From a virus: DNA of 64,000 bases. Positions 1-64,000 of the stretch are shown in pieces. A program made the translations under genes and the position numbers. The number at the start of each line of letters is the position of its first letter. The stretch's first letter is position 1. The notes beneath the pieces are model-generated. The model saw nothing but the letters and a program-made list of their open reading frames with translations. It did not search any database and was not told where the DNA came from. The DNA lies in the IMG/VR virus record IMGVR_UViG_3300036770_003728, positions 1 through 64,000 of that record; one strand, given 5' to 3'.

Positions 1-617
1 AGTGTAAAACTTTCTGTTAAATCACGCACAGAATACATATTTCCAAAATTCTGCACATCTTCAGCCAGACGACGATACTCTTTACTGCTTAGTGGCCCAA
101 ACTGTTTAGTAAAGCCACCAGTGATAACATCACCCATGTCACTGTAGATATGTCCTAGATCACCATTGGCAATATCTGTGTCTTTTAATTGTTCCAACAG
201 GGCTAATGTACGATAACTGGTTTCACAAAACACATTGGCCACTTGCATGATCTGCACCAGGCCAGGTTGTCCTCTAGTTAAGAATTCTTCTACGTGTTTT
301 AGTAATCCGTTAATTATATCAGTGCTAGGAAAAGCAATATAGTCAGGTACGGTTTTTTCTTGACTGATACTACATATTCCAGTGATAAACGGCGGCAATC
401 TGCGTATAGATTCGCGTACTGCCGGACCGCAAGAATCTAAACAGCTTTTAGCAAGCCCACTGAGACTGCCGCTATTGTACCGTTCAACGGCTGCAATTAA
501 AGCAGGTGAAATAGCAAATGCATCTAGATTGGAATTTACATTAAGAAAACCATTGGTACTAGTTGGGCGTTTTGTGATCCCAGCCAGTACCAATGTTTGT
601 GTGGGAGTAAGTTTCAT
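1..617 (-). CDS. Conserved phage protein, N-terminal part only (runs off window)
   Basis: The reading frame stays open from ATG at 617 to the window edge, giving the first 205 residues (begins MKLTPTQTLVLAG). The start overlaps the stop of the upstream PAAR gene in an ATGA junction, so the two are probably translationally coupled. The visible part is mixed alpha-type sequence with no catalytic motif or membrane segment that I recognise. Its position directly after a spike-tip gene suggests a virion or baseplate-associated protein, but that is context only. The plus-strand frame across it is a shadow. Confidence 0.75.
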   Translation of the reverse strand, partial: MKLTPTQTLVLAGITKRPTSTNGFLNVNSNLDAFAISPALIAAVERYNSGSLSGLAKSCLDSCGPAVRESIRRLPPFITGICSISQEKTVPDYIAFPSTDIINGLLKHVEEFLTRGQPGLVQIMQVANVFCETSYRTLALLEQLKDTDIANGDLGHIYSDMGDVITGGFTKQFGPLSSKEYRRLAEDVQNFGNMYSVRDLTESFT

Positions 618-865
618 CCGATTTTAACCTTAGGATCACCAGACACTATAATAGTTTTATCACCAACTTGATCATCTTGTCTAGCAGCCGGTTTACGGTC
701 TATAAAAACCTTGTCACTGGCTTTGCTTACTGGCACACCTTCATCATCACAGTCGCCAAGGCGCACTAATGGTTTTTTATTAACCTTTACACGATCACTG
801 CCTTCTACTAGTGTGTTTTTTCCGGCGCGATCTTCGGTGGCTCTGGCAGCTGGTTTAGATGTCAT
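614..865 (-). CDS. PAAR-repeat baseplate spike tip protein
   Basis: An 83-residue protein with two PAAR-type elements: SKPAARATED near residues 3-12 and RKPAARQDD near 57-65, joined by short beta-like repeats rich in G, D, K and V. PAAR proteins (T4 gp5.4 and type VI secretion tips) form a small cone that caps the membrane-piercing spike of the tail. The length is typical. It overlaps the genes on both sides by 4 bases, in a run that also holds a glutaredoxin gene, an odd place for a tail-tip gene. The family call is good; its place in this particle is inferred. Confidence 0.85.
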   Translation of the reverse strand: MTSKPAARATEDRAGKNTLVEGSDRVKVNKKPLVRLGDCDDEGVPVSKASDKVFIDRKPAARQDDQVGDKTIIVSGDPKVKIG

Positions 866-1155
866 TCGGGTTGAGCTGTGGTAATAGTAATATAGTGATC
901 ACGCATGCGTTCATGTGTATGGCAAGCAGTGATAATATGATTTTCTTTGTAGCTCAAATTTTCTACATCAGGATCAAGGCCAAACATGGCCTGTATTAAT
1001 CCGATACCATCTGAGCTGGTTACCACAATACAGGGTTTACGTAACTCATAGAGATTATTGCTATGATCAACTAGTTCTCCTACAATTTCATCGCCGGAGA
1101 CTAGTTTAAGATTAATAATTTCTCCTACTTGAATTTTTGAGCGTTCAATTAACAT
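862..1155 (-). CDS. Small Sm-like conserved phage protein
   Basis: A 97-residue protein. Residues about 10-50 (starting GEIINLKLVSGDEIVGEL) look like a small five-strand beta barrel of the Sm/LSm kind, with a glycine-aspartate turn between strands 1 and 2. The C-terminal part is more polar and ends in a repeated threonine/isoleucine stretch. ATG lies inside the end of the glutaredoxin gene (overlap 11 bases) and its stop overlaps the PAAR start. An Sm-like fold would hint at RNA or protein binding; I cannot assign a partner or function. Confidence 0.6.
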   Translation of the reverse strand: MLIERSKIQVGEIINLKLVSGDEIVGELVDHSNNLYELRKPCIVVTSSDGIGLIQAMFGLDPDVENLSYKENHIITACHTHERMRDHYITITTAQPE

Positions 1156-1405
1156 TGGTGCGTTCCTTTAGTTGTTGAAAATCATTTTCAGTTAAACGAC
1201 TTAATCCTGTGTAGCCGTTTTCTACATATAGTTCGTCATTGAGATATATTTGTGGAACTGTTCTATGTCCACGTTCTATAATAAACTCTCGAGCTGATGT
1301 ATCAAGATCTACTCGGACTTCTTCAAACTCAATGCCTTTGAGTTTTAATAAATTTTTAGCTCGATCGCAAAATGGACACTGTGCTTTACTGTAGACTTTT
1401 AGCAT
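1145..1405 (-). CDS. Glutaredoxin
   Basis: An 86-residue thioredoxin-fold protein. It has the CPFC redox motif at residues 10-13, the TVPQIYLND cis-proline segment near 49-57 and the GYTGLSRL glutathione-side segment near 64-71, in the normal order and at normal length for a bacterial or phage glutaredoxin. Its likely job is to reduce the ribonucleotide reductase encoded a few genes upstream, which in T4-like phages feeds deoxynucleotide synthesis during infection. Its ATG shares one base with the stop of the preceding 54-codon gene (TAATG). Confidence is high. Confidence 0.92.
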   Translation of the reverse strand: MLKVYSKAQCPFCDRAKNLLKLKGIEFEEVRVDLDTSAREFIIERGHRTVPQIYLNDELYVENGYTGLSRLTENDFQQLKERTNVN

Positions 1406-1569
1406 TAGGCACGCTCCACTTCTACAATAACACCGGGGCCGGCTAATTCTTCTACCACGCTGGCAATGGCATTTTCAATTTCTTGATTTACTACCACTGC
1501 GGGTAGTTCATCGTTTCTAATCATTTTGCAGACTTTGACTACAATTAGTTCTTCGTATATTTTAGGCAT
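1405..1569 (-). CDS. 54-residue small protein, first of three related tiny genes
   Basis: ATG at 1569 opens a 54-codon frame (MPKIYEELIVVKVCKMIRND...) ending in TAA that touches the glutaredoxin ATG. The pattern, a short hydrophobic strand (EELIVVKV), a charged helix, then a closing strand (GVIVEVE), matches the N-terminal halves of the next two genes upstream, so the three look like diverged copies. GAT-rich spacing GGATCAACT precedes the start. No known domain. It lies between ribonucleotide reductase and glutaredoxin, which may be chance. Confidence 0.7.
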   Translation of the reverse strand: MPKIYEELIVVKVCKMIRNDELPAVVVNQEIENAIASVVEELAGPGVIVEVERA

Positions 1570-1578
1570 AGTTGATCC

Positions 1579-1779
1579 TTAGAGTATTTCGACTATCACT
1601 GTGACTTGACCAGTGGGATAGGTGTATGAATAATTTGCTGTAATATAATTAGTTATCCCAACCTGCAGCGCGATTTGAAGATTACTGGTTACCAATTGGT
1701 AACCAGTAATGTTAGCACCATCTTTGGCTAACCTACTTACTCTAACTAACAGATTGGCTGTTAAAGTTACATCAGCCAT
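1579..1779 (-). CDS. 66-residue small protein, second of three related tiny genes
   Basis: MADVTLTANLLVRVS opens a 66-residue protein with the same layout as its neighbours: strand (NLLVRVS), short turn with asparagines, a central segment, then a final strand (VTVIVEIL). It is separated from the preceding gene by 8 bases. Threonine and tyrosine are enriched in the centre. There are no cysteines, signal peptide or membrane helix. The likely relation to the flanking genes rests on the shared N-terminal strand and C-terminal valine-rich strand; function unknown. Confidence 0.7.
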   Translation of the reverse strand: MADVTLTANLLVRVSRLAKDGANITGYQLVTSNLQIALQVGITNYITANYSYTYPTGQVTVIVEIL

Positions 1780-1787
1780 TGATCAGG

Positions 1788-1925
1788 TTAAGGTGTAGGT
1801 ACTGGAGTAGGCACCGGAACCGGAGTAGGTGTAGGTGTTGGGGTCGGTGGTACCGGAGTAGGTGTAGGTGTTGGGGTCGGTGTTGGAGTAGGCGTTGGTA
1901 CCGGAGTAGGTGTTGGGATGGGAAT
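1788..1925 (-). repeat. Pro-Thr codon microsatellite
   Basis: On the plus strand the DNA is a low-complexity mix of GGAGTAGGT, GTTGGGGTC and GGTACCGGA-type units, the antisense of ACT/ACC-CCA/CCT/CCG codon pairs. Units vary at third positions, so the array is not a pure simple repeat; it should still be prone to length change by slippage. Confidence 0.8.
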
Positions 1926-2117
1926 CTGTAATCCACTATTGGTTAGATCGTCAACCTCAACTACTACACCCTCAATACCCGCAAACTGTGACGCAACATA
2001 CGATTCAATATCACTGCGTAAGGTTTCGGTAACAAATGTGGTATTGCTGACGTTTTCGATATCTCTAATCAAATAACTGATTCTTACCAGCAATTTCTCC
2101 TCATCAATTTTTGCCAT
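1788..2117 (-). CDS. 109-residue protein with Pro-Thr repeat tail, third of three related tiny genes
   Basis: Residues 1-60 resemble the two shorter downstream genes (KLLVRISYLIRD, then GVVVEVDD). From about residue 66 to the end it is almost only proline with threonine or valine alternating (PTPTPVPTPTP style), about 44 residues. Such tails form stiff extended polyproline helices and in phages can act as linkers or surface spikes. The start is placed at ATG 2117 with GGAG 8 bases upstream. The globular part is a small alpha/beta domain of unknown function; a virion role is a guess. Confidence 0.75.
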   Translation of the reverse strand: MAKIDEEKLLVRISYLIRDIENVSNTTFVTETLRSDIESYVASQFAGIEGVVVEVDDLTNSGLQIPIPTPTPVPTPTPTPTPTPTPTPVPPTPTPTPTPVPVPTPVPTP

Positions 2118-2126
2118 GATTTCTCC

Positions 2127-3230
2127 TTAAATATCGGGCAATTCAGCATGGTTTACAGTCTCTGACATCACACCGATAACGTAGTTGGTACTTTCAGACT
2201 CCTGTAAGGCCGTTTGTTTTTTATTTATGTTAACATGTTTGTTGAACCAAGGGATCGGTGTAGTCTTAGGATGTTCTTCTTGGTATTTGATACCAATATC
2301 ACGTAATCTCGTAAAGGCTGTGTAATCTACAAAGTCACATAAAATCTGGCTGTTTAGGCCAATAACTACGCCTTTTTTGAACAAATAGTTGGCCCAGGCC
2401 TTTTCTTCTCGTATAACATCCATGTACATAGCATAGACTTCTGCACGACAATCTTGGGCAGCTTGAGCAAAACGTGCATCATCCTTTTGTACTTGATTAA
2501 TCAAGTATGCAGTCCAATCAGCATGTAGGATTTCATCCTGCAAGATAAGAGCAATGATATTCCCATTGCCAATGAAAATACGATTTTCTACCATGGCCAA
2601 ACTAGTGGCAAAACTTACCATAAAGCGTAGTGCTTCTAGCGCATAACTGGCATTCAGTGCCATCCATATTGCCCGAATATGATCTCGTTCACTGACCAGC
2701 ATTGCTCCTATTTCTTTTTGGCTGTTGAGTTTATGTAACTCATCATAGTATCTACCTACATTTGCAGCCATATCCACTATTTCTTGGGTTTCATGAATTT
2801 TGTTAAATTCTTCTTTAGGCACACCATATATGTTTCTAATAATATGGCTATAGCTTTTGCTGTGGATGTTGGTTTCGAAAAAACTCCAATTATTAACTAG
2901 GGCTTCTACTTCAGGTACCGAAATCACAGGACTAAAAATTTGGCTAGGAGCTCGACCCTGTATACTGTCTAAGGCAGTTTGCCTAAGCAAGTTACTGGTA
3001 AAAATATGTCGGACTGCTTCACTGGCTTCTTTGAAATCAATCTTGTCTTTAGTTAGTGTGATTTCTTCTGGTACCCAGAAAAAGCCACGAGCAGTTTCTT
3101 CGAATTTAGCAATCTTAGGATATCGAACTTCTTCAAAGCGTTGTACTGTAACTGGACCTTCTGGGTCCAGAAACATGTTACGTTGCAGATAGTTTGTGGG
3201 TTTTTTTAGATTATATTGGGCGATACTCAT
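2127..3230 (-). CDS. nrdB: Ribonucleotide reductase class I small (beta) subunit
   Basis: A 367-residue R2 subunit. IHSKSYSHII (about residues 122-131) carries the histidine ligand and the radical tyrosine of the family, and DEILHADW (about 225) carries the second glutamate and histidine ligand pair. The first ligand pair reads E-x3-H here (ETNIH), one residue longer than the E-x2-H I expect from the E. coli protein. The partner is NrdA, encoded just upstream; start MSIAQYN at 3230 overlaps the NrdA stop (ATGA), so subunits are co-translated. It makes dNTPs for phage replication. Confidence 0.95.
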   Translation of the reverse strand: MSIAQYNLKKPTNYLQRNMFLDPEGPVTVQRFEEVRYPKIAKFEETARGFFWVPEEITLTKDKIDFKEASEAVRHIFTSNLLRQTALDSIQGRAPSQIFSPVISVPEVEALVNNWSFFETNIHSKSYSHIIRNIYGVPKEEFNKIHETQEIVDMAANVGRYYDELHKLNSQKEIGAMLVSERDHIRAIWMALNASYALEALRFMVSFATSLAMVENRIFIGNGNIIALILQDEILHADWTAYLINQVQKDDARFAQAAQDCRAEVYAMYMDVIREEKAWANYLFKKGVVIGLNSQILCDFVDYTAFTRLRDIGIKYQEEHPKTTPIPWFNKHVNINKKQTALQESESTNYVIGVMSETVNHAELPDI

Positions 3231-5563
3231 AGTACACAACTTTCACAATTTTCTTGGTCTTCTAATTCAACGAGATTGGTTATGGCGGGTTCAGTAATGG
3301 TATTAGCTGTATTACCCAGTAATCCTTTTGCACCAACTTTGTTAATTAGGCTATAATAGATAGTTTTTAGTCCCCAATGGTGTGCTCGCATTAGGTTACC
3401 AGCAATTACTGTGCCTGGCACTTTGTTATCGGCATAGTAAGCAGGGTTATAAAATGTATTAGTGCTAAGGCTTTGGTCGATATAGGCCGCTAGCACTGCC
3501 GCAGTTTTTAGATAATCGGCACAATCACGCTGATCCCACATTAGTTGATAACGCGACTTGAGGCGGCGATATTCGGGCACAACCTGAACAAAACTACCCG
3601 CTTTAGATTCTTTAACAGAGATTAGCTCCATAGGCATTTCGATACCATTGGTTGAATTCAATACCACAGAGCTAGACTCCACAGGCGCTACTGCCATTAG
3701 GGTAGCATTACGAATACCATGCTGCTTTAACTTAGCACGTAAGGGTTCCCAGTCAAGACTTGGAGTAAAATCCGTTAGTTCATTAACCCCTTTGGCGCGA
3801 CGCTCCCAAGGGAATATGCCCCTACCGTAATAGGTCTGCGCCGACTTACTGCAAGCACCGCGCTGCTCAGCCAATTCTACACTCATTTCGGTTAGGTAAT
3901 AGGCCTGATGTTCCATCCAACGCTTGACTTCCGCCAAGGCAATTGGTTCGCCGTACTTGAGTCCCTTACGGGCGTGCCAATAAGCAAGGTTAGTGATGCC
4001 AACCCCTAGTGGTTCAAAGTCCTTGTTAGCTAGTTCACTTTGTATACTAAGGAAGTCTTGATAGTTTAGCAAGTTGCTGAGGCTGCGTACTAACACGCGA
4101 CACGCTCGACGCATGTCTTGTGGATTACGGAAACTGCCCCAGTTTATGCTGCCAAGAGTACAAAGAGCGATTCTTCCCTCAGAGTCTTCAATCCTCTGGA
4201 AAGGTCTCGTGGGTAATAATATCTCTTGGCAAAGATTTGATTGATATACTGGATCAAGCTCTGTGTCAAACGAGCCTTGACGCTGAACGTTGTCAATGAA
4301 TACAAAGTAGATGCGACCAGTGTCAGTGCGTTCCTTAAGAATGCCATTCTTAAAGATCTCGTCCGCTGGTAATACCTTCTTCTTTTTTGTCGCATCGTGC
4401 TCATATTTTGTATATAGCTTTTCAAATTCTTCTGTGTTGCGATAGAAGGCTTCATACAAGTCTGGCACTTCATGTGGATCAAATAATGTAATATTTTCTT
4501 TATTCTTGAATCTACGCCAAAACATAGCATTGACCACTACTGAGTAATCCATCTGCCTAACACGAGTTTCTTCTGTACCTTGATTGTTCTTTAGTACAAT
4601 AAGGTCTTCAAACTGTGCGTGCCAGATAGGAAATGTCACAGTACATGACGCATTACGAATACCACCTTGGCTACAACTACGCAAGTCACTAAACCATTTC
4701 TTCATAAATGGTACTAGACCCGTGTGTTTGATCTCGCCATTGCGAATCGGAGCACCCAAGGGTCGAATCCTGCCAATTTCCAAGCCAATGCCAGCCCGTT
4801 TACTGGCATACTTGGCCATCATTTCTCCGGCTGCGAAAATGCTGTCAAGTGTATCATCACTACTAATAAGAACACAGCTACTAAACTGCTTGGTTGTAGT
4901 ACCAAGACCGGCAAGCACAGGAGTAGCAAGAGTAAAATGGCCATCGCTTGCACAATCATAATAATCCTTGACATATTTTAATCTCTTTTCACTTGGTTCA
5001 GCATGAAAAGCTGTGGCCGCTGCGATGGCATAACGAACCTGAGGTGTTTCAAATACTTGCCCTGTAGCACGATTTTGTACTAGGTATTTCTCGCACAGTT
5101 GAGCAATAGCTGCATAGGTATATGCTTCGTCTTTATGGTGATCTATAAACAGATCTATAATATTCCATTCATCTTGGGTATACCACTCTAGCAATTCCGG
5201 GGTATACATTCCGGCATCTACGTTCCGCTTTACTATGGTGTAAAGACGGGGTGGGTCGTATTCGCCGTAGACTTCTTTTCTCAACATACTCAGGCGTTGA
5301 CGACCTGCTACATATTGATAATTAACATTATTGATTTCGGGGTTTTCAGTTTCATCTATTAGACCAACCATGGCCTGTAACAACAATCCATCAATGGTAC
5401 GAGTAGTCATACCATCATGAAATTCTAATTGTGCTTTGATTTCGATCATGCTAGGACTAACTCCGTCGATGCCCCTGCATGCGTTTAGTACTTGTCTTTG
5501 TATTTTCGAAATGTCCAGTGGAACACGTTGCCCACTGCGTTTAATAACATTAATCTGCGACAT
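3227..5563 (-). CDS. nrdA: Ribonucleotide reductase class I large (alpha) subunit
   Basis: A 778-residue alpha subunit. Residues about 5-90 form an ATP-cone-like regulatory region (IKRSGQRVPLD). FSSCVLIS near 230 gives one active-site cysteine, NLCQEILLP near 440 the catalytic N-x-C-x-E loop, and the C terminus CESCVL the swinging redox cysteines re-reduced by glutaredoxin, which is encoded downstream. AAGGAATC lies upstream of the ATG at 5563. All expected catalytic landmarks are intact, so this should be an active enzyme. Antisense frames over it are shadows. Confidence 0.96.
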   Translation of the reverse strand: MSQINVIKRSGQRVPLDISKIQRQVLNACRGIDGVSPSMIEIKAQLEFHDGMTTRTIDGLLLQAMVGLIDETENPEINNVNYQYVAGRQRLSMLRKEVYGEYDPPRLYTIVKRNVDAGMYTPELLEWYTQDEWNIIDLFIDHHKDEAYTYAAIAQLCEKYLVQNRATGQVFETPQVRYAIAAATAFHAEPSEKRLKYVKDYYDCASDGHFTLATPVLAGLGTTTKQFSSCVLISSDDTLDSIFAAGEMMAKYASKRAGIGLEIGRIRPLGAPIRNGEIKHTGLVPFMKKWFSDLRSCSQGGIRNASCTVTFPIWHAQFEDLIVLKNNQGTEETRVRQMDYSVVVNAMFWRRFKNKENITLFDPHEVPDLYEAFYRNTEEFEKLYTKYEHDATKKKKVLPADEIFKNGILKERTDTGRIYFVFIDNVQRQGSFDTELDPVYQSNLCQEILLPTRPFQRIEDSEGRIALCTLGSINWGSFRNPQDMRRACRVLVRSLSNLLNYQDFLSIQSELANKDFEPLGVGITNLAYWHARKGLKYGEPIALAEVKRWMEHQAYYLTEMSVELAEQRGACSKSAQTYYGRGIFPWERRAKGVNELTDFTPSLDWEPLRAKLKQHGIRNATLMAVAPVESSSVVLNSTNGIEMPMELISVKESKAGSFVQVVPEYRRLKSRYQLMWDQRDCADYLKTAAVLAAYIDQSLSTNTFYNPAYYADNKVPGTVIAGNLMRAHHWGLKTIYYSLINKVGAKGLLGNTANTITEPAITNLVELEDQENCESCVL

Positions 5564-5583
5564 TATTTTGATTCCTTATTATT

Positions 5584-6036
5584 CTAGTATAGGTCAAGAT
5601 TCAAATCATTAACTGTGTATCTATACCTTAGTTCGTAATTCTCATCTACTGAAGTCTTATTTACTACAGAGTCAAAAACCAAATTAAGTATATATTTTCC
5701 ATCATTGACCCAAACCGTATTCACTATGTCTCTGGTGCCGGTATGCCGGTATATGCGTAATTCTAAATTTGTAATGGTGCTGTAATGAGCACAAAGATAT
5801 AGAGTATAAAACATTCCTAGACTTTTTGCAAGATCACAATACATGTTTTCATGCACTAAAGTCCATGGATCTGGCCAATCTTCAACTAAATCAGCACAAA
5901 GGTAATGTGTGACATATGGAGCATAACTCCATAGCCTTGAGGTGTCTTTTACAGCTAATTCTAATTCTTTTTGACCAATTTCTTCGCGAAATCGGCGCCA
6001 CTCACGCAGCCTTTCTTCGGGCCTTAGGTTCCACAT
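5584..6036 (-). CDS. Conserved hypothetical phage protein (150 aa)
   Basis: A 150-residue protein that starts with an arginine- and glutamate-rich helix (RPEERLREWRRFREE), then an aromatic, histidine-containing centre (YAPYVTHYLC, ENMYCDL) and a beta-rich end. I recognise no enzyme motif. It lies 20 bases upstream of nrdA in the same direction and is probably part of the same transcript as the fibre gene before it. No signal peptide or membrane helix. It may be virion-associated or metabolic; the sequence does not decide. Confidence 0.65.
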   Translation of the reverse strand: MWNLRPEERLREWRRFREEIGQKELELAVKDTSRLWSYAPYVTHYLCADLVEDWPDPWTLVHENMYCDLAKSLGMFYTLYLCAHYSTITNLELRIYRHTGTRDIVNTVWVNDGKYILNLVFDSVVNKTSVDENYELRYRYTVNDLNLDLY

Positions 6037-6051
6037 AGCGCAGTGGTCTAA

Positions 6052-7764
6052 TTAAAATGACAAACTAGCAACTGGATTTATCACAGTGGAGTCAACCAGT
6101 TGTTTATAATCTTGTGATTTAACATCAAAGGTTAGTACTGTTGGACCTAACACGGGCAACAGAGTTTGAACTACCAGATAGGGTTTTTTCATATATCCCT
6201 CTATTTGTCGATATTCCATATTAATTCGAATTCCTGCATCAAAAACTTGTGTATAGCTGTCCCTGAAGCAAACCACTTCATTGATAGGATCCACTGCGTA
6301 TACCAAAGTTCCACTTCTATATCGTTGATCACGTTCTAGGTTATAATGAATAACACCACTAAGAAACCTAGCATGTATGGGTATATAATTTACACTGCTA
6401 ACAGGCAACAAATAACTTTTTCCAATGGTTTGGTATCGTGATCCCAAACGCAATCCTACTTGTGCGTCTATGCTGACAATTTCAGGCGCTGCATGTTCCA
6501 CCGTGGGAAAAGTAAATTCTGTGTCGCTGGGTCTTAAAAATACATCGCCCAGGCTATGGCTATTATTTCCACTGAATTTTAATACTGATGTCACAGGTGT
6601 CACAGAATTCAAAGATGCGATGTTAGCTATGTTACTAAGGTAATTAGTGCCTACATTAAAATAACTGTTGGTGCTGCTGATCACATCGGTTACACCACTG
6701 CCGGTGATTAATGCATGTTCTTTGATATTGTTAAACACATTACTGATTAACTTTACTGCCATTGGAGCATGCGTCCTAACTGTGTTGACTGCGACTCCAC
6801 GTAAAAGATCTGTAAACACGCAGCGATTAAACACTACTACACTGGTACCAACTGTATCGGTAACATTGGCTGCTGTGCTCATATTAACAAAATCACATTC
6901 TGTGAAATAGACATTGTTAGTAGCAAGATGCGTACTTTTGATTTCTACGCAGCTAGCAGCATTGTCTACGGTAGGTCGTTGTTCGTAACCTAAGAATTTA
7001 CATCTATTAAATAGAACATTTTTGGTATTATCAACGAGGCCAATTTTTCGACCTTGAGCCAATGGCATTTCCCAAGTAATATTATGTAACTCAATGGGAC
7101 CTGGTTGTGCTCCATTGGCAGCCACCGAGCTGCCAAAGTCTCCCAAGCTGTTAGTGCATCTAAATACATAACTGGCTGCTGTACTAGCTTGTCTTATAAT
7201 AACACTGTCTTTGCCTGCACCACGTAATACACAGTAGGGAGGTAGATAAATTTCTCCGTAGACTACATAAGTGCCAGGATGAAAGTTAATTACACGACGA
7301 GAGGGCACTGGTACAGTAGCAGTGCGTTGTCCATAAATTTGATCTATAGCACGTTGTATAGCATTGTAATCATCGGTAACACCATCCCCAACTGCACCAA
7401 AATCCTGTACATTAACCACATCGTCGAGTTTGTTCTGTAGCGTTCGTACACTAGGATCTCCATAGCTGGTTCCAGTTTGTGTTTCATAACCACCCAATAG
7501 GCCTTTGAATCTGTAACTAAACTCTAACAGCCCTGCTAGGTTATTACCTGAACCAGGTGTGCTGCCTGTGTAAAATTCTAACAATGACTTTTGAGTCATT
7601 ATTTCGGTGTTTCCTTCGTAAGGAGCACCTTCAGCAATGGTACCATTGCCAATGAATAATCTTAACTGATCTTGTGCCCAGCCAAATTCACCGCCGGCTA
7701 ATTGTCCTAGGTCTTGTAATAACCCAGTGCGTACTCGAATTTGACTGATCTGTTGAACTGCCAT
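6052..7764 (-). CDS. Tail fibre / tailspike-like protein with pectate-lyase-type beta helix
   Basis: A 570-residue protein. Residues about 5-50 (IRVRTGLLQDL..., LRLFIGNG) match the short fibre-attachment repeat also found at the start of the 1964-residue fibre in this window. Residues about 117-145 carry VQDFGAVGDGVTDDYNAI, the signature that opens pectate-lyase-superfamily beta helices in phage tailspikes, followed by asparagine- and valine-rich coils (FNRCKFLGY, FNRCVFTDL) to about 400. A beta-rich C-terminal part follows. The likely role is host glycan binding or cleavage; catalytic residues cannot be placed by eye. A late-type box lies 20 bases upstream of ATG. Confidence 0.85.
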   Translation of the reverse strand: MAVQQISQIRVRTGLLQDLGQLAGGEFGWAQDQLRLFIGNGTIAEGAPYEGNTEIMTQKSLLEFYTGSTPGSGNNLAGLLEFSYRFKGLLGGYETQTGTSYGDPSVRTLQNKLDDVVNVQDFGAVGDGVTDDYNAIQRAIDQIYGQRTATVPVPSRRVINFHPGTYVVYGEIYLPPYCVLRGAGKDSVIIRQASTAASYVFRCTNSLGDFGSSVAANGAQPGPIELHNITWEMPLAQGRKIGLVDNTKNVLFNRCKFLGYEQRPTVDNAASCVEIKSTHLATNNVYFTECDFVNMSTAANVTDTVGTSVVVFNRCVFTDLLRGVAVNTVRTHAPMAVKLISNVFNNIKEHALITGSGVTDVISSTNSYFNVGTNYLSNIANIASLNSVTPVTSVLKFSGNNSHSLGDVFLRPSDTEFTFPTVEHAAPEIVSIDAQVGLRLGSRYQTIGKSYLLPVSSVNYIPIHARFLSGVIHYNLERDQRYRSGTLVYAVDPINEVVCFRDSYTQVFDAGIRINMEYRQIEGYMKKPYLVVQTLLPVLGPTVLTFDVKSQDYKQLVDSTVINPVASLSF

Positions 7765-7783
7765 CTAGTTGTCCTGTATTGAA

Positions 7784-7791
7784 TATTTACC
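7784..7791 (-). promoter_or_regulatory. Candidate late promoter GGTAAATA before fibre gene
   Basis: The minus strand reads GGTAAATA, then 19 bases containing AGGAC, then ATG at 7764. T4-type late promoters have TATAAATA at this place; the first two bases differ, so this is a weaker call. It overlaps the 3' end of the upstream nuclease gene. Confidence 0.45.
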
Positions 7792-8482
7792 GAATACGGT
7801 AATACTCACCAACACGATCACACCAACGATTAGTCCACATATCAAAATCTTCAGGCTCCAGCACAAACTCTTGATACTCAGGTTCAGCACCTTCTTCTGG
7901 GCGCACACACATCATTACTACACCTTTACGAATATTGGTGCCATAAACTTCATTGTGTGCTAGTGCATAAGCAGTAAGTTGTAGGAAATAGTCATCAATC
8001 CACTCACGACGTTTAGGCTTGTTGCTTTGCTTAAAGTCTAGTATGGCTTCTGCGCCATTGTGTACTCCTACACAGTCTGTGGTGCCAGCATATAGTTCAG
8101 GAAAGTATAACCCAACTTCATTGCCCCAGACTTCGTCGACGTTTTTGAAACCTTGTTCAATGATAGTTTGTGCCATACGAAAACTACGTTGGCTTTCTGG
8201 ATGAGTACCCGGAGTACCTGCATTACCGGTTTGTACATAGTTTTCTAACCATTTGTGCATGCGAGTACCTCTACTTGCAGCTTCTGTGGTTATAGCTTGC
8301 GCTCGTTGTTCACCTACTCGTTTTCGCCATTCTTGTAGTGCTTGTTTAGCTTCTTCGGGTTTGGTACGATCAAGTATGGTAGTCACTGATGGAACACGAT
8401 GACCCAATGGAGTCACATAATAACGTGCCCCATTTAGGTTTTCTCTATTGATTTGTTTATAGTTGTATTTTTGTATAAGCAT
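7787..8482 (-). CDS. PD-(D/E)XK exonuclease (RecB/Cas4-like)
   Basis: A 231-residue nuclease. Motifs in order: RGTRMHKWLENYV (about 90-102, the helix with the histidine before the core), GTTDCVGV (about 133-140, the core Asp after a beta strand), AILDFKQS (about 145-152, the D-x-K pair) and the QLTAYALAHN helix (about 167-176) typical of RecB-family nucleases. Similar genes occur in marine T4-like phages. Likely role: 5' or 3' DNA resection in recombination-dependent replication or host DNA breakdown. The short 5' region forms an imperfect hairpin ending at the ATG, with no clear Shine-Dalgarno site. Confidence 0.85.
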   Translation of the reverse strand: MLIQKYNYKQINRENLNGARYYVTPLGHRVPSVTTILDRTKPEEAKQALQEWRKRVGEQRAQAITTEAASRGTRMHKWLENYVQTGNAGTPGTHPESQRSFRMAQTIIEQGFKNVDEVWGNEVGLYFPELYAGTTDCVGVHNGAEAILDFKQSNKPKRREWIDDYFLQLTAYALAHNEVYGTNIRKGVVMMCVRPEEGAEPEYQEFVLEPEDFDMWTNRWCDRVGEYYRIR

Positions 8483-8521
8483 ACTAGGATAATAACAGAA
8501 TAATCCTAGAAACTCAAATGA

Positions 8522-8905
8522 TTAAGTGCGTTTTGTTGCTGCTCGTTTTGCCATTGATTTCACAGTGGCTTGAGGATTATGAGCGCCACCGGGTTGATCC
8601 ATAACATCGTCGTTGGGTAGTGCATCATCCATATTATCAACTAACCCTTTGAGATATACATACTTGACACCGCTGTCATCGTCGCTGATATTTCGAATCA
8701 TATTCTTTACCGCAGAATTGTCTTTGACTAAATCTGCTAAGATATCCACATTGAACATTTCGCTGCCAGGCTTTTTCCTAACCAAATTTACTAGACTATC
8801 CACACGAATCTGATCAGTGCGCTCACGCAGTGTTTCTAATACACTGACCAAATTGGTAGCCGAGGGAGAAAATTCTCCCTCAAATGTAAACTCTCTGGCT
8901 CGCAT
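8522..8905 (-). CDS. Small head-associated protein with capsid-targeting-like N terminus
   Basis: A 127-residue protein beginning MRAREFTFEGEFS. The start resembles the T4 capsid-targeting sequence (MKTYQEFIAE then cleavage) with a possible protease cut after Glu9, although the residue two before Glu is Thr and not Leu or Ile. The rest is helical, acidic in the middle and basic at the end (SMAKRAATKRT), as expected for a DNA-facing internal protein. Its ATG shares one base with the stop of the upstream 239-residue gene. Packaging is inference. Confidence 0.6.
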   Translation of the reverse strand: MRAREFTFEGEFSPSATNLVSVLETLRERTDQIRVDSLVNLVRKKPGSEMFNVDILADLVKDNSAVKNMIRNISDDDSGVKYVYLKGLVDNMDDALPNDDVMDQPGGAHNPQATVKSMAKRAATKRT

Positions 8906-9624
8906 TAACGCTTTTCTCTGCCTACTGGAGCTTCACCGCCTGCGGCTGCATCTGTGCCGGCAAACGAATCAATGTCAGCATCTAGATCACTGCCCATGTC
9001 GCCCATGCCACCAGCATCAAGGCCACCTGGCGTAGGAGCACCTAATGTATCGCTGCCCATACCACCTGCCATGCCCATACCACCTAATCCACCACCGGCC
9101 ATATCTTCTCCGGCTAGTTGGCGAGCTGATGTGTCGGCAGTTTCGCGTGCTGTGGCTAATTCTTGACTGATGTTAGTTAGCAATTGCCCCATGGCATTCT
9201 TGAAACTGTCAGCTTCAGCCATGCCAATTTGGTCACGAATGGTGTCGATTAGTGCAGGTAGCTGTTCTACTTGCATCTTACTGACTTTTTCAACCATGTC
9301 TTGTATACTGTCTACCATGTCTTTGGCAGCTAGGATAGCTTCACTCTTGCCCATTTCGCTTTCCATCAACTGCTGGTTTTCATTCATCCAACGGCCTAGG
9401 CTTTCGCGAACCATTAGCAATTCCATGTATCTTGGATTGCGCTCGGCTTTGTGTATGCCAAAACTATGGCGGATACGTGCTATGTTTTCATTCACTAAGG
9501 AATGTAAATGCTGTGCTTTGGCATAGGTTAAACGATTATAATCTAATGCAAACCCGAAACGGCTTTCCATTAAATTATTCATTCTACGACTGCTTGCTAC
9601 AGGATTTAGTTCAGAGATATTCAT
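8905..9624 (-). CDS. Putative scaffold/core or structural protein (coiled coil, Gly/Met/Asp-rich tail)
   Basis: A 239-residue protein. Residues 1-30 are polar (MNISELNPVASSRR), residues about 60-165 a long amphipathic helix region (AKDMVDSIQDMVEKVSKM), and residues 170-239 a glycine/methionine/aspartate tail (GGLGGMGMAGGMG, DLDADIDSFAG). Long helices with flexible acidic tails are usual for scaffold and prohead-core proteins, and the next gene downstream also looks head-linked. I cannot equate it with a named T4 gene. AGGAA lies about 10 bases before the ATG. Confidence 0.6.
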   Translation of the reverse strand: MNISELNPVASSRRMNNLMESRFGFALDYNRLTYAKAQHLHSLVNENIARIRHSFGIHKAERNPRYMELLMVRESLGRWMNENQQLMESEMGKSEAILAAKDMVDSIQDMVEKVSKMQVEQLPALIDTIRDQIGMAEADSFKNAMGQLLTNISQELATARETADTSARQLAGEDMAGGGLGGMGMAGGMGSDTLGAPTPGGLDAGGMGDMGSDLDADIDSFAGTDAAAGGEAPVGREKR

Positions 9625-9636
9625 AATAGGTAATTC

Positions 9637-10149
9637 CTAAAAGTTAATGTATTTAGCCATTTTCAGACTTTTTTCCAATAAGAATTGGTTGTACTGTAAT
9701 CGGGTCATGCTTTCCTGGTGACGATTAGTATAAAGATCATAAGCTGCAAAATTTTTCTTACGTGCTGATTGTGTCATCCTAGTACGAAATCGTTCTACCT
9801 CAATTGTAAGTCTATTTATGTTTGTATCGTATTCGAGAATTCTTGCTGCTAGATCATGTTGATTAATCTGCTGCAAAATTACATAAAACATAGCAGTGCG
9901 CTTAGTTGAAAAACACTGCTCGGTGTCATTGTATCTATAGACCGCATGCCATTGCCCATTCATGGGTTTTATAGCGTAATTGCCTATGATAAAGCCTTGT
10001 CCTACTGGAATAATCAGTGGGTGGTTATTTGAATTGGGGTTGCTAAGTATGGATTTTAGTTCTTGACGAGTCCAACTACGAACTTCGTTGACTGCAATTT
10101 TTACTGCTCGCTCAATCGCCGATTTGTTTGCGATATTGGATCTGTCCAT
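9637..10149 (-). CDS. Conserved T4-like phage protein of unknown function (170 aa)
   Basis: Starts MDRSNIANKSAIERAVK; residues 1-35 form a charged helix, about 40-100 a beta-rich domain (LIIPVGQGFIIGNYAIKP), and 105-165 a long basic coiled coil (EVERFRTRMTQSARKK), ending LKMAKYINF. TTG at 10167 and GTG at 10173 are alternatives, the TTG having AAAGG at good spacing, so the start is not settled. It overlaps the 71-residue gene upstream by about 38 bases or more. No catalytic motif. Probably virion-associated by neighbourhood. Confidence 0.6.
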   Translation of the reverse strand: MDRSNIANKSAIERAVKIAVNEVRSWTRQELKSILSNPNSNNHPLIIPVGQGFIIGNYAIKPMNGQWHAVYRYNDTEQCFSTKRTAMFYVILQQINQHDLAARILEYDTNINRLTIEVERFRTRMTQSARKKNFAAYDLYTNRHQESMTRLQYNQFLLEKSLKMAKYINF

Positions 10150-10327
10150 TTTGATTTTTTCTAACAAGTACACCTTTGTTAACTAGTTGATTGGCAATCA
10201 CTTGCTCTCTTTCGGTTAGAGATTGTTTATTGATTTCTGTGTCGGAACTGTCAAATTTATTCAACACATCCGACTCTTCATTAGTAATGGGCAGTTGTAT
10301 ACCACCCATGAATTCGACTACTCGCAT
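10112..10327 (-). CDS. Small hypothetical protein (71 aa)
   Basis: A 71-residue polar protein (MRVVEFMGGIQLPITNEE...) with a helix-turn-helix-like C-terminal pattern: EREQVIANQLVNKGVLVRK followed by NGQIQYRKQ, like the last helix and beta hairpin of a winged helix. That resemblance is weak. It sits 2 bases after the membrane protein gene and overlaps the next gene. No other clue to function. Confidence 0.5.
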   Translation of the reverse strand: MRVVEFMGGIQLPITNEESDVLNKFDSSDTEINKQSLTEREQVIANQLVNKGVLVRKNQNGQIQYRKQIGD

Positions 10328-10329
10328 GC

Positions 10330-10593
10330 TTATCCTATTTTATTTAAGGCCACTAATAACGTAATAATGGCACCTATTAGGCTAAGAATAATACCAGTGC
10401 CAATGGTAATTAGTTGTCTGTTATGTTTGTCATTGGCTTCCGATAATGAATTTTTGATTTCTGATATCATACCTTCCATGACACTTACCTTAGAATCTAC
10501 ACTGTCCAACTTCATGTTCAGCTGTTTATAACGCTCGGCGCATAATTCCACATGGGCCTCCAAATTCTCTTTTTCAATATCACTTGCGGACAT
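10330..10593 (-). CDS. Small single-pass membrane protein with coiled coil
   Basis: An 87-residue protein. Residues 1-55 form an acidic amphipathic helix with heptad character (LEAHVELCAERYKQLNMKL, then SVMEGMISEIKNSL), and residues 58-83 are a clear transmembrane helix (ITIGTGIILSLIGAIITLL). The layout, a coiled coil before a C-terminal anchor, is seen in phage spanins, holins and small membrane effectors; the single helix at the C terminus does not favour a classical pinholin. No lysis gene lies beside it, so the role is open. Confidence 0.6.
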   Translation of the reverse strand: MSASDIEKENLEAHVELCAERYKQLNMKLDSVDSKVSVMEGMISEIKNSLSEANDKHNRQLITIGTGIILSLIGAIITLLVALNKIG

Positions 10594-10659
10594 TTTATTT
10601 AGGTTCCTAGCAAAAAAGAATACTACTAAAAAGTAGTATATTAAGAGTATTTAACCCAA

Positions 10660-11076
10660 CTAGTCCAGAATCTTAAAGTAGGTGTTTTTCAAAATACCTT
10701 CTGTGTAAAATACTGGGTCTGGTAAATCCGCAGTTTCGTCTAAATGTTTAATTACAGGCACATTATTCACATCATAGTGCAAGCGTTCTAACTCATTGTT
10801 TTCAAATTTGAACACAGATATATCACTGATTTCAAAGATAAATTTCCAACATCTATGCGAATCACGATAATAAGTGCCAAAATTATGATGCTCCATGGCT
10901 ACCATCTTAGGGCTAGCAGGCACCGCTGCTATTTTTGCATGCGTCCTTAAATTAATAATTTGATGTATGGTTTCCCAGTTTCTTTGCTGGTTCCTGGGTT
11001 TACGCATATCATCTTGGTTACTTATAACCCCAGTGGCAGTGATATCTACTAGAGTATAAACAGCAATTGATTTCAT
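10660..11076 (-). CDS. Conserved T4-like phage protein (138 aa), possible leaderless start
   Basis: MKSIAVYTLVDITATGV opens a 138-residue protein with NQQRNWETIHQIINLR near residues 29-44 and WKFIFEISDISVF near 77-89. I recall similar proteins as widespread but uncharacterised in aquatic T4-like phages. The upstream AATAAATA box ends 5 bases before ATG, which would place the transcript start on the start codon. No metal site or membrane segment. It stands as its own unit after the terminator at 11109-11132. Confidence 0.65.
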   Translation of the reverse strand: MKSIAVYTLVDITATGVISNQDDMRKPRNQQRNWETIHQIINLRTHAKIAAVPASPKMVAMEHHNFGTYYRDSHRCWKFIFEISDISVFKFENNELERLHYDVNNVPVIKHLDETADLPDPVFYTEGILKNTYFKILD

Positions 11077-11081
11077 AAAAA

Positions 11082-11089
11082 TATTTATT
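11082..11089 (-). promoter_or_regulatory. Late promoter AATAAATA, 5 bases before ATG
   Basis: The minus strand reads AATAAATA, TTTTT, then ATG at 11076. In T4 the box covers about -13 to -6, so +1 should be the A of the ATG. It follows a strong terminator of the upstream gene, which supports a promoter here. Confidence 0.6.
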
Positions 11090-11108
11090 GACTGGTTTTG
11101 GAGCCAAT

Positions 11109-11132
11109 AAAAAAGCCTGCCGAAGCAGGCTT
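11109..11132 (-). terminator. Rho-independent terminator with UUCG loop
   Basis: In minus-strand sense: stem GCCTGC, loop TTCG, stem GCAGGC, then six T. A C(UUCG)G tetraloop with a T tract, 18 bases after the stop of the 116-residue gene, is a textbook intrinsic terminator. Confidence 0.92.
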
Positions 11133-11149
11133 GTGTGTAGCGTGATTAA

Positions 11150-11500
11150 TTAAGCTACTGTGATGCTGGTACCTAGTGCAACTGTGGTGTTAGCATCTAG
11201 GAATTGATGTAAACGACGCTGAATAACAGCAGCGTCAACATTGTGACCATGCATAACAACGTGGATTTGACCACTGGTGTTGCTTGGGCTCATGTACATT
11301 AGAGGATTTAATTCGCTAACCACACGCTCAACAATTTGACCTGCTTCGTTAGCAGCATCGCCGTCTTCGTTTTGTAGGTTAACGGCTGTGTTGGTAGCAT
11401 CTTTTACAGTGATCAAAAATGCTTTATAATCAGCTGTACTAAACAATGTACCAGTGTTGAAATTGCCTAAATAACCATTAATTCTTGTAAATGTTGCCAT
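11150..11500 (-). CDS. Small probably abundant virion-type protein (116 aa)
   Basis: A 116-residue protein, MATFTRINGYLGNFNTGTLF..., with alternating short strands and a central helix, no cysteine, and threonine/asparagine/valine-rich composition like small capsid or decoration proteins. It forms a single-gene transcription unit: a good late box (GATAAATA), an AAAGGAAA ribosome site, then a strong terminator after the stop. Such a set-up suggests high late expression and a structural role, for example head decoration. No sequence signature confirms this. Confidence 0.65.
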   Translation of the reverse strand: MATFTRINGYLGNFNTGTLFSTADYKAFLITVKDATNTAVNLQNEDGDAANEAGQIVERVVSELNPLMYMSPSNTSGQIHVVMHGHNVDAAVIQRRLHQFLDANTTVALGTSITVA

Positions 11501-11541
11501 TTTATTTTTCCTTTATTATGTTACGCTTTCGCGTATGTAAT

Positions 11542-11549
11542 TATTTATC
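11542..11549 (-). promoter_or_regulatory. Late promoter GATAAATA
   Basis: The minus strand reads GATAAATA 41 bases upstream of the ATG at 11500. The leader contains a small GC-rich inverted repeat (ACGCGAAAGCGT) and AAAGGAAA near the start. Confidence 0.65.
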
Positions 11550-11556
11550 ACAGTCT

Positions 11557-12627
11557 TTATTTTTTCGCATTGAAGCCGGCAAAATGCGCCGCAGTGAATC
11601 CACCACGTTGTACTAATTTTACTAATCCATGTTTACTGGGAAATACAAAACCTTCACCTTGGGGTTGGCCGTTTACAAACTGTTGAAACCCTTGTACTTG
11701 TTTTTCTAACTGTTGGGCAATATTTTCTTTGAAGTTGCTGATAGCGTTCCAGGTCTTAAACAAGGCTGTTAGTGCTGCTCTATTTTGTATAAGATAACCA
11801 TTGTTGTCATCGCCTATTAGTGCTTGAAATTGCTTGGCACTAACATTTGTACGTAGCCATTCACTAAGCGGCAAATTGGTTTTACCGATTTTGGTATGAA
11901 CCAAGTATTTGCTTAGTGCATCCTGTGCGGTCTTGGTCATGCCATGCAAAAATACATCTATGGCATTGCCATACTGACTAACTGCGCCTGCTGCTTGTTG
12001 TGCTAGATTACCTACTGCACGTACTCGGAATTTTACACCAGCACTGGGAGGAATAATAGCCACTTGGTTGTTGCTGCTTAATCCTTGACCATTCCATGGT
12101 GATTGGTTAAATTCGTGTACCACTATCAGTGCCCGGCGCCCAGAGATTAATTGTCCTAGTTCGCTGTCTACAGGGACATGATATTCTACTGTGACAGGTT
12201 TGAAAACAAATTGTCCTTGTACAGGTTTCAACGGTCCTACAAACATTAAGTCGCCTTTGAATACACCGGCTGTGTCGCCTACTGCGGCTTCTAATCCGGG
12301 CCATATCAGATTAATCTTAGCATAAAGGTCGGCTCGATTAGATCCGCGACTTTGGTCATACTGTATCCATTCGTTTGGACTATGCGGAAATACTCCTTTG
12401 GCAGGCATGTACTTGTCTGCAATAAAAAATTGCCCAGTTGCATCACGTCCAAAATATAAAGCAATCATACCATCCCATTTAATACTGATACTTTGTGGAT
12501 TAGTTGCTATACTTTGCAAGGCCTGTACTGATTGTGCTGCGGCTGCACTGCCGGCAAATATACTGTCCTCAGGGTGAGGAATGCGAGGACCTTCAGCTTC
12601 AATAAGATAATCTGTTAAGGGCTTCAT
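11557..12627 (-). CDS. Polynucleotide-ligase-like nucleotidyltransferase with capsid-targeting-like N terminus
   Basis: A 356-residue protein. SIKWDG at 48-53 fits ligase motif I (K-x-D-G, adenylated Lys50); FKGDLMF at 123-129 fits motif III; GEGFVF at 324-329 motif IV; and LVKLVQR at 335-341 motif V. The order and spacing fit the covalent nucleotidyltransferase fold of DNA and RNA ligases, with an insert of about 150 residues before motif IV. No OB-fold domain is evident after motif V. The N terminus MKPLTDYLIE-A closely resembles the T4 capsid-targeting sequence and its cleavage site. ATG overlaps the stop of the nucleotidyltransferase gene before it. Substrate unknown. Confidence 0.75.
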   Translation of the reverse strand: MKPLTDYLIEAEGPRIPHPEDSIFAGSAAAAQSVQALQSIATNPQSISIKWDGMIALYFGRDATGQFFIADKYMPAKGVFPHSPNEWIQYDQSRGSNRADLYAKINLIWPGLEAAVGDTAGVFKGDLMFVGPLKPVQGQFVFKPVTVEYHVPVDSELGQLISGRRALIVVHEFNQSPWNGQGLSSNNQVAIIPPSAGVKFRVRAVGNLAQQAAGAVSQYGNAIDVFLHGMTKTAQDALSKYLVHTKIGKTNLPLSEWLRTNVSAKQFQALIGDDNNGYLIQNRAALTALFKTWNAISNFKENIAQQLEKQVQGFQQFVNGQPQGEGFVFPSKHGLVKLVQRGGFTAAHFAGFNAKK

Positions 12628-13418
12628 TGTATACGATCCGTTAGATTTCTAAACCAAGCGGCTGTACCAGCTTGAGCAGTTTCCGGCAATCTAAATAATC
12701 CACGAGCAGCATCCTGTCTAGCCTGTGCTAGTTTGCCGTCGCGGTCTGGGTCTGTGGCCAATGCTGCCATAATGCTTTTAACACTGTTAAGGTCGCTTTC
12801 TTTAGCTTTGGGATTAAGCAAAATCTTCGCTACTTCTTTTCTAGTTCTTCCCACTACCTGATCGGTATCTCTAGTAACCAGTCGTCCTCCAAAAGCATCA
12901 AATTTCAAATTCTTAAATTTGGCCAAGCTGCTCATTAGCATAAAAACTTCTCTGCCCTTGAACTCGGGCTCATCATACATACCACGCGGGCCATGCTGAT
13001 GCCATGGTGCTACTACTGAAGCATCTTGTATGACCATTACATCAACTTGAGCCATGCCACGGCCGCCGGCAGCTGGTTTATAAGGAATTCCGATATGTAC
13101 ATTACGTCCACTGACCACGCTGGTGATACCCTGTTGTTCAAAATGCTGCTTGAGTAATTGTTTAGCTTCTTTTACAGGATCTTTGCTGTCTTGAGTTTTG
13201 AAAAACTCAACACAATCACTGGCTTCTACCATGATATCAATGTCGCCGCTTTCCACTTTGAACCCAGCACTGCCTATGTCTACCTGTAGTCCACGAGCGA
13301 TAGGTTTTGGCAACAGACCTTTGGCAACTGCTACTACTCCACGCACATCATCTCGTGCCACTGGATTAGAGTTGGGTATGGCGTTACCGCCTTCATATAT
13401 TTTAAGCAAGTTACTCAT
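12624..13418 (-). CDS. DNA polymerase beta-type nucleotidyltransferase
   Basis: A 264-residue protein from MSNLLKIYEGG at 13418; an upstream in-frame extension lies inside the preceding gene and lacks a ribosome site. IGS at 48-50 and GDIDIMV at 58-64 give the G-S...D-x-D signature of the polymerase beta superfamily, and QVDVMVI at 124-130 the third acidic residue. KNLKFDAFGGRLV follows. The start ATG lies inside the previous gene end (ATGAGTAA), and its stop overlaps the ligase-like start, so the two enzymes are co-translated. IYE-G at residues 7-10 could be a head-protease site. Substrate unknown. Confidence 0.78.
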   Translation of the reverse strand: MSNLLKIYEGGNAIPNSNPVARDDVRGVVAVAKGLLPKPIARGLQVDIGSAGFKVESGDIDIMVEASDCVEFFKTQDSKDPVKEAKQLLKQHFEQQGITSVVSGRNVHIGIPYKPAAGGRGMAQVDVMVIQDASVVAPWHQHGPRGMYDEPEFKGREVFMLMSSLAKFKNLKFDAFGGRLVTRDTDQVVGRTRKEVAKILLNPKAKESDLNSVKSIMAALATDPDRDGKLAQARQDAARGLFRLPETAQAGTAAWFRNLTDRIQ

Positions 13419-13656
13419 CGCGCAATTTCCTAATGCCACGAGCAAATTTTGCTGAATCACCACTGCGTATGCTGTTGAGTAATCTACGTTCTAGTTCAGC
13501 AGCTACCTCAGGTTGGTAATTTTCTTTAATGAACTGTAGAAGATTAATTGCACCTTGTATGACATTAGCGGCTCGAGTTTCCACAAAATTTTCTTTGTCT
13601 TTTCTCAGTCGCAAACTATCTAACTCAGCTAATATACTTCTAGTATGTTTTTGCAA
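13411..13656 (-). CDS. Small helical protein (81 aa), TTG start
   Basis: The frame opens with TTG at 13656 preceded by AGGAG at 6 bases, the only good ribosome site here. The 81 residues are two or three basic and acidic helices (ILAELDSLRLRKDKE, VAAELERRLLNSIRSGD), ending RKLRDE. The stop overlaps the nucleotidyltransferase start by 8 bases, so it leads that operon. A helical adaptor or DNA-binding role is possible but not shown. Confidence 0.65.
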   Translation of the reverse strand: MQKHTRSILAELDSLRLRKDKENFVETRAANVIQGAINLLQFIKENYQPEVAAELERRLLNSIRSGDSAKFARGIRKLRDE

Positions 13657-13674
13657 AACCTACTCCTAATGCAA

Positions 13675-13682
13675 TATTTAGC
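13675..13682 (-). promoter_or_regulatory. Candidate late promoter GCTAAATA
   Basis: The minus strand reads GCTAAATA in the short gap between gp41 and the 81-residue gene, with AGGAG and the TTG start 19 bases on. It would drive the small protein, nucleotidyltransferase and ligase-like genes late, when heads assemble. Confidence 0.5.
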
Positions 13683-13691
13683 CGTGAATTG

Positions 13692-15077
13692 TTAAACTTC
13701 TTTACGTTTGAGTCCAGCCAACATTTGCTTGAGATCTCGACTTTGAGCAGTAACCTGTACAGGAGCACTAGGTTCAGATTCAGAACTCACCGAACTGCGT
13801 GTTTTAATTTGATCCATGATACTACTAGTACTGCGTTTAGCAGTATCATCTGGAATTCCTGGGTCGCTGATACGCATGGTTTCCATGTTATAGTCCAAGT
13901 CCACTTTCATACCGACCCCAGTACTGGATCGTGACTTCATACACTGTATTTGATACTTGCCACGTTCACGCATGTTGCGACTGGTGAAGATACCAAACAC
14001 ATTATCTGCGGTATTGATCTTACTAATACCACCCGAGATATGACTATGGTCGAACTCAACTTCTTCCACTGCTGAACGATTCAGCTGCGACGCTGTGATC
14101 ATAAGCACTGCTAATTCTTTACTTAAATTACGCAGTTCTTCTGATACATACTTGTCTTTAACAAACAAGTCATTGGGACTTACCTTGGCTGACACTGGCA
14201 TTAATAAATCTAAATAATCAATCATAACAAAATCTACGCGATGTCCTGTCTGTATCTGATACTCTTTTAAGAAACTGCGTATGTCATTGATAGTACTTTG
14301 TGCCGGCAAATACTTGATACGATAACTACCTGCACGTTTACTGGCTACACGTATTTTTAGTGCAGTATCATCAATACTGCGCCTAATTTCTTTGGTACTA
14401 ATATCATTCAACATAGCATCAGTTCTTAAACTACAGAGTTCTTCACTGAGTTCTAGTGTAACATACACACCATGTAAGCCTTGTTGTAGCCAGTTTAAGG
14501 CTATGTTCATCATAACCAAGCTCTTACCAGATCCAGATCCACCTGCAAAGATATTAAGTTCGCCACGACTGAATCCACCGTACATGATCTTATCCATTTG
14601 TGGCCAACCTGTGCTGACTTGTCCACCCGAATTAAAATAACGATTGATTCGAGCTGCTGGATCGGCCCAGTAATCTGTGCCTAGGTCTTTGGTCAAGCTA
14701 ATCTGTACAGCATCCTTGATTAGCTTTTCAACAGGATTATAATCCCCTTTTTCTAGTAAATCTGCACTTTTAAGAATAGCACGTTCTAGTTCTTGCCTAC
14801 GAGTAAAACTTTCAAACTCCTCTAAAAACCAAACCTGATGTTCTGCACTTAGTTCTGTATGACGCAGCTCAATACCAGTTACCGCTGTGATTTGTTCTAG
14901 TGTAGGTAACACACTGTATTTGGCAGAATGTTGACTGATAAACTTGGCTGCTTCTCTCAGGCTGCGATCAAAGTTTTCGGGGTTGTAGATGTTTTGAACT
15001 CGCACAAAACACTGAGCATCACTTAGCATGATCTCCAAAAATAATTTCTGGAGTTCCACAGGATAATTTTTTTCCAT
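13692..15077 (-). CDS. 41: Replicative DNA helicase (T4 gp41, DnaB family)
   Basis: A 461-residue hexameric 5'-3' helicase. Walker A is AGGSGSGKS near residues 177-185; the DnaB-type Walker B strand is VDFVMIDYLDLL near 285-296; and ITASQLNR near 335 is the sensor segment. The N-terminal 130 residues are the helical primase-interaction region. The length matches T4 gp41 (475). The gene starts 1 base after the primase stop, so helicase and primase are made together, as expected for the primosome. The C-terminal 60 residues are polar and probably flexible. Confidence 0.95.
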   Translation of the reverse strand: MEKNYPVELQKLFLEIMLSDAQCFVRVQNIYNPENFDRSLREAAKFISQHSAKYSVLPTLEQITAVTGIELRHTELSAEHQVWFLEEFESFTRRQELERAILKSADLLEKGDYNPVEKLIKDAVQISLTKDLGTDYWADPAARINRYFNSGGQVSTGWPQMDKIMYGGFSRGELNIFAGGSGSGKSLVMMNIALNWLQQGLHGVYVTLELSEELCSLRTDAMLNDISTKEIRRSIDDTALKIRVASKRAGSYRIKYLPAQSTINDIRSFLKEYQIQTGHRVDFVMIDYLDLLMPVSAKVSPNDLFVKDKYVSEELRNLSKELAVLMITASQLNRSAVEEVEFDHSHISGGISKINTADNVFGIFTSRNMRERGKYQIQCMKSRSSTGVGMKVDLDYNMETMRISDPGIPDDTAKRSTSSIMDQIKTRSSVSSESEPSAPVQVTAQSRDLKQMLAGLKRKEV

Positions 15078-15078
15078 A

Positions 15079-16056
15079 TCAGTTATATAGTCGCTTGCGT
15101 TTTAGCTCGATTTTAAGACGACCTTTTTCTTTGCCCATTAAAATAGTTTTTATTACAAATAATTTACCATAACGTACCACTGCTTCATTGATGTCTTTAC
15201 AAGTTTCATGCCAAACCGGAAAGCTCACTGACCAACCATATTCAATGGCATTAGTGATTAATCGATCACCGGCACGATCGCTGTCAGGTACCAAAATTAC
15301 TTCACGTCCTAAACTGTCAATAAAATCAGCTTGAACTTCATTACACTCATTGCTAAGTACTGCTACTCCATCTACACTGATAGCATCAAAAGGTCCTTCA
15401 CTGACAATAACGAATTGTGCTTGCGGCAGTTGACGATCCAAATTAAACACATAGTTGGGTTCATACTGACTGTAGTACTTGGGTTTTACTGTAGGATCCC
15501 AAGATCTACTGGTGTACCCAATTAATTTATTTTTCCAAGTAAATGGAATAATTACTCGACGATTAAGATTATGATCAGTTTTGGCACTGACTAACAAAGG
15601 ATAACGATCCAAATCAATAGCTCTTTGTTGACAATATCGTAATGCCGTAGCATCTTGGTCCGCTAACTGAACATCATCTGGCAAGGCACGTGGCCGAAAT
15701 TCATAGGTTTCTGCTTCGGTACGTTCTGCAACATGCCCTACTATTTCTCTTACTCGAACTGCTTCAATGACTAATCTATTAATAGTAGACTCGTCGGCTC
15801 CTAGCCAAGATAATAATTTTCGAAATCGATACCCAAGATGCCATCCGGGACGGTAGCTGATTTTGAATTGGCAATTAAAACAATGATAGCTGATACCACC
15901 CTGGGTATCTGTAATTACTCCACCACGGCTACGTGTATCTGCTCTTTCTCCGCGATGTTGGCAACAAGGAGCGTTAAAACTGATCCAGCCGTTGGCAGCA
16001 CGACGTCGTCGCGCCGGCAATAGTTGTATAACAGCATCTTGAACAGAAGTTTGCAT
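15079..16056 (-). CDS. 61: DNA primase (T4 gp61)
   Basis: A 325-residue primase. A zinc-binding region with CCQHRGE (about 31-37) and YHCFNCQFK (about 57-65) precedes a TOPRIM domain: VSEGPFDAISVDG near 218-230 supplies the glutamate, and LVPDSDRAGDRL near 255-266 the D-x-D pair. It makes RNA primers on the lagging strand with gp41, encoded next. The ATG at 16056 is preceded by AGGA with no spacing, and both sit within a 16-bp RNA hairpin, which should hold translation down. Confidence 0.93.
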   Translation of the reverse strand: MQTSVQDAVIQLLPARRRRAANGWISFNAPCCQHRGERADTRSRGGVITDTQGGISYHCFNCQFKISYRPGWHLGYRFRKLLSWLGADESTINRLVIEAVRVREIVGHVAERTEAETYEFRPRALPDDVQLADQDATALRYCQQRAIDLDRYPLLVSAKTDHNLNRRVIIPFTWKNKLIGYTSRSWDPTVKPKYYSQYEPNYVFNLDRQLPQAQFVIVSEGPFDAISVDGVAVLSNECNEVQADFIDSLGREVILVPDSDRAGDRLITNAIEYGWSVSFPVWHETCKDINEAVVRYGKLFVIKTILMGKEKGRLKIELKRKRLYN

Positions 16057-16090
16057 TCCTAACAGTATATATTAATACTGTCAAGAATGC
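16053..16090 (-). promoter_or_regulatory. RNA hairpin sequestering the primase start codon
   Basis: Arms 16053-16068 and 16075-16090 with a 6-base loop form 16 continuous pairs in minus-strand RNA, two of them G-U. In plus-strand RNA those two would be C-A mismatches, so the structure favours the sense transcript. ATG and the adjoining AGGA lie in the 3' arm. Confidence 0.65.
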
Positions 16091-16101
16091 AAGAATTTAG
16101 A

Positions 16102-16164
16102 TCAACCCGGTGGGCGCATGGCCCCTAGTGCTCTTGGTGGTGCTGTATTATCGATTACACTCAT
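16102..16164 (-). CDS. 20-codon proline-rich frame coupled to the large fibre gene
   Basis: ATG at 16164 overlaps the fibre stop (ATGA) and opens MSVIDNTAPPRALGAMRPPG followed by TGA. The gap between fibre and primase would otherwise be empty. Coupling and the tidy fit suggest it is translated; alternatively a frameshift could append it to the fibre. At 20 residues no function can be read, and it may be chance. Confidence 0.4.
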   Translation of the reverse strand: MSVIDNTAPPRALGAMRPPG

Positions 16165-19100
16165 TCGTACATTCTCCAAGTAGTTCCTGTCCAAAATAAT
16201 CCAATGCTGTCGCCATTGGTATTAATAACCAATGTACCACTGCTGGAATTACTGGTATTGGTAATTGTGGTTCCACTACCAGCTAAAATCACAAAACTGT
16301 TAGCAGTGTAAGCACCCCCGGCATCGGCAAAAAATACTGCATCTCCTGGGGCCACTGCTGGTGGGACCGGTAAGGTAGCTGTAATTGATCCGTTGTTGGT
16401 GTTAATACCATATCTACGGTTGGGTATCACTGCAAAATTAGCTGTCCTGATTTCAAATTTTTGTTCTAGGTTATTGGCTGGTGGCTGGACTCGCTCATTA
16501 CCGTCAACATTGATTGCCCCAGACATCGCTGCATGCACTGTACAACGATAACGCAGTCTGGCTGGTGCATTCATTGGCACAGTGAATATGATTTCGCCTG
16601 AAGCTGCACCATTATTGGTTACACCAACGGTGTATGCAGTTAGTGTTGGCCCATCTTCGCTGCCAGTCTCTTCCACAATCTGGAATGGATGTCCTCCGCC
16701 ACTGTTGTTAATGAATCTATAGGTTTCACCACGACGTAAATTCAATGTTGGATTGTTAGTGGCTGTGGCAAAGAATCTGCCATCAGCAGCAAAAACATAT
16801 GCGCTGCTGCCATTGGCCGTGATTGTAAACACTGCCGGACGATTAATACCGGGGTTATTTTGTACCTTGACATTGGCTGTAGCAAAGTTTACATTGCCGG
16901 CTACAGTGTCGACTGGTACCATCTGTCCTTCAGGAGTAAACACAATTGCCTGCGGATTTGGTCTTGATGGTGCTGGCGGTGGAACAAAAGCAATTAACCC
17001 AGTGTCAGCATCAGTCTTGATCAAGGCATTGCCAAAATTAATGGTACTGCCGCTTAAGTACAAGTCTCTCCAACGTCGTGTGTCTGATCCTAAGTCATAG
17101 GTTACATTACTGGATGGAATCAAATTGGCTGAAATATTACCATCTAGATAATTAGGTACATCAGTATAAGCAGGTATAGTAGGTGTACCAGTTAGATCAG
17201 CATAAGCACCAGTTCTTGCCACATCAGCAAATCCAGTTAAACCTGCACCGCTGCCATTGATATTGCCACTGAAACTGATATTGCCTGCTGCTACGTTTCC
17301 TGTATTGGTTAACAAGTAGTCGGCCACATTAGCATTAGCATATACCTGAGACTGTAGTGTAACTATAGCAGATTGCTGTGACGCTGCATTGGCACTTAAA
17401 CTATCTATAGTGGTCTGCTGGCTTTCACTATTGGCTGTTAATGTAGCCAATGATGTTGCTTGAGCAGCAGCATTAGCCACCAAATCGGTAATTTCTGTGG
17501 CTTGAGCAGCGGCATTAGCACTTAAACTATCTATAGTGGTTTGCTGGCTTTCACTATTGGCTGTTAATGTAGCCAATGATGTTGTTTGAGCAGAAGCATT
17601 AGCCCACAAATTATTAATTTCTGTGGCCTGAGCAGCAGCATTAGCTGTCAATGTATCTATAGTGGTTTGCTGGCTTTCACTATTGGCTGTTAATGTAGCC
17701 AATGATGTTGTTTGAGCAGCAGCATTAGCCCACAAATTAGTAATTTCTGTGGCTTGAGCAGCAGCATTAGCTATCCATGCTACATTGGCTGCTATAACAT
17801 TAGCAGCAATATTACCTTCAGCAGCAGTAGCACGCACTGTTTCAGTACTAACCGCAGCATTGATAATGGTATCAACGCTTTGATAGTTGGCAATAATTTC
17901 TGCCAAACTGTTTAGTGCCGTAGCATCAACATTATTTAGAATACTATCAATTTGAGTTTGTAGATTGGCTGTATTGGCTTGCCAGGCTGTGTTGGCTGCG
18001 GTAAATGTAGCATTAACTGAAGTTATCACTGCCGATATGTTACTGGTGCGTGCCACATTGGCAGCATCAATATTGGCTTGTAACTGAGTAATAAACTCTG
18101 GCCAAAACGCAGTGGTTTGAACACGACCATCTAAGAATTTAACATTGCCCACATAAGGCAAATTAGCACCTGCACTAGTGGTAACTTGTAAGCCATTACC
18201 AAAATCAGAGCTAACTACAGTGTTACCCATATTAATGGTATTGCCTACGTATGCAGTACGGAACGCTGCTACACTAGATCCTAAGTCGTGCGCTGCTGTG
18301 GTTTTGGGTATAACATTACCAGGTACATTAACATTACCTGTGCGCTCTAAATCCATACTCAACAGTGTGTTAGTCAACTTACTAACAATGCTTTGAGCCT
18401 TGAATCGTAGTTTGTAGGTATACAAGTATTGATAGGTAAACACAGTGCCTGGTACATTAACCAATGGGCCCGGCATGGCTTGATCTACAGCAAATGTTAT
18501 AGGACGATAAAACACTGCTGGGCTGCTGCCTGCTACCTGTGTTAAGCTACCAATGCTGCCTTGGCTACGAATTACCAGGCTATTAACAAACGGAGTTAAT
18601 ACTTCGATAACTTCACCACCGCTGAATGTAACCAATAAGTTATACAGTTCAGTATTTTCGTAAGCATAGAAAATCACAGTACTACTGGTAGTCCATTCAA
18701 TGGCTTCTGCACCAATTTGGTCGGCTAGTTCTCTGGTAACTATATCTACATTACCATAATCACCGACTCTAACAGTAGCGTTACCCATGTGCAGACCAGT
18801 GTTGGCAATATAAATATTGCTCCAACGCAGACTTTCACTACCCAAATCAAATTGATCTGTGCTTAGTGGTGTAACATTGCCTGGAAGTGTAAGATTGCCA
18901 GTGGCTGTTAGGTTAGCATAGAAACTGCCGTTAACAAGATTGTTTTCAGTATTGTTGCCCAGCTGGCTTATAACCGAGTTAATGTTACTGCGTAGGTTGC
19001 CTTCTTCGGAGATAGCACGAGCTGTTTCTGCTGCTATACTGGTTGCAAGAGCAGCAGCATTACTAAGTCTAGTGCTTTCATTGGCTAATATACTAGTAAC

Positions 19101-22055
19101 TATAGCACTGGCATTGGCTACACGAGCTGCACTTTCACTATTAATAGCACTTTGTAAACTGCTGGCATTGGCAATACTTGCTACATTAGCAGCATCGATG
19201 TTGGCCTGTAGTGCTATGTCTGCTGCTAATCTTGTAGCAGCTTCAGCATTGATATTAGCAGTGATTGCCGAAGTGGTTCCTGAACCTAAGCTGGTAATTT
19301 GAGCTTGGAGTGCAGTTTCAGCAGCAGTGGCTCTTGTAGTTTCTGTGATTACGCTTTGAGCTAGGGCTGCTGCATTGGCAGTTCTATTAGCGGTCTCGGT
19401 AGTAATAAAGCTAGGCAAGAACGCCGTGGTCTGTACAGTACTGTCCGGGAATGTTACATTACCTTTTACAGCAATTGGTGTACCACCACTGGTCTCAGCA
19501 CGTAGTCCATTTACTGGATCAACTGTTAAACTGGCTGTGCCAAAGTATACAGTACTGCTACTAATAAACAAACTACGGAAGGCCTGGCTAGCACTACCTA
19601 AATCTTGAGTTAAATGATTTTTTGGTAGTATATGACCTGGTACTTCGAATGTACCACCAACTGCATTAAGATTAGCACTGTATCCACCAGCCAGTAACTG
19701 ATGTTCTGTACCTTGTAGAACAGTAACATTAGCATGTATGGCTGCTTCAGCAGCAGTAGCTCTAGCTGTTTCAGCTGTGACACTGGCAGCAAGAGCGCTG
19801 GCATTGGCGATTCGGTTCGCCGATTCAGTGTTGAGATTATTGGTTATTGTGGTATCAGCCAGTATACGTGCTGATTCTTCTGTGTTGACATCATTGACAC
19901 GGTTGGTAATTTCCAAAGCAATGTTGGCAAATATGGCAGCAACGTTATTAGTCAATGCTGTGTTGGTATTTGTAACTTGTGTTTGTAAGCTGGTTTCGGT
20001 TGTGGTAGCACGAGTTACTTCAGCAGTGATATTACTTTGTAGATTAACGTCTGCTGCTGCACGAGTAGCTGCTTCTGCATTAATAGCAGCAGTTAATGCA
20101 ATATTAGCTGCATTCAAACTACCTGTCAGTACACTGGTATTGCTGATTCGTGTAGCAGTTTCAGTGTTTAGGTTGGCCTGTACAGCTGATTCAGCAGCTT
20201 GAGCACGACTACGCTCTAAATTAATGTCCGTATTGAGCTGTGTGCTCAGTGCTGTGATAGCACCTTGCAGCGTATTATCCGATGCTTGGAAAGCGGCTAC
20301 CACTTCAACCAAACTGTTTAGCGCCGTGGCATCTACGTTAACCAAAACATTGTTGATTTGCGTTTGAAGATTAGTAACATTAGCTACACGTTGTACGATT
20401 TCATTGTCTAACGCGGCTGTTAATACACTAACATTTGCAATTCTAGCAATATTAGCAGCATCTAACGAAGCCTGTAGTGCTGTATCACCAGCTGCTCTAG
20501 CAATGTTAGCTGCGGTTAAGGCCTGTAAAGTTGTAGCACTGTTGGCTTGCCATGCTGTATTAGTTGTATTAATGTTGTTCTGCAACGAAGTAATCACTGC
20601 GCTGACATTGCTTTCTCTGGCTGTGTTAGCAGCAGCGAAAGTGTTATTCATATTAGTGATCACTGCACTGATGTTACTGATTCGATCAATGTTGGCCGCA
20701 GTGAACGTATTATTCATACTGGTAATAACTGCGCTGATATTGCTAACACGATCAATGTTAGCTTGGTTAAATGTGTTATTAACCGAAGTAATCACTGCGC
20801 TGATGTTAGTGGTACGATCCAAATTGGCCTGCGTAAAGGTACTATTAACCAAAGTGATCACGCTGCTGATGTTGCTGATTCTGGCTACATTAGCACTGTC
20901 TAAGTTATTCTGTAATAATGTTTCAGCAGCGACGGCACGAGTTCGTTCTACAATAACATTGGCTATACGAGCACTGCTTTCAGCTGCCAAGTTAGCAGTA
21001 TGACTAATATTAGCAGCAATCAGGCTGGCTGCTAATGCACTGGTATTGGCTACCCTGGCCACGCTCTCAGCAGTGATATTAGCTCTGAGATTACCTTCTT
21101 CGCTAATAGCACGACTGGTTTCAATGGTCAAGTTACTCTTGATATTGTTATCTTCAACAATACGTTGAGCACGTTCGGTATTAATGTCTAGTTGTAAGTT
21201 ACCCTCGGCGCTGATCGCACGATTGGCTTCCACAATCACATTAGCTATTCTAGCTGCACTTTCTGCTGCCAAGTTGGCAGTCATACTTACATTAGCAGCC
21301 TGCAAACTAGCGGCCAATGCACTAGCATTGGCTGTACGAGCAGCGGTTTCAGCTGCAATATTAGCCTGTAAATTAACATCACCGGTTATTCTAGCACTGA
21401 TTTCGACGGACAAATTGGCTGCGTTTTGAGCTGCCACTACACGAATTGCAGTATCTTCTGCCAATCTTATATTAGCTTCAGCTACTACTGCATTAGCAGT
21501 AGCACTAATATTGCTGTTGATTAGGTTATCATTGGCTAAACGAATATTAGCTTCATTATTAATAGCTGTTTGTAGAGCTGCTTCGGCAGCATAGGCTCTA
21601 ACTGTTTCTGCACCGATATTACTTTGAAGAGCCGAAACTGAATTTGCTACAAATCCGTAAAAGTCAGGATCATTGTTGATACTTGTTGCAATGCCTTCAA
21701 GGGTACTAAGCTCAATAGGATAAACAGCACCAATGGTAGCCACTAAATTACTATTGACTTCTTCTACTCTGCCTAAGGTATTGGCCAAGTTGGCCAATAT
21801 AACTACCAGACCTTGTTGCACATACAGGTTACTATAGAACTCGCTATAGGAATTGGCCTGCATGTCGACCACACCGTCGGTGGGAATTGGGGCACCGCCC
21901 GGCGTTACTCCATCATGTATACGCAAGGTTTTAAGCGTGGTATCCACTGTGATCTCTCCCAGTGGGCCTACATAGGTGCTGCTTGTAGCTAGATTACCTC
22001 TTTTTAATAGAATCTGTCTAGCATCAAGGCTGATAACTTGGTTGTTAATAGTCAT
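16161..22055 (-). CDS. Giant repetitive tail fibre with C-terminal cupredoxin-like domain
   Basis: A 1964-residue protein. Residues 8-55 hold a fibre-attachment repeat (QILLKRGNLA, LRIHDGVTPGGAPIPT). Most of the rest is heptad-rich A/N/T/E sequence (RAVAAETLLQNNLDSANVA style) typical of trimeric fibre shafts, broken by three or four copies of a small beta domain (LGSASQAFRSLFISS, LGSESLRWSNIYIAN, LGSDTRRWRDLYLSG). Residues about 1745-1855 look like a plastocyanin-type cupredoxin with ligands His1789, Cys1838, His1841 and Met1844. The last 100 residues are a beta-rich tip. Likely a long host-recognition fibre; copper binding is inferred. Confidence 0.88.
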   Translation of the reverse strand: MTINNQVISLDARQILLKRGNLATSSTYVGPLGEITVDTTLKTLRIHDGVTPGGAPIPTDGVVDMQANSYSEFYSNLYVQQGLVVILANLANTLGRVEEVNSNLVATIGAVYPIELSTLEGIATSINNDPDFYGFVANSVSALQSNIGAETVRAYAAEAALQTAINNEANIRLANDNLINSNISATANAVVAEANIRLAEDTAIRVVAAQNAANLSVEISARITGDVNLQANIAAETAARTANASALAASLQAANVSMTANLAAESAARIANVIVEANRAISAEGNLQLDINTERAQRIVEDNNIKSNLTIETSRAISEEGNLRANITAESVARVANTSALAASLIAANISHTANLAAESSARIANVIVERTRAVAAETLLQNNLDSANVARISNISSVITLVNSTFTQANLDRTTNISAVITSVNNTFNQANIDRVSNISAVITSMNNTFTAANIDRISNISAVITNMNNTFAAANTARESNVSAVITSLQNNINTTNTAWQANSATTLQALTAANIARAAGDTALQASLDAANIARIANVSVLTAALDNEIVQRVANVTNLQTQINNVLVNVDATALNSLVEVVAAFQASDNTLQGAITALSTQLNTDINLERSRAQAAESAVQANLNTETATRISNTSVLTGSLNAANIALTAAINAEAATRAAADVNLQSNITAEVTRATTTETSLQTQVTNTNTALTNNVAAIFANIALEITNRVNDVNTEESARILADTTITNNLNTESANRIANASALAASVTAETARATAAEAAIHANVTVLQGTEHQLLAGGYSANLNAVGGTFEVPGHILPKNHLTQDLGSASQAFRSLFISSSTVYFGTASLTVDPVNGLRAETSGGTPIAVKGNVTFPDSTVQTTAFLPSFITTETANRTANAAALAQSVITETTRATAAETALQAQITSLGSGTTSAITANINAEAATRLAADIALQANIDAANVASIANASSLQSAINSESAARVANASAIVTSILANESTRLSNAAALATSIAAETARAISEEGNLRSNINSVISQLGNNTENNLVNGSFYANLTATGNLTLPGNVTPLSTDQFDLGSESLRWSNIYIANTGLHMGNATVRVGDYGNVDIVTRELADQIGAEAIEWTTSSTVIFYAYENTELYNLLVTFSGGEVIEVLTPFVNSLVIRSQGSIGSLTQVAGSSPAVFYRPITFAVDQAMPGPLVNVPGTVFTYQYLYTYKLRFKAQSIVSKLTNTLLSMDLERTGNVNVPGNVIPKTTAAHDLGSSVAAFRTAYVGNTINMGNTVVSSDFGNGLQVTTSAGANLPYVGNVKFLDGRVQTTAFWPEFITQLQANIDAANVARTSNISAVITSVNATFTAANTAWQANTANLQTQIDSILNNVDATALNSLAEIIANYQSVDTIINAAVSTETVRATAAEGNIAANVIAANVAWIANAAAQATEITNLWANAAAQTTSLATLTANSESQQTTIDTLTANAAAQATEINNLWANASAQTTSLATLTANSESQQTTIDSLSANAAAQATEITDLVANAAAQATSLATLTANSESQQTTIDSLSANAASQQSAIVTLQSQVYANANVADYLLTNTGNVAAGNISFSGNINGSGAGLTGFADVARTGAYADLTGTPTIPAYTDVPNYLDGNISANLIPSSNVTYDLGSDTRRWRDLYLSGSTINFGNALIKTDADTGLIAFVPPPAPSRPNPQAIVFTPEGQMVPVDTVAGNVNFATANVKVQNNPGINRPAVFTITANGSSAYVFAADGRFFATATNNPTLNLRRGETYRFINNSGGGHPFQIVEETGSEDGPTLTAYTVGVTNNGAASGEIIFTVPMNAPARLRYRCTVHAAMSGAINVDGNERVQPPANNLEQKFEIRTANFAVIPNRRYGINTNNGSITATLPVPPAVAPGDAVFFADAGGAYTANSFVILAGSGTTITNTSNSSSGTLVINTNGDSIGLFWTGTTWRMYE
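17395..17772 (-). repeat. Three 126-bp tandem repeats in fibre gene
   Basis: Three near-identical copies with a period of 126 bases (42 codons), seen from CTATCTATAGTGGT recurring at about 17401, 17527 and 17653. Each unit encodes a coiled-coil block containing NAAAQATEI and SLATLTANSESQQTT. High DNA identity points to recent duplication. Confidence 0.85.
20550..20880 (-). repeat. Five 66-bp repeats (22-residue units) in fibre gene
   Basis: Five successive 22-residue units of the form ISAVITSVNNTFNQANIDRV(S/T)N, encoded by about 66 bases each, more diverged than the 126-bp set. The regular hydrophobic spacing fits a trimeric coiled coil. Confidence 0.75.
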
Positions 22056-22525
22056 TGTATAGTCCCGCCGTCAATTATTGTGAAATCATTACCTTCTGGT
22101 TCGCCTTCTTGCGGAGGCATGTCTGCGTAGTACGCAGGAATTACGTACAAATCCAATGGTACATTATAGTTATTGTCTGTAAATGCTGGCTGTTCGCGAT
22201 CATCTTCTCGACGTATAGCACGGAAAGTTAATTTATACTGTCTTTGTGTCAGCGAATTAACTATATCCTTGGTTATAACAAATGTACCGATCCCATTGTT
22301 TTCGTTGATAAAGTTTACACCAAAACTTTGTACAGTTAATTGATTCAATGGATCTTGAATGTCTATACGCATGGTATACCCAGCCATATTCACTGGCTTT
22401 TGATCTTGATTTCTTACTCGTACTTGTACAGGGTTATCAATTCCCTGATATACTGTTACCGGCTTAGTGTACACGTCTCGGTTCCTTGTGGCAAAAATCG
22501 TAGGATCCCATATTGTTGCTGTCAT
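22052..22525 (-). CDS. Fibre- or baseplate-associated beta protein (157 aa)
   Basis: MTATIWDPTIFATRNRDVY opens a 157-residue protein with an immunoglobulin-like beta pattern: PVTVYQGIDNPVQVRVRN, then MAGYTMRIDIQD, then RQYKLTFRAIRR, and a glycine/aspartate tail. Its stop overlaps the giant fibre start, so it probably helps attach or assemble that fibre. The start could also be ATG 22561, which lies just after the late box; longer upstream frames run under the divergent plus-strand gene and are unlikely. A structural role is inferred from the operon. Confidence 0.65.
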   Translation of the reverse strand: MTATIWDPTIFATRNRDVYTKPVTVYQGIDNPVQVRVRNQDQKPVNMAGYTMRIDIQDPLNQLTVQSFGVNFINENNGIGTFVITKDIVNSLTQRQYKLTFRAIRREDDREQPAFTDNNYNVPLDLYVIPAYYADMPPQEGEPEGNDFTIIDGGTIQ

Positions 22526-22535
22526 TTTAATAGGA

Positions 22536-22543
22536 TATAAATA
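22536..22543 (+). promoter_or_regulatory. Late promoter TATAAATA (plus strand)
   Basis: A perfect T4 late box, TATAAATA, on the plus strand 40 bases before GTG at 22583. It points toward, and its transcript would overlap, the minus-strand late promoter at 22570-22577. Confidence 0.7.
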
Positions 22544-22569
22544 AGTTTGGATTGTAATCATTATTTTAC

Positions 22570-22577
22570 TATTTATT
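22570..22577 (-). promoter_or_regulatory. Late promoter AATAAATA before fibre operon
   Basis: The minus strand reads AATAAATA; the transcript should start near 22564, serving the 157-residue protein and the giant fibre. It faces the plus-strand box at 22536-22543. Confidence 0.6.
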
Positions 22578-22582
22578 GCAAA

Positions 22583-22951
22583 GTGGAAGAAATTAAAAAG
22601 CTGCTCGAACAGTATCCGTTCATAACTTATCTTATTTACGGCGGCAACGAATACATCGGAATCATACAAAATTCCGACGAACTTATCACAACGATTTATG
22701 ATTTTGGCAGCTTGAAAGACCCTGATCAAAAACAAAAGTTCTTGGACCTAGGTGAACAATGGTGGTGGGAGTCAAATCGCATGATCCCTATCAACGTTTT
22801 TCTCAAACGTGATTGGTCAGAATTCAAGGCCTGCGTAAAGACCATGAACAGCAAAGACGTAGATATACGCTTTGGTCCTCAGGTTAATCTTAAAGAAATG
22901 GCTGCTAAACGCAGCAAACGCAGATCAATTACTTTGGTTCGTAAGCTCTAA
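22583..22951 (+). CDS. Conserved small phage protein on the plus strand (122 aa)
   Basis: GTG at 22583 opens a 122-residue protein (first residues EEIKKLLEQYPFITY) with YGGNEYIGIIQNSD, LGEQWWWESNRMIPINVFL and a basic end (KRSKRRSITLVRKL). I recall related uncharacterised proteins in aquatic T4-like phages that start MEEIK, which supports this start over TTG 22547. The W-W-W cluster with a preceding beta strand suggests an Sm-like or Tudor-like barrel, but this is a guess. Its 3' end overlaps the convergent DnaE-like gene by 27 bases. Confidence 0.75.
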   Translation: MEEIKKLLEQYPFITYLIYGGNEYIGIIQNSDELITTIYDFGSLKDPDQKQKFLDLGEQWWWESNRMIPINVFLKRDWSEFKACVKTMNSKDVDIRFGPQVNLKEMAAKRSKRRSITLVRKL

Positions 22952-23500
22952 CAAATTCATGTGCACTGCTACTAGATGAGCATAGCTCACAGCATGCGCT
23001 TTTTTGAAATAATACCCAGATTCTGGCTTTTGCCATATGGTCTCAGCTACTTCACGCCATGGACGACCTATTAGGTGTCTTTTACCCGGCCTTATAATAG
23101 CCAAGAACATGGCCAACCTGGCTATAGAATCCACTGGCTCAGGCATACGACCTAAGGTATCCCAATGATTACCAATATGAATTAACTGTGCACAGAATTC
23201 TTGATCCAACAGTTTGTGCCAATTCGGTTTTTGTTGCATCAGTTCCGTTAACTGTTGTTCACTGTGAATTTGATTATATACTGATACATTCAAAAAATCT
23301 AGTTTAATATACCCACGTTGTTCAGCACTGCGAAAGTCAATAGTAGCAGTGTTGGTTATAGGATCATGTGGAATCTCAGTGACATAAACACCAGTATTAT
23401 GTGGAACATTGCCATCCAGGCTAGCACGCCTATACTGAATATGGCGTAAGATACTGGCACGATCACCAAAGTCAATGTCTACATCGCTGGTAAATTTCAT
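22925..23500 (-). CDS. Miniature DnaE-like protein (DNA polymerase III alpha palm motifs)
   Basis: A 191-residue protein. DVDIDFGDR at 6-14 matches the DnaE active-site strand (PDFDIDF), keeping both aspartates; KLDFLNVSVY at 67-75 matches FDFLGL with the third catalytic aspartate; AIIRPGKRH at 134-142 matches the ALYRPGP segment; and FKKAHAVSYAHL at 165-176 matches FNKSHAAAYAL. The order agrees with DnaE, whose full length is over 1000 residues. PHP, fingers, tau-binding and OB regions are absent. The start ATG overlaps the stop of the zinc-finger gene. Function unknown: nucleotide or DNA binding is likelier than processive synthesis. Confidence 0.7.
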   Translation of the reverse strand: MKFTSDVDIDFGDRASILRHIQYRRASLDGNVPHNTGVYVTEIPHDPITNTATIDFRSAEQRGYIKLDFLNVSVYNQIHSEQQLTELMQQKPNWHKLLDQEFCAQLIHIGNHWDTLGRMPEPVDSIARLAMFLAIIRPGKRHLIGRPWREVAETIWQKPESGYYFKKAHAVSYAHLVAVHMNLLELTNQSN

Positions 23501-24177
23501 AGTCCACCTAATTCTAAAATTTGTCTAGCGAATGCAACATCATCACTTAGATCTTTGAACTTGGATTGCCAGTGTGCAGGATCAATGAACTCAATCACAG
23601 TGGCTACTTGATCAGTATTTAATCGACTTAAAAAGTCAATCCCACTGTCACAGTTGTACACAGCCCAAGCACTAATACGACCAGTGGTGATATGATAGCA
23701 TATACGATTTTCGTTAACCAGTCTAAAGTAATCCCTATACCCATTCTTGTACTCAGGGTGTTGATACATATAGTCTACCATGGTTTCCATACTACGTTCA
23801 AGAGCATCTTTAACTGATTCTTTACGTAAGTATTCTACTAACCAACTAGTGTAAAACGTATCTGAAGTCCAACGATCTAACGGACGATTATTTTTGAGCA
23901 GCCAACGAGTGTACGCAGCAAGATTTACACAGTGTACACTATGACAGTACCTACCAAACTTTACAAAGGCTGTGTAATAACTACTAGCTACGAAATCTTG
24001 GTAATCACGTTTACGTCCACTTTGTGTGGTTTCATAAAAGATCCTGTAGGCTTGCAGTGCCCATTGTACCCCAATTTCGTTCTGCTGTTGATGTCTGCGC
24101 TTGGGTTCACAACTGTGACTGGTCAGCGTGGTTTCTTTAGCATAGGTTTTATGACAGTATTGGCATTCAAAAGGCAT
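23497..24177 (-). CDS. C2H2 zinc-finger-bearing conserved phage protein
   Basis: A 226-residue protein. FECQYCHKTYAKETTLTSHSCE at residues 3-24 is a C2H2-like finger (C-x2-C, then H with C or H after) adapted to nucleic acid or protein contact. The remaining 200 residues are helical and aromatic (AYRIFYETTQSGRKRDYQDF, YTRWLLKNNRPLDRW). It overlaps the DnaE-like gene by 4 bases and the upstream gene by 11, a fixed-looking three-gene block in the replication region. I infer a DNA transaction role; the main domain is not recognised. Confidence 0.7.
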   Translation of the reverse strand: MPFECQYCHKTYAKETTLTSHSCEPKRRHQQQNEIGVQWALQAYRIFYETTQSGRKRDYQDFVASSYYTAFVKFGRYCHSVHCVNLAAYTRWLLKNNRPLDRWTSDTFYTSWLVEYLRKESVKDALERSMETMVDYMYQHPEYKNGYRDYFRLVNENRICYHITTGRISAWAVYNCDSGIDFLSRLNTDQVATVIEFIDPAHWQSKFKDLSDDVAFARQILELGGL

Positions 24178-24622
24178 TTCTTATTTCTTTGTCGTCCCAA
24201 CCCAATGATTGTAGATAGGCTTCTAGATCTTTACGATTAGTGTTATTGACCAATATAGCCAATTCTTCTCTATTAAGATCTGGAAACTGTTCGGCTAGAA
24301 CTTTTTGTATAGGATTAGTCTTGTGCCGACTACCCATCCAATAGTGCTTTTGACGACCCATGTCTGGGCTCACTGACGTACACAGTAACCACTGCAACTT
24401 AGGATGGCGCCCAATGGCAAAAAAGTCTTGATTAACACGATCGTTTTGAGCTCGCAAATACCATTCTTGTAAATCTCTGTTGCCTTCTACACTGGCAGCA
24501 TACTTCATCATTAAGTACGTACTAAACTTTTTACGTTCTTCGTCAGTGAGTTCATCATAGAACCCACGGTCTTTGGTATCCAGTGCTGCCAGCTCTTGTG
24601 CTAGTGTTAGCTTGGCGCTCAT
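24167..24622 (-). CDS. Possible clamp-loader small subunit (T4 gp62-like), tentative
   Basis: A 151-residue all-helical protein: FYDELTDEERKKFSTYLMMKY near 21-42, HPKLQWLLCTSVSP near 78-91, and LQSLGWDDKEIRNAF at the end. The layout (helices, then a K-L-Q run with a tryptophan and basic patch) reminds me of gp62 clamp-loader subunits of marine T4-like phages, but gp44 and gp45 are not in the window to support it. Its ATG shares a base with the stop of the 169-residue gene. An unrelated helical protein is equally possible. Confidence 0.5.
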   Translation of the reverse strand: MSAKLTLAQELAALDTKDRGFYDELTDEERKKFSTYLMMKYAASVEGNRDLQEWYLRAQNDRVNQDFFAIGRHPKLQWLLCTSVSPDMGRQKHYWMGSRHKTNPIQKVLAEQFPDLNREELAILVNNTNRKDLEAYLQSLGWDDKEIRNAF

Positions 24623-25131
24623 TACCAGGCCCTTCCAAAATCAATGACTTCGCTAACTCTACTGATATCTTTAACAAAGTATGCACACAGTGGACTATCG
24701 GTATCAGTTTCCAAAGGCACAGCCAATAATTGGCCGGCTTTGAGTTTAGGAAAATACCACTTGACATCTTGATAAATGTCCACTATTTCAACTTGATGAA
24801 ACTCGGGCCTGTAACTTTTAATAGGGTTAAAACAAAACGCTGAAAAGCCACGATCATTAATGGAAGTCAATGGCACCACTTCAAGATCACCGATATCGGT
24901 TTCACCAATTAGTAATTGCCAATCCACTGGCATTTTTACTGTGTGCTCACCTATGCGTAGCACTAGAGCCGGGCTATTAAAACTTTCTAAGAAGATTAAA
25001 GGTATAAAGAAATAATCCGGAGTTTTAGGATCTGAATTATCCAATATACAAAAACGTAGATCTTCGATTTCATCGGGGATCTCATTAAGGTCGTAACTAC
25101 GATTGGTATCTAGGTTTAGTATTCTTGACAT
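24622..25131 (-). CDS. Conserved T4-like phage protein (169 aa)
   Basis: A 169-residue beta-rich protein: MSRILNLDTNRSYDL, FFIPLIFLESFNSPALVLRIG near 43-64, TVKMPVDWQLLIGE near 68-81, and IVDIYQDVKWYFPKL near 121-135. I recall very similar proteins in other aquatic T4-like phages without an assigned role. The beta-strand pattern with a long hydrophobic core hints at a barrel or clamp-like fold. It sits 8 bases after UvsW, in the replication block. No catalytic residues are evident. Confidence 0.65.
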   Translation of the reverse strand: MSRILNLDTNRSYDLNEIPDEIEDLRFCILDNSDPKTPDYFFIPLIFLESFNSPALVLRIGEHTVKMPVDWQLLIGETDIGDLEVVPLTSINDRGFSAFCFNPIKSYRPEFHQVEIVDIYQDVKWYFPKLKAGQLLAVPLETDTDSPLCAYFVKDISRVSEVIDFGRAW

Positions 25132-25139
25132 AATTGTTA

Positions 25140-26597
25140 TTATAGATAATTTACACGCTCAAGGTCAAATGGATAATTTGCCTCTCGATAAAAATTCTTA
25201 CGCTGTGTTAGGTGCCGCTTGGCAAATTTGCAACTACTGGTTATGTCCCAGATTTGGACGAAGTCTTTGTCTGACGCTCGCCTAATACCACGCCCAATGC
25301 TTTGTATAACACGTACAAAACTTTTACCAGGCTCAACAAGCACAAGATTAAAAATCCTAGGAATATTGATGCCAACTGCTGCCACACCGTAGGTTGCGAC
25401 AATAACTTTATCTGCTGACGTTGCCACTTCGTCATATTCTTCCTGCCTATCAGTGCTTTTGGTAGCACCATTTACAAACACAGCATCACGGATGCCGGCA
25501 ACTAGTGCCTGCCCGGCGGCCACACGATCAATTAGGATTAATGTATTGCCAGTACCACGTATACGTTCTACTAAACTACTGATATAGTCTAGTCTATCTG
25601 CATTTTCTAACAGATATTTAAGCTCGCTTTGATAATTTGTAAACTCTTTGTGATCTTGTAATTGTACAATGTTTACATGACAATTGGCCAGCACACCTTG
25701 TTCTTGTAACTCGCTGGCGCTGAGTTGTCCTACCACTGGACCCAAAGTACAGGTTAAAGCCAGTCGATTATAATCTTCTTTGGGTACTGTACCTGTCAAG
25801 CCCCAACGTATAGGCACATGACTCATTACACCTGTTAACAATGTTTTAAGGGCATCAGCTTTGGCCATATGCACTTCGTCGACAATCACGCATATCACAT
25901 CTTGTAAAAATTCTTCTATGCTGATTTCAACTTCGTGACTTTTGGTATTTTTAAGTAGTATATTAAGACTTTGCCATGTGCAGATAGTATGCTGCCGGCC
26001 AAATTCTTTACGATCACCAAAGTATACACCAACATCTAATCCCATGTTCACGTAGTCACGCTCGGTTTGGGTAACCAAGCTCTTGTTAGGCACTATGACC
26101 ACGCTGCGTCCATAAGGTTGCACACTTGTGCTAAGAGCAGCGGTCATGATGGTCTTGCCTGCTCCTGTGGCTACTTCCTGTATACACTGTGGTGTGGATA
26201 AGAATCTGTTGACGATCTCAACTTGGTAATCTCTCAGTAAGATAGGTTCATGTTGATTAGGATGACCCGTAGGCCAAGCACGACTGGCGAAACTTTGCTC
26301 ATTGACCTGTGGGAATTCAAAACTGGTACGATACGACCTAAGATCTTCTAAATCTATGTCATATCCGTGTGCTTCTATCACAGGAATAATTTCTGGCAAC
26401 AGATTAATATAAGTAGCACCAGCCAAACTAAAATAGCTGACTTTACCATCCCATCTCCCAAGTCGCACTGCTGGCAAATATCGAGCACCTGGTATTTCAA
26501 ATTTGAATTGATTGGTTAATGTACGTCGTAGGTTAACATCCAAGCCTTCAACTTTAACATTAACTTCGTCACGTATGAATAATTTACATTCCGGCAT
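25140..26597 (-). CDS. uvsW: UvsW helicase (SF2 recombination and fork-reversal helicase)
   Basis: A 485-residue superfamily 2 helicase. An N-terminal DNA-binding domain (residues 1-110, IRDEVNVKVEGLDVNLRR) is followed by the Q-like LRDYQVEIV near 121, Walker A ATGAGKTIM near 142-150, DEVHMAKA (DEVH box) near 238-245, GLTGTVPKED motif III near 263, and motif VI SIGRGIRRASDKD near 428-440. The length and order match T4 UvsW (about 500). It should unwind or reverse branched DNA and R-loops, shifting origin-driven to recombination-driven replication. ATG overlaps the upstream gene by 14 bases. Confidence 0.93.
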   Translation of the reverse strand: MPECKLFIRDEVNVKVEGLDVNLRRTLTNQFKFEIPGARYLPAVRLGRWDGKVSYFSLAGATYINLLPEIIPVIEAHGYDIDLEDLRSYRTSFEFPQVNEQSFASRAWPTGHPNQHEPILLRDYQVEIVNRFLSTPQCIQEVATGAGKTIMTAALSTSVQPYGRSVVIVPNKSLVTQTERDYVNMGLDVGVYFGDRKEFGRQHTICTWQSLNILLKNTKSHEVEISIEEFLQDVICVIVDEVHMAKADALKTLLTGVMSHVPIRWGLTGTVPKEDYNRLALTCTLGPVVGQLSASELQEQGVLANCHVNIVQLQDHKEFTNYQSELKYLLENADRLDYISSLVERIRGTGNTLILIDRVAAGQALVAGIRDAVFVNGATKSTDRQEEYDEVATSADKVIVATYGVAAVGINIPRIFNLVLVEPGKSFVRVIQSIGRGIRRASDKDFVQIWDITSSCKFAKRHLTQRKNFYREANYPFDLERVNYL

Positions 26598-27684
26598 CTT
26601 GTGTCTGCTGTGTGTAATAGATAATTTTATCTGCTGATTGTAACATTTGTTGCCTGCGGTTTCCTATCATTAAGGTGTGGGTGGTTACTAATAAGGGCAT
26701 GTTTTTGTCTGCACTGCGCCAATGGTTAAAATATATCACTGGTGCAGAATGCCCGCTATTGTCTGTACGCCTGTCTATAATATCTTCTTTTGGTACATGA
26801 CGTACCATTTCTTTGCGTAATACGCTGGCTCCTGATTCGTAGATATAAATGGGATATCGATTAGTAACACGAGCATAATCAAATATTGGTTCGAGATCTA
26901 TGCTGCCGCTGTATTCTAAGTTTATGCTTTTTGGTCCCAGTAAACTGGCTGCTGAATCGTTAATACTGGTGTCTACCAGACCATATACGTCAGGGTGTAC
27001 TGTATAGTCTAGCTGACCAGATAAATCAATCAAGTTGATTAAATTGCCTAAGCTGAATCCACCATGCTCATTGATATAGTCAATGAGACTGTTGGCAGCA
27101 TTGGTTATGCTTAATTCTTGGTTTTGATAAATTAATTCTATAGCATGGTTTCGATAAGGTGCCATGTCTTGCTGTAGTTGCAAAAGATCGGCGCTGATAG
27201 AAAAATTATGTTTTATACCGAACTCTATGACCCAATCTATCCTAGGCTCAGTTAATGTACATACCCAAGCTCGCAGATCTCGATCAAATTGTAGCGTTCC
27301 AGGATACTCAGAGACAGCAGCACGTATCACACTAATTAAATTTTGGTCATAAGGAAAGCGTATACATATTTTGTTATCTTGTATACTAATAGAATTAGTA
27401 CGATCTATGTTACGTATAGGCAACTTAAAAACAGCATTATCAATCAGTCCGCTGACATCATATCCATTGGCCGCCCACTGTTTACGATATTTGACTACTA
27501 TTTTGTGTGCTAACAATGCCTGTCTATCAGTGAACCCTAGTTGTCTTTGAATTTGTTCTGCCATGCTGTTGACTATGGGCTCATCATACCGTGCCAACTT
27601 GATCGGCGGATCCACAGGAGGCCAGCTAAATGTATCGGTAGCCATCAGCTCAATGTAATCTTCAATATAGGAAAGAGTTTTCAT
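26584..27684 (-). CDS. UvsW-linked protein, possible catalytically dead helicase-like partner
   Basis: A 366-residue protein from MKTLSYIEDYIE. Residues about 95-170 (ISIQDNKICIRFPYDQNLI, LQFDRDLRAWVCTL) resemble the small DNA-annealing module found in SMARCAL1-type helicases. The end (PLLVTTHTLMIGNRRQQML near 330-348) resembles a RecA-like lobe without Walker motifs. It overlaps uvsW by 14 bases. The -10 box TATAAT lies 6 bases before the ATG, so the message may be leaderless. An N-terminal extension into the promoter region is unlikely. The helicase-like reading is inference. Confidence 0.6.
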   Translation of the reverse strand: MKTLSYIEDYIELMATDTFSWPPVDPPIKLARYDEPIVNSMAEQIQRQLGFTDRQALLAHKIVVKYRKQWAANGYDVSGLIDNAVFKLPIRNIDRTNSISIQDNKICIRFPYDQNLISVIRAAVSEYPGTLQFDRDLRAWVCTLTEPRIDWVIEFGIKHNFSISADLLQLQQDMAPYRNHAIELIYQNQELSITNAANSLIDYINEHGGFSLGNLINLIDLSGQLDYTVHPDVYGLVDTSINDSAASLLGPKSINLEYSGSIDLEPIFDYARVTNRYPIYIYESGASVLRKEMVRHVPKEDIIDRRTDNSGHSAPVIYFNHWRSADKNMPLLVTTHTLMIGNRRQQMLQSADKIIYYTQQTQDAGM

Positions 27685-27690
27685 TGTATT

Positions 27691-27719
27691 ATTATAACTT
27701 ATATATTTAGATAAGTCAA
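27691..27719 (-). promoter_or_regulatory. Sigma70-type promoter TTGACT-17-TATAAT
   Basis: -35 TTGACT at 27714-27719, a 17-base spacer, and -10 TATAAT at 27691-27696; ATG follows after 6 bases. The first bases of the -35 are also the end of the T tract of the terminator upstream. Confidence 0.85.
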
Positions 27720-27742
27720 AAAAAAGTGCCCCTAAGGGCACC
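27718..27742 (-). terminator. Rho-independent terminator fused to promoter
   Basis: Minus sense: stem GTGCCC, loop TTAG, stem GGGCAC, then eight T. It ends the early-type cluster 28 bases after the stop at 27771, and its T tract runs into the next promoter. Confidence 0.88.
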
Positions 27743-27770
27743 AAAATAGAGAGGCTTATGATAAACTGGT

Positions 27771-28283
27771 TTAGGCGTGGCGTTGAATTTCCTCACGTAG
27801 AATATGTTCTACCATTTGATTAAACGTGATATCTCTGTCATGTGCTAATTTAGCGATCCGAGCAAAGTCCTCATCAGAGATATCAATGGGCATGGTCACA
27901 CGCTGATCGTAGTCTCTGCCATCCCTAATGGCTTCGGCTTTGGCAATGAAGTCTTCTAAGACTTCTAAGTCAACGAAGTTGACATCGTCCCAGGCTTGAT
28001 TCTTTTGGTCGCCACTGTTGGCAACTGCTGACTTCATGTAAGCATCACGAGCACCGGTGTCGGGGTTGAACCAACGATACGCACGATTGCCAGCATAGTC
28101 GCACACTTCTAATACCTCAACCGTCATGCCGTCTAAGCGTACAATGGTATTGATACTGAACCCATCATGATCTTCATTCCAATAACTGAAATGATGTGCG
28201 TTCTCACCAAAGCAGGGCCACAGAAAGTGGCTGACTTCGGTAAGTCTATGTTGGGTCAATTCACAAAATCTAGCAAAGTTCAT
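27771..28283 (-). CDS. Protein with C-terminal ribbon-helix-helix-like domain (170 aa)
   Basis: Start ATG 28283 has AGGAG at good spacing; the longer in-frame region upstream lies inside the previous gene. The 170 residues begin MNFARFCELTQHRLTEVSHF and carry an aromatic beta-rich centre. The last 40 residues (TMPIDISDEDFARIAKLAHD, then ITFNQMVEHILREE) have the strand-helix-helix pattern of Arc/MetJ-like DNA-binding domains. A repressor or antitoxin-like role is possible. It is the last gene before a strong terminator. Confidence 0.65.
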   Translation of the reverse strand: MNFARFCELTQHRLTEVSHFLWPCFGENAHHFSYWNEDHDGFSINTIVRLDGMTVEVLEVCDYAGNRAYRWFNPDTGARDAYMKSAVANSGDQKNQAWDDVNFVDLEVLEDFIAKAEAIRDGRDYDQRVTMPIDISDEDFARIAKLAHDRDITFNQMVEHILREEIQRHA

Positions 28284-28291
28284 GTTAACTC

Positions 28292-28672
28292 CTAAGCAAT
28301 AATTAAACCAAGTTCGGCCATGGAATATGTACTGATTTCCTGACCACGCTGTAATTCTAACACAACCTTCTGCCCTTGGGCAAGTTGTTCGAGTTGGGCC
28401 ATGGCATCTTTCAAGCCACAACCAGTAAGGCGTCGTATTTCCCGCACACACCCAACTCGATCATATCCGGCATTGACACCCCGAACTGTAATCCTACCAC
28501 GAGTCTGCCCTTCCAACATTTTGAAGAATACTCTCTGTCCAAGGTCCGGACAAACATCCTCACAGAGATGAGTAAACATACGTATACCTGCTTCGGCACC
28601 ATAAACTTCTGTGATACTAACATAGAAGTTCATGGCGTCACGTAGTAGAAGTTCTTCAGCTTGACTTGTCAA
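28292..28672 (-). CDS. Protein with ribosomal bL12 C-terminal-domain-like segment
   Basis: TTG at 28672 is chosen because GGAG lies 7 bases upstream; the frame gives 126 residues. Residues about 61-107 (RVGCVREIRRLTGCGLKDAM, then QKVVLEL) match the bL12 C-terminal fold pattern KVIKEIREATGLGLKEAK. The first 60 residues are a separate helical region, unlike the dimerisation domain of bL12. bL12-like proteins have been reported from aquatic phages. It may contact translation GTPases during infection. It overlaps its upstream neighbour by 17 bases. Confidence 0.65.
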   Translation of the reverse strand: MTSQAEELLLRDAMNFYVSITEVYGAEAGIRMFTHLCEDVCPDLGQRVFFKMLEGQTRGRITVRGVNAGYDRVGCVREIRRLTGCGLKDAMAQLEQLAQGQKVVLELQRGQEISTYSMAELGLIIA

Positions 28673-29015
28673 GTGATTTCTCCAACTTACCAGTTTCGAT
28701 CCGTTTTAACAATACTTCGTTCCTATAGTCTTGTTCCCTACGATCGCGTTTGGCGTCATGCCGAGTGCCCATGATCATGCTCTCGTATTTCCTAGCAAAT
28801 TGAAAGCCTTGTATCCAACGCTCTAGCTCTTGTATAGTACCGATAAACACTTCAGCATCTCTACTATAGATGGGAAGGCAGTCATCTCTTGGCTTGAGTG
28901 CTACAACATCACCAAACTCTTGATGGTAATGACTGGCGTGGCACATTTGGAAGCCTAGTTTATGGCATTCTTCCTCGAGGTATCGAATCTTGCGTATTAG
29001 ATTATAGCCGCTCAT
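28656..29015 (-). CDS. Hypothetical early-region protein (119 aa)
   Basis: A 119-residue protein, MSGYNLIRKIRYLEEECHKL..., with an N-terminal helix, a short mixed alpha/beta centre (FGDVVALKPRDDCLPIYS, AEVFIGTIQELERWIQGF) and a basic helical tail (TRHDAKRDRREQDYRNE). It overlaps both neighbours by 14-17 bases, in a co-translated run of small genes from 31142 down to 27771. No known motif; two histidine-cysteine spots (CHKL, CHASHYH) may be chance. Confidence 0.65.
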   Translation of the reverse strand: MSGYNLIRKIRYLEEECHKLGFQMCHASHYHQEFGDVVALKPRDDCLPIYSRDAEVFIGTIQELERWIQGFQFARKYESMIMGTRHDAKRDRREQDYRNEVLLKRIETGKLEKSLDKSS

Positions 29016-29475
29016 TGTAGTCCTTGACTAGTTTTGACACAGTGATAAAATGCTCATATGCTGAACGCACTGAGGGATGAGTCAATAGTCGTTCCGCTTC
29101 TGCTACCATAGCATCAACACCAGCCTGAGTGACTTCCATCACACTTGGATGTTCTAGTTGTCTAGCGTCAGGGCCAAATGCCTTGACCAAGTTTTCCCAT
29201 GCCTGACTTTGTTCTTTGGTCATGGGTAGACGACCTTTACACATCCTCACTTCAGCAGCCTTGATCATGACCCGGGCCATGGCTTCACGAGCTACAATAC
29301 CAGCAGCAATCATAGGAGCATAGGCAGGGTCAACGGTATGCCTGCTGATACTATGGCCTGGTTTTACCACTGTGACATAGGCACCATGCGGTTCAGCGTT
29401 TCGCAGCATGTCATCATACTCGCGCACTGGTATATAACGCCGACCACGTCGAACATAAAAGGTTTCAGTTACCAT
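29002..29475 (-). CDS. Hypothetical early-region protein (157 aa)
   Basis: A 157-residue protein. The beta-rich N terminus (MVTETFYVRRGRRYIPVREY) is followed by VVKPGHSISRHTVDPAYAPM and a helical remainder (AAGIVAREAMARVMIKAAE, TQAGVDAMVAEAERLLTHP). The start overlaps the end of the gene before it by 7 bases. No catalytic motif; the alternation of a short beta segment with long helices does not match a family I know. Confidence 0.65.
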   Translation of the reverse strand: MVTETFYVRRGRRYIPVREYDDMLRNAEPHGAYVTVVKPGHSISRHTVDPAYAPMIAAGIVAREAMARVMIKAAEVRMCKGRLPMTKEQSQAWENLVKAFGPDARQLEHPSVMEVTQAGVDAMVAEAERLLTHPSVRSAYEHFITVSKLVKDYNERL

Positions 29476-29894
29476 GATGAATTATAAAATACTTTAAGGC
29501 CCATAAACAATTCTGCTTTGGCACGACGACAAAACTCTAAGTCTTGTTCACGATAATACTCGTCACTATCGTTACCAAAAAAGAATCCCTGTGTAGGTGG
29601 AAGTCGTCCTGCTAGTATATCCTGCTCTAGTCGATCAACATCTTCCCAGGTAAGTTCAACTTCGACACCATTGAATGAGTCACACTCGCCACCTTTCTCA
29701 GCAAACAACTGTTCCATCCACCCCTGCAAATTTGGGTGCTTTCTCCAGTATGCGATTTCTATAGGTTCCTGCACACTTGGGTTCTCATAGTGAAGTTCGC
29801 CCAACTTGGTATCTTTCTTTGGCACAACACCGGCCCAGTAATCGTGGCGTTGATTTTCACGAGCTGCAATATAAGCGTATTGATCTAATCCCAT
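29469..29894 (-). CDS. Conserved MGLDQYAY-type phage protein (141 aa)
   Basis: The start is set at ATG 29894 because MGLDQYAY is a common opening of this kind of small phage protein, GAGG lies just upstream, and the preceding gene ends 4 bases earlier; longer frames would overlap that gene heavily. Features: IAYWRKHPNLQGWMEQLF, then VEVELTWEDVDRLEQDIL, and FFFGNDSDEYYREQDLEF. It looks like an intact small alpha/beta domain of unknown function, rich in aromatic and acidic residues. Confidence 0.65.
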   Translation of the reverse strand: MGLDQYAYIAARENQRHDYWAGVVPKKDTKLGELHYENPSVQEPIEIAYWRKHPNLQGWMEQLFAEKGGECDSFNGVEVELTWEDVDRLEQDILAGRLPPTQGFFFGNDSDEYYREQDLEFCRRAKAELFMGLKVFYNSSW

Positions 29895-29898
29895 GTCC

Positions 29899-30111
29899 TC
29901 ATCCCAAAAACCGTTTTTGTAAATCTGTCTGAATAGTTTTGACTGCTTGATTCCACCCATCGTCGTCGCCAATCCATTTAACCTTGTTTAATTCTAACAC
30001 ATAGTCTTCAACAAGTCTACGGACGATGGCATTTGGGTAAGCATCCCCGGGATATGACAAGTCCACATCCCGGGCAGCCTGTTGAGCAATACGTCTAGTT
30101 AAGTCGTTCAT
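29899..30111 (-). CDS. Small hypothetical protein (70 aa)
   Basis: ATG at 30111 overlaps the AAA+ ATPase stop (ATGA). The 70 residues (MNDLTRRIAQQAARDVDL..., ending KRFLG) are helical with a central YPNAIVRRLVEDYVLELN segment. Tight coupling to the ATPase suggests a cofactor or adaptor. No motif is recognised. Confidence 0.6.
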   Translation of the reverse strand: MNDLTRRIAQQAARDVDLSYPGDAYPNAIVRRLVEDYVLELNKVKWIGDDDGWNQAVKTIQTDLQKRFLG

Positions 30112-31142
30112 GCCATTTTCATGCAAGTCGACTGAGCAAGAGCTTGCCACTTTGCAGGGAACGTCTTACGCAAGTCAGCAATCTTAGTTGCCATACGCAA
30201 GCTCATTTCGCGCAAGCGATTTTGGTGACGCTCCATGAACGCAATAACTTCTTGCTCCTCACCGTTCTCAAACTCGTAGTCGCCGAACAAGTCACCAGTG
30301 GCAGCAATTTGGCGAATACGTAGCAACTTGTCACGCATGGTGTCAAGTGTCAAGTCCAGGTAATGGCAGCGACTTTGCAGTGCGTCTAAGTGATCACGCA
30401 ACTTCTGTGACTTCATTGCGTCAAACTTGAGGTTAGTAATAAAAATTACTGAACCGCGGAACTCAAAGCTGTCGGGAATGCCTTCACGCTTGAGAGCAGC
30501 ACTTTCGCTGAGCCAGCTAATCTTACGCTTCTTGCCTGAGTCAAGAGCACCTTTCAGCAAGTTCAACGAAACGTCGTCAAGCAAAATACTGTCGCAGTCA
30601 TCAAACACCAGCACACAGTTCTTGTCTGAGTACTTGTACAGAGTCTGATACAAACCAATTGGAGTGGCGCTGCCTTTAACAACTTCTGCACGAAGTCTGG
30701 TACCTGCAATTTGATCCAGCAATTGTGCTTTCTCAACTTCGCGCTCAACTGTAAAGCTCTTGCCTACTCCTGGAGGACCAGACACAATCATAGCACGAAT
30801 GTCGCCTGCGATACAGGCTTTAGCCATGTCATTAAGTATGGCAAAGCGTTCTGCAATCTCTGCAATACGCTCTTCATCAGTTTGAGTAATGGCTTGAGCT
30901 TGAGCAACTACTTCGCTTACTGCGGGAGCAGCGTCTTCGCCCACAAACTCGTAGTCGGTGAATGCTGCGACTTTGATACGAATGGTCTCAGGCATACCAG
31001 CAAAAGTACCACCATTCTTAACAGTGACATAGCCACCAACATTGGGGTTGCCACTTGGCTGAAACTGCTTGACTAGCTCAAACACCTTACCGTCTGCTAC
31101 AAAGTTACGATAGCTACCTGACTTAATACGTACTTGAGACAT
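30108..31142 (-). CDS. AAA+ ATPase
   Basis: A 344-residue protein. Residues 1-70 are a beta-rich N domain (VRIKSGSYRNFVADG). Walker A is SGPPGVGKS near 119-127, Walker B is CVLVFDDCDSIL near 176-187, and sensor 1 is VIFITNLKFD near 237-246. Such single AAA+ modules remodel proteins or nucleoprotein complexes; similar genes are seen in marine T4-like phages. It is distinct from the clamp loader gp44 by size and N domain. A strong promoter (TTGACT-17-TATAAT) lies upstream and CGGAG precedes the ATG. Confidence 0.85.
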   Translation of the reverse strand: MSQVRIKSGSYRNFVADGKVFELVKQFQPSGNPNVGGYVTVKNGGTFAGMPETIRIKVAAFTDYEFVGEDAAPAVSEVVAQAQAITQTDEERIAEIAERFAILNDMAKACIAGDIRAMIVSGPPGVGKSFTVEREVEKAQLLDQIAGTRLRAEVVKGSATPIGLYQTLYKYSDKNCVLVFDDCDSILLDDVSLNLLKGALDSGKKRKISWLSESAALKREGIPDSFEFRGSVIFITNLKFDAMKSQKLRDHLDALQSRCHYLDLTLDTMRDKLLRIRQIAATGDLFGDYEFENGEEQEVIAFMERHQNRLREMSLRMATKIADLRKTFPAKWQALAQSTCMKMA

Positions 31143-31161
31143 GTGTGTCGCTCCGTGTTGT

Positions 31162-31407
31162 TTACTGTACCACTATTATAGCTGAAATCAATACCCAAGT
31201 CAAATAAAGGGTTATTACTAGCAGCACCAAAAGCTCAATTACAGTGAATCGAGTACCACTGTAGATGTTGCTAATATGCCGCAGAATGTTGTATTCGTGC
31301 CACACTTTTGTGTCAATCAAGGGCGGGTGCCCAGGACATCTCCCTTGCTGCCAGTCGCAATCTGGGCTATACACCTGCCCACAAACCTTACACTTTGCTG
31401 GCAGCAT
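31162..31407 (-). CDS. Zinc-ribbon and membrane-anchor small protein
   Basis: ATG 31407 gives 81 residues: CKVCGQVYSPDC near 5-16 followed by CPGHPP near 22-27 (a C-x2-C ... C ... C-x2-H-like metal site), then a hydrophilic stretch and a C-terminal transmembrane helix (VIELLVLLVITLYLTWVLI). An upstream ATG at 31461 would add another hydrophobic stretch but overlaps the SWIM gene by 74 bases. Likely a membrane-tethered zinc protein made early; the target is unknown. Confidence 0.6.
   Translation of the reverse strand: MLPAKCKVCGQVYSPDCDWQQGRCPGHPPLIDTKVWHEYNILRHISNIYSGTRFTVIELLVLLVITLYLTWVLISAIIVVQ
31175..31203 (-). promoter_or_regulatory. Sigma70-type promoter TTGACT-17-TATAAT with shared spacer
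   Basis: -35 TTGACT at 31198-31203 and -10 TATAAT at 31175-31180. The spacer TGGGTATTGATTTCAGC is nearly the same as in the promoters at 31721 and 33731, and ACCC/GGGT flank the -35. It lies inside the 3' end of the membrane protein gene. Confidence 0.9.
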
Positions 31408-31714
31408 GACGGCAATTACCCCTATAAGTATAGCCCGGGCAAGTACATGCCCAAGTGCCATTTGCGCGAGTTAGGGTGTACTTTTGCCCTTTTGACCCTT
31501 CTACAATCACTGTATTAGGGTCATTTTCTGCTATCTCGCGCAGGATTTTGAATGTACGCCCACGTGAATCCCAGCGAATCGGCTTACGAAAACGTTGAGC
31601 TACGCGAGCACCTTCGGGCACATAAGCAATAATATACTCCATATTGTCAGAGACAAGATAGAGATTATTAGCAGTGCTATCTGCCCATTTAGTTGTTTCA
31701 TGTACAATTTTCAT
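31388..31714 (-). CDS. SWIM-type zinc-finger protein (108 aa)
   Basis: The last 25 residues contain WACTCPGYTYRGNCRHA, the C-x-C...C-x-H signature of SWIM domains, which bind DNA or proteins. The first 80 residues are beta-rich (NLYLVSDNMEYIIAYVPEGA), with EGSKGQKYTLTRANGTW leading into the finger. The -10 box lies 6 bases before ATG, so the mRNA is probably leaderless. It stands between two sigma70-type promoters in the early-type cluster. The finger is clear; the target is not. Confidence 0.8.
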   Translation of the reverse strand: MKIVHETTKWADSTANNLYLVSDNMEYIIAYVPEGARVAQRFRKPIRWDSRGRTFKILREIAENDPNTVIVEGSKGQKYTLTRANGTWACTCPGYTYRGNCRHAASKV

Positions 31715-31720
31715 GCTCTA

Positions 31721-31749
31721 AGTATAGCTGAAAACAAATACCCTGTCAA
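31721..31749 (-). promoter_or_regulatory. Sigma70-type promoter TTGACA-17-TATACT within a hairpin
   Basis: -35 TTGACA at 31744-31749, 17-base spacer GGGTATTTGTTTTCAGC, -10 TATACT at 31721-31726, then 6 bases to ATG 31714. The spacer shares most positions with the promoters at 31175 and 33731. Confidence 0.9.
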
Positions 31750-31761
31750 TTCACAGGGTAT
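31738..31761 (-). terminator. Terminator-like hairpin overlapping the -35 box
   Basis: Minus sense: ATACCCTGT, loop GAATTG, ACAGGGTAT, followed by TTGTTTT. The 9-bp stem with a T-rich tail could end the upstream gene, whose stop is at 31751; its 3' arm and loop contain the TTGACA box. Confidence 0.55.
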
Positions 31762-32080
31762 TTGTGGTATTTTCGCCACAGAGCTGAATAGGCAAGTGTC
31801 TTACAGCAATGATTTCCTGCACCAAATCCAATAACTGTTGGGAGTCCCATCCATTATCCAACCATTCGGTTTGCCATTCATCTACACACCACAGCATGTC
31901 TCTGTGGTGTGTTTTGATGATATTTTCCAAACGTTTGATATGAGGAGTAGGACCCGTAAACACATGACTGAATTTGGCCAAACCACCCCAAGCTCCGGTG
32001 TAGTCTTTTTGCCTACGCTCCACGTCTGAAGTAATCCCGAACCCCAATCTGTAGGGTCCGGGTAGTATGTAAAAATACAT
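31751..32080 (-). CDS. GIY-YIG-like / T5orf172-type small protein
   Basis: A 109-residue protein. MYFYILPG, then YRLGFGITSDVERRQKDYTG near 11-30 follows the GIY-YIG pattern (short Y-I strand, G-I strand, then an arginine in the first helix), and KRLENIIKTHHRDML near 49-63 gives the acidic helix. Such compact nucleases occur singly in phages; the classical GIY triplet is changed (FYI). It shares one base with the stop of the ParB-like gene upstream (TAATG). DNA cleavage is possible but unproven. Confidence 0.6.
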   Translation of the reverse strand: MYFYILPGPYRLGFGITSDVERRQKDYTGAWGGLAKFSHVFTGPTPHIKRLENIIKTHHRDMLWCVDEWQTEWLDNGWDSQQLLDLVQEIIAVRHLPIQLCGENTTNTL

Positions 32081-33231
32081 TAGGCAGCTTTACGTACAGT
32101 AAAAAGGTCTTTGATATCCTCGTCAAGGAAATCAATGATACGATCACATCTGTCCAACAGCGGTTGGGGGATACGCTGACGTCCACCTAGTCGTTGGTAG
32201 AGCTGCATGAGCACACAGGCAATAGCGTCGTCCTGCCAAGGAATTTCGTAGCCATAAACATGCTTGCCCCATTTAGTGTGAGCGCGATGTACAGCCTCAT
32301 GAAACTGCGACAGTCCGGCAAAGAACTGCTGTAGGATACCGGCTAGCTCCTCTAAGAATTCATCGGTGAGACTGATCTTAGCAGCATTAAACGATTTACA
32401 AACATCATTCATAAAAAACCACAAGCTACCGTCGATCTCATCGTAGTGAAAATATTCATTGTGCCAACGACATGCAGTCTCTAGAGTCTTATTGTCTAGA
32501 CTTAGAGCTTGCATATGAGTAAACGTACCAGGCAAACCTACAAAAGAACTTTCCTTGTCTACTGGGTAGCAGTCGTATTTTTCACAAATACTTTGCTTGA
32601 CTTCTGCTGCAATATCTTCGGGATCCAAGCTACCATCAATACGCTTGCTCAAGACCTTGGTACGGTGCTCATACCAATTTGAAATCTTTTTCTTGCCCTT
32701 GCCATTGATCAAAGCAAATGCCTTACGAGCAAATGCGCGATTGGCAGTTTCGATATACAGCACTGCTACCTCAACTTCACGCCAATCCGATTCACCGGAA
32801 AACAAGCCAGCATTTACCAATGCTGCTAATAACGTTACAGAATGTTGACCATCTACTGCATGGTATTCTTCTTTACCAGGAATCTTAATACAGTAAACCA
32901 CTTGAAGCAATTGTGGCTTAAAATTAGCAATTTCACTGATACGAGTACAGTGCTTGCTATCAAGAGCTCGCTGAATATCCTCATCAATAAACAGCAGACC
33001 CAACTTGACCATTTTAACCAATGGTCGCAGGTTGGGGTTCAACATCACACCTTGAGCACGGTACTCAGCAACTAACTTTTGCCATTGCTTGTAGTTTTCC
33101 AACTCATCTAACCTGTTCTGCAGGTTTACAATCTTGCTCTTGCTTTGCTTGAGCGGATTGCGTGTTTGCATTACATTGGGACGACGCACTACGGGTTGGT
33201 ATGTCGGGATCATAATTTCCTCAGTTTCCAT
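32080..33231 (-). CDS. ParB/DGQHR-type protein
   Basis: A 383-residue protein. RNPLKQSKSKIVNLQNRLDE is an N-terminal basic coiled region; YHAVDGQHSVTLLAAL near 123-138 is the DGQHR-like signature of the ParB/Srx nuclease-like superfamily, and FARKAFALINGKGKKK near 167-182 the conserved follow-up segment. The rest is helical. In other systems DGQHR proteins belong to DNA modification or ParB-like DNA-binding enzymes. It leads a run of small early-type genes. Partner and substrate are unknown. Confidence 0.75.
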   Translation of the reverse strand: METEEIMIPTYQPVVRRPNVMQTRNPLKQSKSKIVNLQNRLDELENYKQWQKLVAEYRAQGVMLNPNLRPLVKMVKLGLLFIDEDIQRALDSKHCTRISEIANFKPQLLQVVYCIKIPGKEEYHAVDGQHSVTLLAALVNAGLFSGESDWREVEVAVLYIETANRAFARKAFALINGKGKKKISNWYEHRTKVLSKRIDGSLDPEDIAAEVKQSICEKYDCYPVDKESSFVGLPGTFTHMQALSLDNKTLETACRWHNEYFHYDEIDGSLWFFMNDVCKSFNAAKISLTDEFLEELAGILQQFFAGLSQFHEAVHRAHTKWGKHVYGYEIPWQDDAIACVLMQLYQRLGGRQRIPQPLLDRCDRIIDFLDEDIKDLFTVRKAA

Positions 33232-33236
33232 GGTGG

Positions 33237-33494
33237 TTAAGAACAGTTAAGTTTCAAAATATACAGGGTAATTAAAGATTCGTCAAGCCTAATACAATCA
33301 CTCGGATAACGGGTAGTGGCCTTGGATTCATAGACACTACGACGTATCAAGTGCACAACTTTGACCATCTTAGGTGTTAATGCCACTATTTTACCTATTT
33401 TAAGCTGGTTACGTCCTAGGCCAGAGCTACTGGGGTAAGCAACAAAATTATCAATTTTGAGCTCTTGTCCAAGTATATCCAAGTGGTTTTCCAT
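33237..33494 (-). CDS. Small SH3/KOW-like protein (85 aa)
   Basis: An 85-residue protein with a barrel-like strand pattern: NFVAYPSSSGLGRNQLKIGK, then IVALTPKMVKVVHLIRR, then YPSDCIRLD. Related small barrels are common in aquatic phages and often follow early promoters. The ATG at 33494 lies at the end of a 13-base palindrome-like stretch (ATAACTTTGTTAT). No enzyme motif; a role in nucleic acid or polymerase contact is only a guess. Confidence 0.6.
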   Translation of the reverse strand: MENHLDILGQELKIDNFVAYPSSSGLGRNQLKIGKIVALTPKMVKVVHLIRRSVYESKATTRYPSDCIRLDESLITLYILKLNCS

Positions 33495-33528
33495 AACAAA
33501 GTTATAGTAACAGGAATTCGTCTAGCTG

Positions 33529-33702
33529 TCAAATGTTGTAAAACTGCAACAACTCGCTTTGAGCAGCAAGTTCATCTAAGTAGATCTCACGCAGTACGCG
33601 ATTAATCTCATCAAATTCCATGCTGGAATCAAGATCAAAACGAGCCATGTCTAACTCAAATTCAGCTATATCTTCTAAGGTCATGTAGTCAGGGTAGATC
33701 AC
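33529..33702 (-). CDS. 57-residue acidic protein, GTG start, first gene of an early-type unit
   Basis: GTG at 33702 follows AAAGGAG at 6 bases, a strong ribosome site, and the frame runs 57 codons (IYPDYMTLEDIAEFELDMAR...) to TGA at 33529. The protein is acidic and all-helical, like many small phage proteins that bind host machinery. It lies directly behind a near-perfect promoter, so strong early expression is expected. Confidence 0.75.
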   Translation of the reverse strand: MIYPDYMTLEDIAEFELDMARFDLDSSMEFDEINRVLREIYLDELAAQSELLQFYNI

Positions 33703-33730
33703 AATCAACTCCTTTAGTTACAATAAACCT

Positions 33731-33759
33731 AGTATAGCAGCGATCAATACCCTTGTCAA
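33731..33759 (-). promoter_or_regulatory. Sigma70-type promoter TTGACA-17-TATACT
   Basis: -35 TTGACA at 33754-33759, spacer AGGGTATTGATCGCTGC, -10 TATACT at 33731-33736, then a leader of about 20 bases with AAAGGAG. It shares the GGGTATTGAT spacer and the ACCC before the -35 with the promoters at 31175 and 31721. Confidence 0.92.
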
Positions 33760-33773
33760 ATACTGGGTTTTAA

Positions 33774-34922
33774 CTACTTTTTCGGTGCTTGCGGAAGAAT
33801 TTTTCTCATATAATCCAGGTCTGTGCGTTCTGGATGGGGTTGATACCAGCCATTGCCTGTGTAAACATCCAATACCGAAGTAAAGTATTCCTCATACATT
33901 TTGGCCACACGATCCAGGCTAAAGTTGTTTACTGCCCACTGTCTGCAAGCATGCGGATCTATGTTGTTGATATTTTCGGCTGCCCATTTGAATTGTTCAA
34001 AAGTTCTGCAACGATAGCCAGTCATACCGTGTATATTGTTTTCCACAAAACTACCCCAGTCTGTGCTGATAGTAGGTGTGCCAGATAACAGCATTTCAAT
34101 CTGCACGCCACCAAATGGTTCAATATACATGCTGGGTACAAAAGCAGCACGAGCGCGACTCATCAGATGTCTGCGTGTTTCAACATCAGCGTAGCCTACG
34201 TACTCAACATGGTCGGGCGTGGTTTTATAGCCCATGTCTGCCAAACTACCTTGACCAGCAATCTTTAATCTTGCACCAATTGCTTCGGTGGCTTGAATAG
34301 CCACGTTTACTCCTTTACCATCATAGATTCTGCCCACAAACAAAAAATAATCTTCTTTGTTGTTGGGATCAAAAGTAAAGTCATCTACATCAAAATAGTT
34401 TGGTATAACTACGTCATACCAATCTTGTTTACAAGTACCTACCGCAGTTAGACCATAGTAAGCATGATAAATGGCATAGCTTTCAAAAATTTTGAATCTA
34501 GCAAAATGCCCGCCAGCATAGCCGATGCCTGGCTCAACCACAATCATGTCTCCGTGAGCATCACAGATAGGTTTATGACCCCAACCCCAAAATGGCAATA
34601 AGAAATCATGCCGCTGTTTACGAGCAGCAATTTCGCGTATGGCATTAGCATAAAAGGTTTGATAAGCATGATCATTGACATCAAACTTAAAAAAGTTACG
34701 ACGCCAGTCATAGTCACCGTAGGCTTTTTCCAAATCACTATTGGTGATGACATCAACATGTTCATCACAATCCACATCTGAATCCGGGTGCCCGTAGTGT
34801 ATGATTTCGTGCCCACGAGCTCGCATCATCTTGCCAAACTTCCAGACCTTTTGTGTATAGGCACAGGCATTGTATTCTTTGTTGGTAACAGTATGTGGTA
34901 ATCCTAGTATATGAAAACGCAT
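33774..34922 (-). CDS. Glycosyltransferase family 4-like
   Basis: A 382-residue GT-B fold protein. [19 protein letters not shown] near 206-224 is the typical start of the C-terminal nucleotide-sugar domain, [12 protein letters not shown] follows near 229-240, and [20 protein letters not shown] near 275-294 carries the E-x7-E motif of GT4 enzymes. The acceptor site is not readable. It is the last gene of the sugar cassette, 1 base after the methyltransferase stop. It should transfer a sugar to a glycan on virion or host surface. Confidence 0.88.
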
Positions 34923-34923
34923 G

Positions 34924-35682
34924 TTATTCTCTGGTTAAAACTGCATAAAATTCATTGCTGCCTCTAGCAGTGGTATAAACTTGATCGCAGCGCCATGGCT
35001 GTAGATCTAGCTGATACAGCAGTTCAATGATTAAATCAAAACTCTCTGGGGTAAATCTCCAAGCATGACTGTCAATATATCTTTGTTGTAATTCACGTGC
35101 ATTGCTTATACATTCACGTATCCTATCCAGGGTCAAAGTAGTCAAAGGATGAGGCCCATGATCTTGGTTCCAATGTCTGTACTCATTGTTATGGCAACCA
35201 AAAAGTTCATTTTGTAACAATGTACTAGGCAACAACCTACGTCGCTGTTCTATATGGGCTCCAATAACTTCTGCTATAGTAGACTCTGGTTGAAAATGAT
35301 CAAAACAGTAACGACGATCCGGAATAGCCACATAGTATTGTTTAACCGACAAATCGGCTATTTCATGTAAATGCCTGATTAGGTCAGGTTGATGTTCTAC
35401 TACATGACTGCTGAATACTGTATCAAATTTGAGATCAGTTTGAATAGTTGGAGTCTGGTCAAGGTTGATAATAATATCAATATGATCGGGGGTTCCCGAC
35501 GGGTTGTATCCATGCCGTCCGGCTTGAACACGAATTTCCTCAGCTGTGCAAATGTCTGCATAGTAGACATCATAGTCTGGACGACGAAATTGTGGTTTGG
35601 CATATGGTCCTATTTCTAGTAACCTCAGACCGGGATCGATTTGAGCACAAAATTGCGCTCTATGAATAGGTGGATTGATCAT
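34924..35682 (-). CDS. SAM-dependent methyltransferase (class I)
   Basis: A 252-residue enzyme. [14 protein letters not shown] near 18-31 is motif I (SAM binding), [11 protein letters not shown] near 70-80 the acidic strand region, and [20 protein letters not shown] near 85-104 a motif II-like segment with the VVEH catalytic-helix pattern common in sugar and small-molecule methyltransferases. It overlaps the GT9-like gene before it by 4 bases. Probably O-methylates a sugar in the cassette product, inferred from its neighbours. Confidence 0.82.
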
Positions 35683-36545
35683 GAACAGTGTTGAATGACT
35701 GATTCTGCAATAGTGCGTACATCAAATCTATTTACACATTCTAGGTCGCCACGATGACAAATAAATTGTGTGCAGGGTGCAGGATACTCTGTGTGACATC
35801 CATAGCAATCAATATCAGCCGCAATAGGAATATAGGGTTTGTCACGCAGGGGTTGTCTATACTCAGATCGTACACTGGTGTACAAAACTACCATGGGTGT
35901 GGCAGTGGTGCCAGCTACGTGCGCTGGTGCAGAATCAGTACCTAAATAGCATTTAGCATTGGCAATAACTTCTCGTAATTCGTGTACAGTGAAATGGCCA
36001 CGGGTATCTATTAATCTTTTACCAGCAAAAAATGGTTCGTTTTGACTACCAACCTGTACTATGGTTACATCAGACTTGGCATGTATGTAATCAATTATTT
36101 GTCGCCAAAAGTTTTCTGGCAAGTTCCTACTAGGCCATGGCCAACGACGCATGTGCAGCACTATGTATTTTGGTCCACTCACAGTGTACTTGAATTGCCT
36201 GGCTAGTTCTTGATCTTGGGCAGTAGTGAACAACTCAAGTCCGAGATCAAAATCTCGGTGTTGAAAAACTGAATCAGCATAGGCATGAACTGCGTGTTTT
36301 TTTGGATCACGTTCGTATACCAAGTCTAAATCATAGTACTGATCATAATCAGCAATCATAGCCGAATTAGGCAATACACGATGTATAGCGTTGATGTTAG
36401 GGTTATTAACCACGTAATCTGCATGCTGCTGATTTACTGCAAAGTCAATTACCGCATCAGGATTTAGTGCTCGAAGTTGTCTAATAATAGGTGTGGTCAT
36501 TAGTACGTCACCGCCTGCACCTTGTCTGTTTACTAAAATTTTCAT
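35679..36545 (-). CDS. Heptosyltransferase-like glycosyltransferase (GT9)
   Basis: A 288-residue GT-B protein. The N terminus MKILVNRQGAGGDVLMTTPI is the GT9 opening, with GDVLMTTP as acceptor-side loop. YIVLHMRRWPWPSRNLP near 148-164 starts the second domain, and GTDSAPAHVAGTTATPMVVL near 205-224 is the conserved D-S-A-x-x-H-x-A nucleotide-sugar motif. It is shorter than bacterial WaaC/WaaF (about 320-350). Start and stop overlap the neighbours by 4 bases. Confidence 0.88.
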   Translation of the reverse strand: MKILVNRQGAGGDVLMTTPIIRQLRALNPDAVIDFAVNQQHADYVVNNPNINAIHRVLPNSAMIADYDQYYDLDLVYERDPKKHAVHAYADSVFQHRDFDLGLELFTTAQDQELARQFKYTVSGPKYIVLHMRRWPWPSRNLPENFWRQIIDYIHAKSDVTIVQVGSQNEPFFAGKRLIDTRGHFTVHELREVIANAKCYLGTDSAPAHVAGTTATPMVVLYTSVRSEYRQPLRDKPYIPIAADIDCYGCHTEYPAPCTQFICHRGDLECVNRFDVRTIAESVIQHCS

Positions 36546-37312
36546 GTTAATCTGGCTACCTGTTGTAATTTTGTTACGTAGTCTGGATCTTGTGCTGTGC
36601 CCAAATCAATGGCACGCTGGGCTAGATCTGTGTGACCCAGTGATATTAAATTACAGACCATACGTAATGCTGCTTCGGTGGACCTACTAGGTAATAACTC
36701 AACAAAATCAGCCACCGCGTCCTGATCTAAGTAATAGGGCACATTAAAACTTCCATGAAACCCAAATGTGTGTTTATGGTCAGCTGGGTGCTCATGACTA
36801 AAACGTTGGGCAGTTTGTTGATCTGCATAGCGTATACCACGCTGTTCTAAATAATCTCTATACACAATACCAATGGTTTGGTCTTCGTTGTGCTGACATT
36901 GTACAGCAGGATCACGTAGCAGATCTAGTAATCTTCTACTGCGTAGACTAAATCCACCATTGCCTACACGATAACCATTGGGATGATGCGCCCATGGCCA
37001 CCAGGCACCAATGTAATCATAGTTAAGAAAATCATCAGTCCAACAATCTGCATTGACTGCCATGCCATCGTATTGCACAACCAATACATGTTCTGTGGTA
37101 ATCAAAGGCCACAGATTCTTGATCATGATTTGGTTATAATCCTGTACTGTAACAGGCCTGGTCTGTATCCATTCAGCACCGGGATACACTGGTTCGGCAG
37201 TTAACGTAACAATTCGACGACAACTAATACAATCAAGAGTTCTAGCTATACTGCGCCCAAGTAACTGAGGAGCATGCGTATCAACCGCCAACAAAGTAAT
37301 ATCTAAGGCCAT
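36542..37312 (-). CDS. DUF5672-like putative glycosyltransferase
   Basis: ATG 37312, 1 base after the stop of the gene before it, gives 256 residues. The N terminus ALDITLLAVDTHAPQLLGRS resembles a GT-A strand-helix opening; VLVVQYDGMAVNADCW near 84-99 has the acidic D-x-M/A spot of such folds, and YIGAWWPWAHHPNGYRVGNG near 108-127 plus FSLRSRRLLDLL matches the pattern I associate with DUF5672 glycosyltransferase-like proteins. The enzyme class is inferred; the cassette context supports it. Confidence 0.68.
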   Translation of the reverse strand: MALDITLLAVDTHAPQLLGRSIARTLDCISCRRIVTLTAEPVYPGAEWIQTRPVTVQDYNQIMIKNLWPLITTEHVLVVQYDGMAVNADCWTDDFLNYDYIGAWWPWAHHPNGYRVGNGGFSLRSRRLLDLLRDPAVQCQHNEDQTIGIVYRDYLEQRGIRYADQQTAQRFSHEHPADHKHTFGFHGSFNVPYYLDQDAVADFVELLPSRSTEAALRMVCNLISLGHTDLAQRAIDLGTAQDPDYVTKLQQVARLT

Positions 37313-37313
37313 G

Positions 37314-38033
37314 TTAATCCTGTACTGCGACCCCATTGGGGCCTATGCGACCTTGTATACCCACTGCATCCAATTCAATAATCTTGTCAGGGTCTAAAAA
37401 ATGAAATAATACATGCTCAATGTCAGCATAGCCTCCTTGAGCAAGACGTTCAAACATATACTCAAGACCATTTTGATAGGTTAGTATAATTTCAGCGGTT
37501 AAAGCCGTGGGCCAAGACCAAAGTCGACTCATATACTGATTAACAATGCCCCCAGTGATGGCAGCAGGAAACTGACTGTTTCTGCGTCGAGCTAGTACAA
37601 TGGCATTCTGCACCAAGTGTTGATCATAGTAAGCAGCACGAAATTGATCATTTAATGTATAACGTCCGCTAATCTTAAAGCAGCGTTGGTAAGCATCAAG
37701 TTGCTGACTGTTTACTAGGTTAGTTAGTATGCGTTGAAAGCACTGTACTTCGTTGACATTTTTTACTATGTCCCAGTTGTCTGAGCTATGATATAATTGT
37801 CTAACAGTGGCGTCTTGTGTAAAGTCAATGAGTTTGTCTACTGAGTTGGTAATTTGGTTGCGCTGCTGATCAGTCAGTGGTTCAGCACTCATTTCTAACC
37901 AATAGATATCGGCACTGGCCGCATGGCGACGTATACTGGCCACTGTGGCCATGGTTTGGCTGAGTCGTTGTTCGGAATCAAATATTCCAAATTTAGTGTT
38001 GATAGCACTGGTTATAAAAAATACTGATTTCAT
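37314..38033 (-). CDS. Putative glycosyltransferase-related protein (239 aa)
   Basis: A 239-residue protein. The N terminus MKSVFFITSAINTKFGIFD looks like the first strand of a GT-A fold, and FKISGRYTLNDQF near 118-130 resembles the active-site strand of phage and cyanobacterial sugar-transfer proteins of unknown class. There is no plain D-x-D motif. It overlaps the GT2 gene by 4 bases. Context, not a signature, makes it a sugar-processing protein. Confidence 0.55.
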   Translation of the reverse strand: MKSVFFITSAINTKFGIFDSEQRLSQTMATVASIRRHAASADIYWLEMSAEPLTDQQRNQITNSVDKLIDFTQDATVRQLYHSSDNWDIVKNVNEVQCFQRILTNLVNSQQLDAYQRCFKISGRYTLNDQFRAAYYDQHLVQNAIVLARRRNSQFPAAITGGIVNQYMSRLWSWPTALTAEIILTYQNGLEYMFERLAQGGYADIEHVLFHFLDPDKIIELDAVGIQGRIGPNGVAVQD

Positions 38034-38731
38034 TGTTTGCTTACGGCCTCTATGTCATGATAACAGGTAATACGATTAACACAAATACCACGTAGACCAT
38101 GTTGTCTCATATAGTCATTGGTCCGTTCCCAAAGATTAGCATCTGAGGGATAAGCACGACCCATCATTTTTACTAGATCCCAATAACGCAATGGTATTCG
38201 TGCAAAATTCATACATGTTGTACTATGTATCAATCTACAGGGCTCAGGTCTATAATTATGATATTGATCATTGTTAGGCAAGGGAGGTAAAATTTCACCT
38301 GTTACATGTCGTGCTCTTGTACAGACAAAATCAGCTTGGAATTGTTCTATAGCCAAGTTAATTTCTGCCAGATGATTGTCTGCCCAATAGTCATCATGAT
38401 CTAATTTAGCCACATAATCATACCCATGTTGTCGTATAACATCCAGCCCATGATTGGCTGCTGCTACTCCGCCCGAGCACCATAATGCTTCACCACGATA
38501 ACCAGCATCACGTTCAGCTGCCACTGGTAAGTTTTCTAAATAGATTTTTTCTTTAGGATATTTACCGACTATGTCACGCAGTTCTTGATCTGGATCATAC
38601 CGATCACCAATGACAAATACATGAAAATCTTGATGAGTTTGAGCAAATACACTATCCAGGGTGCGCGGCAGTATGGTAGTCATTGCTCCGTCGGGGCGGC
38701 GGTATGTGTTGAGAAGAATGGCTATTTTCAT
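38030..38731 (-). CDS. Glycosyltransferase family 2
   Basis: ATG 38731, overlapping the methyltransferase stop (ATGA), gives 233 residues. MKIAILLNTYRRPDGAM is the GT2 opening strand; LDSVFAQTHQDFHVFVIGD follows near 25-43; YVAKLDHDDYWADNHLAEI near 103-121 holds the D-x-D metal motif (DHDD). The C-terminal catalytic part is compact. It should transfer a sugar from a nucleotide donor in the cassette pathway. Confidence 0.9.
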   Translation of the reverse strand: MKIAILLNTYRRPDGAMTTILPRTLDSVFAQTHQDFHVFVIGDRYDPDQELRDIVGKYPKEKIYLENLPVAAERDAGYRGEALWCSGGVAAANHGLDVIRQHGYDYVAKLDHDDYWADNHLAEINLAIEQFQADFVCTRARHVTGEILPPLPNNDQYHNYRPEPCRLIHSTTCMNFARIPLRYWDLVKMMGRAYPSDANLWERTNDYMRQHGLRGICVNRITCYHDIEAVSKQ

Positions 38732-39348
38732 GCCAGGCGCCGAATTACATAACAATTGCCTTCAACATAGTCAGGCAAAAATCCTCGAGCACAATGAGTA
38801 TTAGGCACAGTACCATAAGCATGATAACGCCGGGGATCTAGGTTCTTGACTATGGCATCTACCGCAGGTCCTACCTCTGGACTATGCTCTCTGTCGTTAT
38901 AGTCATCAAATACTATCCAGCCATTGGGTACCACTAATTCACTATACCATTTCCAATCTTGCTCAACCCCTGCACCAGTATGGTCTCCATCTATAAACAG
39001 TAGGTCTACACTTAGGTCTTTAACACGATCAAAAACAGATTGTTCGTGACTGCTGCCTAGTACATACCTGAAATTGTTACCCAATGGGTTATTGGCTTCG
39101 ATGTTAAACTTTACAATACTAGGATGTACCGGACTGCCTAGATCAATACTTACCACACTGACATCAGGTCGTTGTAGCATTAGAATAGCACTGGCTCCAG
39201 CGTAACAACCGATTTCTAAATAAGTAGGTTTAGCACTTGGTAAAGGTAAATCATATAATATATGAAAATGATGGTGAAATGTTTGCCCACCGATGCGTTC
39301 AGTAATGTCTTCTAGAATTTTAAGAGATTGTGCAGTAGTTGTAATCAT
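38728..39348 (-). CDS. SAM-dependent methyltransferase (class I, Methyltransf_24-like)
   Basis: A 206-residue enzyme. TYLEIGCYAGASAILML near 39-55 is motif I, VVSIDLGSPVHPS near 64-76 holds the acidic ribose-binding strand end, and VDLLFIDGDHTGAGVEQDWK near 115-134 the D-x-D-H segment of metal-assisted O-methyltransferases, followed by WIVFDDYND. This matches sugar or small-molecule O-methyltransferases. It sits in the glycan cassette with 4-base overlaps on both sides. Confidence 0.85.
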   Translation of the reverse strand: MITTTAQSLKILEDITERIGGQTFHHHFHILYDLPLPSAKPTYLEIGCYAGASAILMLQRPDVSVVSIDLGSPVHPSIVKFNIEANNPLGNNFRYVLGSSHEQSVFDRVKDLSVDLLFIDGDHTGAGVEQDWKWYSELVVPNGWIVFDDYNDREHSPEVGPAVDAIVKNLDPRRYHAYGTVPNTHCARGFLPDYVEGNCYVIRRLA

Positions 39349-39965
39349 TGTCTTGGTCTCGCAGGATTACCCTGTAATATAATCCCAGCATGTTCTGAAT
39401 TTTGATAGCTGTGGCGCACGATAGATCCGGCTGATACTTGTACCCCGGCAGCTAGATGTCTGTTAGGCAGTACATAACTACCAATCCCAAAAATACAACC
39501 AGGACCAATTTGGCAATCACCGCAGATTTCTGTGTTAGGAAACATAGTGGTCCATTGACCTACGCAGGCATCATGCCCCACAGTGGCGTTGGTATTCATA
39601 AAAACAAAATCCTCTACCACTGCATCACCAACTACAATACATTGAGCAGCTAACACACAACCGCGACCAATTCGAGAAAATGGGCTTACTTCACAACTTG
39701 GGTGTATGTATGTTCCCCAGCGGTCCTCGTTCTTACTGACTATAGCACGTTTAACATCAGGTTGTGCTACTGCTAGTAAGAATTCACAGTCAGCGAATTC
39801 ACCTGGTTCTATATTGTCACGCACTGGAAAATGCTTGGTGTATTCTGGATTGTTAAAGGGTTCTGTGCTGACTACGGCTGCAATAGCACCTAGTCCTCGG
39901 TCGTTGGCGATATAACCAATTAATTCTTTGGCTAATCCCCCAGACCCAAATATTACATATTTCAT
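39345..39965 (-). CDS. Sugar O/N-acyltransferase, hexapeptide repeat (PglD/NeuD-like)
   Basis: A 206-residue protein. MKYVIFGSGGLAKELIGYI is the Rossmann-like N-terminal domain of the PglD/NeuD family; residues about 85-190 form a left-handed beta helix with repeats such as SRIGRGCVLAAQCIVVGDAV. ATVGHDACVGQW near 127-138 carries the catalytic histidine position. These enzymes acetylate an amino sugar with acetyl-CoA. It overlaps the aminotransferase-like gene, which would make the amino sugar, by 4 bases. Confidence 0.87.
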   Translation of the reverse strand: MKYVIFGSGGLAKELIGYIANDRGLGAIAAVVSTEPFNNPEYTKHFPVRDNIEPGEFADCEFLLAVAQPDVKRAIVSKNEDRWGTYIHPSCEVSPFSRIGRGCVLAAQCIVVGDAVVEDFVFMNTNATVGHDACVGQWTTMFPNTEICGDCQIGPGCIFGIGSYVLPNRHLAAGVQVSAGSIVRHSYQNSEHAGIILQGNPARPRQ

Positions 39966-40594
39966 TGTTGATAAACCTTGTATTTGCTAAGATCCGGATA
40001 TGCATGTTCTATGTCCGGTAAGTGTCGTTTGCTACCATCTTCAGTATTGTAAAACTGATTCATTAATAACAATCCTCGTGCTGCTAGTTCGGGCATCATG
40101 TAAAAATTCCAACCCAACATATCAAAATGATCATCGTGATAGCTACACTCGCGGCGACCACTGAACCTAGCACGTTTGAACCATAGCATAGCTTCGTAGT
40201 TGTCAGTGAGTATAGCACCACCTTTGCTGAGTTTGAAATGTTTGTAAGGACCAGTGAAACTCACACACTGATATTGTCCAGGCACATACATGTCTGCGGT
40301 GAATCTCAAAGCACTATCCCAAACCGGTGTAGGATCAAGTTGATATGCACCGCGTATGGTACGTCCTTCAACTGGTAGGAATTCTACTCGTGCCCCAGCA
40401 TGAATTATTTCACAGGGTACACTGGGATAGGTTCTAGCAGGTATGCGTATAGTTTGATCTTTTACTCCAAGATACATCAAGCAAAGAAATAGTGCATTGC
40501 TTTGATTATCAACAGTAATTGCATATGGTGCTCCGGTATAATCTGCTAGGGCAGATTCGAAGTCTTCAGTGACTTTGTAGACGCCTTGTGCCAT
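39962..40594 (-). CDS. Shortened DegT/DnrJ-type sugar aminotransferase-like protein
   Basis: A 210-residue protein, against about 370 for family members. ALADYTGAPYAITVDNQSNA near 15-34 matches the start of the PLP-binding domain, RIPARTYPSVPCEIIHAGA follows near 50-68, and SFTGPYKHFKLSKGGAILTD near 112-131 is the segment that holds the PLP lysine. The C-terminal small domain is missing. It may still act on nucleotide sugars or may be a reduced form adapted by phages; no frameshift is visible. Confidence 0.75.
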   Translation of the reverse strand: MAQGVYKVTEDFESALADYTGAPYAITVDNQSNALFLCLMYLGVKDQTIRIPARTYPSVPCEIIHAGARVEFLPVEGRTIRGAYQLDPTPVWDSALRFTADMYVPGQYQCVSFTGPYKHFKLSKGGAILTDNYEAMLWFKRARFSGRRECSYHDDHFDMLGWNFYMMPELAARGLLLMNQFYNTEDGSKRHLPDIEHAYPDLSKYKVYQQ

Positions 40595-40597
40595 TGC

Positions 40598-40756
40598 TTA
40601 CTCTTTGGCTTTAGGACGATCATTTTCCAACAAGTCTTTGATTACACGGATTGCTTTACGACTAGTGTCGTACACATACTCTTTGGTTTCTTCTTCGGTT
40701 GCGATAACCAAAATGAAACCATTGGCAGCTCGACGGATTTCGATTGATTCAAACAT
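40598..40756 (-). CDS. 52-residue protein leading the sugar cassette
   Basis: ATG 40756 with GAGG 7 bases upstream opens a 52-residue frame (MFESIEIRRAANGFILVIAT...) ending TAA 3 bases before the aminotransferase-like ATG. It reads as three beta strands and a helix, acidic and basic mixed. Being first after the promoter with an operator-like dyad, it might regulate or simply lead the cassette. The small size limits the call. Confidence 0.75.
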   Translation of the reverse strand: MFESIEIRRAANGFILVIATEEETKEYVYDTSRKAIRVIKDLLENDRPKAKE

Positions 40757-40774
40757 AATTGATCCTCAAGTTAT

Positions 40775-40799
40775 AGATAATGCAAGTATAGCATTATCT
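40775..40799. promoter_or_regulatory. 9-bp inverted repeat around the cassette -10 box (operator candidate)
   Basis: AGATAATGC, 7 bases, GCATTATCT: a perfect 9+9 dyad whose centre holds the -10 hexamer at 40785-40790. A dyad centred on a -10 box is a usual place for a repressor or activator site. Confidence 0.55.
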
Positions 40800-40813
40800 A
40801 GATAGATTGTCTA
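40785..40813 (-). promoter_or_regulatory. Sigma70-type promoter TAGACA-17-TATACT for the sugar cassette
   Basis: -35 TAGACA at 40808-40813 and -10 TATACT at 40785-40790, spacer 17 bases; the leader to ATG 40756 contains GAGG. It overlaps the 3' end of the upstream 522-residue gene. Confidence 0.8.
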
Positions 40814-42379
40814 GCGTTTTTGCCTAACAGCGTTGTCTTTTTTGGGCCTATTTGTGCCAGAATCGGCGCCAGGAGGTTTAATACTAACACGCCGGCCGGT
40901 AACCACATTAGGTGCAGCCACTGGCTGTTTTTTCTTACCAGCGGTGTGGGCCGGTTGACTATCTTGTTGAGCAGGATCGTCAACGTCATTGGGCTCAGGC
41001 AACTGCTCGGGACGAGTTCCTGGAGGACGTAGCTTGAAACTAAAACCACCTTTGGTGGGATCACTGCCACCGCTTTTGGTTTCAATGGTAACAATGCCGT
41101 CTAGTTGAGCAGGCCACTGAGTAACAAACTTCATTATGCCAGTTTTATTGTCTACTTCGGCATACTGTTGAATAAAATTCATACCCAGTGTTTCTAATAT
41201 AGCACTTTGAAATTCTGGTACTTCTCCGCTGTTGATAATATTCATTACAGCTTTTTTAGTTTCATAAGTTAACTTACCACCATCACTGCCACTGCTACGA
41301 AGATTGGCAAATAGTTTACTAAATTTACTTGGCAATGGTGCGCTGCCTTTTTGTTTGATATTGTCAATGACCATAGCTATAACTTGATCACTCCACGGCA
41401 AAAACGGCTTAAACATTCCAGGAATCTTATCGCCATGTGTTTCTGCTAACACATTCATCACATAAAACACCTGGCTCACGCTGGTTGGTTTCATTAATGA
41501 CTTGTTTGAACAAATATCTAATATTCTTACCACAGTACTGTAGTCTGGGTTGTCTCGGACCGAATCTGGTATCTTAAGTCCGCTCATACTGGGTGCTGCA
41601 CCACCACCTGTGCCTTTGCTACTGATATTAACTGTGTGCCCAGTGGTACGATTGGTTACTTGAGCAAAACTATCTGCTAAAGGAGTATTGGCTTTGCTAG
41701 GAAAATTCAAAGTAAGGCTTTTAACATCTCCACCTAACCATTTCGTAAATGCGGCCTGTTTTCCTGGCCCACCGGCCCATTCTGATCTGCCAGTTACCAT
41801 GGCCAGCACACCAAGATATTCACCAGCATAATCAACTATACTAGTTTTAAGACCTTTGTCCTTGAGTAACTCGGGTGGGATTACAACAGGTTGCCCTGAC
41901 ACAATCTGCTTGGCCATTTGTATAACTGCTTGTCCATACGGAGTACTATTAAGCACTTCATTACTGGCCAACATCGAACCTAACTGCTTGCCAGCAATAG
42001 GTTGGTCTGTGATATTAATCTGACTGGGCTTAAGCAAGGCACTTTCTTTGCTGACTTCTTGTTCACCGTCTTGTCCGGGCACAGCACTGGCTCCACCAAA
42101 ATCACTGGTTTTTAAGAAGCTGCTCATGAGCCAAGATTGACCATTCACGTCCTGTACTGAATAAGATCCTTTGAAATTGTTTTTTTCGTGATCGGCTACA
42201 ATACGAGCCGCTTCCCTGGGATCAACTTGAACTTGGTCACCGTTTTGAGTATAGAAAGGCTGTCCAGCTTGGATACGTTGTATGACTTTTTCAAAGCGGC
42301 CAGGACGTTTGAGAATTTCACCAGGAGTAAGGAATTTGCCTTCTTGTAGTAGGTCAAGTTTGTTAAGTAAATCGCGCAT
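40811..42379 (-). CDS. Large putative internal virion protein with capsid-targeting-like N terminus
   Basis: A 522-residue protein beginning MRDLLNKLDLLQE-GKF, an amphipathic start with a possible gp21-type cut after Glu13 (L-Q-E). Residues about 210-275 (LTLNFPSKANTPLADSF, VNISSKGTGGGAAPS) may form a small nuclease-like or PLP-unlike domain, not assignable by eye. The last 80 residues are proline/lysine/arginine-rich (RPKKDNAVRQKR), suiting DNA contact in the head. A late box AATAAATA lies 4 bases before ATG. The packaging idea is inference from the N terminus and the basic tail. Confidence 0.65.
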   Translation of the reverse strand: MRDLLNKLDLLQEGKFLTPGEILKRPGRFEKVIQRIQAGQPFYTQNGDQVQVDPREAARIVADHEKNNFKGSYSVQDVNGQSWLMSSFLKTSDFGGASAVPGQDGEQEVSKESALLKPSQINITDQPIAGKQLGSMLASNEVLNSTPYGQAVIQMAKQIVSGQPVVIPPELLKDKGLKTSIVDYAGEYLGVLAMVTGRSEWAGGPGKQAAFTKWLGGDVKSLTLNFPSKANTPLADSFAQVTNRTTGHTVNISSKGTGGGAAPSMSGLKIPDSVRDNPDYSTVVRILDICSNKSLMKPTSVSQVFYVMNVLAETHGDKIPGMFKPFLPWSDQVIAMVIDNIKQKGSAPLPSKFSKLFANLRSSGSDGGKLTYETKKAVMNIINSGEVPEFQSAILETLGMNFIQQYAEVDNKTGIMKFVTQWPAQLDGIVTIETKSGGSDPTKGGFSFKLRPPGTRPEQLPEPNDVDDPAQQDSQPAHTAGKKKQPVAAPNVVTGRRVSIKPPGADSGTNRPKKDNAVRQKR

Positions 42380-42382
42380 ATT

Positions 42383-42643
42383 CTATTTATTACGTAAGCC
42401 ATCTATCAAGTCATTGTGTAATTTGTGTTTGACTTTTAAGTATTCTAATTCAAACTCGTTACAGGCTGCTTCTAAGGTGTCTAGTCGATACTCGGCATAA
42501 AGACCTAGCCTAATTATAGTAGCCAAGCTATTTAGGTTATCTTTGTGTTCTTGAATATCAACTACATGGCGGCAACTGCGACTAGTTTTTAGTGCGTCCC
42601 ATTGATCTAGTAGTTCTTGTGCTCGAGTTTCTGTTGTGGCCAT
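42383..42643 (-). CDS. Small helical protein (86 aa)
   Basis: An 86-residue all-helical protein, MATTETRAQELLDQWDALKT..., with RLDTLEAACNEFELEYLKVK near 53-72 as a likely coiled coil. Its stop is 3 bases before the 522-residue gene. The plus-strand homing endonuclease gene begins 64 bases upstream in the other direction, so this gene has been cut off from its old upstream neighbours. No function known. Confidence 0.65.
   Translation of the reverse strand: MATTETRAQELLDQWDALKTSRSCRHVVDIQEHKDNLNSLATIIRLGLYAEYRLDTLEAACNEFELEYLKVKHKLHNDLIDGLRNK
42384..42391 (-). promoter_or_regulatory. Late promoter AATAAATA, 4 bases before ATG
   Basis: The minus strand reads AATAAATA, GAAT, ATG (42379). It overlaps the stop codon of the 86-residue gene. 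The spacing would start the transcript at or within the start codon. Confidence 0.55.
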
Positions 42644-42648
42644 AAATA
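42641..42648 (+). promoter_or_regulatory. Candidate late promoter CATAAATA for homing endonuclease
   Basis: CATAAATA on the plus strand 59 bases before ATG 42707, matching the phage late box except at the first base. It overlaps the start of the divergent 86-residue gene. Confidence 0.4.
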
Positions 42649-42706
42649 AATGTAGTTCACGGGACTGCCATCCCCAACTACTCTAACGCCTAAGGGAGCA
42701 TCAGCA

Positions 42707-43426
42707 ATGTTATTTAGTTCCATCAACATCCCTAGTGGATTTTATGTTTATGCATACATCAGAAAATCCGGTACTCCGTATTATATCGGTAAAGGGAAAA
42801 ATAAAAGAGCATGGACTAAGCATCATATTCAAATTCCAAAAGATAAATCGAGAATAATTATTCTCGAATCAAATTTAACAGAAATAGGAGCGTTTGCTCT
42901 TGAACGACGGTACATTAAATGGTGGGGTCGTAAAAACAACTCTACTGGCATTTTAATTAACGAATCAGAAGGAGGAGAAGGTTCAACTGGTAGATTTAAT
43001 TGGTATAAAGGTAAGACAGAAATAGAAAGATTTGGCAAAGAAAGGGCGAAAGAAATTAGCGAAAAAAGGGTCAGATCAAACAAAGGAAAGTTGAGCCGAC
43101 CTGGTATGAAAAATGGAATGTTTGGTCGGAGTGCTTTGAAAGAAAAAAATTATAAATTTTATACCAACGGTTTAATAGACATTTGTGTTATAGAAGGAAA
43201 TCAACCAATTGGTTTTGTAAGAGGTGTAAGTAGAACTAATTCAAATGCCAAATCTTATACTGTAATAGACCCTGTTGGAGCAAAGTATTGTTTACCCAAA
43301 GGAGATCTTGAAATTTTTTGCCTTAATCATAATGTATCTCTCAGTGGACTTAGACAATTGGCTAGAACAAATAAAATTGGTAAAAGAATGTCTGTTAAAG
43401 GATGGCGATGTTTTTACACAGAGTAA
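42707..43426 (+). CDS. GIY-YIG homing endonuclease with NUMOD-like DNA-binding repeats
   Basis: A 239-residue protein. [20 protein letters not shown] near 11-30 is the GIY-YIG core, KRAWTKH gives the arginine, and [15 protein letters not shown] near 61-75 the catalytic glutamate. [14 protein letters not shown] near 127-140 is a NUMOD3-like repeat, and the C-terminal 90 residues hold further small DNA-binding modules. It is plus-strand in a minus-strand genome and visibly richer in AT than its neighbours, which fits a mobile free-standing homing gene. GGGAG lies 9 bases before ATG. Confidence 0.9.
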
Positions 43427-43866
43427 TCCTCCATTCCCGCAGTCTTTAATCTTACTAAATGTCCTTGCATATAATTTTTTGACTCTAATCCCTTCATGAT
43501 TCCGAGGTACTTATTTCTTAAAAGTGCAACTTCATTTATGATTGTTTCATAATCAATGACTTCATCAGTACCATCTACATATTTTTCAGCATCTCTGCTA
43601 CTCAATGCCCTATTATAGTTTTCGAGATATTTCTGAAAATGGACTTTTCGTATTTTACGGAGTTGTATATTAAGGAAGTTAAGCACCGCTTCAATCTCTT
43701 GTAGTTGATTAAAACGATGCTCGGTAATCCCAGGCAACTGACTAATGCTCTTTTCTACACTACCGCGTATATGACATTCAGTTCTTGCTGTGTCTAATTC
43801 ACGTTCGTAATAAGCTATAAAGTCCGGAATATTGGCTATATCCTGTACTACACGATTGTACCACAT
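43414..43866 (-). CDS. Conserved T4-like phage protein (150 aa)
   Basis: A 150-residue all-helical protein: [20 protein letters not shown], then [20 protein letters not shown] near 46-65 and [16 protein letters not shown] near 85-100, ending in a helical [21 protein letters not shown] recall close relatives in other aquatic T4-like phages without function. It follows UvsX and two small genes and shares a base with the previous stop. Its 3' end overlaps the convergent homing endonuclease gene by 13 bases. Confidence 0.7.
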
Positions 43867-44093
43867 TATTCGTCATAGTCTTCGTCATAGTCATCTTCGG
43901 CTGGGCCGGCGTATTCCTTAAACGCACGACCCAGGGCTGCATCTGTTCGCCCAAATTCTTTAAGCTCTGCATCGTCAAGATAGTCTACCATGATACTCAT
44001 AACATTATCGGCTGCTTCTTGGCGATCTTTAACAGGTATGTACTGCTTTAGAATTGAATATGCTTCACTGAGCACTTCTACATCAATGGTCAT
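43866..44093 (-). CDS. Small acidic conserved phage protein (75 aa)
   Basis: A 75-residue protein: VLSEAYSILKQYIPVKDRQE near 6-25, LKEFGRTDAALGRAFKEY near 44-61, and a strongly acidic tail (EDDYDEDYDE). I recall similar small acidic proteins in aquatic T4-like phages. The tail could mimic DNA or contact a polymerase, as with T4 gp33-type co-factors, but there is no match to gp33. It is coupled to genes on both sides by 1-4 base overlaps. Confidence 0.65.
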   Translation of the reverse strand: MTIDVEVLSEAYSILKQYIPVKDRQEAADNVMSIMVDYLDDAELKEFGRTDAALGRAFKEYAGPAEDDYDEDYDE

Positions 44094-44272
44094 TTGGTCT
44101 TCCTTGATTTCAATGAACGAGCTAAACGTAACACAATATTCTCTACTTTGTCAAGCTCATGTCTGATTTCAATTTGCTCTTTCAAATCTCGCAAACTGTT
44201 GTCAATTAGCTCTATGTATCTTATTAATTTATCTACTCTAGCTTCAAGCTCATCAAATCTATCTGGCATCAC
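44090..44272 (-). CDS. Small coiled-coil protein (60 aa)
   Basis: A 60-residue protein with one long helix of heptad type (FDELEARVDKLIRYIELIDN, then SLRDLKEQIEIRHELDKVEN) and a basic end (SLKSRKTK). It overlaps uvsX and the next gene by 4 bases each. It likely forms dimers or trimers; in this setting it may be a recombination accessory, but nothing in the sequence proves that. Confidence 0.6.
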   Translation of the reverse strand: MMPDRFDELEARVDKLIRYIELIDNSLRDLKEQIEIRHELDKVENIVLRLARSLKSRKTK

Positions 44273-45342
44273 TCGGCTTCGGCACTATCTCCCGAAGGCT
44301 CCTCTTTCGTTACCTGGTGTGGATTAGCCACAAAATCGGCCATAACCCTGTCCAGACTCGAATCCTCATTGCGCTCCCAGGCTTTACGAAACTGCTTAAT
44401 CACAGTGCCGTCTGCCAATGTATATTTAAGACTATTGCCATCTTTTTGAAGTAAGCCTTTTCCTTCAAACAAGTCTACCAAGCCTGAGTAGGGATTCATC
44501 CCAGTCTCATACGGAATTTTGACTTGTACACTTTCAAAAGGTTTGGCATATCGTGTTTTCATAATCTTACAGGCTGATCGAATGCCTTTGACTTCGGATA
44601 TCTTATTGCCATCCTCATCCTCTTTGAGCTTGAGTTTACGCATGGCTACTACAATCGAACTAGCATAGATAAAGCCTTGCCCACCTGAGATCTTGTCATC
44701 CGGATCAAACATGTCTTGGCTGGCATAGGTATGATTAGTTGCTACTAGGCCAATGTTAAGACTGCCAAACATATTCACACAGTTTCTAACCAATGCTGTT
44801 AGTGCTTTGGGCTTTCGTCCTAGGTCACCTTTAAGGTCGCCTGCGTCAAACTGATTCACATCAGTGGGAGTCAACAACATGCCCAAGCTATCTAATACAA
44901 ACAAGACTTTGGGACGTGACTCTTCAGGTAATGTTTTGTACTCTTTTACGAACTCACTAATCATTTTAGCCACATCATCAATCATGGCCATGTTGAGTTT
45001 GAGTAATTTACTTTCATCAGTATCAACGCCTAGTGCTTTAAGCCAGTCTTCGTCTAGTGCGTTTTCAGTATCAATAAGGATAGGATAGATACCTTGTTGT
45101 TGGGCGTGCCTAATCAAATTACCACTACAGATAAAACTCTTACCGGCACCAGATTCGCCAGCAAATACCGTTACTTTACCAAGAGGCACTCCCCTGTCAA
45201 AAGCACCGGAAATTAGGTAGTTTAAGGCGTAATTTCCGGTGGAAATCCAGTCTGTAGGGTCGTTAAATCCAATGCTAACGCCTTCAATGCTCTTAGTTAT
45301 GCTTTTGCGAAATTTCGACAAATCAAAAGGTCTTTGTGCCAT
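44269..45342 (-). CDS. uvsX: UvsX recombinase (RecA family)
   Basis: A 357-residue recombinase. Walker A is FAGESGAGKSFICSG near 57-71, Walker B is KVLFVLDSLGMLLTP near 145-159, and GLVATNHTYASQDMF near 196-210 is the L1/L2-side segment. The length is close to T4 UvsX (391). It loads on single-stranded DNA and drives strand exchange in recombination-dependent replication, with UvsW and gp32 as encoded partners. The C-terminal tail is acidic (EEPSGDSAEAE), as in the family. Confidence 0.95.
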   Translation of the reverse strand: MAQRPFDLSKFRKSITKSIEGVSIGFNDPTDWISTGNYALNYLISGAFDRGVPLGKVTVFAGESGAGKSFICSGNLIRHAQQQGIYPILIDTENALDEDWLKALGVDTDESKLLKLNMAMIDDVAKMISEFVKEYKTLPEESRPKVLFVLDSLGMLLTPTDVNQFDAGDLKGDLGRKPKALTALVRNCVNMFGSLNIGLVATNHTYASQDMFDPDDKISGGQGFIYASSIVVAMRKLKLKEDEDGNKISEVKGIRSACKIMKTRYAKPFESVQVKIPYETGMNPYSGLVDLFEGKGLLQKDGNSLKYTLADGTVIKQFRKAWERNEDSSLDRVMADFVANPHQVTKEEPSGDSAEAE

Positions 45343-45554
45343 TATTTTATTCCCTTTGGATATTCTCGAGGTTGGACTATAATGTCAGTCCTACCAATGG
45401 CTTGTAGCCAAGTATTCAGTCTGTGAATGATAGTAGAATCGTCACGTGGGTTATCAAAGTTTATATTACAGTCCATAACTGTGTCTCCGGTGCTGTCTTC
45501 TCGACTGGAAAAATTGAGAGAATAGCTCTCATTAATCTTTGTAGATTTTGCCAT
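45342..45554 (-). CDS. Small protein between gp32 and UvsX (70 aa)
   Basis: A 70-residue protein with NESYSLNFSSREDST near 8-22 and a helix IIHRLNTWLQAIGRTDIIV near 41-59. The ATG at 45554 follows a strong hairpin after gp32, and its stop shares a base with the UvsX start. Possibly a recombination accessory by location. I recall similar short proteins at this place in other aquatic T4-like phages. Confidence 0.65.
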   Translation of the reverse strand: MAKSTKINESYSLNFSSREDSTGDTVMDCNINFDNPRDDSTIIHRLNTWLQAIGRTDIIVQPREYPKGIK

Positions 45555-45577
45555 ATTTTTGTCCTAGCAGATGGGAT

Positions 45578-45600
45578 GGACAAGGGCCTGGCCCTTGTCC
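45578..45600 (-). other. Strong hairpin just after gp32 (RNA stabiliser or attenuator)
   Basis: GGACAAGGGC, 3 bases, GCCCTTGTCC: a perfect 10-bp stem with a 3-base loop, between the gp32 stop and the next gene. There is no T tract, so it should not terminate by itself; it could block 3' decay of gp32 mRNA or slow readthrough. Confidence 0.6.
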
Positions 45601-45613
45601 TAGTACTACATTA

Positions 45614-46606
45614 TTACTTTTGACGGTTGCGAATCATCGCAAGAATATCTTCGGCACGTTGGCTAGAACTCTTGGAGTCTGCTGCTGGTGCCGGAGTTTT
45701 CACTGGGGCAGTAGGTGCCACATCATCTTCATCTGCATCCATGTCCTCTACAGAGGCACGGGCTGGGGCAGCAGGTGCAGGCGAAGCTGCTTCAGTGGGC
45801 GCGGTTCCAACATCCAAACCAGGTGGCTTGTAATATTGCCCCCAACGCTCTGCATCATATTCCTTCCCGTCTACAGAAGCTTCAAACATTTCCTTGATGA
45901 TCCTAAGTTCAACATCACCAGGTTTCTTGGGTAAGAACTCACTGAGATTGAACAGTCCATATTTTTCGATTGCCGCTAAATCGTCTGAAGCCAGCGCCGT
46001 CTCACGACGTGCCCATTTACTAGTGCTGTAATCAGCATAACCACCTTTGCTGGTTTTACTTACAGTAAAATCCAAACCATTCTCATAATCTGTAGGAAGA
46101 TTCTCAAGCTCAGGATCCATTAATGAACCTTTAATAAGGTTAAAGATCTGCGGGCTAATAATAAACCTGCGGATGGGATTTTCAGGAACCCTGTCCTCTT
46201 TCAGCGGATTATCGCGCACAAACCCTTGAAAAAGATATGACTTTTTCTTCCAATACTTACGACCCATTTCTTCCATACTTGGATCTTTGAACCAGGTACG
46301 AACTTCGGCCAGGATCGGGCAAGGAGTATCCTTACCATACATTTCCATACAGGGCACTTGAACAATCACTGGACGGCTATCTGCCTGTCCTTTGATGCCA
46401 GCAAACGGCAATTTAATCATTGCACGTTCAACCCAAAAGAAAGTATTTTTGGAGTCGGCGTCTGGGAGGAAACGAATTTTGGCCGAGGAACCTTCTTCGA
46501 TGTTCCAGTGTGGGTAGATCCCACCGTCGCCATTTGTTGAACCGGATGAGCCACGGTTCTCGGCTGCTGCTAATTTTGCGCGAATTTCTGCTAGTGTAGT
46601 TGCCAT
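45614..46606 (-). CDS. 32: Single-stranded DNA-binding protein (T4 gp32)
   Basis: A 330-residue protein with the gp32 plan: N-terminal basic region (IRAKLAAAENRG, residues 6-17), an OB core from about 30 to 250 with a zinc-site region including CMEMYGKDTPCPILAEV near 86-102, and an acidic, alanine/proline-rich C-terminal tail (SVEDMDADEDD) for protein partners. It coats ssDNA and organises replication and recombination proteins. It has its own promoter and a 66-base leader with AAAGGA near the ATG, the setting in which T4 gp32 autoregulates. Confidence 0.94.
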   Translation of the reverse strand: MATTLAEIRAKLAAAENRGSSGSTNGDGGIYPHWNIEEGSSAKIRFLPDADSKNTFFWVERAMIKLPFAGIKGQADSRPVIVQVPCMEMYGKDTPCPILAEVRTWFKDPSMEEMGRKYWKKKSYLFQGFVRDNPLKEDRVPENPIRRFIISPQIFNLIKGSLMDPELENLPTDYENGLDFTVSKTSKGGYADYSTSKWARRETALASDDLAAIEKYGLFNLSEFLPKKPGDVELRIIKEMFEASVDGKEYDAERWGQYYKPPGLDVGTAPTEAASPAPAAPARASVEDMDADEDDVAPTAPVKTPAPAADSKSSSQRAEDILAMIRNRQK

Positions 46607-46671
46607 GATGAATGTCCTTTATATTAAGATGGTCTTACAAAAAGTGCTTAGATATACTCTGCACAATGCAT

Positions 46672-46699
46672 AGTATAACATTTGTATTTAGCTTGTCAA
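46672..46699 (-). promoter_or_regulatory. Sigma70-type promoter TTGACA-16-TATACT for gp32
   Basis: -35 TTGACA at 46694-46699 and -10 TATACT at 46672-46677, spacer 16. It starts inside the T tract of the terminator upstream; the leader to ATG 46606 is about 60 bases. Confidence 0.85.
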
Positions 46700-46700
46700 C

Positions 46701-46723
46701 AAAAAAGACAGAATAAATCTGTC
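46701..46723 (-). terminator. Rho-independent terminator fused to gp32 promoter
   Basis: Minus sense: stem GACAGA, loop TTTAT, stem TCTGTC, then six T that merge with GTTGACA. It ends the terminase-side late operon (stop of last gene at 46742). Confidence 0.88.
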
Positions 46724-46741
46724 CGTTATAAACTTAGTAGT

Positions 46742-48115
46742 TTATCGTATCCCTGCTAATCGACGTATGTCGCCTACGTCGTCAGTGTTTTGAGCCTGTG
46801 TGGCTCTAGGATTGTTTTGATCTTGGTTTGGTACCACGCTGCCTATTTCTGGCATCATGCTTTGATACTCAGGATAGTTTTCTACAAACCAATCATCAAT
46901 AATTTTTCTAACATCGGCTTGTTCGCCTTGCGTTTGAGCAGCTTGGCTGATCAAATCAACCAGTTCTTCATTGTCGGTAACTGAGCTAATTGCTGCAATT
47001 GCATCCTGCCCATCACGTCCGGCCTTGATAGGCTCTTTCATAATGGTTTGTAACTGTTCTAAATCCGCTTCGCCTAGTTCTTCGTTGACCTGTTCGGCCC
47101 AATTACTAAATTGTTCTACGTATTTGGCTTCTCCGACTTGACGCTGTTGATAGGCCCGATATACATAGGGCAACGCTGTGGTAAGACGATCATCAAACAT
47201 CTTTTTCACAAAGCGTTCTTTAAGCTCATCAATGTCATAGTCATCTTCGATATTGGACTCTGGTATAAATGTTTCTGCAAACTCTTGATAATGACGAGTT
47301 TTTCCTAGTTTACCCAAATTGGATTTCAAACCACGATAACGCTCAATCGCGCTTTCAACCATACCGGTGGTTTCTGTATCTTCAAATTGACGATGGCGAG
47401 TGCTGCGTACAAAAAAAGCCAAATTATTCATTTCTTCGGCTATGCCTTGAATATGCTGCCCTGCTTCATCATAGATTTTACCGCCATGTGCTAAATGCTG
47501 TGCCATAGCACGACCCAGGCTTAGTTTATTGTAAGGCATACGAAAACGTTCGCCCTCAGCAGTTTCTACAAACATGCTTTCAATTTTTCGACTGCGGGCG
47601 CCCGGTTTGCTTTCATCAACTGCTTCACTATGGCGTACTATCAAACGAGTAGCACCAAACTCTTGTATACTGGTTCTTGTGGTACCATGCCATTGTACGC
47701 TTTCTACCACTGGACTATTGGCACTAGAATAGTTACTTTGCTGGCGTGCAGTGGTTTCCACATCTCTTTTGGTCAAACTGCTGCGATTAATATCGCGTAT
47801 ATCAAAGTTTAACATATTACGTCGAGCAAACTGTCGAAGATTACGAAGGAACTGTTGCCATTCTGATTCTTGCTCAGGTGTAAAATCCAGTGCCATACCT
47901 TTGCTGAACGTAGCTTTTAGGCTTTTGCCATCCAATATGTTTAATGTAATTGTTCCATGTTTTACACCATCACGACTTTTATAATCAAAGTTATAAAACT
48001 TTGCCTGCTGCGGGTCGTCAATAGTCTTGCCATTTTCGTCGCCAATGGTCACATTGTCGAATCTGCTGCGTATTTTATTAAAAAGCTCGTCGGCTATGGA
48101 TTCAATATTGTTCAT
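46742..48115 (-). CDS. Conserved phage protein, probably head-associated (457 aa)
   Basis: A 457-residue protein starting MNNIESIADELFNKIRSRFD. Residues 20-110 are a beta-rich domain, 160-260 a mixed domain (RLIVRHSEAVDESKPGARSR, KLSLGRAMAQHLAHGGK), and the rest helical and acidic. The C terminus DIRRLAGIR resembles the ELQRLAGV motif of the 89-residue gene before the terminase. It follows gp17 in the same operon. I recall relatives in aquatic T4-like phages but not a function. Confidence 0.65.
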   Translation of the reverse strand: MNNIESIADELFNKIRSRFDNVTIGDENGKTIDDPQQAKFYNFDYKSRDGVKHGTITLNILDGKSLKATFSKGMALDFTPEQESEWQQFLRNLRQFARRNMLNFDIRDINRSSLTKRDVETTARQQSNYSSANSPVVESVQWHGTTRTSIQEFGATRLIVRHSEAVDESKPGARSRKIESMFVETAEGERFRMPYNKLSLGRAMAQHLAHGGKIYDEAGQHIQGIAEEMNNLAFFVRSTRHRQFEDTETTGMVESAIERYRGLKSNLGKLGKTRHYQEFAETFIPESNIEDDYDIDELKERFVKKMFDDRLTTALPYVYRAYQQRQVGEAKYVEQFSNWAEQVNEELGEADLEQLQTIMKEPIKAGRDGQDAIAAISSVTDNEELVDLISQAAQTQGEQADVRKIIDDWFVENYPEYQSMMPEIGSVVPNQDQNNPRATQAQNTDDVGDIRRLAGIR

Positions 48116-48122
48116 AATACTA

Positions 48123-48130
48123 TATTTAGT
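48123..48130 (-). promoter_or_regulatory. Candidate late promoter ACTAAATA
   Basis: The minus strand reads ACTAAATA, 7 bases, ATG (48115), overlapping the end of the terminase gene. It could provide a second late start for the 457-residue gene; the two leading bases differ from TATAAATA. Confidence 0.35.
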
Positions 48131-49695
48131 TATATCATAATGAATGGCATGGGTTCGATGATTTCATCAAAACTGTCTTTTAATTTACTGTCGATGTCGG
48201 GATCAAAACTCTGCAATACCTGAGTCATCCGCACAGCCAATAACATACTCAATACTAGATCATCTGTTTCACCAATCTTAGCAGCAAAACTACCAGCTGA
48301 TGCTACAAAGTTTTTAAGTTCACTAATCAAGTTTCTGCTGTTTACAGTCATTTTTTTAGACTCAATCATGGTCTTAAGTTTGGCGCAAGCAGCTAGTTTA
48401 CTTTTGTTGGTGGTAGTGAAGCCTTTGCGATATCTACGACTTTGTCCAATTTTATGCGGTTCGCTCAAAAATAAACCACGAATATTTTCTTCGCCCAACT
48501 CACTTATGGTAATAAGTGCTGCTTCACCTAAGGTATTGTTTTCTACACTATAATAGATATTATTTTCAGATCCAGTGCATTCATTGATATAGTTACAGAT
48601 TTCTTTTAACACATTGATTTGACCTGGCACTGGTGTACGATTATGCTGCCATTCCGCCACTTGCTGACAACTAGGTAACTCTAGAACCTGAATAGCTGCC
48701 GGATCGCCGCCGGTGCCCAAGCTAGGATCAAGAGCCACAATATAGGTATTTTCCCTTGAAGGCTTTTTGTACCAGCGTATTTGCCCTTGACGTTCGATGG
48801 GTTCACGTCCTTCGAGGTCAATCAAGGTAGTTGGAGCAATTAGTGTTTCATCAAAAATCAAAAATTCACAACCAATCTCACGACGGAAACGATCGTCACC
48901 TAACTGTGCTCGCTGCTCTGCTGCCCATGTTTCATCTCTGTCAGGATGTTCGTTCCAGTGTGCTTGATATGCTTTGAACCCATTTATACCGAGCTCAGTG
49001 GGATTACCATAGCTATCTACACACTTATTGGCACCTTTCCATAGCTCAGCAAACTTGTCCTCATCGCTATTTGGCGTCGATGTGATAATAGCTTTACCAC
49101 CAGTGCTTAATGTTGGTGAGATGGATGTCCAGAATTCTTTGGCAATAGTAGGACGCACATAGGCAAACTCATCAGCATATAGTAAGGAGATACTCATACC
49201 ACGACCAGTTGTTTCTGTAGTTGTTTGTGCTACTATGCGTGATCCGTTGTCAAATTCTAAACTGCCTTTATTATAACTAGTAACACCGGCACGTATATGA
49301 TCTGGCACACTTTCGTAAGCATACCTAACACGCTGCATGATTTCTTGTGCGCCTGTATATTTGTGTGCGGCCACTAGAACTGTACTGTCTGGTATAAACA
49401 TAGCGTACCACAGTAGGTAGCCTGCTGCCGATGTAGTTTTACCAGTCTGGCGCGGCATTAGGCTGATACTAAATCTATAGTTGTGATATGTATTAATTAA
49501 TCGCGTTTGATATCCATATGGCTGGTATAACATTCTTCCACGCACAGGATGCTGTATGTAGAAAAAGTTACTCATAAAATATTCTGGCCCCGAATCGGGA
49601 TCTGCACAGGCCATAAACTCTCGAATCTGCTGTTCAGTAAATGATTCAGCAGTGTGAGGTTTTTTGATTAAGGTATAATCTAAGGGCTTGCTCAT
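48130..49695 (-). CDS. 17: Large terminase subunit (T4 gp17)
   Basis: A 521-residue packaging motor. SLMPRQTGKTTSAAGYLL near 78-95 is the Walker A with the Q motif before it, SLLYADEFAYV near 166-176 Walker B with catalytic glutamate, and ITSTPNSDEDKF near 197-208 the coupling motif. The nuclease domain has VALDPSLGTGGDPAAIQV near 304-321 (first Asp), YSVENNTLGE near 360 and DDLVLSMLLAV near 487 (last Asp). All catalytic residues are present. It cuts concatemers and pumps DNA into the head with gp16. Confidence 0.95.
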   Translation of the reverse strand: MSKPLDYTLIKKPHTAESFTEQQIREFMACADPDSGPEYFMSNFFYIQHPVRGRMLYQPYGYQTRLINTYHNYRFSISLMPRQTGKTTSAAGYLLWYAMFIPDSTVLVAAHKYTGAQEIMQRVRYAYESVPDHIRAGVTSYNKGSLEFDNGSRIVAQTTTETTGRGMSISLLYADEFAYVRPTIAKEFWTSISPTLSTGGKAIITSTPNSDEDKFAELWKGANKCVDSYGNPTELGINGFKAYQAHWNEHPDRDETWAAEQRAQLGDDRFRREIGCEFLIFDETLIAPTTLIDLEGREPIERQGQIRWYKKPSRENTYIVALDPSLGTGGDPAAIQVLELPSCQQVAEWQHNRTPVPGQINVLKEICNYINECTGSENNIYYSVENNTLGEAALITISELGEENIRGLFLSEPHKIGQSRRYRKGFTTTNKSKLAACAKLKTMIESKKMTVNSRNLISELKNFVASAGSFAAKIGETDDLVLSMLLAVRMTQVLQSFDPDIDSKLKDSFDEIIEPMPFIMI

Positions 49696-49713
49696 ACTTT
49701 TACTTAGTAGAGC

Positions 49714-49983
49714 TTATTTTTTGTCTACTGGTTTTTCGCCCGTCAAATATGGTCTCGAGAACCAAAGTTTGAACCATTCAGGTGTACCTGGTTGAATATT
49801 ATGTTCTCGTTCTAACCGTTGTTTTTCCATACCAGTTTTGCTGATGTTTATGCCTGTCATAGATTCAACTCGAGGTTCTACACCGGCAAGACGTTGTAGT
49901 TCACGCAAATCTTGTTCGCTTAAGAAAGCATCAGGGACTTGTTCTTGTGGAACAAAGTCTCCTGATTTAAAGTATTTTTGCAC
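49714..49983 (-). CDS. Small conserved protein next to the terminase (89 aa)
   Basis: An 89-residue protein: LSEQDLRELQRLAGVEPRVE near 21-40 and NIQPGTPEWFKLWFSRPYLT near 62-81. I recall the P-G-T-x-E-W-F-x-L-W-F pattern in small proteins beside gp17 in aquatic T4-like phages. It shares a base with the stop of the 622-residue gene. It may help terminase or prohead docking. The RLAGV motif recurs in the protein encoded after gp17. Confidence 0.7.
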   Translation of the reverse strand: MQKYFKSGDFVPQEQVPDAFLSEQDLRELQRLAGVEPRVESMTGINISKTGMEKQRLEREHNIQPGTPEWFKLWFSRPYLTGEKPVDKK

Positions 49984-51851
49984 TATTGTTGATTTAAATT
50001 TGGGGAAGAAACAGCTCGCTGGAAACCAAACTTCCTTGCGTCATGACTACCAAATGCCATAGATTTATTTTTATTACCACTACTAGGAACATAAGCTACC
50101 GCCTTAGTTCCATTAATATCAAGCATTACTTTAGTAAAATTAGGATCTTTTTCAAATCTCTTATCCAAATCGTACTCTTTAAAATTAACCGCCACCTGCA
50201 TATTTTCTGCACCCGGAAAACCATCGACATCAACATAAAGATTCTGACCTCGAACTGTGTGCCCAATAGTCTTAACTTTAACAGCAGGCAACGAGGCATT
50301 TGCGGCCATTTTTTGCTGCTGTGCTTGTGCGACAGTCGGAAGCGGTGTATCTGGCGCAGCTCGTGCATCTCCGCCCATAGCACCTAGAGCTAGTGCTCCA
50401 CCTAAGGCAGCAGCACCTGCATACTTTTTACCTTTGGCTACCCAATCACGCCAGCCTGCTTCTAATAACGCTTCAGTGGGCCTAATTCCTTTAGACTCTA
50501 GTAAGGCACCAAACTGTCGCTTGAATTCAGCTTCACTTATTTTTTTTTTAGGTGGAGCTTTTTTATCAGCTACGGCCTTTTTCATTGGCTCTTTACGATC
50601 ACCATCTTTATCCATGTCTAGAAAATCTGGCTTGCCACCTTTTTTAGCTTCCGCCACACCTTGCTCTGGCAAATTAGGTTTACGATGTTTTCCATGTGCA
50701 TTTTTTATACTGCCTTTGAGACTGGTTATTTGATCTCTTGATGGAAGACCTTTTCTTGGTCCTCTTGATACTGGTTCACCTGTACCTAGGCGGCCAACTC
50801 CCTTTTCCAATGGATCTAGGCGATCATATTTGTCACCTACACCGCCCATTCTACGCTTTTGCCCCGGATCGTTTTCTGGACGCTCAGGAAAATCGTAGCC
50901 GTATCCGATGTCGTCATAATCGTCGCTGTCCCCGGGTTCTTGGGTATACAATTTGTCTTTGTACTTAGGATCACGCCATTTGGCCACTTCCGCTACATCT
51001 TTGCTGACTTTAAACTCAGCAAGAGCCTCGGTTAACTGTTTTTCTAACGCAGCCAACTCTTGGGCTTCACGCATGTTCATGGGATTGTCGCCACCTGAAA
51101 CCTTAGGGTAACTATTCTTGGGACGATTTAAGTCGTTGCCCTGTTGCATTTGAACTTCAACACCCTGTACTTCAGGTGCTGGTTCATTAGCATAAGCAGC
51201 TTCTTCCATTTCAGCATCATGGCTGGCACTTGCGGGTCCAGCAATACCACTGAGCTTGAGTAACTGTGCTAGTTGTTCAGCAGCTTGACCTTGCGCCGTT
51301 ACGGTTAGACTCTTGCTGCCTGTGCGTGTATCGGTGCTGGCATTGATGTTCATGCCCGACTCTTGTTCTTGCTGACCGCCCATCATTGCTTGATCATAGC
51401 ATTCACCTAGGCGCTCAATGCTTTCATTTTTCTTACTGCGTTTCCAGCTGGTAGCATAAAGCACTTCCATGCCTTTCTTTTTACCATACTGTTTAATAAA
51501 CTTGTCTTTGTTGCTCTTAACCCAATCTTCTTGACCAGGTGCAGCTTTTTCTTTTAATTCGCTTTCTTCGATGGTTTCTTTGTCATCGTCATCTTTTTCT
51601 TCGTCCTCAGACTCTTCTAAGTCATCTTCTTTTTCTTCATCTTTGTCATCGGACTCTTTGACTTGATACTTTTTACCATCGACTTCAAAATCTTTTTTAC
51701 CGGCGGCTTTGGCTTTGGCTAACTCACCAGAGAACTCATTGCCTTCTTGAGTATCTTCTTCGTCTACTTTCTTTTCTTTCTTACTACTTTCAGTGAGAGT
51801 TTGCTTTTTTTCAAGTTGACTCAACGTGGCTAGTATTTTAGCGAAATCCAT
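49983..51851 (-). CDS. Large acidic, proteolysis-prone head core/internal protein (622 aa)
   Basis: A 622-residue protein. Residues 1-105 are dominated by E, D and K (KKEKKVDEED, DDLEESEDEEKDDDDKE); 270-310 an A/E/L helix (AALEKQLTEALAEFKVSKDV); near 420-436 FLDMDKDGDRKEPMKKA is an EF-hand-like D-x-D-x-D-G loop; near 466-476 are LLES and LLEA, sites of gp21 type; then a hydrophobic A/G stretch and a beta-rich end. This composition and the place between gp16 and gp17 suit a scaffold or internal protein cut during head maturation. No enzymatic motif. Confidence 0.65.
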   Translation of the reverse strand: MDFAKILATLSQLEKKQTLTESSKKEKKVDEEDTQEGNEFSGELAKAKAAGKKDFEVDGKKYQVKESDDKDEEKEDDLEESEDEEKDDDDKETIEESELKEKAAPGQEDWVKSNKDKFIKQYGKKKGMEVLYATSWKRSKKNESIERLGECYDQAMMGGQQEQESGMNINASTDTRTGSKSLTVTAQGQAAEQLAQLLKLSGIAGPASASHDAEMEEAAYANEPAPEVQGVEVQMQQGNDLNRPKNSYPKVSGGDNPMNMREAQELAALEKQLTEALAEFKVSKDVAEVAKWRDPKYKDKLYTQEPGDSDDYDDIGYGYDFPERPENDPGQKRRMGGVGDKYDRLDPLEKGVGRLGTGEPVSRGPRKGLPSRDQITSLKGSIKNAHGKHRKPNLPEQGVAEAKKGGKPDFLDMDKDGDRKEPMKKAVADKKAPPKKKISEAEFKRQFGALLESKGIRPTEALLEAGWRDWVAKGKKYAGAAALGGALALGAMGGDARAAPDTPLPTVAQAQQQKMAANASLPAVKVKTIGHTVRGQNLYVDVDGFPGAENMQVAVNFKEYDLDKRFEKDPNFTKVMLDINGTKAVAYVPSSGNKNKSMAFGSHDARKFGFQRAVSSPNLNQQ

Positions 51852-51852
51852 A

Positions 51853-52434
51853 TTATTTTCCTTTGGGACTTGGTTTAGAAATTTTAGTTGAGCCCACCGG
51901 ACTCAAACGACCTTGCGGCATGTCAATTGACTTTGAAGTTTCACCTTTGGCGGCTATGTCATACTTTCTAGTCAAAGTCTGTAGTTCTTTAAGCATACTG
52001 TCAGATCTTTGGTCACCTACTAGGTCTTGTGCGCTTTCTGTTTCTAGATCAGGATTGGTTAATATGCTGCCATCTTTACCTTTAACTGGTTCAGCTGGAC
52101 GATATTCATGTAACATTTCTTCGCGGCGAGTACGTACACAAACTTGTTTAGCAGCAATGCCTGCATGCTCAGCTACAAGATGTCTAATTTGTTCACCAAT
52201 GGTAGGATAAGTTAACTGGACTTCGAAGACCTGAACTTCACATGGCCCCATTCCTAAGAAATCAGCATGTTCTTGCACAGGTAATCTACGCCCTGCACGT
52301 ACTTCAACAACTTTGTACATGGCCAGAGCAGACTCAATTTGCTCACGCAATTTATCAGCTTGACAGTTGGCCACACGAATACTAAATTCGTAGATGGGAT
52401 TAATGTCAGCAAGATATTCTGTAAATGGCTTCAT
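51853..52434 (-). CDS. Conserved head-region protein with capsid-targeting-like N terminus (193 aa)
   Basis: A 193-residue protein starting MKPFTEYLADIN, close to the MKPLTDYLIEA start of the ligase-like gene. Residues 17-110 look like a ferredoxin-like alpha/beta fold (EFSIRVANCQADKLREQIE, VVEVRAGRRLPVQEHADF), and the last 60 residues are polar and disordered (TSKSIDMPQGRLSPVGSTKI). A strong late box and AGGATTG precede it. Probably a structural or internal head protein; the lack of a clear L-x-E site makes cleavage uncertain. Confidence 0.65.
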   Translation of the reverse strand: MKPFTEYLADINPIYEFSIRVANCQADKLREQIESALAMYKVVEVRAGRRLPVQEHADFLGMGPCEVQVFEVQLTYPTIGEQIRHLVAEHAGIAAKQVCVRTRREEMLHEYRPAEPVKGKDGSILTNPDLETESAQDLVGDQRSDSMLKELQTLTRKYDIAAKGETSKSIDMPQGRLSPVGSTKISKPSPKGK

Positions 52435-52456
52435 TTATTACAATCCTAATATGTTA

Positions 52457-52464
52457 TATTTATA
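52457..52464 (-). promoter_or_regulatory. Late promoter TATAAATA
   Basis: A perfect T4-type TATAAATA on the minus strand, 22 bases before ATG 52434 with AGGATTG in between. It would drive the 193-residue protein and the core/internal protein, and perhaps gp17. Confidence 0.75.
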
Positions 52465-52472
52465 TCTTTTGT

Positions 52473-52976
52473 TTACTTTTGTTCTTTGTTAGCTAAGATC
52501 TGTTTTAGTAACTCATTGCGATCTACTACAACTGCATGCCCATCAATTGCACTAACCGGTGACGACTCAGCTGTTTTAGCTGCTGCCTGATCTAACCGCA
52601 GTTTCTTTAATTGTAGGTCAATGGTTTTTAATTTTTTATCTATCTTAGCTTGTTTGGCAGTGATAGCATGCCCTAGTAATACTCCAGCAGTCTGTAGTAT
52701 TTGACCACTGAACCTAGCTTCTACATTCATACCTAAATTCATTAGTTCTTCAAACTTGTCCCGAGCCATGTCACTTAATTCGTCTAGCTCATCATCGGCG
52801 CTGTCTAATTCTCGAACCTGAGGAAGTGCTTGATCTATACGATCAACCAATTCTGTAGCACTAGCTAGTTGTTGATTGCGCTCAGCAAATAATTCTTTGG
52901 GGTCTATTATCTCAGGTGTGGGTTCGCCCTCTGGCATGTCAGGCAAATCAAATAGTTCTTCTAGTCGCTTGGTCAT
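52473..52976 (-). CDS. 16: Small terminase subunit (T4 gp16)
   Basis: A 167-residue protein: an acidic N terminus (EELFDLPDMPEGEPTPE, residues 5-21), a first helix with EQ/LD repeats, RDKFEELMNLGMNVEARFSG near 72-91, then QTAGVLLGHAITAKQAKIDK near 94-113 and a long basic coiled coil. This is the helical core and coiled-coil plan of gp16 (164 residues in T4). It forms a ring that regulates gp17. GCTAAATA lies 5 bases before its ATG, overlapping the gp4 stop. Confidence 0.8.
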   Translation of the reverse strand: MTKRLEELFDLPDMPEGEPTPEIIDPKELFAERNQQLASATELVDRIDQALPQVRELDSADDELDELSDMARDKFEELMNLGMNVEARFSGQILQTAGVLLGHAITAKQAKIDKKLKTIDLQLKKLRLDQAAAKTAESSPVSAIDGHAVVVDRNELLKQILANKEQK

Positions 52977-52981
52977 ACCAC

Positions 52982-52989
52982 TATTTAGC
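52982..52989 (-). promoter_or_regulatory. Candidate late promoter GCTAAATA, 5 bases before gp16 ATG
   Basis: The minus strand reads GCTAAATA, GTGGT, ATG (52976). The spacing equals that at 11082 and 61269. It includes the stop codon of gp4, so coding constraint could produce it by chance. Confidence 0.4.
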
Positions 52990-53422
52990 GACGGCGAGCA
53001 GTGTTGGTATAGATTTGGTCTTCTGTTACTACTCTGAAGCGCATGCCGTACTGTTTACAAAATTCATTGGCAGCAGCCCATTTAGCTAAATTCAATGCCA
53101 CCGCAGCACGATCTCTGGTACTACGAGCTTCATCTAAATTTGTTTCTTTACGTGGCTTAACTTCAATTACTTCTGCATGTTTTTGTTGACTGCGATCTAC
53201 GTAAACCATCATAAAGTCTGGTACATAGATAGTATTACGTCCTGTAAATGGATTGCGATAAGGAACCATAAAAGGTTCACTAGCCCATTGTAGCACACTG
53301 GGATTATTGTCGCAAAACAACATAAAACTAAATTCCCAACTGCTACGATAAGTTGGTTCTTTGCGTCCTACATACTTTTCACGATTTTTTACAGTGTACT
53401 TGCCTTGGGCATACTTGCTCAT
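52985..53422 (-). CDS. 4: Head completion protein (T4 gp4, TnsA-like nuclease fold)
   Basis: A 145-residue protein. YRSSWEFSFMLFCDNN near 25-40 is the opening helix of the gp4/TnsA family with the glutamate, YVPDFMMVYVD near 66-76 the P-D motif and VIEVKPRKE near 84-92 the E-x-K motif of PD-(D/E)XK enzymes. The length matches T4 gp4 (about 150). In T4 it is needed to finish DNA-filled heads before tail joining, possibly by trimming DNA ends. It overlaps the upstream gene by 4 bases. Confidence 0.88.
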   Translation of the reverse strand: MSKYAQGKYTVKNREKYVGRKEPTYRSSWEFSFMLFCDNNPSVLQWASEPFMVPYRNPFTGRNTIYVPDFMMVYVDRSQQKHAEVIEVKPRKETNLDEARSTRDRAAVALNLAKWAAANEFCKQYGMRFRVVTEDQIYTNTARRR

Positions 53423-53796
53423 GGCCTAATTAACCTCGACACATATTTGCTGGTCCTTGGTTTATTGTGTAAACCAAGAAAGCTACTGCCTACACGATTC
53501 AAATTCAAAAACATGGTAATATAAGCCAATGCCTCAGTGTCCTCTAAATTACGTAGACGTTCTATAATTTGCAAAGGATCCGAATTTTGCACTAAGCTGG
53601 TATAGATCACACTACTAGCAAGAAGTTCTGCACTAGCACGATTATTAGTGATTTTTTCAAAATAACCAATTACTATTTCGTTATCTGTACCACTAACAAC
53701 AAATCCAGGTTGATAGTAGTTATTAAAAAATGTCGCTGAACTTGAGGTAAGATCTGATCTTACACTGGTTTTATTGAGGTTACTGGGTATTGCCAT
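53419..53796 (-). CDS. Conserved small virion-region protein (125 aa)
   Basis: A 125-residue protein: FFNNYYQPGFVVSGTDNEIV near 23-42, IGYFEKITNNRASAELLASS near 43-62, then LEDTEALAYITMFLNLNRVG near 83-102. I recall relatives as uncharacterised genes near baseplate or head-completion genes of aquatic T4-like phages. It starts 1 base after the tube-like protein stop and overlaps gp4 by 4 bases. Likely a baseplate or neck component, but without proof. Confidence 0.65.
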   Translation of the reverse strand: MAIPSNLNKTSVRSDLTSSSATFFNNYYQPGFVVSGTDNEIVIGYFEKITNNRASAELLASSVIYTSLVQNSDPLQIIERLRNLEDTEALAYITMFLNLNRVGSSFLGLHNKPRTSKYVSRLIRP

Positions 53797-53797
53797 A

Positions 53798-55456
53798 TCA
53801 TCCTACAAAACGTTGGTTACTTACAGCTTGATTAAGTTGCTGTGTTTGTTCTGCTAATTGCTGACTTTGAGCAGCATATTCTGCTTGATTTTGCGATACA
53901 AGAGAGTTAGTCAACGATATTTGTCCTTGTAAATCCTTAATCACTGCATTCTTATTGTTTTGCCATTCAGTTAAATTAAAGCCTGGGGGAGGTACCATTG
54001 GAGGCGTAGCAGATGCAGCATTAGTTAATCGAGAATTCAAATTAGACAATTGGTTATTTAGAGCTTGTGTCTGCTGCTGAGTAGTATAAAGTTGTGCACT
54101 AGTCTCAGTGACTTGCTGCTGATATATATTAACTAGCTTTTGACTTTCTACAGCATTAGTAAAGGTGTTTATAGTTCGATTCTGTACGCCAGTAGGTCTT
54201 AATCCAGGTTGATTATTAATTAAATTCAAATCTGCACTGGCCTGATCAGGAACCACTGCGCCAGGATTAGCAGGTAGTCTAGAATTAACATTAGTCAAAG
54301 CTGGTACTGAACGTGCTTGTACATTTTGTGCCGGGCGACGCTGAGTGCGAGTCCCACCGCTGCCTACATATGGCAAGGATCCTGCGTTACGAATTCCAGT
54401 GTACTGACTGCTTACTATGCCATCTACACTAGACAACGTTGGCACAGTATATCCTGTACCGTTGTTTTGTTTCATATATTGATTTATGCTGTCAGTAATG
54501 ACTTCACCTGCGGTTTGTTCAATAAACCCGTTTAATTCACTAATAGCAGCACGTTTAACATTCATGTTCCTAGCTGTGTTTGCAGCTCTGGCTGTTTTGA
54601 ATATGGCACTAAGATAATCTTGCTCATTGATATCTGTTAAAATACTTTGACTCATATCTACTAAACCACCAGGACCAAATACACGATGTGTGCCGCCTGC
54701 GGTTACCAATGGGCTAGCTTGTGTATCGTAATGCAGATCAGCGAAACCCGGAGGGTTTCCAAAAGTCACTGACCCGTCGCTGTATAAAACATTTTCAAAT
54801 TCTATTACCATATCATGCTGCATGAGATTGGCATCACCACTGGCTTGATGTTGTCCATGTCTAAACGATTTAATAATAGGATTTAATAAAATGTATTCAC
54901 TGAATCTTTTTTGATGTAGACTATATAATCTCACACTGCGTAGATAAGGTTTATATGTGTCCGAGCGTCTGGTAAAACCAAAATTTCCAGTGGTTTGAGG
55001 TCTATACTTGTATTCTTGACTGTAAGTGGCATTACTGTGATCGCTGTCTCTAAAATAATACCTATAGTAGTCATACCAAAAATTACGAACTACGTTAGCA
55101 CTGTCATCGTGGAACTGTATGCTAATGCTTTCAAACTTAATTTTACTTTGAACTAAATTAGGTCTATTGTAACTATTATAAGTTTTAGTTTCAATGTTAA
55201 ATCTAGGTAAATCTGCTTGCTTGACCATCAAGCCAATTTCGCTTAGACTATTACGATTAATCATACTGAGATTACCAAGATCAGGATTTATGTCAAAGAA
55301 AACATGAAATAGAAATCCTTGCTTGGGTAATAGCCTATAGTTACTATCAACAAATAACCTGGTGGCGTGAGCATAATCACGCATGATATCGTCAATGGCT
55401 ATCTGCTTAAGACTACCAGCAATAGCTTGAATAGCAGGGTCAAATATACTAGGCAT
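53798..55456 (-). CDS. Tail-tube-like baseplate protein with coiled-coil tail (552 aa)
   Basis: A 552-residue protein. Residues about 40-245 have the tube-protein strand pattern (GFLFHVFFDINP, then SLSEIGLMVKQADLPRF, VQSKIKFESISIQFHDD, YRYYFRD), like T4 gp54/gp48, which start the tube on the baseplate. The last 130 residues are a glutamine-rich coiled coil (QQQVTETSAQLYTTQQQTQA). It has its own late promoter and follows a terminator after gp19. The choice between gp48 and gp54 cannot be made here. Confidence 0.65.
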   Translation of the reverse strand: MPSIFDPAIQAIAGSLKQIAIDDIMRDYAHATRLFVDSNYRLLPKQGFLFHVFFDINPDLGNLSMINRNSLSEIGLMVKQADLPRFNIETKTYNSYNRPNLVQSKIKFESISIQFHDDSANVVRNFWYDYYRYYFRDSDHSNATYSQEYKYRPQTTGNFGFTRRSDTYKPYLRSVRLYSLHQKRFSEYILLNPIIKSFRHGQHQASGDANLMQHDMVIEFENVLYSDGSVTFGNPPGFADLHYDTQASPLVTAGGTHRVFGPGGLVDMSQSILTDINEQDYLSAIFKTARAANTARNMNVKRAAISELNGFIEQTAGEVITDSINQYMKQNNGTGYTVPTLSSVDGIVSSQYTGIRNAGSLPYVGSGGTRTQRRPAQNVQARSVPALTNVNSRLPANPGAVVPDQASADLNLINNQPGLRPTGVQNRTINTFTNAVESQKLVNIYQQQVTETSAQLYTTQQQTQALNNQLSNLNSRLTNAASATPPMVPPPGFNLTEWQNNKNAVIKDLQGQISLTNSLVSQNQAEYAAQSQQLAEQTQQLNQAVSNQRFVG

Positions 55457-55474
55457 TAATTGGTCCGTTTATGA

Positions 55475-55482
55475 TATTTATC
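55475..55482 (-). promoter_or_regulatory. Late promoter GATAAATA
   Basis: GATAAATA on the minus strand, 18 bases before ATG 55456, inside a palindrome ATGATAAATATCAT. It lies right behind the terminator of the tube gene. Confidence 0.7.
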
Positions 55483-55484
55483 AT

Positions 55485-55510
55485 AAAAAAAGGGACCCTA
55501 AGGTCCCTTT
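55485..55510 (-). terminator. Rho-independent terminator after tail tube gene
   Basis: Minus sense: AAAGGGACC, TTAG, GGTCCCT, then a run of T. Stem of at least 7 bp; 18 bases after the gp19 stop. Confidence 0.9.
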
Positions 55511-55527
55511 CTACTAGGCCAAACTAT

Positions 55528-56154
55528 TTATAGTGTGACGTTATCGCCTAGCGTACGACCAACGTCCATACCAACACCAAGTGGTTGGCCTGACTCATTG
55601 GTTTGGATAGCATTATCAAAACGCAGTGTAAGCTGAATTGTCACTGGGTCATTGTTAGCATAATTTAGTTCCTGATAGTTGGCTTCTTTGATATAGCAAC
55701 CATACAGCATCCATGTTTCTAATACTGTGGGCTCATACGCACCGTTACCACCATCTAACATTTCGCAACGTGTAACAAACTTATAATCACTACCAGAACT
55801 AGCACTGGCTTGTTCCATAAAGTCAAACTGTTTCTGTAGTTGCTCACCAACGATACGTGTAACATTGCCACCAGCATCGTCACGTATGGTGCAACTTACA
55901 TCGCCCCAGGTGTGCTTGCCAGCAATACGAACCACACTGTTATAAACATGTAGGTCAGTATCAGCAAAACTCAGTGTTGGACGATTGAAGCTGGCAACTT
56001 GTTTAGTTAACTCAACTACGTCTGCACTGACGCCAATGCCTTCAAAACTCACGCGAAAACGATATTGTAATTTGGGCATTAACAAACCTTGTGTGCTGGC
56101 TGTTTGGTTTGTTTTTAGCGGTACTGTAAATCTACTTAGAGAGGCAAGTGCCAT
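55528..56154 (-). CDS. 19: Tail tube protein (T4 gp19)
   Basis: A 208-residue protein. LQYRFRVSFEGIGVSADVVE near 29-48, KQVASFNRPTLSFADTDLHV near 51-70 and VSCTIRDDAGGNVTRIVGEQ near 84-103 follow the tube-subunit beta-barrel plan, and the end carries DPVTIQLTLRFDNAIQ. The length is near T4 gp19 (163), slightly longer. It is a single-gene unit with its own late promoter, AGGAG site and terminator, as expected for a protein needed in hundreds of copies. Confidence 0.9.
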   Translation of the reverse strand: MALASLSRFTVPLKTNQTASTQGLLMPKLQYRFRVSFEGIGVSADVVELTKQVASFNRPTLSFADTDLHVYNSVVRIAGKHTWGDVSCTIRDDAGGNVTRIVGEQLQKQFDFMEQASASSGSDYKFVTRCEMLDGGNGAYEPTVLETWMLYGCYIKEANYQELNYANNDPVTIQLTLRFDNAIQTNESGQPLGVGMDVGRTLGDNVTL

Positions 56155-56178
56155 TTCAATCTCCTAATTCTATAAAGA

Positions 56179-56186
56179 TATTTATC
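56179..56186 (-). promoter_or_regulatory. Late promoter GATAAATA before tail tube gene
   Basis: GATAAATA on the minus strand 24 bases before ATG 56154, with AGGAG between. Confidence 0.75.
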
Positions 56187-56230
56187 ATTTTCGGTCCGAA
56201 ATTTTCAGGCCATTATATACTAGTTTAATC

Positions 56231-56258
56231 AAAAACAGGCACTATAGTGCCTGTTTTT
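56231..56258. terminator. Bidirectional terminator after sheath gene
   Basis: A perfect 28-base palindrome: AAAAACAGGCACTA and its complement, so the stem ends in a T tract on both strands. It lies 18 bases after the sheath stop. Confidence 0.92.
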
Positions 56259-56276
56259 GTCTACCAGCTAGACCAC

Positions 56277-59200
56277 TTATTGTGTTCCTGCTGTTAATGA
56301 ACTACCACTGATTGTACCTGGGTTACGTATACGAATCGGTATGTAAATAAATTCAATTGCACGCATTGGTTCAATTGCTACATCAACATAGAGTTCGTTA
56401 CGAGCAATACGATCGCTGGTATTGTTGGTTTCGTCGCAAACCACAACATAATCATAGATACCACGTTTAGCAATCAAGTCATTGAGTAGACTTTCAACTG
56501 CTTGCTTGACTTGGTCTCTGGTGATCTTGTCATTTGGTTCAAACAAGAACTGCTGAATCGCACCAGTAAACACACTACGCAAGTAGTTAGTTAATCTAGC
56601 TACGTTGATACGATCTAGTGCACTTCCTGATGTATAACGTGTCTTTTGACCATATGCTACGATACCTGTACCTGGCAGACTAGCGATTGGATTGATGCGG
56701 TTTTCATACAGCACATCACGTAGTCCGTTGTTCAGACCAGTTTTAACAAATACATTGCTAACTGGATCGACATATCCAATGCTGTTGACGTTGTCAATAG
56801 CACCACGACGTACACCAGCTGGTGCAAACCATGGATAACTAACTTGGTCACTGTACAAGAATGTACGCAACATCATATGGCTAGCAGGAACAGCAATTTC
56901 ATTACCGTCTAGATCGTTGGTCAATCCTGATGGATAGTAAAGTCCTAGGTAAGCACTACTGGTCAACGCTTCAGTGTCACTGTGCGTGATAAACTCTGTT
57001 GGCTGATTCTTCATTGTCATTGGTGTGTCGCCAATGACAAAACCAGTCTGTCCACGATCATTGTTTAGAGCTACTAGATTTTGTGCTAGCTCAGGGTAAC
57101 CTGGGCAGGTTAGTAGATTAAAGTTATAACCTTCTTCGCGGATATCAGGTACGCTGTCTACTGTGCTCTTAAGTGCTTGTACCACTTCGTTGCGCTGTGC
57201 ACGACGACCCATGTATGGATGATTGTTTACATCAAACGCCACTGTACTGATCCATGTACTCTTTTGAGTCATGGTGTTGCCAGGGAAGGCTAGTTCATTA
57301 AAGTAATCTTTAACAAATTTCTTCACTGTGTAACCACTGCGACGTGTGTTAAACAAAATACTTCCACGTGGATACAGTCTTGCATCTGGACAATCTGGAT
57401 CAATATGGTTACTGGTTAACATAGCAGCAGTATTAGGCATAGTCCCAGTGGTTGGGCTTAGTGAACTACCATTGCTCCAACGTGCATCTGCAAACACAAT
57501 ACCGTTTTGTGTAATACGATCTGCATTGTTGATCAATGTCCAGTCTTGGATTACTTCGTCATAACGCCATAACTTTGGATAGTTTACTAGATCACTACTG
57601 TCTAGCCAAATATCTCCGCTGCGTAATGGGTATGAAGGACCACCACTTTGGTGTTCTGGTTCTGTTGGACTGATAATTACACCATTGACATCAGTCTTGT
57701 CTAGGTCGTAACCGCGAGCATCAGCTGTTAGTGTACGATAACCTACCCAAGTTGTGCCATTGTTTACCATAATATCCACTGCGGTTGGATCACTGTAGTA
57801 CCATAGTGTGCCATTTGCAGGATCTTCAGTTGGTGTTACGTCACTGTAGGTATAAGGCGCTGCATAAAAGTTACTTAACGTTATACTGTTAGAACTGGCT
57901 GGTACTAGTCCAGTGGTTACACCAGGTGTCGCAGTTGAAAATCCAGCTGTGGTTAATGCACTACCAGTAACATGTGTAAACACTATAATACCACCTAATA
58001 GGTGTTTGATAGTGATTGCACCAGTTGATGTTACTTCAGCACTTAGACCAGGAACATTAGCACCCAACACTGCCTGTACGAAATCAGCAGGAGTAGTTCC
58101 ACCTAATGCTACCGGACTGCTGGTAGTAAATGGTGTTTGTCCTGGACGACTTACAGTGATGTTAAAGGTTTCTGTGCCGGCAAATGTAGGGTTGTTTACT
58201 GTACCAGTTACACTAGTAATACCTTTAACACGCTGTGTAAAGATCTTAAAGCCTACATGGTCTGTGGCTCCGCTTACACCAGTTCTATACACACCTCCAC
58301 TGGCAAATGGTTGTGTGATATTAGATGGTGCATAGCGTACAAATACTGTACCCGAATCGATATTGATACCACCGCTCAGGTCTAGACGATCAAGAGCTTC
58401 GTAACCATCCCATAGTGTCGGTGTAGCAAGAGCTCTCCATGAATCACTAAAGGCATTGTAACGCTTGTAGTCAATGTTTACACCACTGCCCTCGGCTGTG
58501 GTCTTGATCCAAACTGACCCTTTTGGATAACCGTCTGCTGAACTAGCAACACGACGGAATGAAGGAATCTGTGTAAACGAACTAAATTGTGCGCTAGCTC
58601 TATTATAGGTCTGAGCATTACTGATCCAAACAGCAGGTGTTGTAGGCGGATTACCGGTCCATGTATAAGTTACACTAGTTCCAGGAATAACCACTTGATC
58701 TCCAACATTGGTGCCGGCCACGCCGGGCTCTGGAGGAAGAATGCCTAGTCTTTGTAAAGGTTTACCAGTGCCATCGTCTAAGATTAATTTGCCATCAGCT
58801 GGAGCAAGAGATCCACCACTCTTGGCTGCGGTTGTTACCTTAAATTGTAAAAATCCAAATTGGTCTGCACTGACAGCAATACCACTAGCTCCACCAAACC
58901 CTGCATCAACAGCAGTTTGAATTGTGCCGGCCAAGCTGGTCATATCTGCTGGGGCAATGGTAATGTTTACTGTAACACCGTTAACAGTAAATGTGCTTGG
59001 TACAGTCATACCACTTAGTAGTGTATTACCTGCGCCTGCTGCATTTTTACTGCTAACTACTACCGGAATATCATTGGCCCAATCTTCCGAACCTAGACGT
59101 ACCCATGCATTAGCACTATTCTTAAACCAAACATTAATTATATCTGTACCTAAAATAGCAGCATAATCACCTTTTAATCCTACACTTTGTGCAGGCTTAG

Positions 59201-59753
59201 GATTGTTTGCTACACTAGTATCAATTTGATTAGCCTGCGTTGTATTTTGTAGATCTATTAAAATAACAGACTTGCCCACAAACTGACTGGCAGGTGGACG
59301 TATACTAGGATCAAATTCAAATATACCAAAACGGCTAGTACCTAGGTTGAACCAATTTACACCATTGGCTACTTTACCACGTGGACGAATTACTGTGCCT
59401 TCTAGGCTGTCAAGATCAATGTCAGCACGAATAACATAAGCACGATTGCCGATTCCCAACGCACTATAAGCGGCCATCAAGCCATATTCGTTCATTTCAT
59501 CGCCATGCAATGGCGTATCGGCTGCACTGCGACGAAACTTGGGTAGACCAAATGTAGTCGACAACTCACGCTGACTGGTGATGCCGTAGACTTTGTTGGC
59601 ATTTACTTTGGTTGTGCCTGAAGCGATTACTCCATTGATTGTTTTGTTTTGTGCTGTTGCCATTACCACTAATGGTATGGTAGAAACAGCCGATGGTAAG
59701 TATTGACTTTCGTCAATTACTGTAAGTTCTACACCTGGTGATACTAGTGCCAT
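56277..59753 (-). CDS. 18: Tail sheath protein (T4 gp18), enlarged
   Basis: A 1158-residue sheath. The N terminus (MALVSPGVELTVIDESQYLP) is the typical PGVE sheath start, TLWYYSDPTAVDIMVNNG marks an inserted beta domain, and the C terminus (KITRDQVKQAVESLLNDLIA, RNELYVDVAIEPMRAIEFIY) is the conserved contraction core. T4 gp18 has 659 residues, so about 500 extra residues lie between, with Ig-like and fibronectin-like strands (GTETFNITVSRPGQTPFTT). It is expressed from its own late promoter and ended by a strong terminator. Confidence 0.95.
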   Translation of the reverse strand: MALVSPGVELTVIDESQYLPSAVSTIPLVVMATAQNKTINGVIASGTTKVNANKVYGITSQRELSTTFGLPKFRRSAADTPLHGDEMNEYGLMAAYSALGIGNRAYVIRADIDLDSLEGTVIRPRGKVANGVNWFNLGTSRFGIFEFDPSIRPPASQFVGKSVILIDLQNTTQANQIDTSVANNPKPAQSVGLKGDYAAILGTDIINVWFKNSANAWVRLGSEDWANDIPVVVSSKNAAGAGNTLLSGMTVPSTFTVNGVTVNITIAPADMTSLAGTIQTAVDAGFGGASGIAVSADQFGFLQFKVTTAAKSGGSLAPADGKLILDDGTGKPLQRLGILPPEPGVAGTNVGDQVVIPGTSVTYTWTGNPPTTPAVWISNAQTYNRASAQFSSFTQIPSFRRVASSADGYPKGSVWIKTTAEGSGVNIDYKRYNAFSDSWRALATPTLWDGYEALDRLDLSGGINIDSGTVFVRYAPSNITQPFASGGVYRTGVSGATDHVGFKIFTQRVKGITSVTGTVNNPTFAGTETFNITVSRPGQTPFTTSSPVALGGTTPADFVQAVLGANVPGLSAEVTSTGAITIKHLLGGIIVFTHVTGSALTTAGFSTATPGVTTGLVPASSNSITLSNFYAAPYTYSDVTPTEDPANGTLWYYSDPTAVDIMVNNGTTWVGYRTLTADARGYDLDKTDVNGVIISPTEPEHQSGGPSYPLRSGDIWLDSSDLVNYPKLWRYDEVIQDWTLINNADRITQNGIVFADARWSNGSSLSPTTGTMPNTAAMLTSNHIDPDCPDARLYPRGSILFNTRRSGYTVKKFVKDYFNELAFPGNTMTQKSTWISTVAFDVNNHPYMGRRAQRNEVVQALKSTVDSVPDIREEGYNFNLLTCPGYPELAQNLVALNNDRGQTGFVIGDTPMTMKNQPTEFITHSDTEALTSSAYLGLYYPSGLTNDLDGNEIAVPASHMMLRTFLYSDQVSYPWFAPAGVRRGAIDNVNSIGYVDPVSNVFVKTGLNNGLRDVLYENRINPIASLPGTGIVAYGQKTRYTSGSALDRINVARLTNYLRSVFTGAIQQFLFEPNDKITRDQVKQAVESLLNDLIAKRGIYDYVVVCDETNNTSDRIARNELYVDVAIEPMRAIEFIYIPIRIRNPGTISGSSLTAGTQ

Positions 59754-59791
59754 GATTTCTTCCTTATAATAGGTTTCATTACCCTTGCTTG

Positions 59792-59799
59792 TATTTATT
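59792..59799 (-). promoter_or_regulatory. Late promoter AATAAATA before sheath gene
   Basis: AATAAATA on the minus strand 38 bases before ATG 59753; the leader contains AAGGAAG. Confidence 0.7.
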
Positions 59800-59850
59800 T
59801 TATGGGCCCAAATTTACCAGGTTACCAGGTCCTTTCCTAGGTCCTTTCCA

Positions 59851-59858
59851 AATAAATA
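59851..59858 (+). promoter_or_regulatory. Candidate late promoter AATAAATA, 5 bases before ATG
   Basis: The plus strand reads AATAAATA, TGTTT, ATG (59864). The spacing would start the transcript at the start codon. Confidence 0.5.
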
Positions 59859-59863
59859 TGTTT

Positions 59864-60205
59864 ATGGACAGACCAATGTGCCCAATTTGCCGAAGACATC
59901 CTGTTGCGTTGAACTATTACAGGAAAGAACGTGCCTATTATCGTACGGCCTGCACAGGTTGTATACATCGTAAACGCACTCTTAAGCCCGAACCACCGGC
60001 CTGGGTTAAAAGTGGGTATAAGAAAAACGATCGTTGCGACCGCTGTGGGTATAAGCTACGATATCCTGAACAGAGCAATGTCTATTATGCTGACGGAAAT
60101 GTTAATAATAACAATTGGCTTAACTTAAAAACTGTTTGTCTTAATTGCCAAATCGATGTAGGCAAGACTAGATGGCGTCCTAGCAATTTGACACCAGATT
60201 TTTAA
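59864..60205 (+). CDS. Zinc-binding HNH-like protein, probably degenerate
   Basis: ATG 59864 gives 113 residues starting MDRPMCPICRRHP; upstream ATGs at 59858 and 59789 are alternatives. Three C-x2-C pairs (CPIC, CDRC and CLNC, plus CTGC) suggest two zinc sites. VYYADGNVNNNNWLNLKTVC near 75-94 follows the HNH pattern (HHIDG...NNN...NL...LC), but the first histidine is tyrosine and the last position is glutamine, so nuclease activity is doubtful. I recall relatives as small conserved genes of T4-like phages. Its end overlaps the dNMP kinase end by 26 bases. Confidence 0.75.
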   Translation: MDRPMCPICRRHPVALNYYRKERAYYRTACTGCIHRKRTLKPEPPAWVKSGYKKNDRCDRCGYKLRYPEQSNVYYADGNVNNNNWLNLKTVCLNCQIDVGKTRWRPSNLTPDF

Positions 60206-60833
60206 TCTGGTGATATAATTGATCTACCGTACCGTTGTTATCAACGACACGATCAAACTTTGTGCCCAACCAAGCCCATTCACTGGGATGAACATCTGGA
60301 TACTGGGATGCCATATCACGCTGCTGATCTGATATGATCCATTGATCATCTGCTGATGTATGTATAGTTTGTAGGGCACAAGCCAACCATTCTGGTGGGG
60401 CACCACGTTCTACCAGTATCATTATACCCTCAACACCACGTATAGCAGCAACTTCATTGGGGAAACGCACATCAGATATAACAATGTTGTCTGTGGTATT
60501 ACGCAGTTTATTTTCTAAACTAGCTATCCAGATGTCATCGTGGAATCCATGGCGGCAAACTTCGGTGCCCCAATGCTGTAGAATCCAGCGTGGAGTAAGA
60601 AAAGGAATGTTTAGACGTTTGCTCCACCAAGGATCTACTTGCTCACGCCAGGCACGACTAGCAGCAGTTCGCCCTTCTAACATGATTCTATCCCAACCAA
60701 ACACACATGCTACAGCATCTTTCAGAGTATTAGCAAAACTTTCTCTACGAAAGCCGTGATAGTTGACTAAGTAATCGGCCACAGTGTCTTTGCCTGAACC
60801 GATAAATCCTGATATACCAATGATTTGTGTCAT
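60180..60833 (-). CDS. 1: Deoxynucleoside monophosphate kinase (T4 gp1)
   Basis: A 217-residue kinase. IIGISGFIGSGKDTVADYLV near 4-23 is the P-loop with an extra glycine turn typical of gp1, FRRESFANTLKDAVACVFGW near 28-47 the substrate-binding helix, and NIVISDVRFPNEVAAI near 116-131 the Walker B-like strand with R-F-P-N-E as in gp1. It phosphorylates dNMPs in the pathway that ends in dNTPs. It has a sigma70-type promoter whose -10 lies 6 bases before ATG, so the message may be leaderless. Confidence 0.93.
   Translation of the reverse strand: MTQIIGISGFIGSGKDTVADYLVNYHGFRRESFANTLKDAVACVFGWDRIMLEGRTAASRAWREQVDPWWSKRLNIPFLTPRWILQHWGTEVCRHGFHDDIWIASLENKLRNTTDNIVISDVRFPNEVAAIRGVEGIMILVERGAPPEWLACALQTIHTSADDQWIISDQQRDMASQYPDVHPSEWAWLGTKFDRVVDNNGTVDQLYHQIKNLVSNC
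60192..60212. terminator. Stem-loop at converging gene ends
   Basis: CACCAGATT, TTT, AATCTGGTG: a perfect 9-bp stem inside the overlap of the two converging genes. There are few T after it on either strand, so terminator strength is uncertain. Confidence 0.5.
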
Positions 60834-60839
60834 AGCAAC

Positions 60840-60868
60840 ATATTATTAGTTTATGATAGCTATGTCAA
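60840..60868 (-). promoter_or_regulatory. Sigma70-type promoter TTGACA-17-TAATAT for dNMP kinase
   Basis: -35 TTGACA at 60863-60868 and -10 TAATAT at 60840-60845; GTTGCT then ATG 60833. Confidence 0.8.
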
Positions 60869-60873
60869 CCTCC

Positions 60874-61263
60874 TTAGATACCAAAACGATTAGGACGATA
60901 TCGAGGAACAATGCTTTGTTTATTGGTTTCTTTGGGTTCTAAGCTACGCTCGTGCCTATTAGGTTTTAAGGCATCGTCCCAATCTGTTCCGGCTGCTTGA
61001 TAAGCCTGCTTTAACATATCACTTTCTAACTTAGTATATGGCGCCGCTACATTATTGCGCCCTGCCCAACTTTGTTTAGGAATAGACACTGGCTTAGAGC
61101 CATCAGCAGTAGCAGCAGCCATCATTACTCTATTTAGGTCATAATGTCTATCTGCGGTGCCTGCTACTCTATGCAAGCTAGGGATGGCTTGCTCTTGTTC
61201 CTTTTCTAAACGAACATTGGTTTTAACATATCTGTCTTCTTGAATAATTTCATACGCTCGCAT
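60874..61263 (-). CDS. Small capsid-targeted-like protein, paralogue A (129 aa)
   Basis: A 129-residue protein starting MRAYEIIQE-D, which fits the capsid-targeting pattern with a cut after Glu9. YDLNRVMMAAATADGSKPVS near 41-60, then NNVAAPYTKLESDMLKQAYQ near 70-89, and a basic tail. The same two blocks occur in the next gene upstream. TCTAAATA lies 5 bases before the ATG. Small basic internal proteins of T4 are built like this; packaging is inference. Confidence 0.65.
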   Translation of the reverse strand: MRAYEIIQEDRYVKTNVRLEKEQEQAIPSLHRVAGTADRHYDLNRVMMAAATADGSKPVSIPKQSWAGRNNVAAPYTKLESDMLKQAYQAAGTDWDDALKPNRHERSLEPKETNKQSIVPRYRPNRFGI

Positions 61264-61268
61264 GCAAT

Positions 61269-61276
61269 TATTTAGA
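61269..61276 (-). promoter_or_regulatory. Candidate late promoter TCTAAATA, 5 bases before ATG
   Basis: The minus strand reads TCTAAATA, ATTGC, ATG (61263). It lies in a gap with no other gene, so coding constraint does not explain the box. Confidence 0.5.
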
Positions 61277-61330
61277 ACATAAAATGCTCCATTGTTCTGT
61301 ACACAAGTACAGGTTTAAGGACAAAAAAAA

Positions 61331-61708
61331 TCAAACCCCGTAACGGTTTCTTTTCTTACTGGCAGTAGGACTCTTTTTGTTTACCGAATTAGATTCACGG
61401 CTTTTTTGATCTTGTACTACATGATCAACATCGCTGTTGATTACATTAAATGCTTGATGCATCATGTCATGCTCTAGTTCTGTGTAGGGTACCGCTACAT
61501 TTTTACTATGAAACCAAGTACGGTCATCTATAGGCAGTTTATCCTTACTGCCATCGGCCATTGCAGCCGCCATACCTACACGATAAAAGTTATAGGTTCC
61601 ATTAGTTTTATAGCCATCTCCATAGGCATGAGTACGATGCATAGCTTTACTATGTGACTTAGGCAATTTACCTTTATGCCCTTCTAATATAATTTCATTG
61701 ATTTTCAT
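61331..61708 (-). CDS. Small capsid-targeted-like protein, paralogue B (125 aa)
   Basis: A 125-residue protein starting MKINEIILE-GHKG, with an I-L-E cleavage-type site. YNFYRVGMAAAMADGSKDKL near 39-58 and KNVAVPYTELEHDMMHQAFN near 69-88 parallel the downstream gene, with a basic end (KKSPTASKKRNRYGV). Starts 3 bases after the connector-type gene. The shared plan marks an old duplication. Likely an internal head protein injected with the DNA, by analogy with T4 IP proteins. Confidence 0.65.
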   Translation of the reverse strand: MKINEIILEGHKGKLPKSHSKAMHRTHAYGDGYKTNGTYNFYRVGMAAAMADGSKDKLPIDDRTWFHSKNVAVPYTELEHDMMHQAFNVINSDVDHVVQDQKSRESNSVNKKSPTASKKRNRYGV

Positions 61709-61711
61709 TGT

Positions 61712-62845
61712 TTACCCTATTACCCAAGTCAACGGCATGCTACCATCTATCATATTTTTAAGATCTTCTTCTAATTTGGTCATTTCTTCACGACTTTCAG
61801 TGATCAAAGCTGTACCGTTTAATGTTGTACCACCTTGCGGCCCAGCCATAGTAGAGAATTTACTACGTGCTTCGCCTAGTATACCCTTGGCAAAACTATA
61901 AGCATAGTCTTGAATCCAAGGAAACGTCTGTGGATCATTAAAAATCATTATATCAGGCTTGTAATTGTAAGTATGCAATAGCACTACTTCAGCAGGATCG
62001 TCGGTGATAGGACTACTAACTTCAGTTTTACGCAGATCAAATCCAGTAACAGAAGTGGCCTGTAGCACTGAAGTAGCTAGTATGGTAACAGTTTGTGTTC
62101 CTGGATTCACTGTGGCTGCTGTATATACTCCATTGTATCCTGCTATAGGACAGTTTCTAATGTGTATACTGTCTCCTACTTTAATTGACCATACATCATG
62201 TGTTACAATACTGATTACGCTACCTGCCGCTGTACCGCTAGCGGTCATTGACGTCAATCTAACAAACTTTCTTCCAGTTTCTGGTATCTTGCGTACTAAT
62301 GTTAGTTTACGAGTAGCGGCGTTCCAAGTAAAATTCATGTGGCCGCCGAACATTTTCATGGCTTGTTCTTGATATTGTGTGAACATTTCATAGTTAGCCA
62401 ACCCACCTACACGCCCGGCTACCAACATGTAAGTATTCAAATAGCCACTGGCAAAAGGCTCAAATTGACTAGCTGTAGTTCCTGTCACTGATCCTATGCC
62501 CCTGCGATAGATTTGGCGCACTTGAACAACTTCTTGTGGCAGTATGTATTCCTGTGTTTCTGGCAACAGCTCAAGAAATGCATAGCTTTCCTCTACACTG
62601 TTTTGAGCACGTTGACGATATCGCTGTAAGGCATTTTTAATAGCTAGATCATAATGAACTTGATCTAGTTCAACATCAACTATACCGTCGGCAAGACGTA
62701 ATCTTATGTAGTCTTTGATTTCATTGCGTTTATAGTCTAAACTGAACTCAACTTGGGAATCTTCAAATGCAATCGGCCCTGGGCCGCCCAAACTGTCAGC
62801 TTGTAAACTTAGTCTATAATTTAATCCGGTTTTTAATGTGGCCAT
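61712..62845 (-). CDS. Conserved structural protein, possibly neck or connector (377 aa)
   Basis: A 377-residue protein. An N-terminal helical part (FSLDYKRNEIKDYIRLRLAD near 33-52) precedes YILPQEVVQVRQIYRRGIGS near 98-117, a beta-rich middle with small barrels (VGDSIHIRNCPIAGYNG), and a C-terminal helical part (AYSFAKGILGEARSKFSTMA near 318-337). I recall relatives as structural proteins of aquatic T4-like phages. A late box inside a 13-bp inverted repeat precedes it. The neck assignment is a guess. Confidence 0.6.
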   Translation of the reverse strand: MATLKTGLNYRLSLQADSLGGPGPIAFEDSQVEFSLDYKRNEIKDYIRLRLADGIVDVELDQVHYDLAIKNALQRYRQRAQNSVEESYAFLELLPETQEYILPQEVVQVRQIYRRGIGSVTGTTASQFEPFASGYLNTYMLVAGRVGGLANYEMFTQYQEQAMKMFGGHMNFTWNAATRKLTLVRKIPETGRKFVRLTSMTASGTAAGSVISIVTHDVWSIKVGDSIHIRNCPIAGYNGVYTAATVNPGTQTVTILATSVLQATSVTGFDLRKTEVSSPITDDPAEVVLLHTYNYKPDIMIFNDPQTFPWIQDYAYSFAKGILGEARSKFSTMAGPQGGTTLNGTALITESREEMTKLEEDLKNMIDGSMPLTWVIG

Positions 62846-62850
62846 AAAGT

Positions 62851-62881
62851 AGTCCTACGATAAGGTATTTATCGTAGGACT
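62851..62881. promoter_or_regulatory. 13-bp inverted repeat containing late promoter GATAAATA
   Basis: AGTCCTACGATAA, 5 bases, TTATCGTAGGACT. The minus-strand late box GATAAATA (62866-62873) covers the inner edge of one arm and the loop. It lies between two genes, 6 bases before ATG 62845. Confidence 0.65.
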
Positions 62882-62886
62882 CGCAG

Positions 62887-64000
62887 TTAGCTGACCTTGA
62901 GCAGCAAGGTCTCCTCGTTAATACGTCCATTCATACGCACTTCTACAGCCTTAATATCCTTGAGAAAGGTGCGTAGTGCTACCTTACCAGCCTTAGCAAA
63001 CTCTTTTAGCTGTTCATCTGGTTTACGCAGTGTCTTAGCTAGACTTTTAGCTTCATCGTAGCCTGTAATTGACGTACCTTTAACACCAAGTTGGCCCATG
63101 GCTTCTGCCACATAGCGTCCCAACTTGCGAGTTTTGGTGTTGAATATCCAGAGCTCTTGGGCTCCAATGATATCTGTGGGATTGATACTAACAACTTTGA
63201 GGCTACGATCTTCTCTGGCGAACTTGAGCTTGGCCACAACTTTTTCTTTGGCTGGCGCTTTACGGACTCTGGCTTTCTTAACTGCTTTTTTAACGCCGCG
63301 GTACTGCTCGATTCCAGCCAAAAGATCAGCAAGAAAGGCAAACAGACGTTTGTAATCACCAGCCCGATAGTGACGATAAGACTCCACCAATTGTGCATCT
63401 GATTTGTCCTGAGCAGTCATAAGTTCTTGAACACGTTTTTGGAACACTTGTTCATATTTACTTAATTGACTCTGCGGAGCCTTGTGTGCAGTAAGAAAAT
63501 CATAGATCTTAAAGTCAATCTTGTTACCGCGCAAAACTTCGTCGTAATGACCTTCGATCTCACCAATTAGTTCCGCAGTACGCTCTTGCAGTCGATCTTG
63601 AATAGTAATCTTGCGCTCTACCACTGCGTCAGGTGCAACAGGCTCATCACCATGATCTCCGCTGCGAGCAGCCAGAGTTAGGCTATAATTAACTTGATCG
63701 TGAATATACTTGACATGACGATCTTTTAAGGGCATACCACGACGATGTGCCATAACCAAACTACAAGGCGTCATTAGCACATAACGATCACTGATACGCT
63801 CAAACTTGTCCATTACCTTCTTGTCAAGTTTACTATTACGGCGCAGCCAATCATTCAGGTGTTTGCGACACTGCTTGACTGAATAGTGATAGTTGTAGTA
63901 CTGAAAGCTCTTACGTAGGTGATGATCAAAAGTAGCGTCATCGAATCCCAGTGCTCGTTCGGTGTCCCACTGCGGTTCCGGGCCAGTGGCCTTTTCGTCG
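62887..64000 (-). CDS. Conserved phage protein, N terminus beyond window (370 residues seen)
   Basis: The frame is open from the right edge (reads DEKATGPEPQWDT...) to the stop at 62887, so an internal ATG at 63813 is not the true start. FDHHLRKSFQYYNYHYSVKQ near residues 23-42 of the visible part, then helical sequence, a lysine-rich hinge (KKAVKKARVRKAPAKEKVV), and a C-terminal domain with LWIFNTKTRKLGRYVAEAMG and SLAKTLRKPDEQLKEF. The basic hinge suggests nucleic acid contact. I recall relatives in aquatic T4-like phages, function unknown. Confidence 0.75.
   Translation of the reverse strand, partial: DEKATGPEPQWDTERALGFDDATFDHHLRKSFQYYNYHYSVKQCRKHLNDWLRRNSKLDKKVMDKFERISDRYVLMTPCSLVMAHRRGMPLKDRHVKYIHDQVNYSLTLAARSGDHGDEPVAPDAVVERKITIQDRLQERTAELIGEIEGHYDEVLRGNKIDFKIYDFLTAHKAPQSQLSKYEQVFQKRVQELMTAQDKSDAQLVESYRHYRAGDYKRLFAFLADLLAGIEQYRGVKKAVKKARVRKAPAKEKVVAKLKFAREDRSLKVVSINPTDIIGAQELWIFNTKTRKLGRYVAEAMGQLGVKGTSITGYDEAKSLAKTLRKPDEQLKEFAKAGKVALRTFLKDIKAVEVRMNGRINEETLLLKVS

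What the first reader, a model, noticed from the sequence alone, without database searches (positions are those of the whole stretch)
11557..13418. Coupled polymerase-beta-type nucleotidyltransferase and ligase-like enzyme, apparently targeted into the capsid
Seen: the 264-residue protein has GS then GDIDIMV and a third Asp (VDVMV); the 356-residue protein has ligase motifs I, III, IV and V in order (KWDG, GDLMF, EGFVF, KLV). They overlap in ATGA, and a small helical protein overlaps the first. Known: such folds fill gaps or transfer nucleotides and seal ends. The ligase-like start MKPLTDYLIE-A is very close to the T4 capsid-targeting sequence MKTYQEFIAE-A, and the other starts MSNLLKIYE-G. 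Inference: a two-enzyme DNA or RNA repair or tagging kit is packaged and injected with the genome, to protect the entering DNA or act on a host nucleic acid.
Basis: partly seen in the sequence, partly recalled or inferred. Interest (0 to 1): 0.87.

Follow-up and report, generated by a model that had tools for sequence, protein, structure and literature searches.

The report
Capsid-tagged phage polymerase–ligase repair pair
This virus of bacteria carries two neighbouring enzyme genes, one shaped like a gap-filling DNA polymerase and one like a ligase, and both carry a short removable tag like the one phage T4 uses to pack proteins into its head, so they may be a repair kit injected together with the viral DNA.

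Summary
The 356-aa protein belongs to Pfam DUF6267 (unknown function). Its ligase-type residues (K50-x-DG, D126, E325-G326) are invariant in 90 relatives; its predicted fold most resembles ligases and capping enzymes, but weakly. The 264-aa protein is a new phage family. G58-D59, D61 and D126 are invariant in 78 relatives, and its model matches DNA polymerase lambda (E 2e-7). The two are adjacent or fused in most relatives; the polymerase-like protein is never seen without the ligase-like one when downstream sequence is present. The tag idea holds up well: both N-termini are disordered, end in [LIV]-x-E|[AGS], and that site recurs in the linkers of fused proteins. The leader pattern occurs at 87 of 2769 N-terminal but 2 of 9047 internal methionines; in T4 it picks out only ipII and ipIII of 64 proteins tested. 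A distant polymerase-like homologue in phage PA5oct is recorded as found in virions by mass spectrometry, but it lacks the leader, and PA5oct's ligase-like protein is not flagged. Best reading: a prohead-targeted gap-filling and sealing kit. DNA versus RNA substrate, enzyme activity and injection are not shown.

The parts
11557..12627 (-). P0001, ligase-like protein, 356 aa, member of Pfam DUF6267 (PF19782) and phrog_455
   Evidence: PF19782 E=7.3e-27; 90 relatives all match DUF6267; AF2 pLDDT 94
12598..12627 (-). predicted leader MKPLTDYLIE|A of P0001 with [LIV]-x-E|[AGS] cleavage site after Glu10
   Evidence: residues 1-12 have pLDDT below 50; motif before H-x-ED in 35 of 58 distinct separate relatives versus 5.5 in shuffled segments
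12478..12480 (-). Lys50, predicted adenylated lysine of motif I (KWDG)
   Evidence: invariant in 90 relatives
11650..11655 (-). Glu325-Gly326, motif IV (EGFVF)
   Evidence: invariant in 90 relatives
12624..13418 (-). P0002, polymerase-lambda-like nucleotidyltransferase, 264 aa
   Evidence: AF2 pLDDT 86; PDB fold search: all 50 listed matches are DNA polymerase lambda, best E=1.7e-7, prob 1.00
13392..13418 (-). predicted leader MSNLLKIYE|GG of P0002
   Evidence: residues 1-10 pLDDT below 50; P3 is L/I/V in 87 of 87 distinct relatives while P2 takes 12 residue types
13236..13247 (-). GDID (58-61), first two metal-binding Asp
   Evidence: G58, D59, D61 invariant in 78 relatives
13041..13043 (-). 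Asp126, third metal-binding Asp
   Evidence: invariant in 78 relatives
12624..12627 (-). ATGA stop-start overlap joining the two genes
   Evidence: sequence; the genes are fused in 24 relatives' ORFs
13411..13656 (-). P0003, small protein of 81 aa that precedes the pair
   Evidence: phrog_11854 'virion structural protein' E=6.4e-15; conserved before the pair; homologue gp068 of Atu_ph07
13692..15077 (-). DnaB-like replicative helicase, conserved upstream neighbour
   Evidence: PF03796 E=8.7e-22, phrog_19 E=3.8e-68; same position in relatives
11150..11500 (-). conserved downstream neighbour of unknown function, 116 aa
   Evidence: a similar small gene (MAQFTR-type start) follows DUF6267 in L053, L056, L040, L057, L059, L033, L066

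Best explanation
P0002 and P0001 are a two-enzyme nucleic-acid repair unit: a minimal polymerase-beta/lambda-type nucleotidyltransferase that fills short gaps or adds nucleotides, and a divergent covalent nucleotidyltransferase (ligase type) that adenylates Lys50 and seals the remaining nick. Both are made with a short disordered leader ending in [LIV]-x-E|[AGS] that brings them into the prohead core and is removed by the T4-gp21-type prohead protease. The mature enzymes are then packed with the genome and injected, to mend breaks or gaps in the incoming DNA (first choice) or nucleic acid cut by the host early in infection. Shown by computation: motifs, conservation, fold match of P0002, linkage and fusion, leader pattern. 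Inferred: protease cleavage, packaging in this phage, ligase activity, injection and substrate.
For: P0002 model: all 50 listed PDB matches are DNA polymerase lambda, E 1.7e-7, prob 1.00, about 200 columns. P0001: invariant ligase-type residues; 12 of the 50 listed PDB fold matches are ligases or capping enzymes, including ranks 1 and 2; the first BFVD match named as something outside the DUF6267 group is an RNA ligase, E=1.4e-3, prob 0.94. Linkage: among NTase-selected loci, 68 have DUF6267 too and the other 6 end at a contig edge; 24 fused ORFs. Leader: 87/2769 N-terminal versus 2/9047 internal Met, 15 unrelated families; in T4 only ipII and ipIII of 64 proteins match; the site lies in the linker of 8 of 12 distinct fusions versus 1.3 expected. 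Heads: all 7 records in which gp23 is found over the cut-off also encode Peptidase_S77, and capsid, scaffold and protease precursors of several carry similar sites. Virions: the PA5oct homologue EST35_0231 (profile E=2e-17) is annotated 'structural protein, ESI-MS/MS'; the Atu_ph07 homologue gp065 lies in the CDS 31-76 cluster with 29 MS-detected proteins (PMC6102473).
Against: No significant sequence or PDB fold match (best E=0.35) ties P0001 to any ligase. TM-scores of P0002 to Pol lambda are below 0.5, and Pfam polymerase-beta palm does not match. The ligase-like PA5oct protein is not flagged by MS, and the PA5oct NTase that is flagged has no leader. DUF6267 is not recognisable in the published S-CREM2 virion list. 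The 76-kb record holds no recognised gp21 protease. 34 DUF6267 loci lack the NTase.
Confidence: 0.6

Rival explanations
1. An RNA repair pair: P0001 is an RNA ligase and P0002 restores nucleotides lost from tRNAs or other RNAs cut by host anticodon nucleases, as proposed for RlaP plus RNA ligase in jumbo phages; packaging would let repair start at once.
For: The nearest non-family fold matches of P0001 are a fungal tRNA ligase, mRNA guanylyltransferases and an RNA ligase of Atu_ph07. RlaP-RNA ligase cooperation is described in jumbo phages (PMC7824862).
Against: P0002 models as DNA polymerase lambda, and no RlaP match was found in the own record or four relatives. The pair sits next to replicative primase and helicase genes.
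Confidence: 0.25
2. Ordinary replication or repair enzymes made and used inside the infected cell; the N-terminal patterns are coincidental or have another role, and virion detection of homologues is carry-over.
For: Gene position beside primase and helicase; the PA5oct homologue lacks a leader yet was detected; the S-CREM2 authors warn of carry-over for cytidyltransferases and kinases (PMC10665884).
Against: The leader pattern is shared by unrelated proteins and confined to N-termini, recurs in fusion linkers and fits the T4 protease substrates. 3 of 6 DUF6267 records checked also encode a canonical DNA ligase.
Confidence: 0.2
3. An injected effector pair that modifies a host molecule by nucleotidylation (AMPylation or RNA/protein capping) rather than repairing nucleic acid.
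For: Covalent and polymerase-beta-type nucleotidyltransferases can modify proteins or small molecules (established knowledge). In Atu_ph07 the NTase is followed by several related genes with YRG-type, ART-like sequences, some with LTE|A or LNE|A starts (inspected by eye). DUF6267 is fused to cytidyltransferase-like domains in other phages.
Against: Pol-lambda-like fold and pairing with a ligase-like protein point to nucleic acid.
Confidence: 0.12

Closest known systems
Phage T4 internal proteins (IPI, IPII, IPIII) and Alt with capsid-targeting sequences cut by gp21
   Same: Short N-terminal leader ending in hydrophobic-x-E before a small residue; leader of relative L013 is 8 of 11 identical to ipII/ipIII; the first 10 IPIII residues are what is required for incorporation into the head (PMC9026906)
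   Different: T4 internal proteins described are inhibitors or an ADP-ribosyltransferase, not a polymerase-ligase pair; the window's own leader shares only 4 of 11 positions
RlaP nucleotidyltransferase plus ATP-grasp RNA ligase of jumbo phages (PMC7824862)
   Same: A polymerase-beta-superfamily enzyme genetically linked to a ligase
   Different: No RlaP (PF10127) match; P0002 models closest to Pol lambda; leaders point to packaging
Cyanophage DUF6267 with adjacent or fused cytidyltransferase (T4-GC190)
   Same: P0001 is a DUF6267 member; there too it sits beside or fused to a nucleotidyltransferase-type enzyme, and that neighbour has been detected in virions of S-SM1 and S-CREM2
   Different: The partner there is of the HIGH cytidylyltransferase type (PF01467), not polymerase-beta type; both cyanophage DUF6267 proteins read here lack a leader, the Melnitz one has a possible one
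Bacterial LigD (polymerase plus ligase end joining) and African swine fever virus Pol X plus ligase (from general knowledge)
   Same: Gap-filling polymerase coupled with a ligase; Pol X type in the virus case
   Different: LigD uses a primase-type polymerase; P0001 shows no significant sequence match to DNA ligases

Membership tests
DUF6267 (PF19782) | profile match over the curated cut-off | tested here: met
   P0001 95.1 bits versus cut-off 27; all 90 relatives match
Covalent nucleotidyltransferase (ligase/capping) superfamily | motif I K-x-D-G, a motif III acid, motif IV E-G, motif V K, conserved and in order | tested here: met
   K50, D52, G53, D126, E325, G326 invariant; K337 at least 90%
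Covalent nucleotidyltransferase (ligase/capping) superfamily | same fold as solved members | tested here: inconclusive
   ligases and capping enzymes head the PDB list but E is 0.35 or worse; RNA ligase model E=1.4e-3 in BFVD
Covalent nucleotidyltransferase (ligase/capping) superfamily | formation of a lysyl-AMP intermediate and end joining | not testable with these tools
   needs purified protein
ATP-dependent DNA ligase (PF01068) | sequence profile match | tested here: not met
   no match in own record at E<=1; P0001 scan gives only DUF6267 and a sub-threshold MIT hit
Polymerase-beta superfamily, Pol X type | GS...GDID plus third Asp | tested here: met
   G49, G58, D59, D61, D126 invariant in 78; S50 at least 90%
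Polymerase-beta superfamily, Pol X type | fold of solved Pol X enzymes | tested here: met
   all 50 listed matches Pol lambda, E 1.7e-7, prob 1.00, but TM below 0.5
Polymerase-beta superfamily, Pol X type | Pfam DNA_pol_B_palm profile | tested here: not met
   no match at E<=1 in own record; for this reason P0002 is called Pol-lambda-like, not filed as a Pol X member
RlaP (PF10127) | profile match | tested here: not met
   no match at E<=1 in own record and four relatives
T4-type packaged internal proteins | N-terminal leader with [LIV]-x-E|[AGS], disordered | tested here: met
T4-type packaged internal proteins | gp21-type prohead protease encoded by the same phage | tested here: inconclusive
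   absent from the 76-kb record, which also lacks gp23; present in all 7 records with gp23 over the cut-off
T4-type packaged internal proteins | presence in the virion with the leader removed | not testable with these tools
   only a distant NTase homologue in PA5oct is recorded by ESI-MS/MS, without N-terminal data

The most novel reading that the evidence does not exclude
Large tailed phages deliver, inside the capsid, a pre-made break-repair machine (Pol-lambda-like polymerase plus a new class of ligase), made as tagged proteins or as one fused precursor that the prohead protease cuts into separate enzymes, to restore the incoming genome before any phage gene is expressed.
Probability: 0.3. 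Interest if true: 0.88.

Novelty: new variant of a known kind. Interest (0 to 1): 0.72.

Why it matters
It would give a function to DUF6267, a family found in several hundred cyanophage and other phage records, add an uncharacterised phage polymerase family, and show that phages can inject DNA or RNA repair enzymes, not only inhibitors and ADP-ribosyltransferases. It also offers a simple rule (leader plus protease site) for finding packaged proteins in metagenomic phages, testable by virion proteomics.

Tried and rejected
Sequence searches of PDB, Pfam and NCBIfam for both proteins gave nothing significant beyond DUF6267. Profile alignment of P0001 with T4 RNA ligase 2, part of T4 DNA ligase and Atu_ph07 gp066 found no significant similarity. 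A guess that the window's 522-aa protein (40811-42379) is a PD-(D/E)xK nuclease like the gene before DUF6267 in Melnitz was not supported; it has no relative in the loci held. No relative of P0002 was found in bacterial or archaeal genomes. Peptidase_S77 and gp23 are absent from the own record, taken as a fragment effect, since the record is 76 kb. That the leader is enriched among the window's own genes was not claimed: a loose [LIV]-x-E-[AGS] pattern is expected several times by chance among about 65 genes. The leader pattern was chosen after seeing examples; the T4 control was run afterwards.

Full report
The window is part of a 76,243-base IMG/VR virus record. Its proteins match a contractile tail sheath, tail tube, head-closure protein, large terminase, DnaB-like helicase, primase and single-strand binding protein, so it is a myovirus-type phage. 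The record is probably a fragment: neither the T4 major capsid family nor the T4 prohead protease family is found in it.

Observation. The 356-aa protein P0001 is a DUF6267 member (E=7.3e-27). The 264-aa protein P0002 matches no family. The 81-aa protein before them, P0003, matches a PHROG annotated as virion structural protein.

Relatives. Four scans of viral contigs gave about 170 loci. In alignments, K50, D52, G53, D126, E325 and G326 of P0001 are invariant in 90 sequences and K337 is at least 90% conserved. G49, G52, G58, D59, D61 and D126 of P0002 are invariant in 78. So both active sites are under strong constraint. Among loci selected by the NTase, 68 also hold DUF6267 and the remaining 6 are cut by the contig end. 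Among loci selected by DUF6267, 58 hold the NTase (35 adjacent, 19 fused, 3 within 1.5 kb, 1 farther), 34 do not although at least 1.2 kb upstream is present, and 3 are at a contig edge. The NTase thus seems to need the ligase-like protein, not the reverse. In about 30 loci a second, different protein with a GDID-type motif and its own leader lies between the two genes.

Gene order. Primase, helicase, P0003, a variable slot, DUF6267, then two small genes, is the order in the window and in several large relatives; the slot holds the NTase or another protein. In Agrobacterium phage Atu_ph07 the order primase-like gp071, helicase gp070, gp069, gp068 (P0003 homologue), gp067, gp066, gp065 (NTase, E=1.9e-20) is similar. 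gp066 reads KLDGS and EGVVF, ligase-type motifs. The BFVD match called RNA ligase of Atu_ph07 has the same length, 324 aa; that they are the same protein was not verified.

Structure. P0002 was modelled at mean pLDDT 86, with residues 1-10 disordered. All 50 PDB matches listed are DNA polymerase lambda, best E=1.7e-7, probability 1.00, with TM-scores (query-normalised) of 0.39-0.48. P0001 was modelled at pLDDT 94, residues 1-12 disordered. No PDB match is significant, but 12 of the top 50 are tRNA ligase, mRNA capping enzyme, phage ligase or ASFV ligase chains, including ranks 1 and 2. In the viral library the closest models are DUF6267 relatives, several fused to cytidyltransferase-like domains, then an RNA ligase at E=1.4e-3. 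I take P0001 as a divergent covalent nucleotidyltransferase on motif evidence plus this weak fold evidence.

Leader. In P0001 relatives the region before the conserved H-x-ED carries [LIV]-x-E-[AGS] in 35 of 58 distinct cases, against a mean of 5.5 (maximum 13) after shuffling and 0.8 in internal windows; in 12 distinct fused proteins it lies in the linker in 8, against 1.3 (maximum 6). In P0002 relatives chosen by the EGG motif, the residue two before the Glu is L, I or V in 87 of 87, while the one directly before it takes 12 types. A stricter leader pattern is found at 87 of 2769 N-terminal methionines and 2 of 9047 internal ones, in 15 unrelated families including window 61334-61711. Among 64 T4 proteins the same pattern picks only ipII and ipIII, which are internal virion proteins. 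The T4 head precursors gp22, gp23 and gp24 carry the looser site, as do the capsid, scaffold and protease precursors of several relatives. [quoted passage not shown] PMC3012670).

Virion evidence. The PA5oct homologue EST35_0231 (profile E=2e-17) carries the record note ESI-MS/MS, as do many neighbours; the ligase-like EST35_0228 does not. EST35_0231 starts MSGNAF, without a leader, so its detection does not test the leader model. In Atu_ph07 the cluster CDS 31-76, which includes gp065 and gp066, holds 29 MS-identified virion proteins, but the text read does not name which. The cytidyltransferase next to DUF6267 in cyanophages has been found in virions (PMC3037559; PMC10665884); in the S-CREM2 list no DUF6267 protein is recognisable, and its authors allow for carry-over.

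Mechanism. The best-supported reading is a packaged gap-filling and sealing pair. DNA is favoured by the Pol lambda fold and the replication neighbourhood; RNA remains a real alternative because the nearest ligase-like folds act on RNA and because polymerase-beta and RNA ligase pairs are known in jumbo phages, though the RlaP family itself was not matched. Three of six DUF6267 records checked also encode an ordinary DNA ligase, which suggests a special role rather than replication.

Limits. No activity, cleavage or packaging was measured. The leader pattern was defined after seeing examples. Fold evidence for the ligase is weak. Gene starts in metagenomic loci are inferred.

Noticed in passing
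window 61334-61711 (-): 125-aa protein starting MKINEIILE|G, the same leader type, no convincing family match.
   Followed up: partly
window 8522-8905 (-): 127-aa protein starting MRAREFTFE|GE; similar proteins of 124-136 aa in other loci (for example L015, L019, L032) form a family of 12 with a clear leader (MRASEFVIE|A and similar).
   Followed up: partly
window 40811-42379 (-): 522-aa protein with a leader-like start MRDLLNKLDLLQE|G and no relative or family found.
   Followed up: partly
window 49983-51851 (-): 622-aa acidic, low-complexity protein with several LxE-[AS] sites; could be a cleaved core or internal protein.
   Followed up: no
L021 3196-4212, L143 1246-2265 and about 30 loci: A second protein with GSS...YGDIDLQM...VQIDFMW motifs and an MKIFEILRE|GG-type leader lies between the NTase and DUF6267 genes.
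   Followed up: partly
L121, L125, L127, L137, L032, L071: NTase fused behind an extra N-terminal region that has its own leader (MKVNDIINE|G) and a protease-type site before the NTase, like a polyprotein.
   Followed up: partly
L195 8643-11735 (Atu_ph07 gp062-gp059): Tandem related genes downstream of the NTase with YRG...NS-type sequences resembling ADP-ribosyltransferases, several starting MRWxQLxE|A; judged by eye only.
   Followed up: no
L104, L105 (372-kb contig): DUF6267 and a HIGH-type nucleotidyltransferase motif (GRMNPPTVGH) lie in one open frame.
   Followed up: no

Follow-up and report, generated by a model that had tools for sequence, protein, structure and literature searches.

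Bacterial DnaE exceeds 1000 residues, and the presence of a DnaE-like reading frame of 191 residues in viral DNA raises the question of whether so short a protein is a polymerase in its own right, what is left of a decaying gene, or one part of a larger active site. The frame lies in a 64,000-nucleotide stretch (positions 1 to 64,000 of IMG/VR record IMGVR_UViG_3300036770_003728, hereafter the window) and had been described in an earlier note as a remnant or miniature of DnaE in which the palm active site was kept and everything else removed.

A DnaE-like frame and its active-site residues

The open reading frame, referred to here as fragment B, carries the four landmarks reported for it, in DnaE order: SDVDIDF (residues 5–11), KLDFLNV (66–72), IIRPGK (135–140), and FKKAHAVSYA (165–174). 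A fifth match, HNTGVYV (34–40), corresponds to HAGGVV of Escherichia coli DnaE (from H511). Profile searches place the frame among DnaE-type proteins: phrog_11778, annotated "DNA polymerase," matches with an E-value of 5.7e-55, and there are matches to two long phage profiles of the DnaE type, phrog_405 (E 5.5e-6) and phrog_11165 (E 4.3e-4). The 191-residue protein by itself gave no DnaE match in Pfam and no match in the PDB by phmmer; PDB matches of the fragment B profile were weak (E 0.12–0.97), and the Pfam family DNA_pol3_finger scored above its cut-off for fragment B of XacN1 and RAS14. An assignment as arginine succinyltransferase was rejected, as Pfam AstA (E 0.23) and the NCBIfam model (E 0.087) fall below any cut-off and the fold gives no support. 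By tblastn, fragment B is found in 63 phage records, each with at least 80% coverage and all below 60% identity, among them Atu_ph07, Phosso, PA5oct, Paride, RaK2, 121Q, GAP32, CBB, XacN1, and 141-kb Alishewanella phages; a further 153 viral-contig stretches match, 80 of which were kept.

An AlphaFold model of fragment B (pLDDT 89.8, pTM 0.78) was built from alignment A1, whose 48 rows comprise the window and 47 of the 80 fragment B loci after removal of near-identical, X-containing, and short sequences; alignments A2 and A3 hold 25 of 47 loci of the partner gene described below and 23 chosen fragment B sequences, respectively. In a Foldseek search with the model, Pol III alpha entries fill the first seven rows (best E 5.1e-3, probability 0.98), and unrelated rows start at E 1.9. 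With VIA-align, model residues 1–191 superpose on residues 459–841 of 3e0d, which we take to be Taq Pol III alpha (Z 9.2, 3.7 Å, 185 residues aligned), and residues 1–190 on 397–781 of E. coli 4jom (Z 8.0, 4.1 Å, 181 aligned); the first row other than Pol III alpha, a glyoxalase/FosA-like protein, reaches Z 3.4 over 43 residues. No unrelated fold is thus predicted, and fragment B is DnaE by its residues and by its modeled fold.

Residue conservation was counted in 72 distinct fragment B sequences out of 89 loci (locus L071, cut at a contig end, was missed by the reading-frame rule). Twelve positions are invariant in 72/72: D6, D8, D10, D68, H34, G37, K66, R137, P138, K140, H169, and Y173 (Table 1). 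In E. coli DnaE, the PDFDVDF motif begins at P400, and D401, D403, and D555 are the catalytic residues of alpha. Their equivalents, all kept, are Asp6, Asp8, and Asp68. The expectation that the active-site aspartates would be conserved is thereby borne out, but the numbering Asp8, Asp10, and Asp68 given previously is not; Asp10 is as invariant as the others but lies outside the equivalents of the catalytic triad.

Table 1. Location of fragment B, its conserved residues, and replication-related genes in the window
Feature	Position	Strand	Remarks
DnaB-like replicative helicase	13692..15077	-	
DNA primase	15079..16056	-	Further downstream of B on the same strand; primase also follows B in several related records
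phrog_11637 gene	22547..22951	+	Convergent, overlaps 3' end of B; 81/82 loci with room
Fragment B (phrog_11778)	22925..23500	-	C-terminal half of split minimal Pol III alpha; 191 aa, ATG start
FKKAHAVSYA (165–174)	22979..23008	-	Counterpart of DnaE FNKSHSAAYA (756–765); H169 and Y173 in 72/72
RPGK (137–140)	23081..23092	-	Counterpart of DnaE RPGP (639–642), local profile alignment; R137, P138, K140 in 72/72
Asp68 codon	23297..23299	-	Counterpart of D555 (local profile alignment to residues 542–642 of E. coli DnaE); 72/72
HNTGVYV (34–40)	23381..23401	-	Counterpart of DnaE HAGGVV (from H511); H34 and G37 in 72/72
DVDID codons (Asp6 to Asp10)	23471..23485	-	Asp6/Asp8 = E. coli D401/D403, Asp10 = D405; each in 72/72 distinct homologues
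phrog_11058 gene	23497..24177	-	Directly upstream of B, stop overlaps B start (ATGA); homologue in 85/87 B loci with room
phrog_11758 gene	24167..24622	-	82/83 loci with room
phrog_11279 gene	24622..25131	-	64/72 loci with room
UvsW-type helicase	25140..26597	-	54/60 loci with room
UvsX-like protein	44269–45342		
Single-strand binding protein	45614–46606		

Fragment B begins at the DxDxD strand and is without the GS (GRGS) motif. The distance from D403 to the conserved His (H511) is 108 residues in DnaE and 26 in fragment B, and that from the Arg of RPG (R639) to the His of FNKSH (H760) is 121 in DnaE and 32 in fragment B; the former stretch is presumably the position of the thumb and the latter the middle of the fingers. 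This spacing indicates that fragment B has lost the thumb and a large part of the fingers, and the capacity to bind primer-template may have been lost with them. The PHP, thumb, OB, and clamp/tau-binding domains are absent from the 191 residues. The description of a miniature DnaE that retains the metal-binding aspartates of the palm, with most of DnaE gone, is apt. The removal of "everything else" goes too far, as the RPG and FKKAHA elements of the fingers are kept and the model aligns over almost its full length, and the miniature is not self-contained: fragment B is only the C-terminal half of a catalytic core whose GS motif lies, in related phages, in a second gene.

The putative partner gene and the split point

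That second gene, fragment A, is a small open reading frame found elsewhere in these phages by a Pfam DNA_pol3_alpha search of nine related records. It corresponds to phrog_11127, encodes about 160–190 residues, and covers the DnaE segment that starts at the GS motif and stops just short of DxDxD; all three members scanned with DNA_pol3_alpha score above the cut-off. In Atu_ph07, fragment A has 177 residues, and its C-terminal end consists of GVGRGS, a further ~30 residues, and then FLE. The GxGRGS motif is invariant in 36/36 distinct sequences (out of 55 loci, with L096 dropped as an unsplit protein). The model of fragment A (pLDDT 88.5) retrieves only Pol III alpha-type polymerases among the top 15 Foldseek rows, with a best E-value of 1.8e-3; for both fragments, the Foldseek E-values are modest.

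The two models can be placed on the same solved chains. Fragment A aligns with residues 295–458 of 3e0d, 306–416 of Mycobacterium tuberculosis 7pu7, 277–397 of E. coli 4jom, and 822–966 of 9qrl, which from its numbering appears to be of the PolC type. The end of A and the start of B fall at residues 458 and 459 of 3e0d, 416 and 417 of 7pu7, 397 and 397 of 4jom, and 966 and 968 of 9qrl. As the ends of A and the starts of B coincide on all of these chains, the two modeled fragments are a single palm divided at the same conserved position, immediately ahead of the DxDxD strand. Homology to DnaE, an invariant active site, and an exact split point are what the sequences and the models, taken together, establish, along with the joint presence of the two genes in 17 long records and the replication-gene neighborhood described below.

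A third DnaE fragment encoded elsewhere was sought and rejected: no further finger-domain piece occurs outside fragment B in the 11 named phages, where the PF17657 finger matches (2/11) fall within fragment B itself. Downstream of fragment A, five loci (L093, L094, L095, L098, and L099) share two recurrent genes, one for an uncharacterized protein of ~105–150 residues and one for a short GroES/Hsp10-like protein, the latter named by eye.

Shared occurrence and gene neighborhood

Profiles of both fragments were run over 25 records picked for holding A or B. Seventeen of these records are 141 kb or longer, 11 from named phages and 6 from uncultivated viruses, and both fragments are present in 17/17, a count that, given this choice of records, is the presence of the other half where one half is found. 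The two genes are on the same strand in 17/17, with 11 to 230 kb between them along the record as it is written. In Slicko01, RAS14, and XacN1, the distance is 11–15 kb and A lies upstream, as its sequence would in an unsplit gene.

The eight shorter records are all below 135 kb. Two (G000 and G004) hold B only, four (G010–G013) hold A only, and two uncultivated ones (G003 and G005) hold B together with a weak match to the A profile that lies in a longer DnaE-like frame. In G003, this is a compact unsplit protein of 565 residues (L096:1438–3135, about 7 kb from its B) that matches phrog_405 with an E-value of 1.1e-63; in G005, the longer frame is at L097. The fragment A query may likewise reach phages with unsplit DnaE, and its 98 records were not counted as split-type. 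One of the two records with B only is that of the window itself; it is 76 kb long, probably a fragment, and gave no match to fragment A and none to a family B polymerase.

Fragment B sits in a conserved block with the order UvsW, phrog_11279, phrog_11758, phrog_11058, fragment B, and convergent phrog_11637, after which many phages have structural genes and then primase and helicase. Two phages, the Alishewanella phage and XacN1, clearly depart from this arrangement. In XacN1, the place between UvsW and the clamp loader is taken by fragment A instead of B, which follows 15 kb downstream; it seems that the positions of the two fragments within the replication block vary with the lineage (XacN1 and RAS14). 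The window keeps the block order, with a gene for 1964 residues between fragment B and the primase and helicase. The product of this gene (16161–22055, minus strand) is repetitive and probably structural; relatives have much shorter genes there, labelled virion structural. For the phrog_11058 gene directly upstream of B, a role as a zinc-finger accessory subunit was considered from its weak C2H2-like start; the pattern occurs in 2/67 distinct homologues and is therefore not a feature of the family.

The UvsW-type helicase, the UvsX-like protein, and the single-strand binding protein give the window a T4-like recombination-replication setting. The family B polymerase expected of such phages is indeed present in the relatives, in 11/11 named phages. 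In Atu_ph07 and Paride, the family B matches (PF00136) fall in two separate open frames; for MIJ3, a family B polymerase that is split with an intein is already reported (PMC6892783). A DnaQ-type exonuclease with an RNase_T domain occurs in 8/18 records and in 0/7 of the uncultivated ones, a distribution that rules out an exonuclease of the Pol III epsilon type as a fixed partner.

Probable function of the pair and related systems

Because A and B occur together and the active-site parts of each complement those of the other, a two-subunit nucleotidyltransferase core is the simplest reading. Fragment A would supply the GRGS nucleotide-binding motif of a pol-beta-type palm, and fragment B would form the metal- and template-side half, contributing two elements of the fingers besides the DxDxD strand, the HxTG strand, and the third Asp. 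Most likely the two proteins bind each other non-covalently and so restore a single palm in which the finger is very short and the thumb, PHP, OB, and clamp-binding domains are missing. We put at about 0.7 the probability that the subunits assemble into a single thumb-less nucleotidyltransferase or polymerase, a split minimal family C core; assembly, catalysis, and the exact job of the putative enzyme are what we infer from the sequences and models. The missing thumb and clamp-binding parts would point to a distributive enzyme that works alongside the family B replicase and makes short stretches of DNA, whether by extending primers, by filling gaps, or in recombination-dependent synthesis, and the kept finger residues (RPxK and H..Y) argue for synthesis directed by a template. 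Counted against a two-subunit polymerase are the missing thumb and finger stretches, the modest Foldseek E-values, the occurrence in no more than 8/18 records of the DnaQ-type exonuclease that a Pol III-like core would lead one to expect, and the lack of a match to fragment A or a family B polymerase in the 76-kb record.

A captured host or phage dnaE gene that is decaying into fragment B would account for the small size of the protein and for its annotation as hypothetical in many phage records. The selection data already contradict such decay: median dN/dS is 0.11 in the 36 pairs (of 666, from 37 sequences) that are unsaturated and hence usable, the frame is open in 89/89 loci inspected (a contig end truncates one), and the catalytic residues are invariant in homologues down to 32% identity. 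Together with the strongly conserved operon, these observations rule out the remnant of the earlier note, and we give its probability as close to nil. That fragment B acts by itself, as the earlier note proposed, whether as a stand-alone mini-polymerase, as an enzyme for end filling or translesion synthesis, or as a decoy that engages the partners of host DnaE, is very improbable. It would be in keeping with the separate genes, 11 to 230 kb apart as the records are written, and with the single half in most records below 135 kb; however, these are fragments from which absence cannot be read, fragment A accompanies B in all 17 long records, and B is without the GS motif. The C-terminal partner-binding regions of DnaE are not in B either, and nothing points to competition with the host enzyme.

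More serious, though still unlikely, is an A–B pair that forms a complex of the nucleotidyltransferase fold and does not polymerize on a template, serving instead as a regulatory or scaffolding subunit of the replisome or transferring single nucleotides to the ends of DNA, RNA, or protein. The absence of the thumb and of most of the fingers is consistent with this notion, as is the family B replicase of all 11 named phages, whereas the invariance in 72/72 of the metal ligands, the motifs, and the finger residues RPxK and H..Y suggests that contacts with template and nucleotide still matter. Within the preferred reading of a split polymerase core, a more specific role can be proposed tentatively and with some doubt: a two-chain, thumb-less polymerase of ~360 residues, among the smallest template-directed ones known, might act in a manner resembling Pol alpha, briefly extending primase products or the ends of UvsX D-loops before the family B polymerase takes over. 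If so, the series of UvsW, three uncharacterized genes, fragment B, primase, and helicase would be a dedicated initiation module.

The pair is not without precedent. For jumbo phages of group 2.2, Iyer et al. 2021 (PMC7824862) described computationally a split Pol III alpha of minimal size that coexists with a family B polymerase, with template-directed synthesis by the split pair put forward as a proposal. The window gene is the same as the C-terminal member of that pair, which carries the Mg-binding Asp and the template-binding element, and it is a new member of the split Pol III alpha family known from 2021. That survey concerned jumbo phages; here, the pair is found also in the 141-kb Alishewanella phage Slicko01 and in uncultivated virus records. 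Single pieces had been noted in genome papers, CBB_328 as a truncated alpha subunit (PMC5259590) and gp316 of Atu_ph07 (PMC6102473). In the literature searched, which did not take in most subscription papers, no experimental test of either half was found. The measurements made here concern where the junction falls on four solved chains, how often each residue is conserved, how regularly the two halves occur together, and how well the operon is kept; to these come the occurrence of the pair in a 141-kb phage and the corrected numbering of the aspartates.

Apart from such split forms, the polymerases of family C are large replicases of bacteria. Fragment B shares with bacterial Pol III alpha (DnaE/PolC) a homologous palm and parts of the fingers, with the residues in the same order; the bacterial enzyme has the whole palm, GS motif and Asp triad included, on one chain, whereas in the split pair ~1000 residues and most domains are absent and the palm is spread over two genes. 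Why many phages with a family B replicase should keep intact a second polymerase, a split and thumb-less family C version, is the question that follows, and with it how small a family C core can be and still work. Both proteins are short, and they lend themselves to a clear-cut prediction: each half should be inactive alone and the two together active.

The compact phrog_405 protein of 565 residues described above resembles fragment B in its HxGG and KxD motifs and in having no PHP-sized N-terminal part before the palm; unlike B, it has both palm halves on one chain, with about 90 residues between DxDxD and HxGG. Alignment of the fragment B profile with this protein by hhalign is weak (probability 3%, E 0.014). 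In cyanobacteria, DnaE is likewise encoded by two genes, the halves being joined by a split intein (PMC3919608). In contrast to these rejoined halves, the phage A frames end at, or a few residues from, the FLK/FLE position, which would leave no room for an intein.
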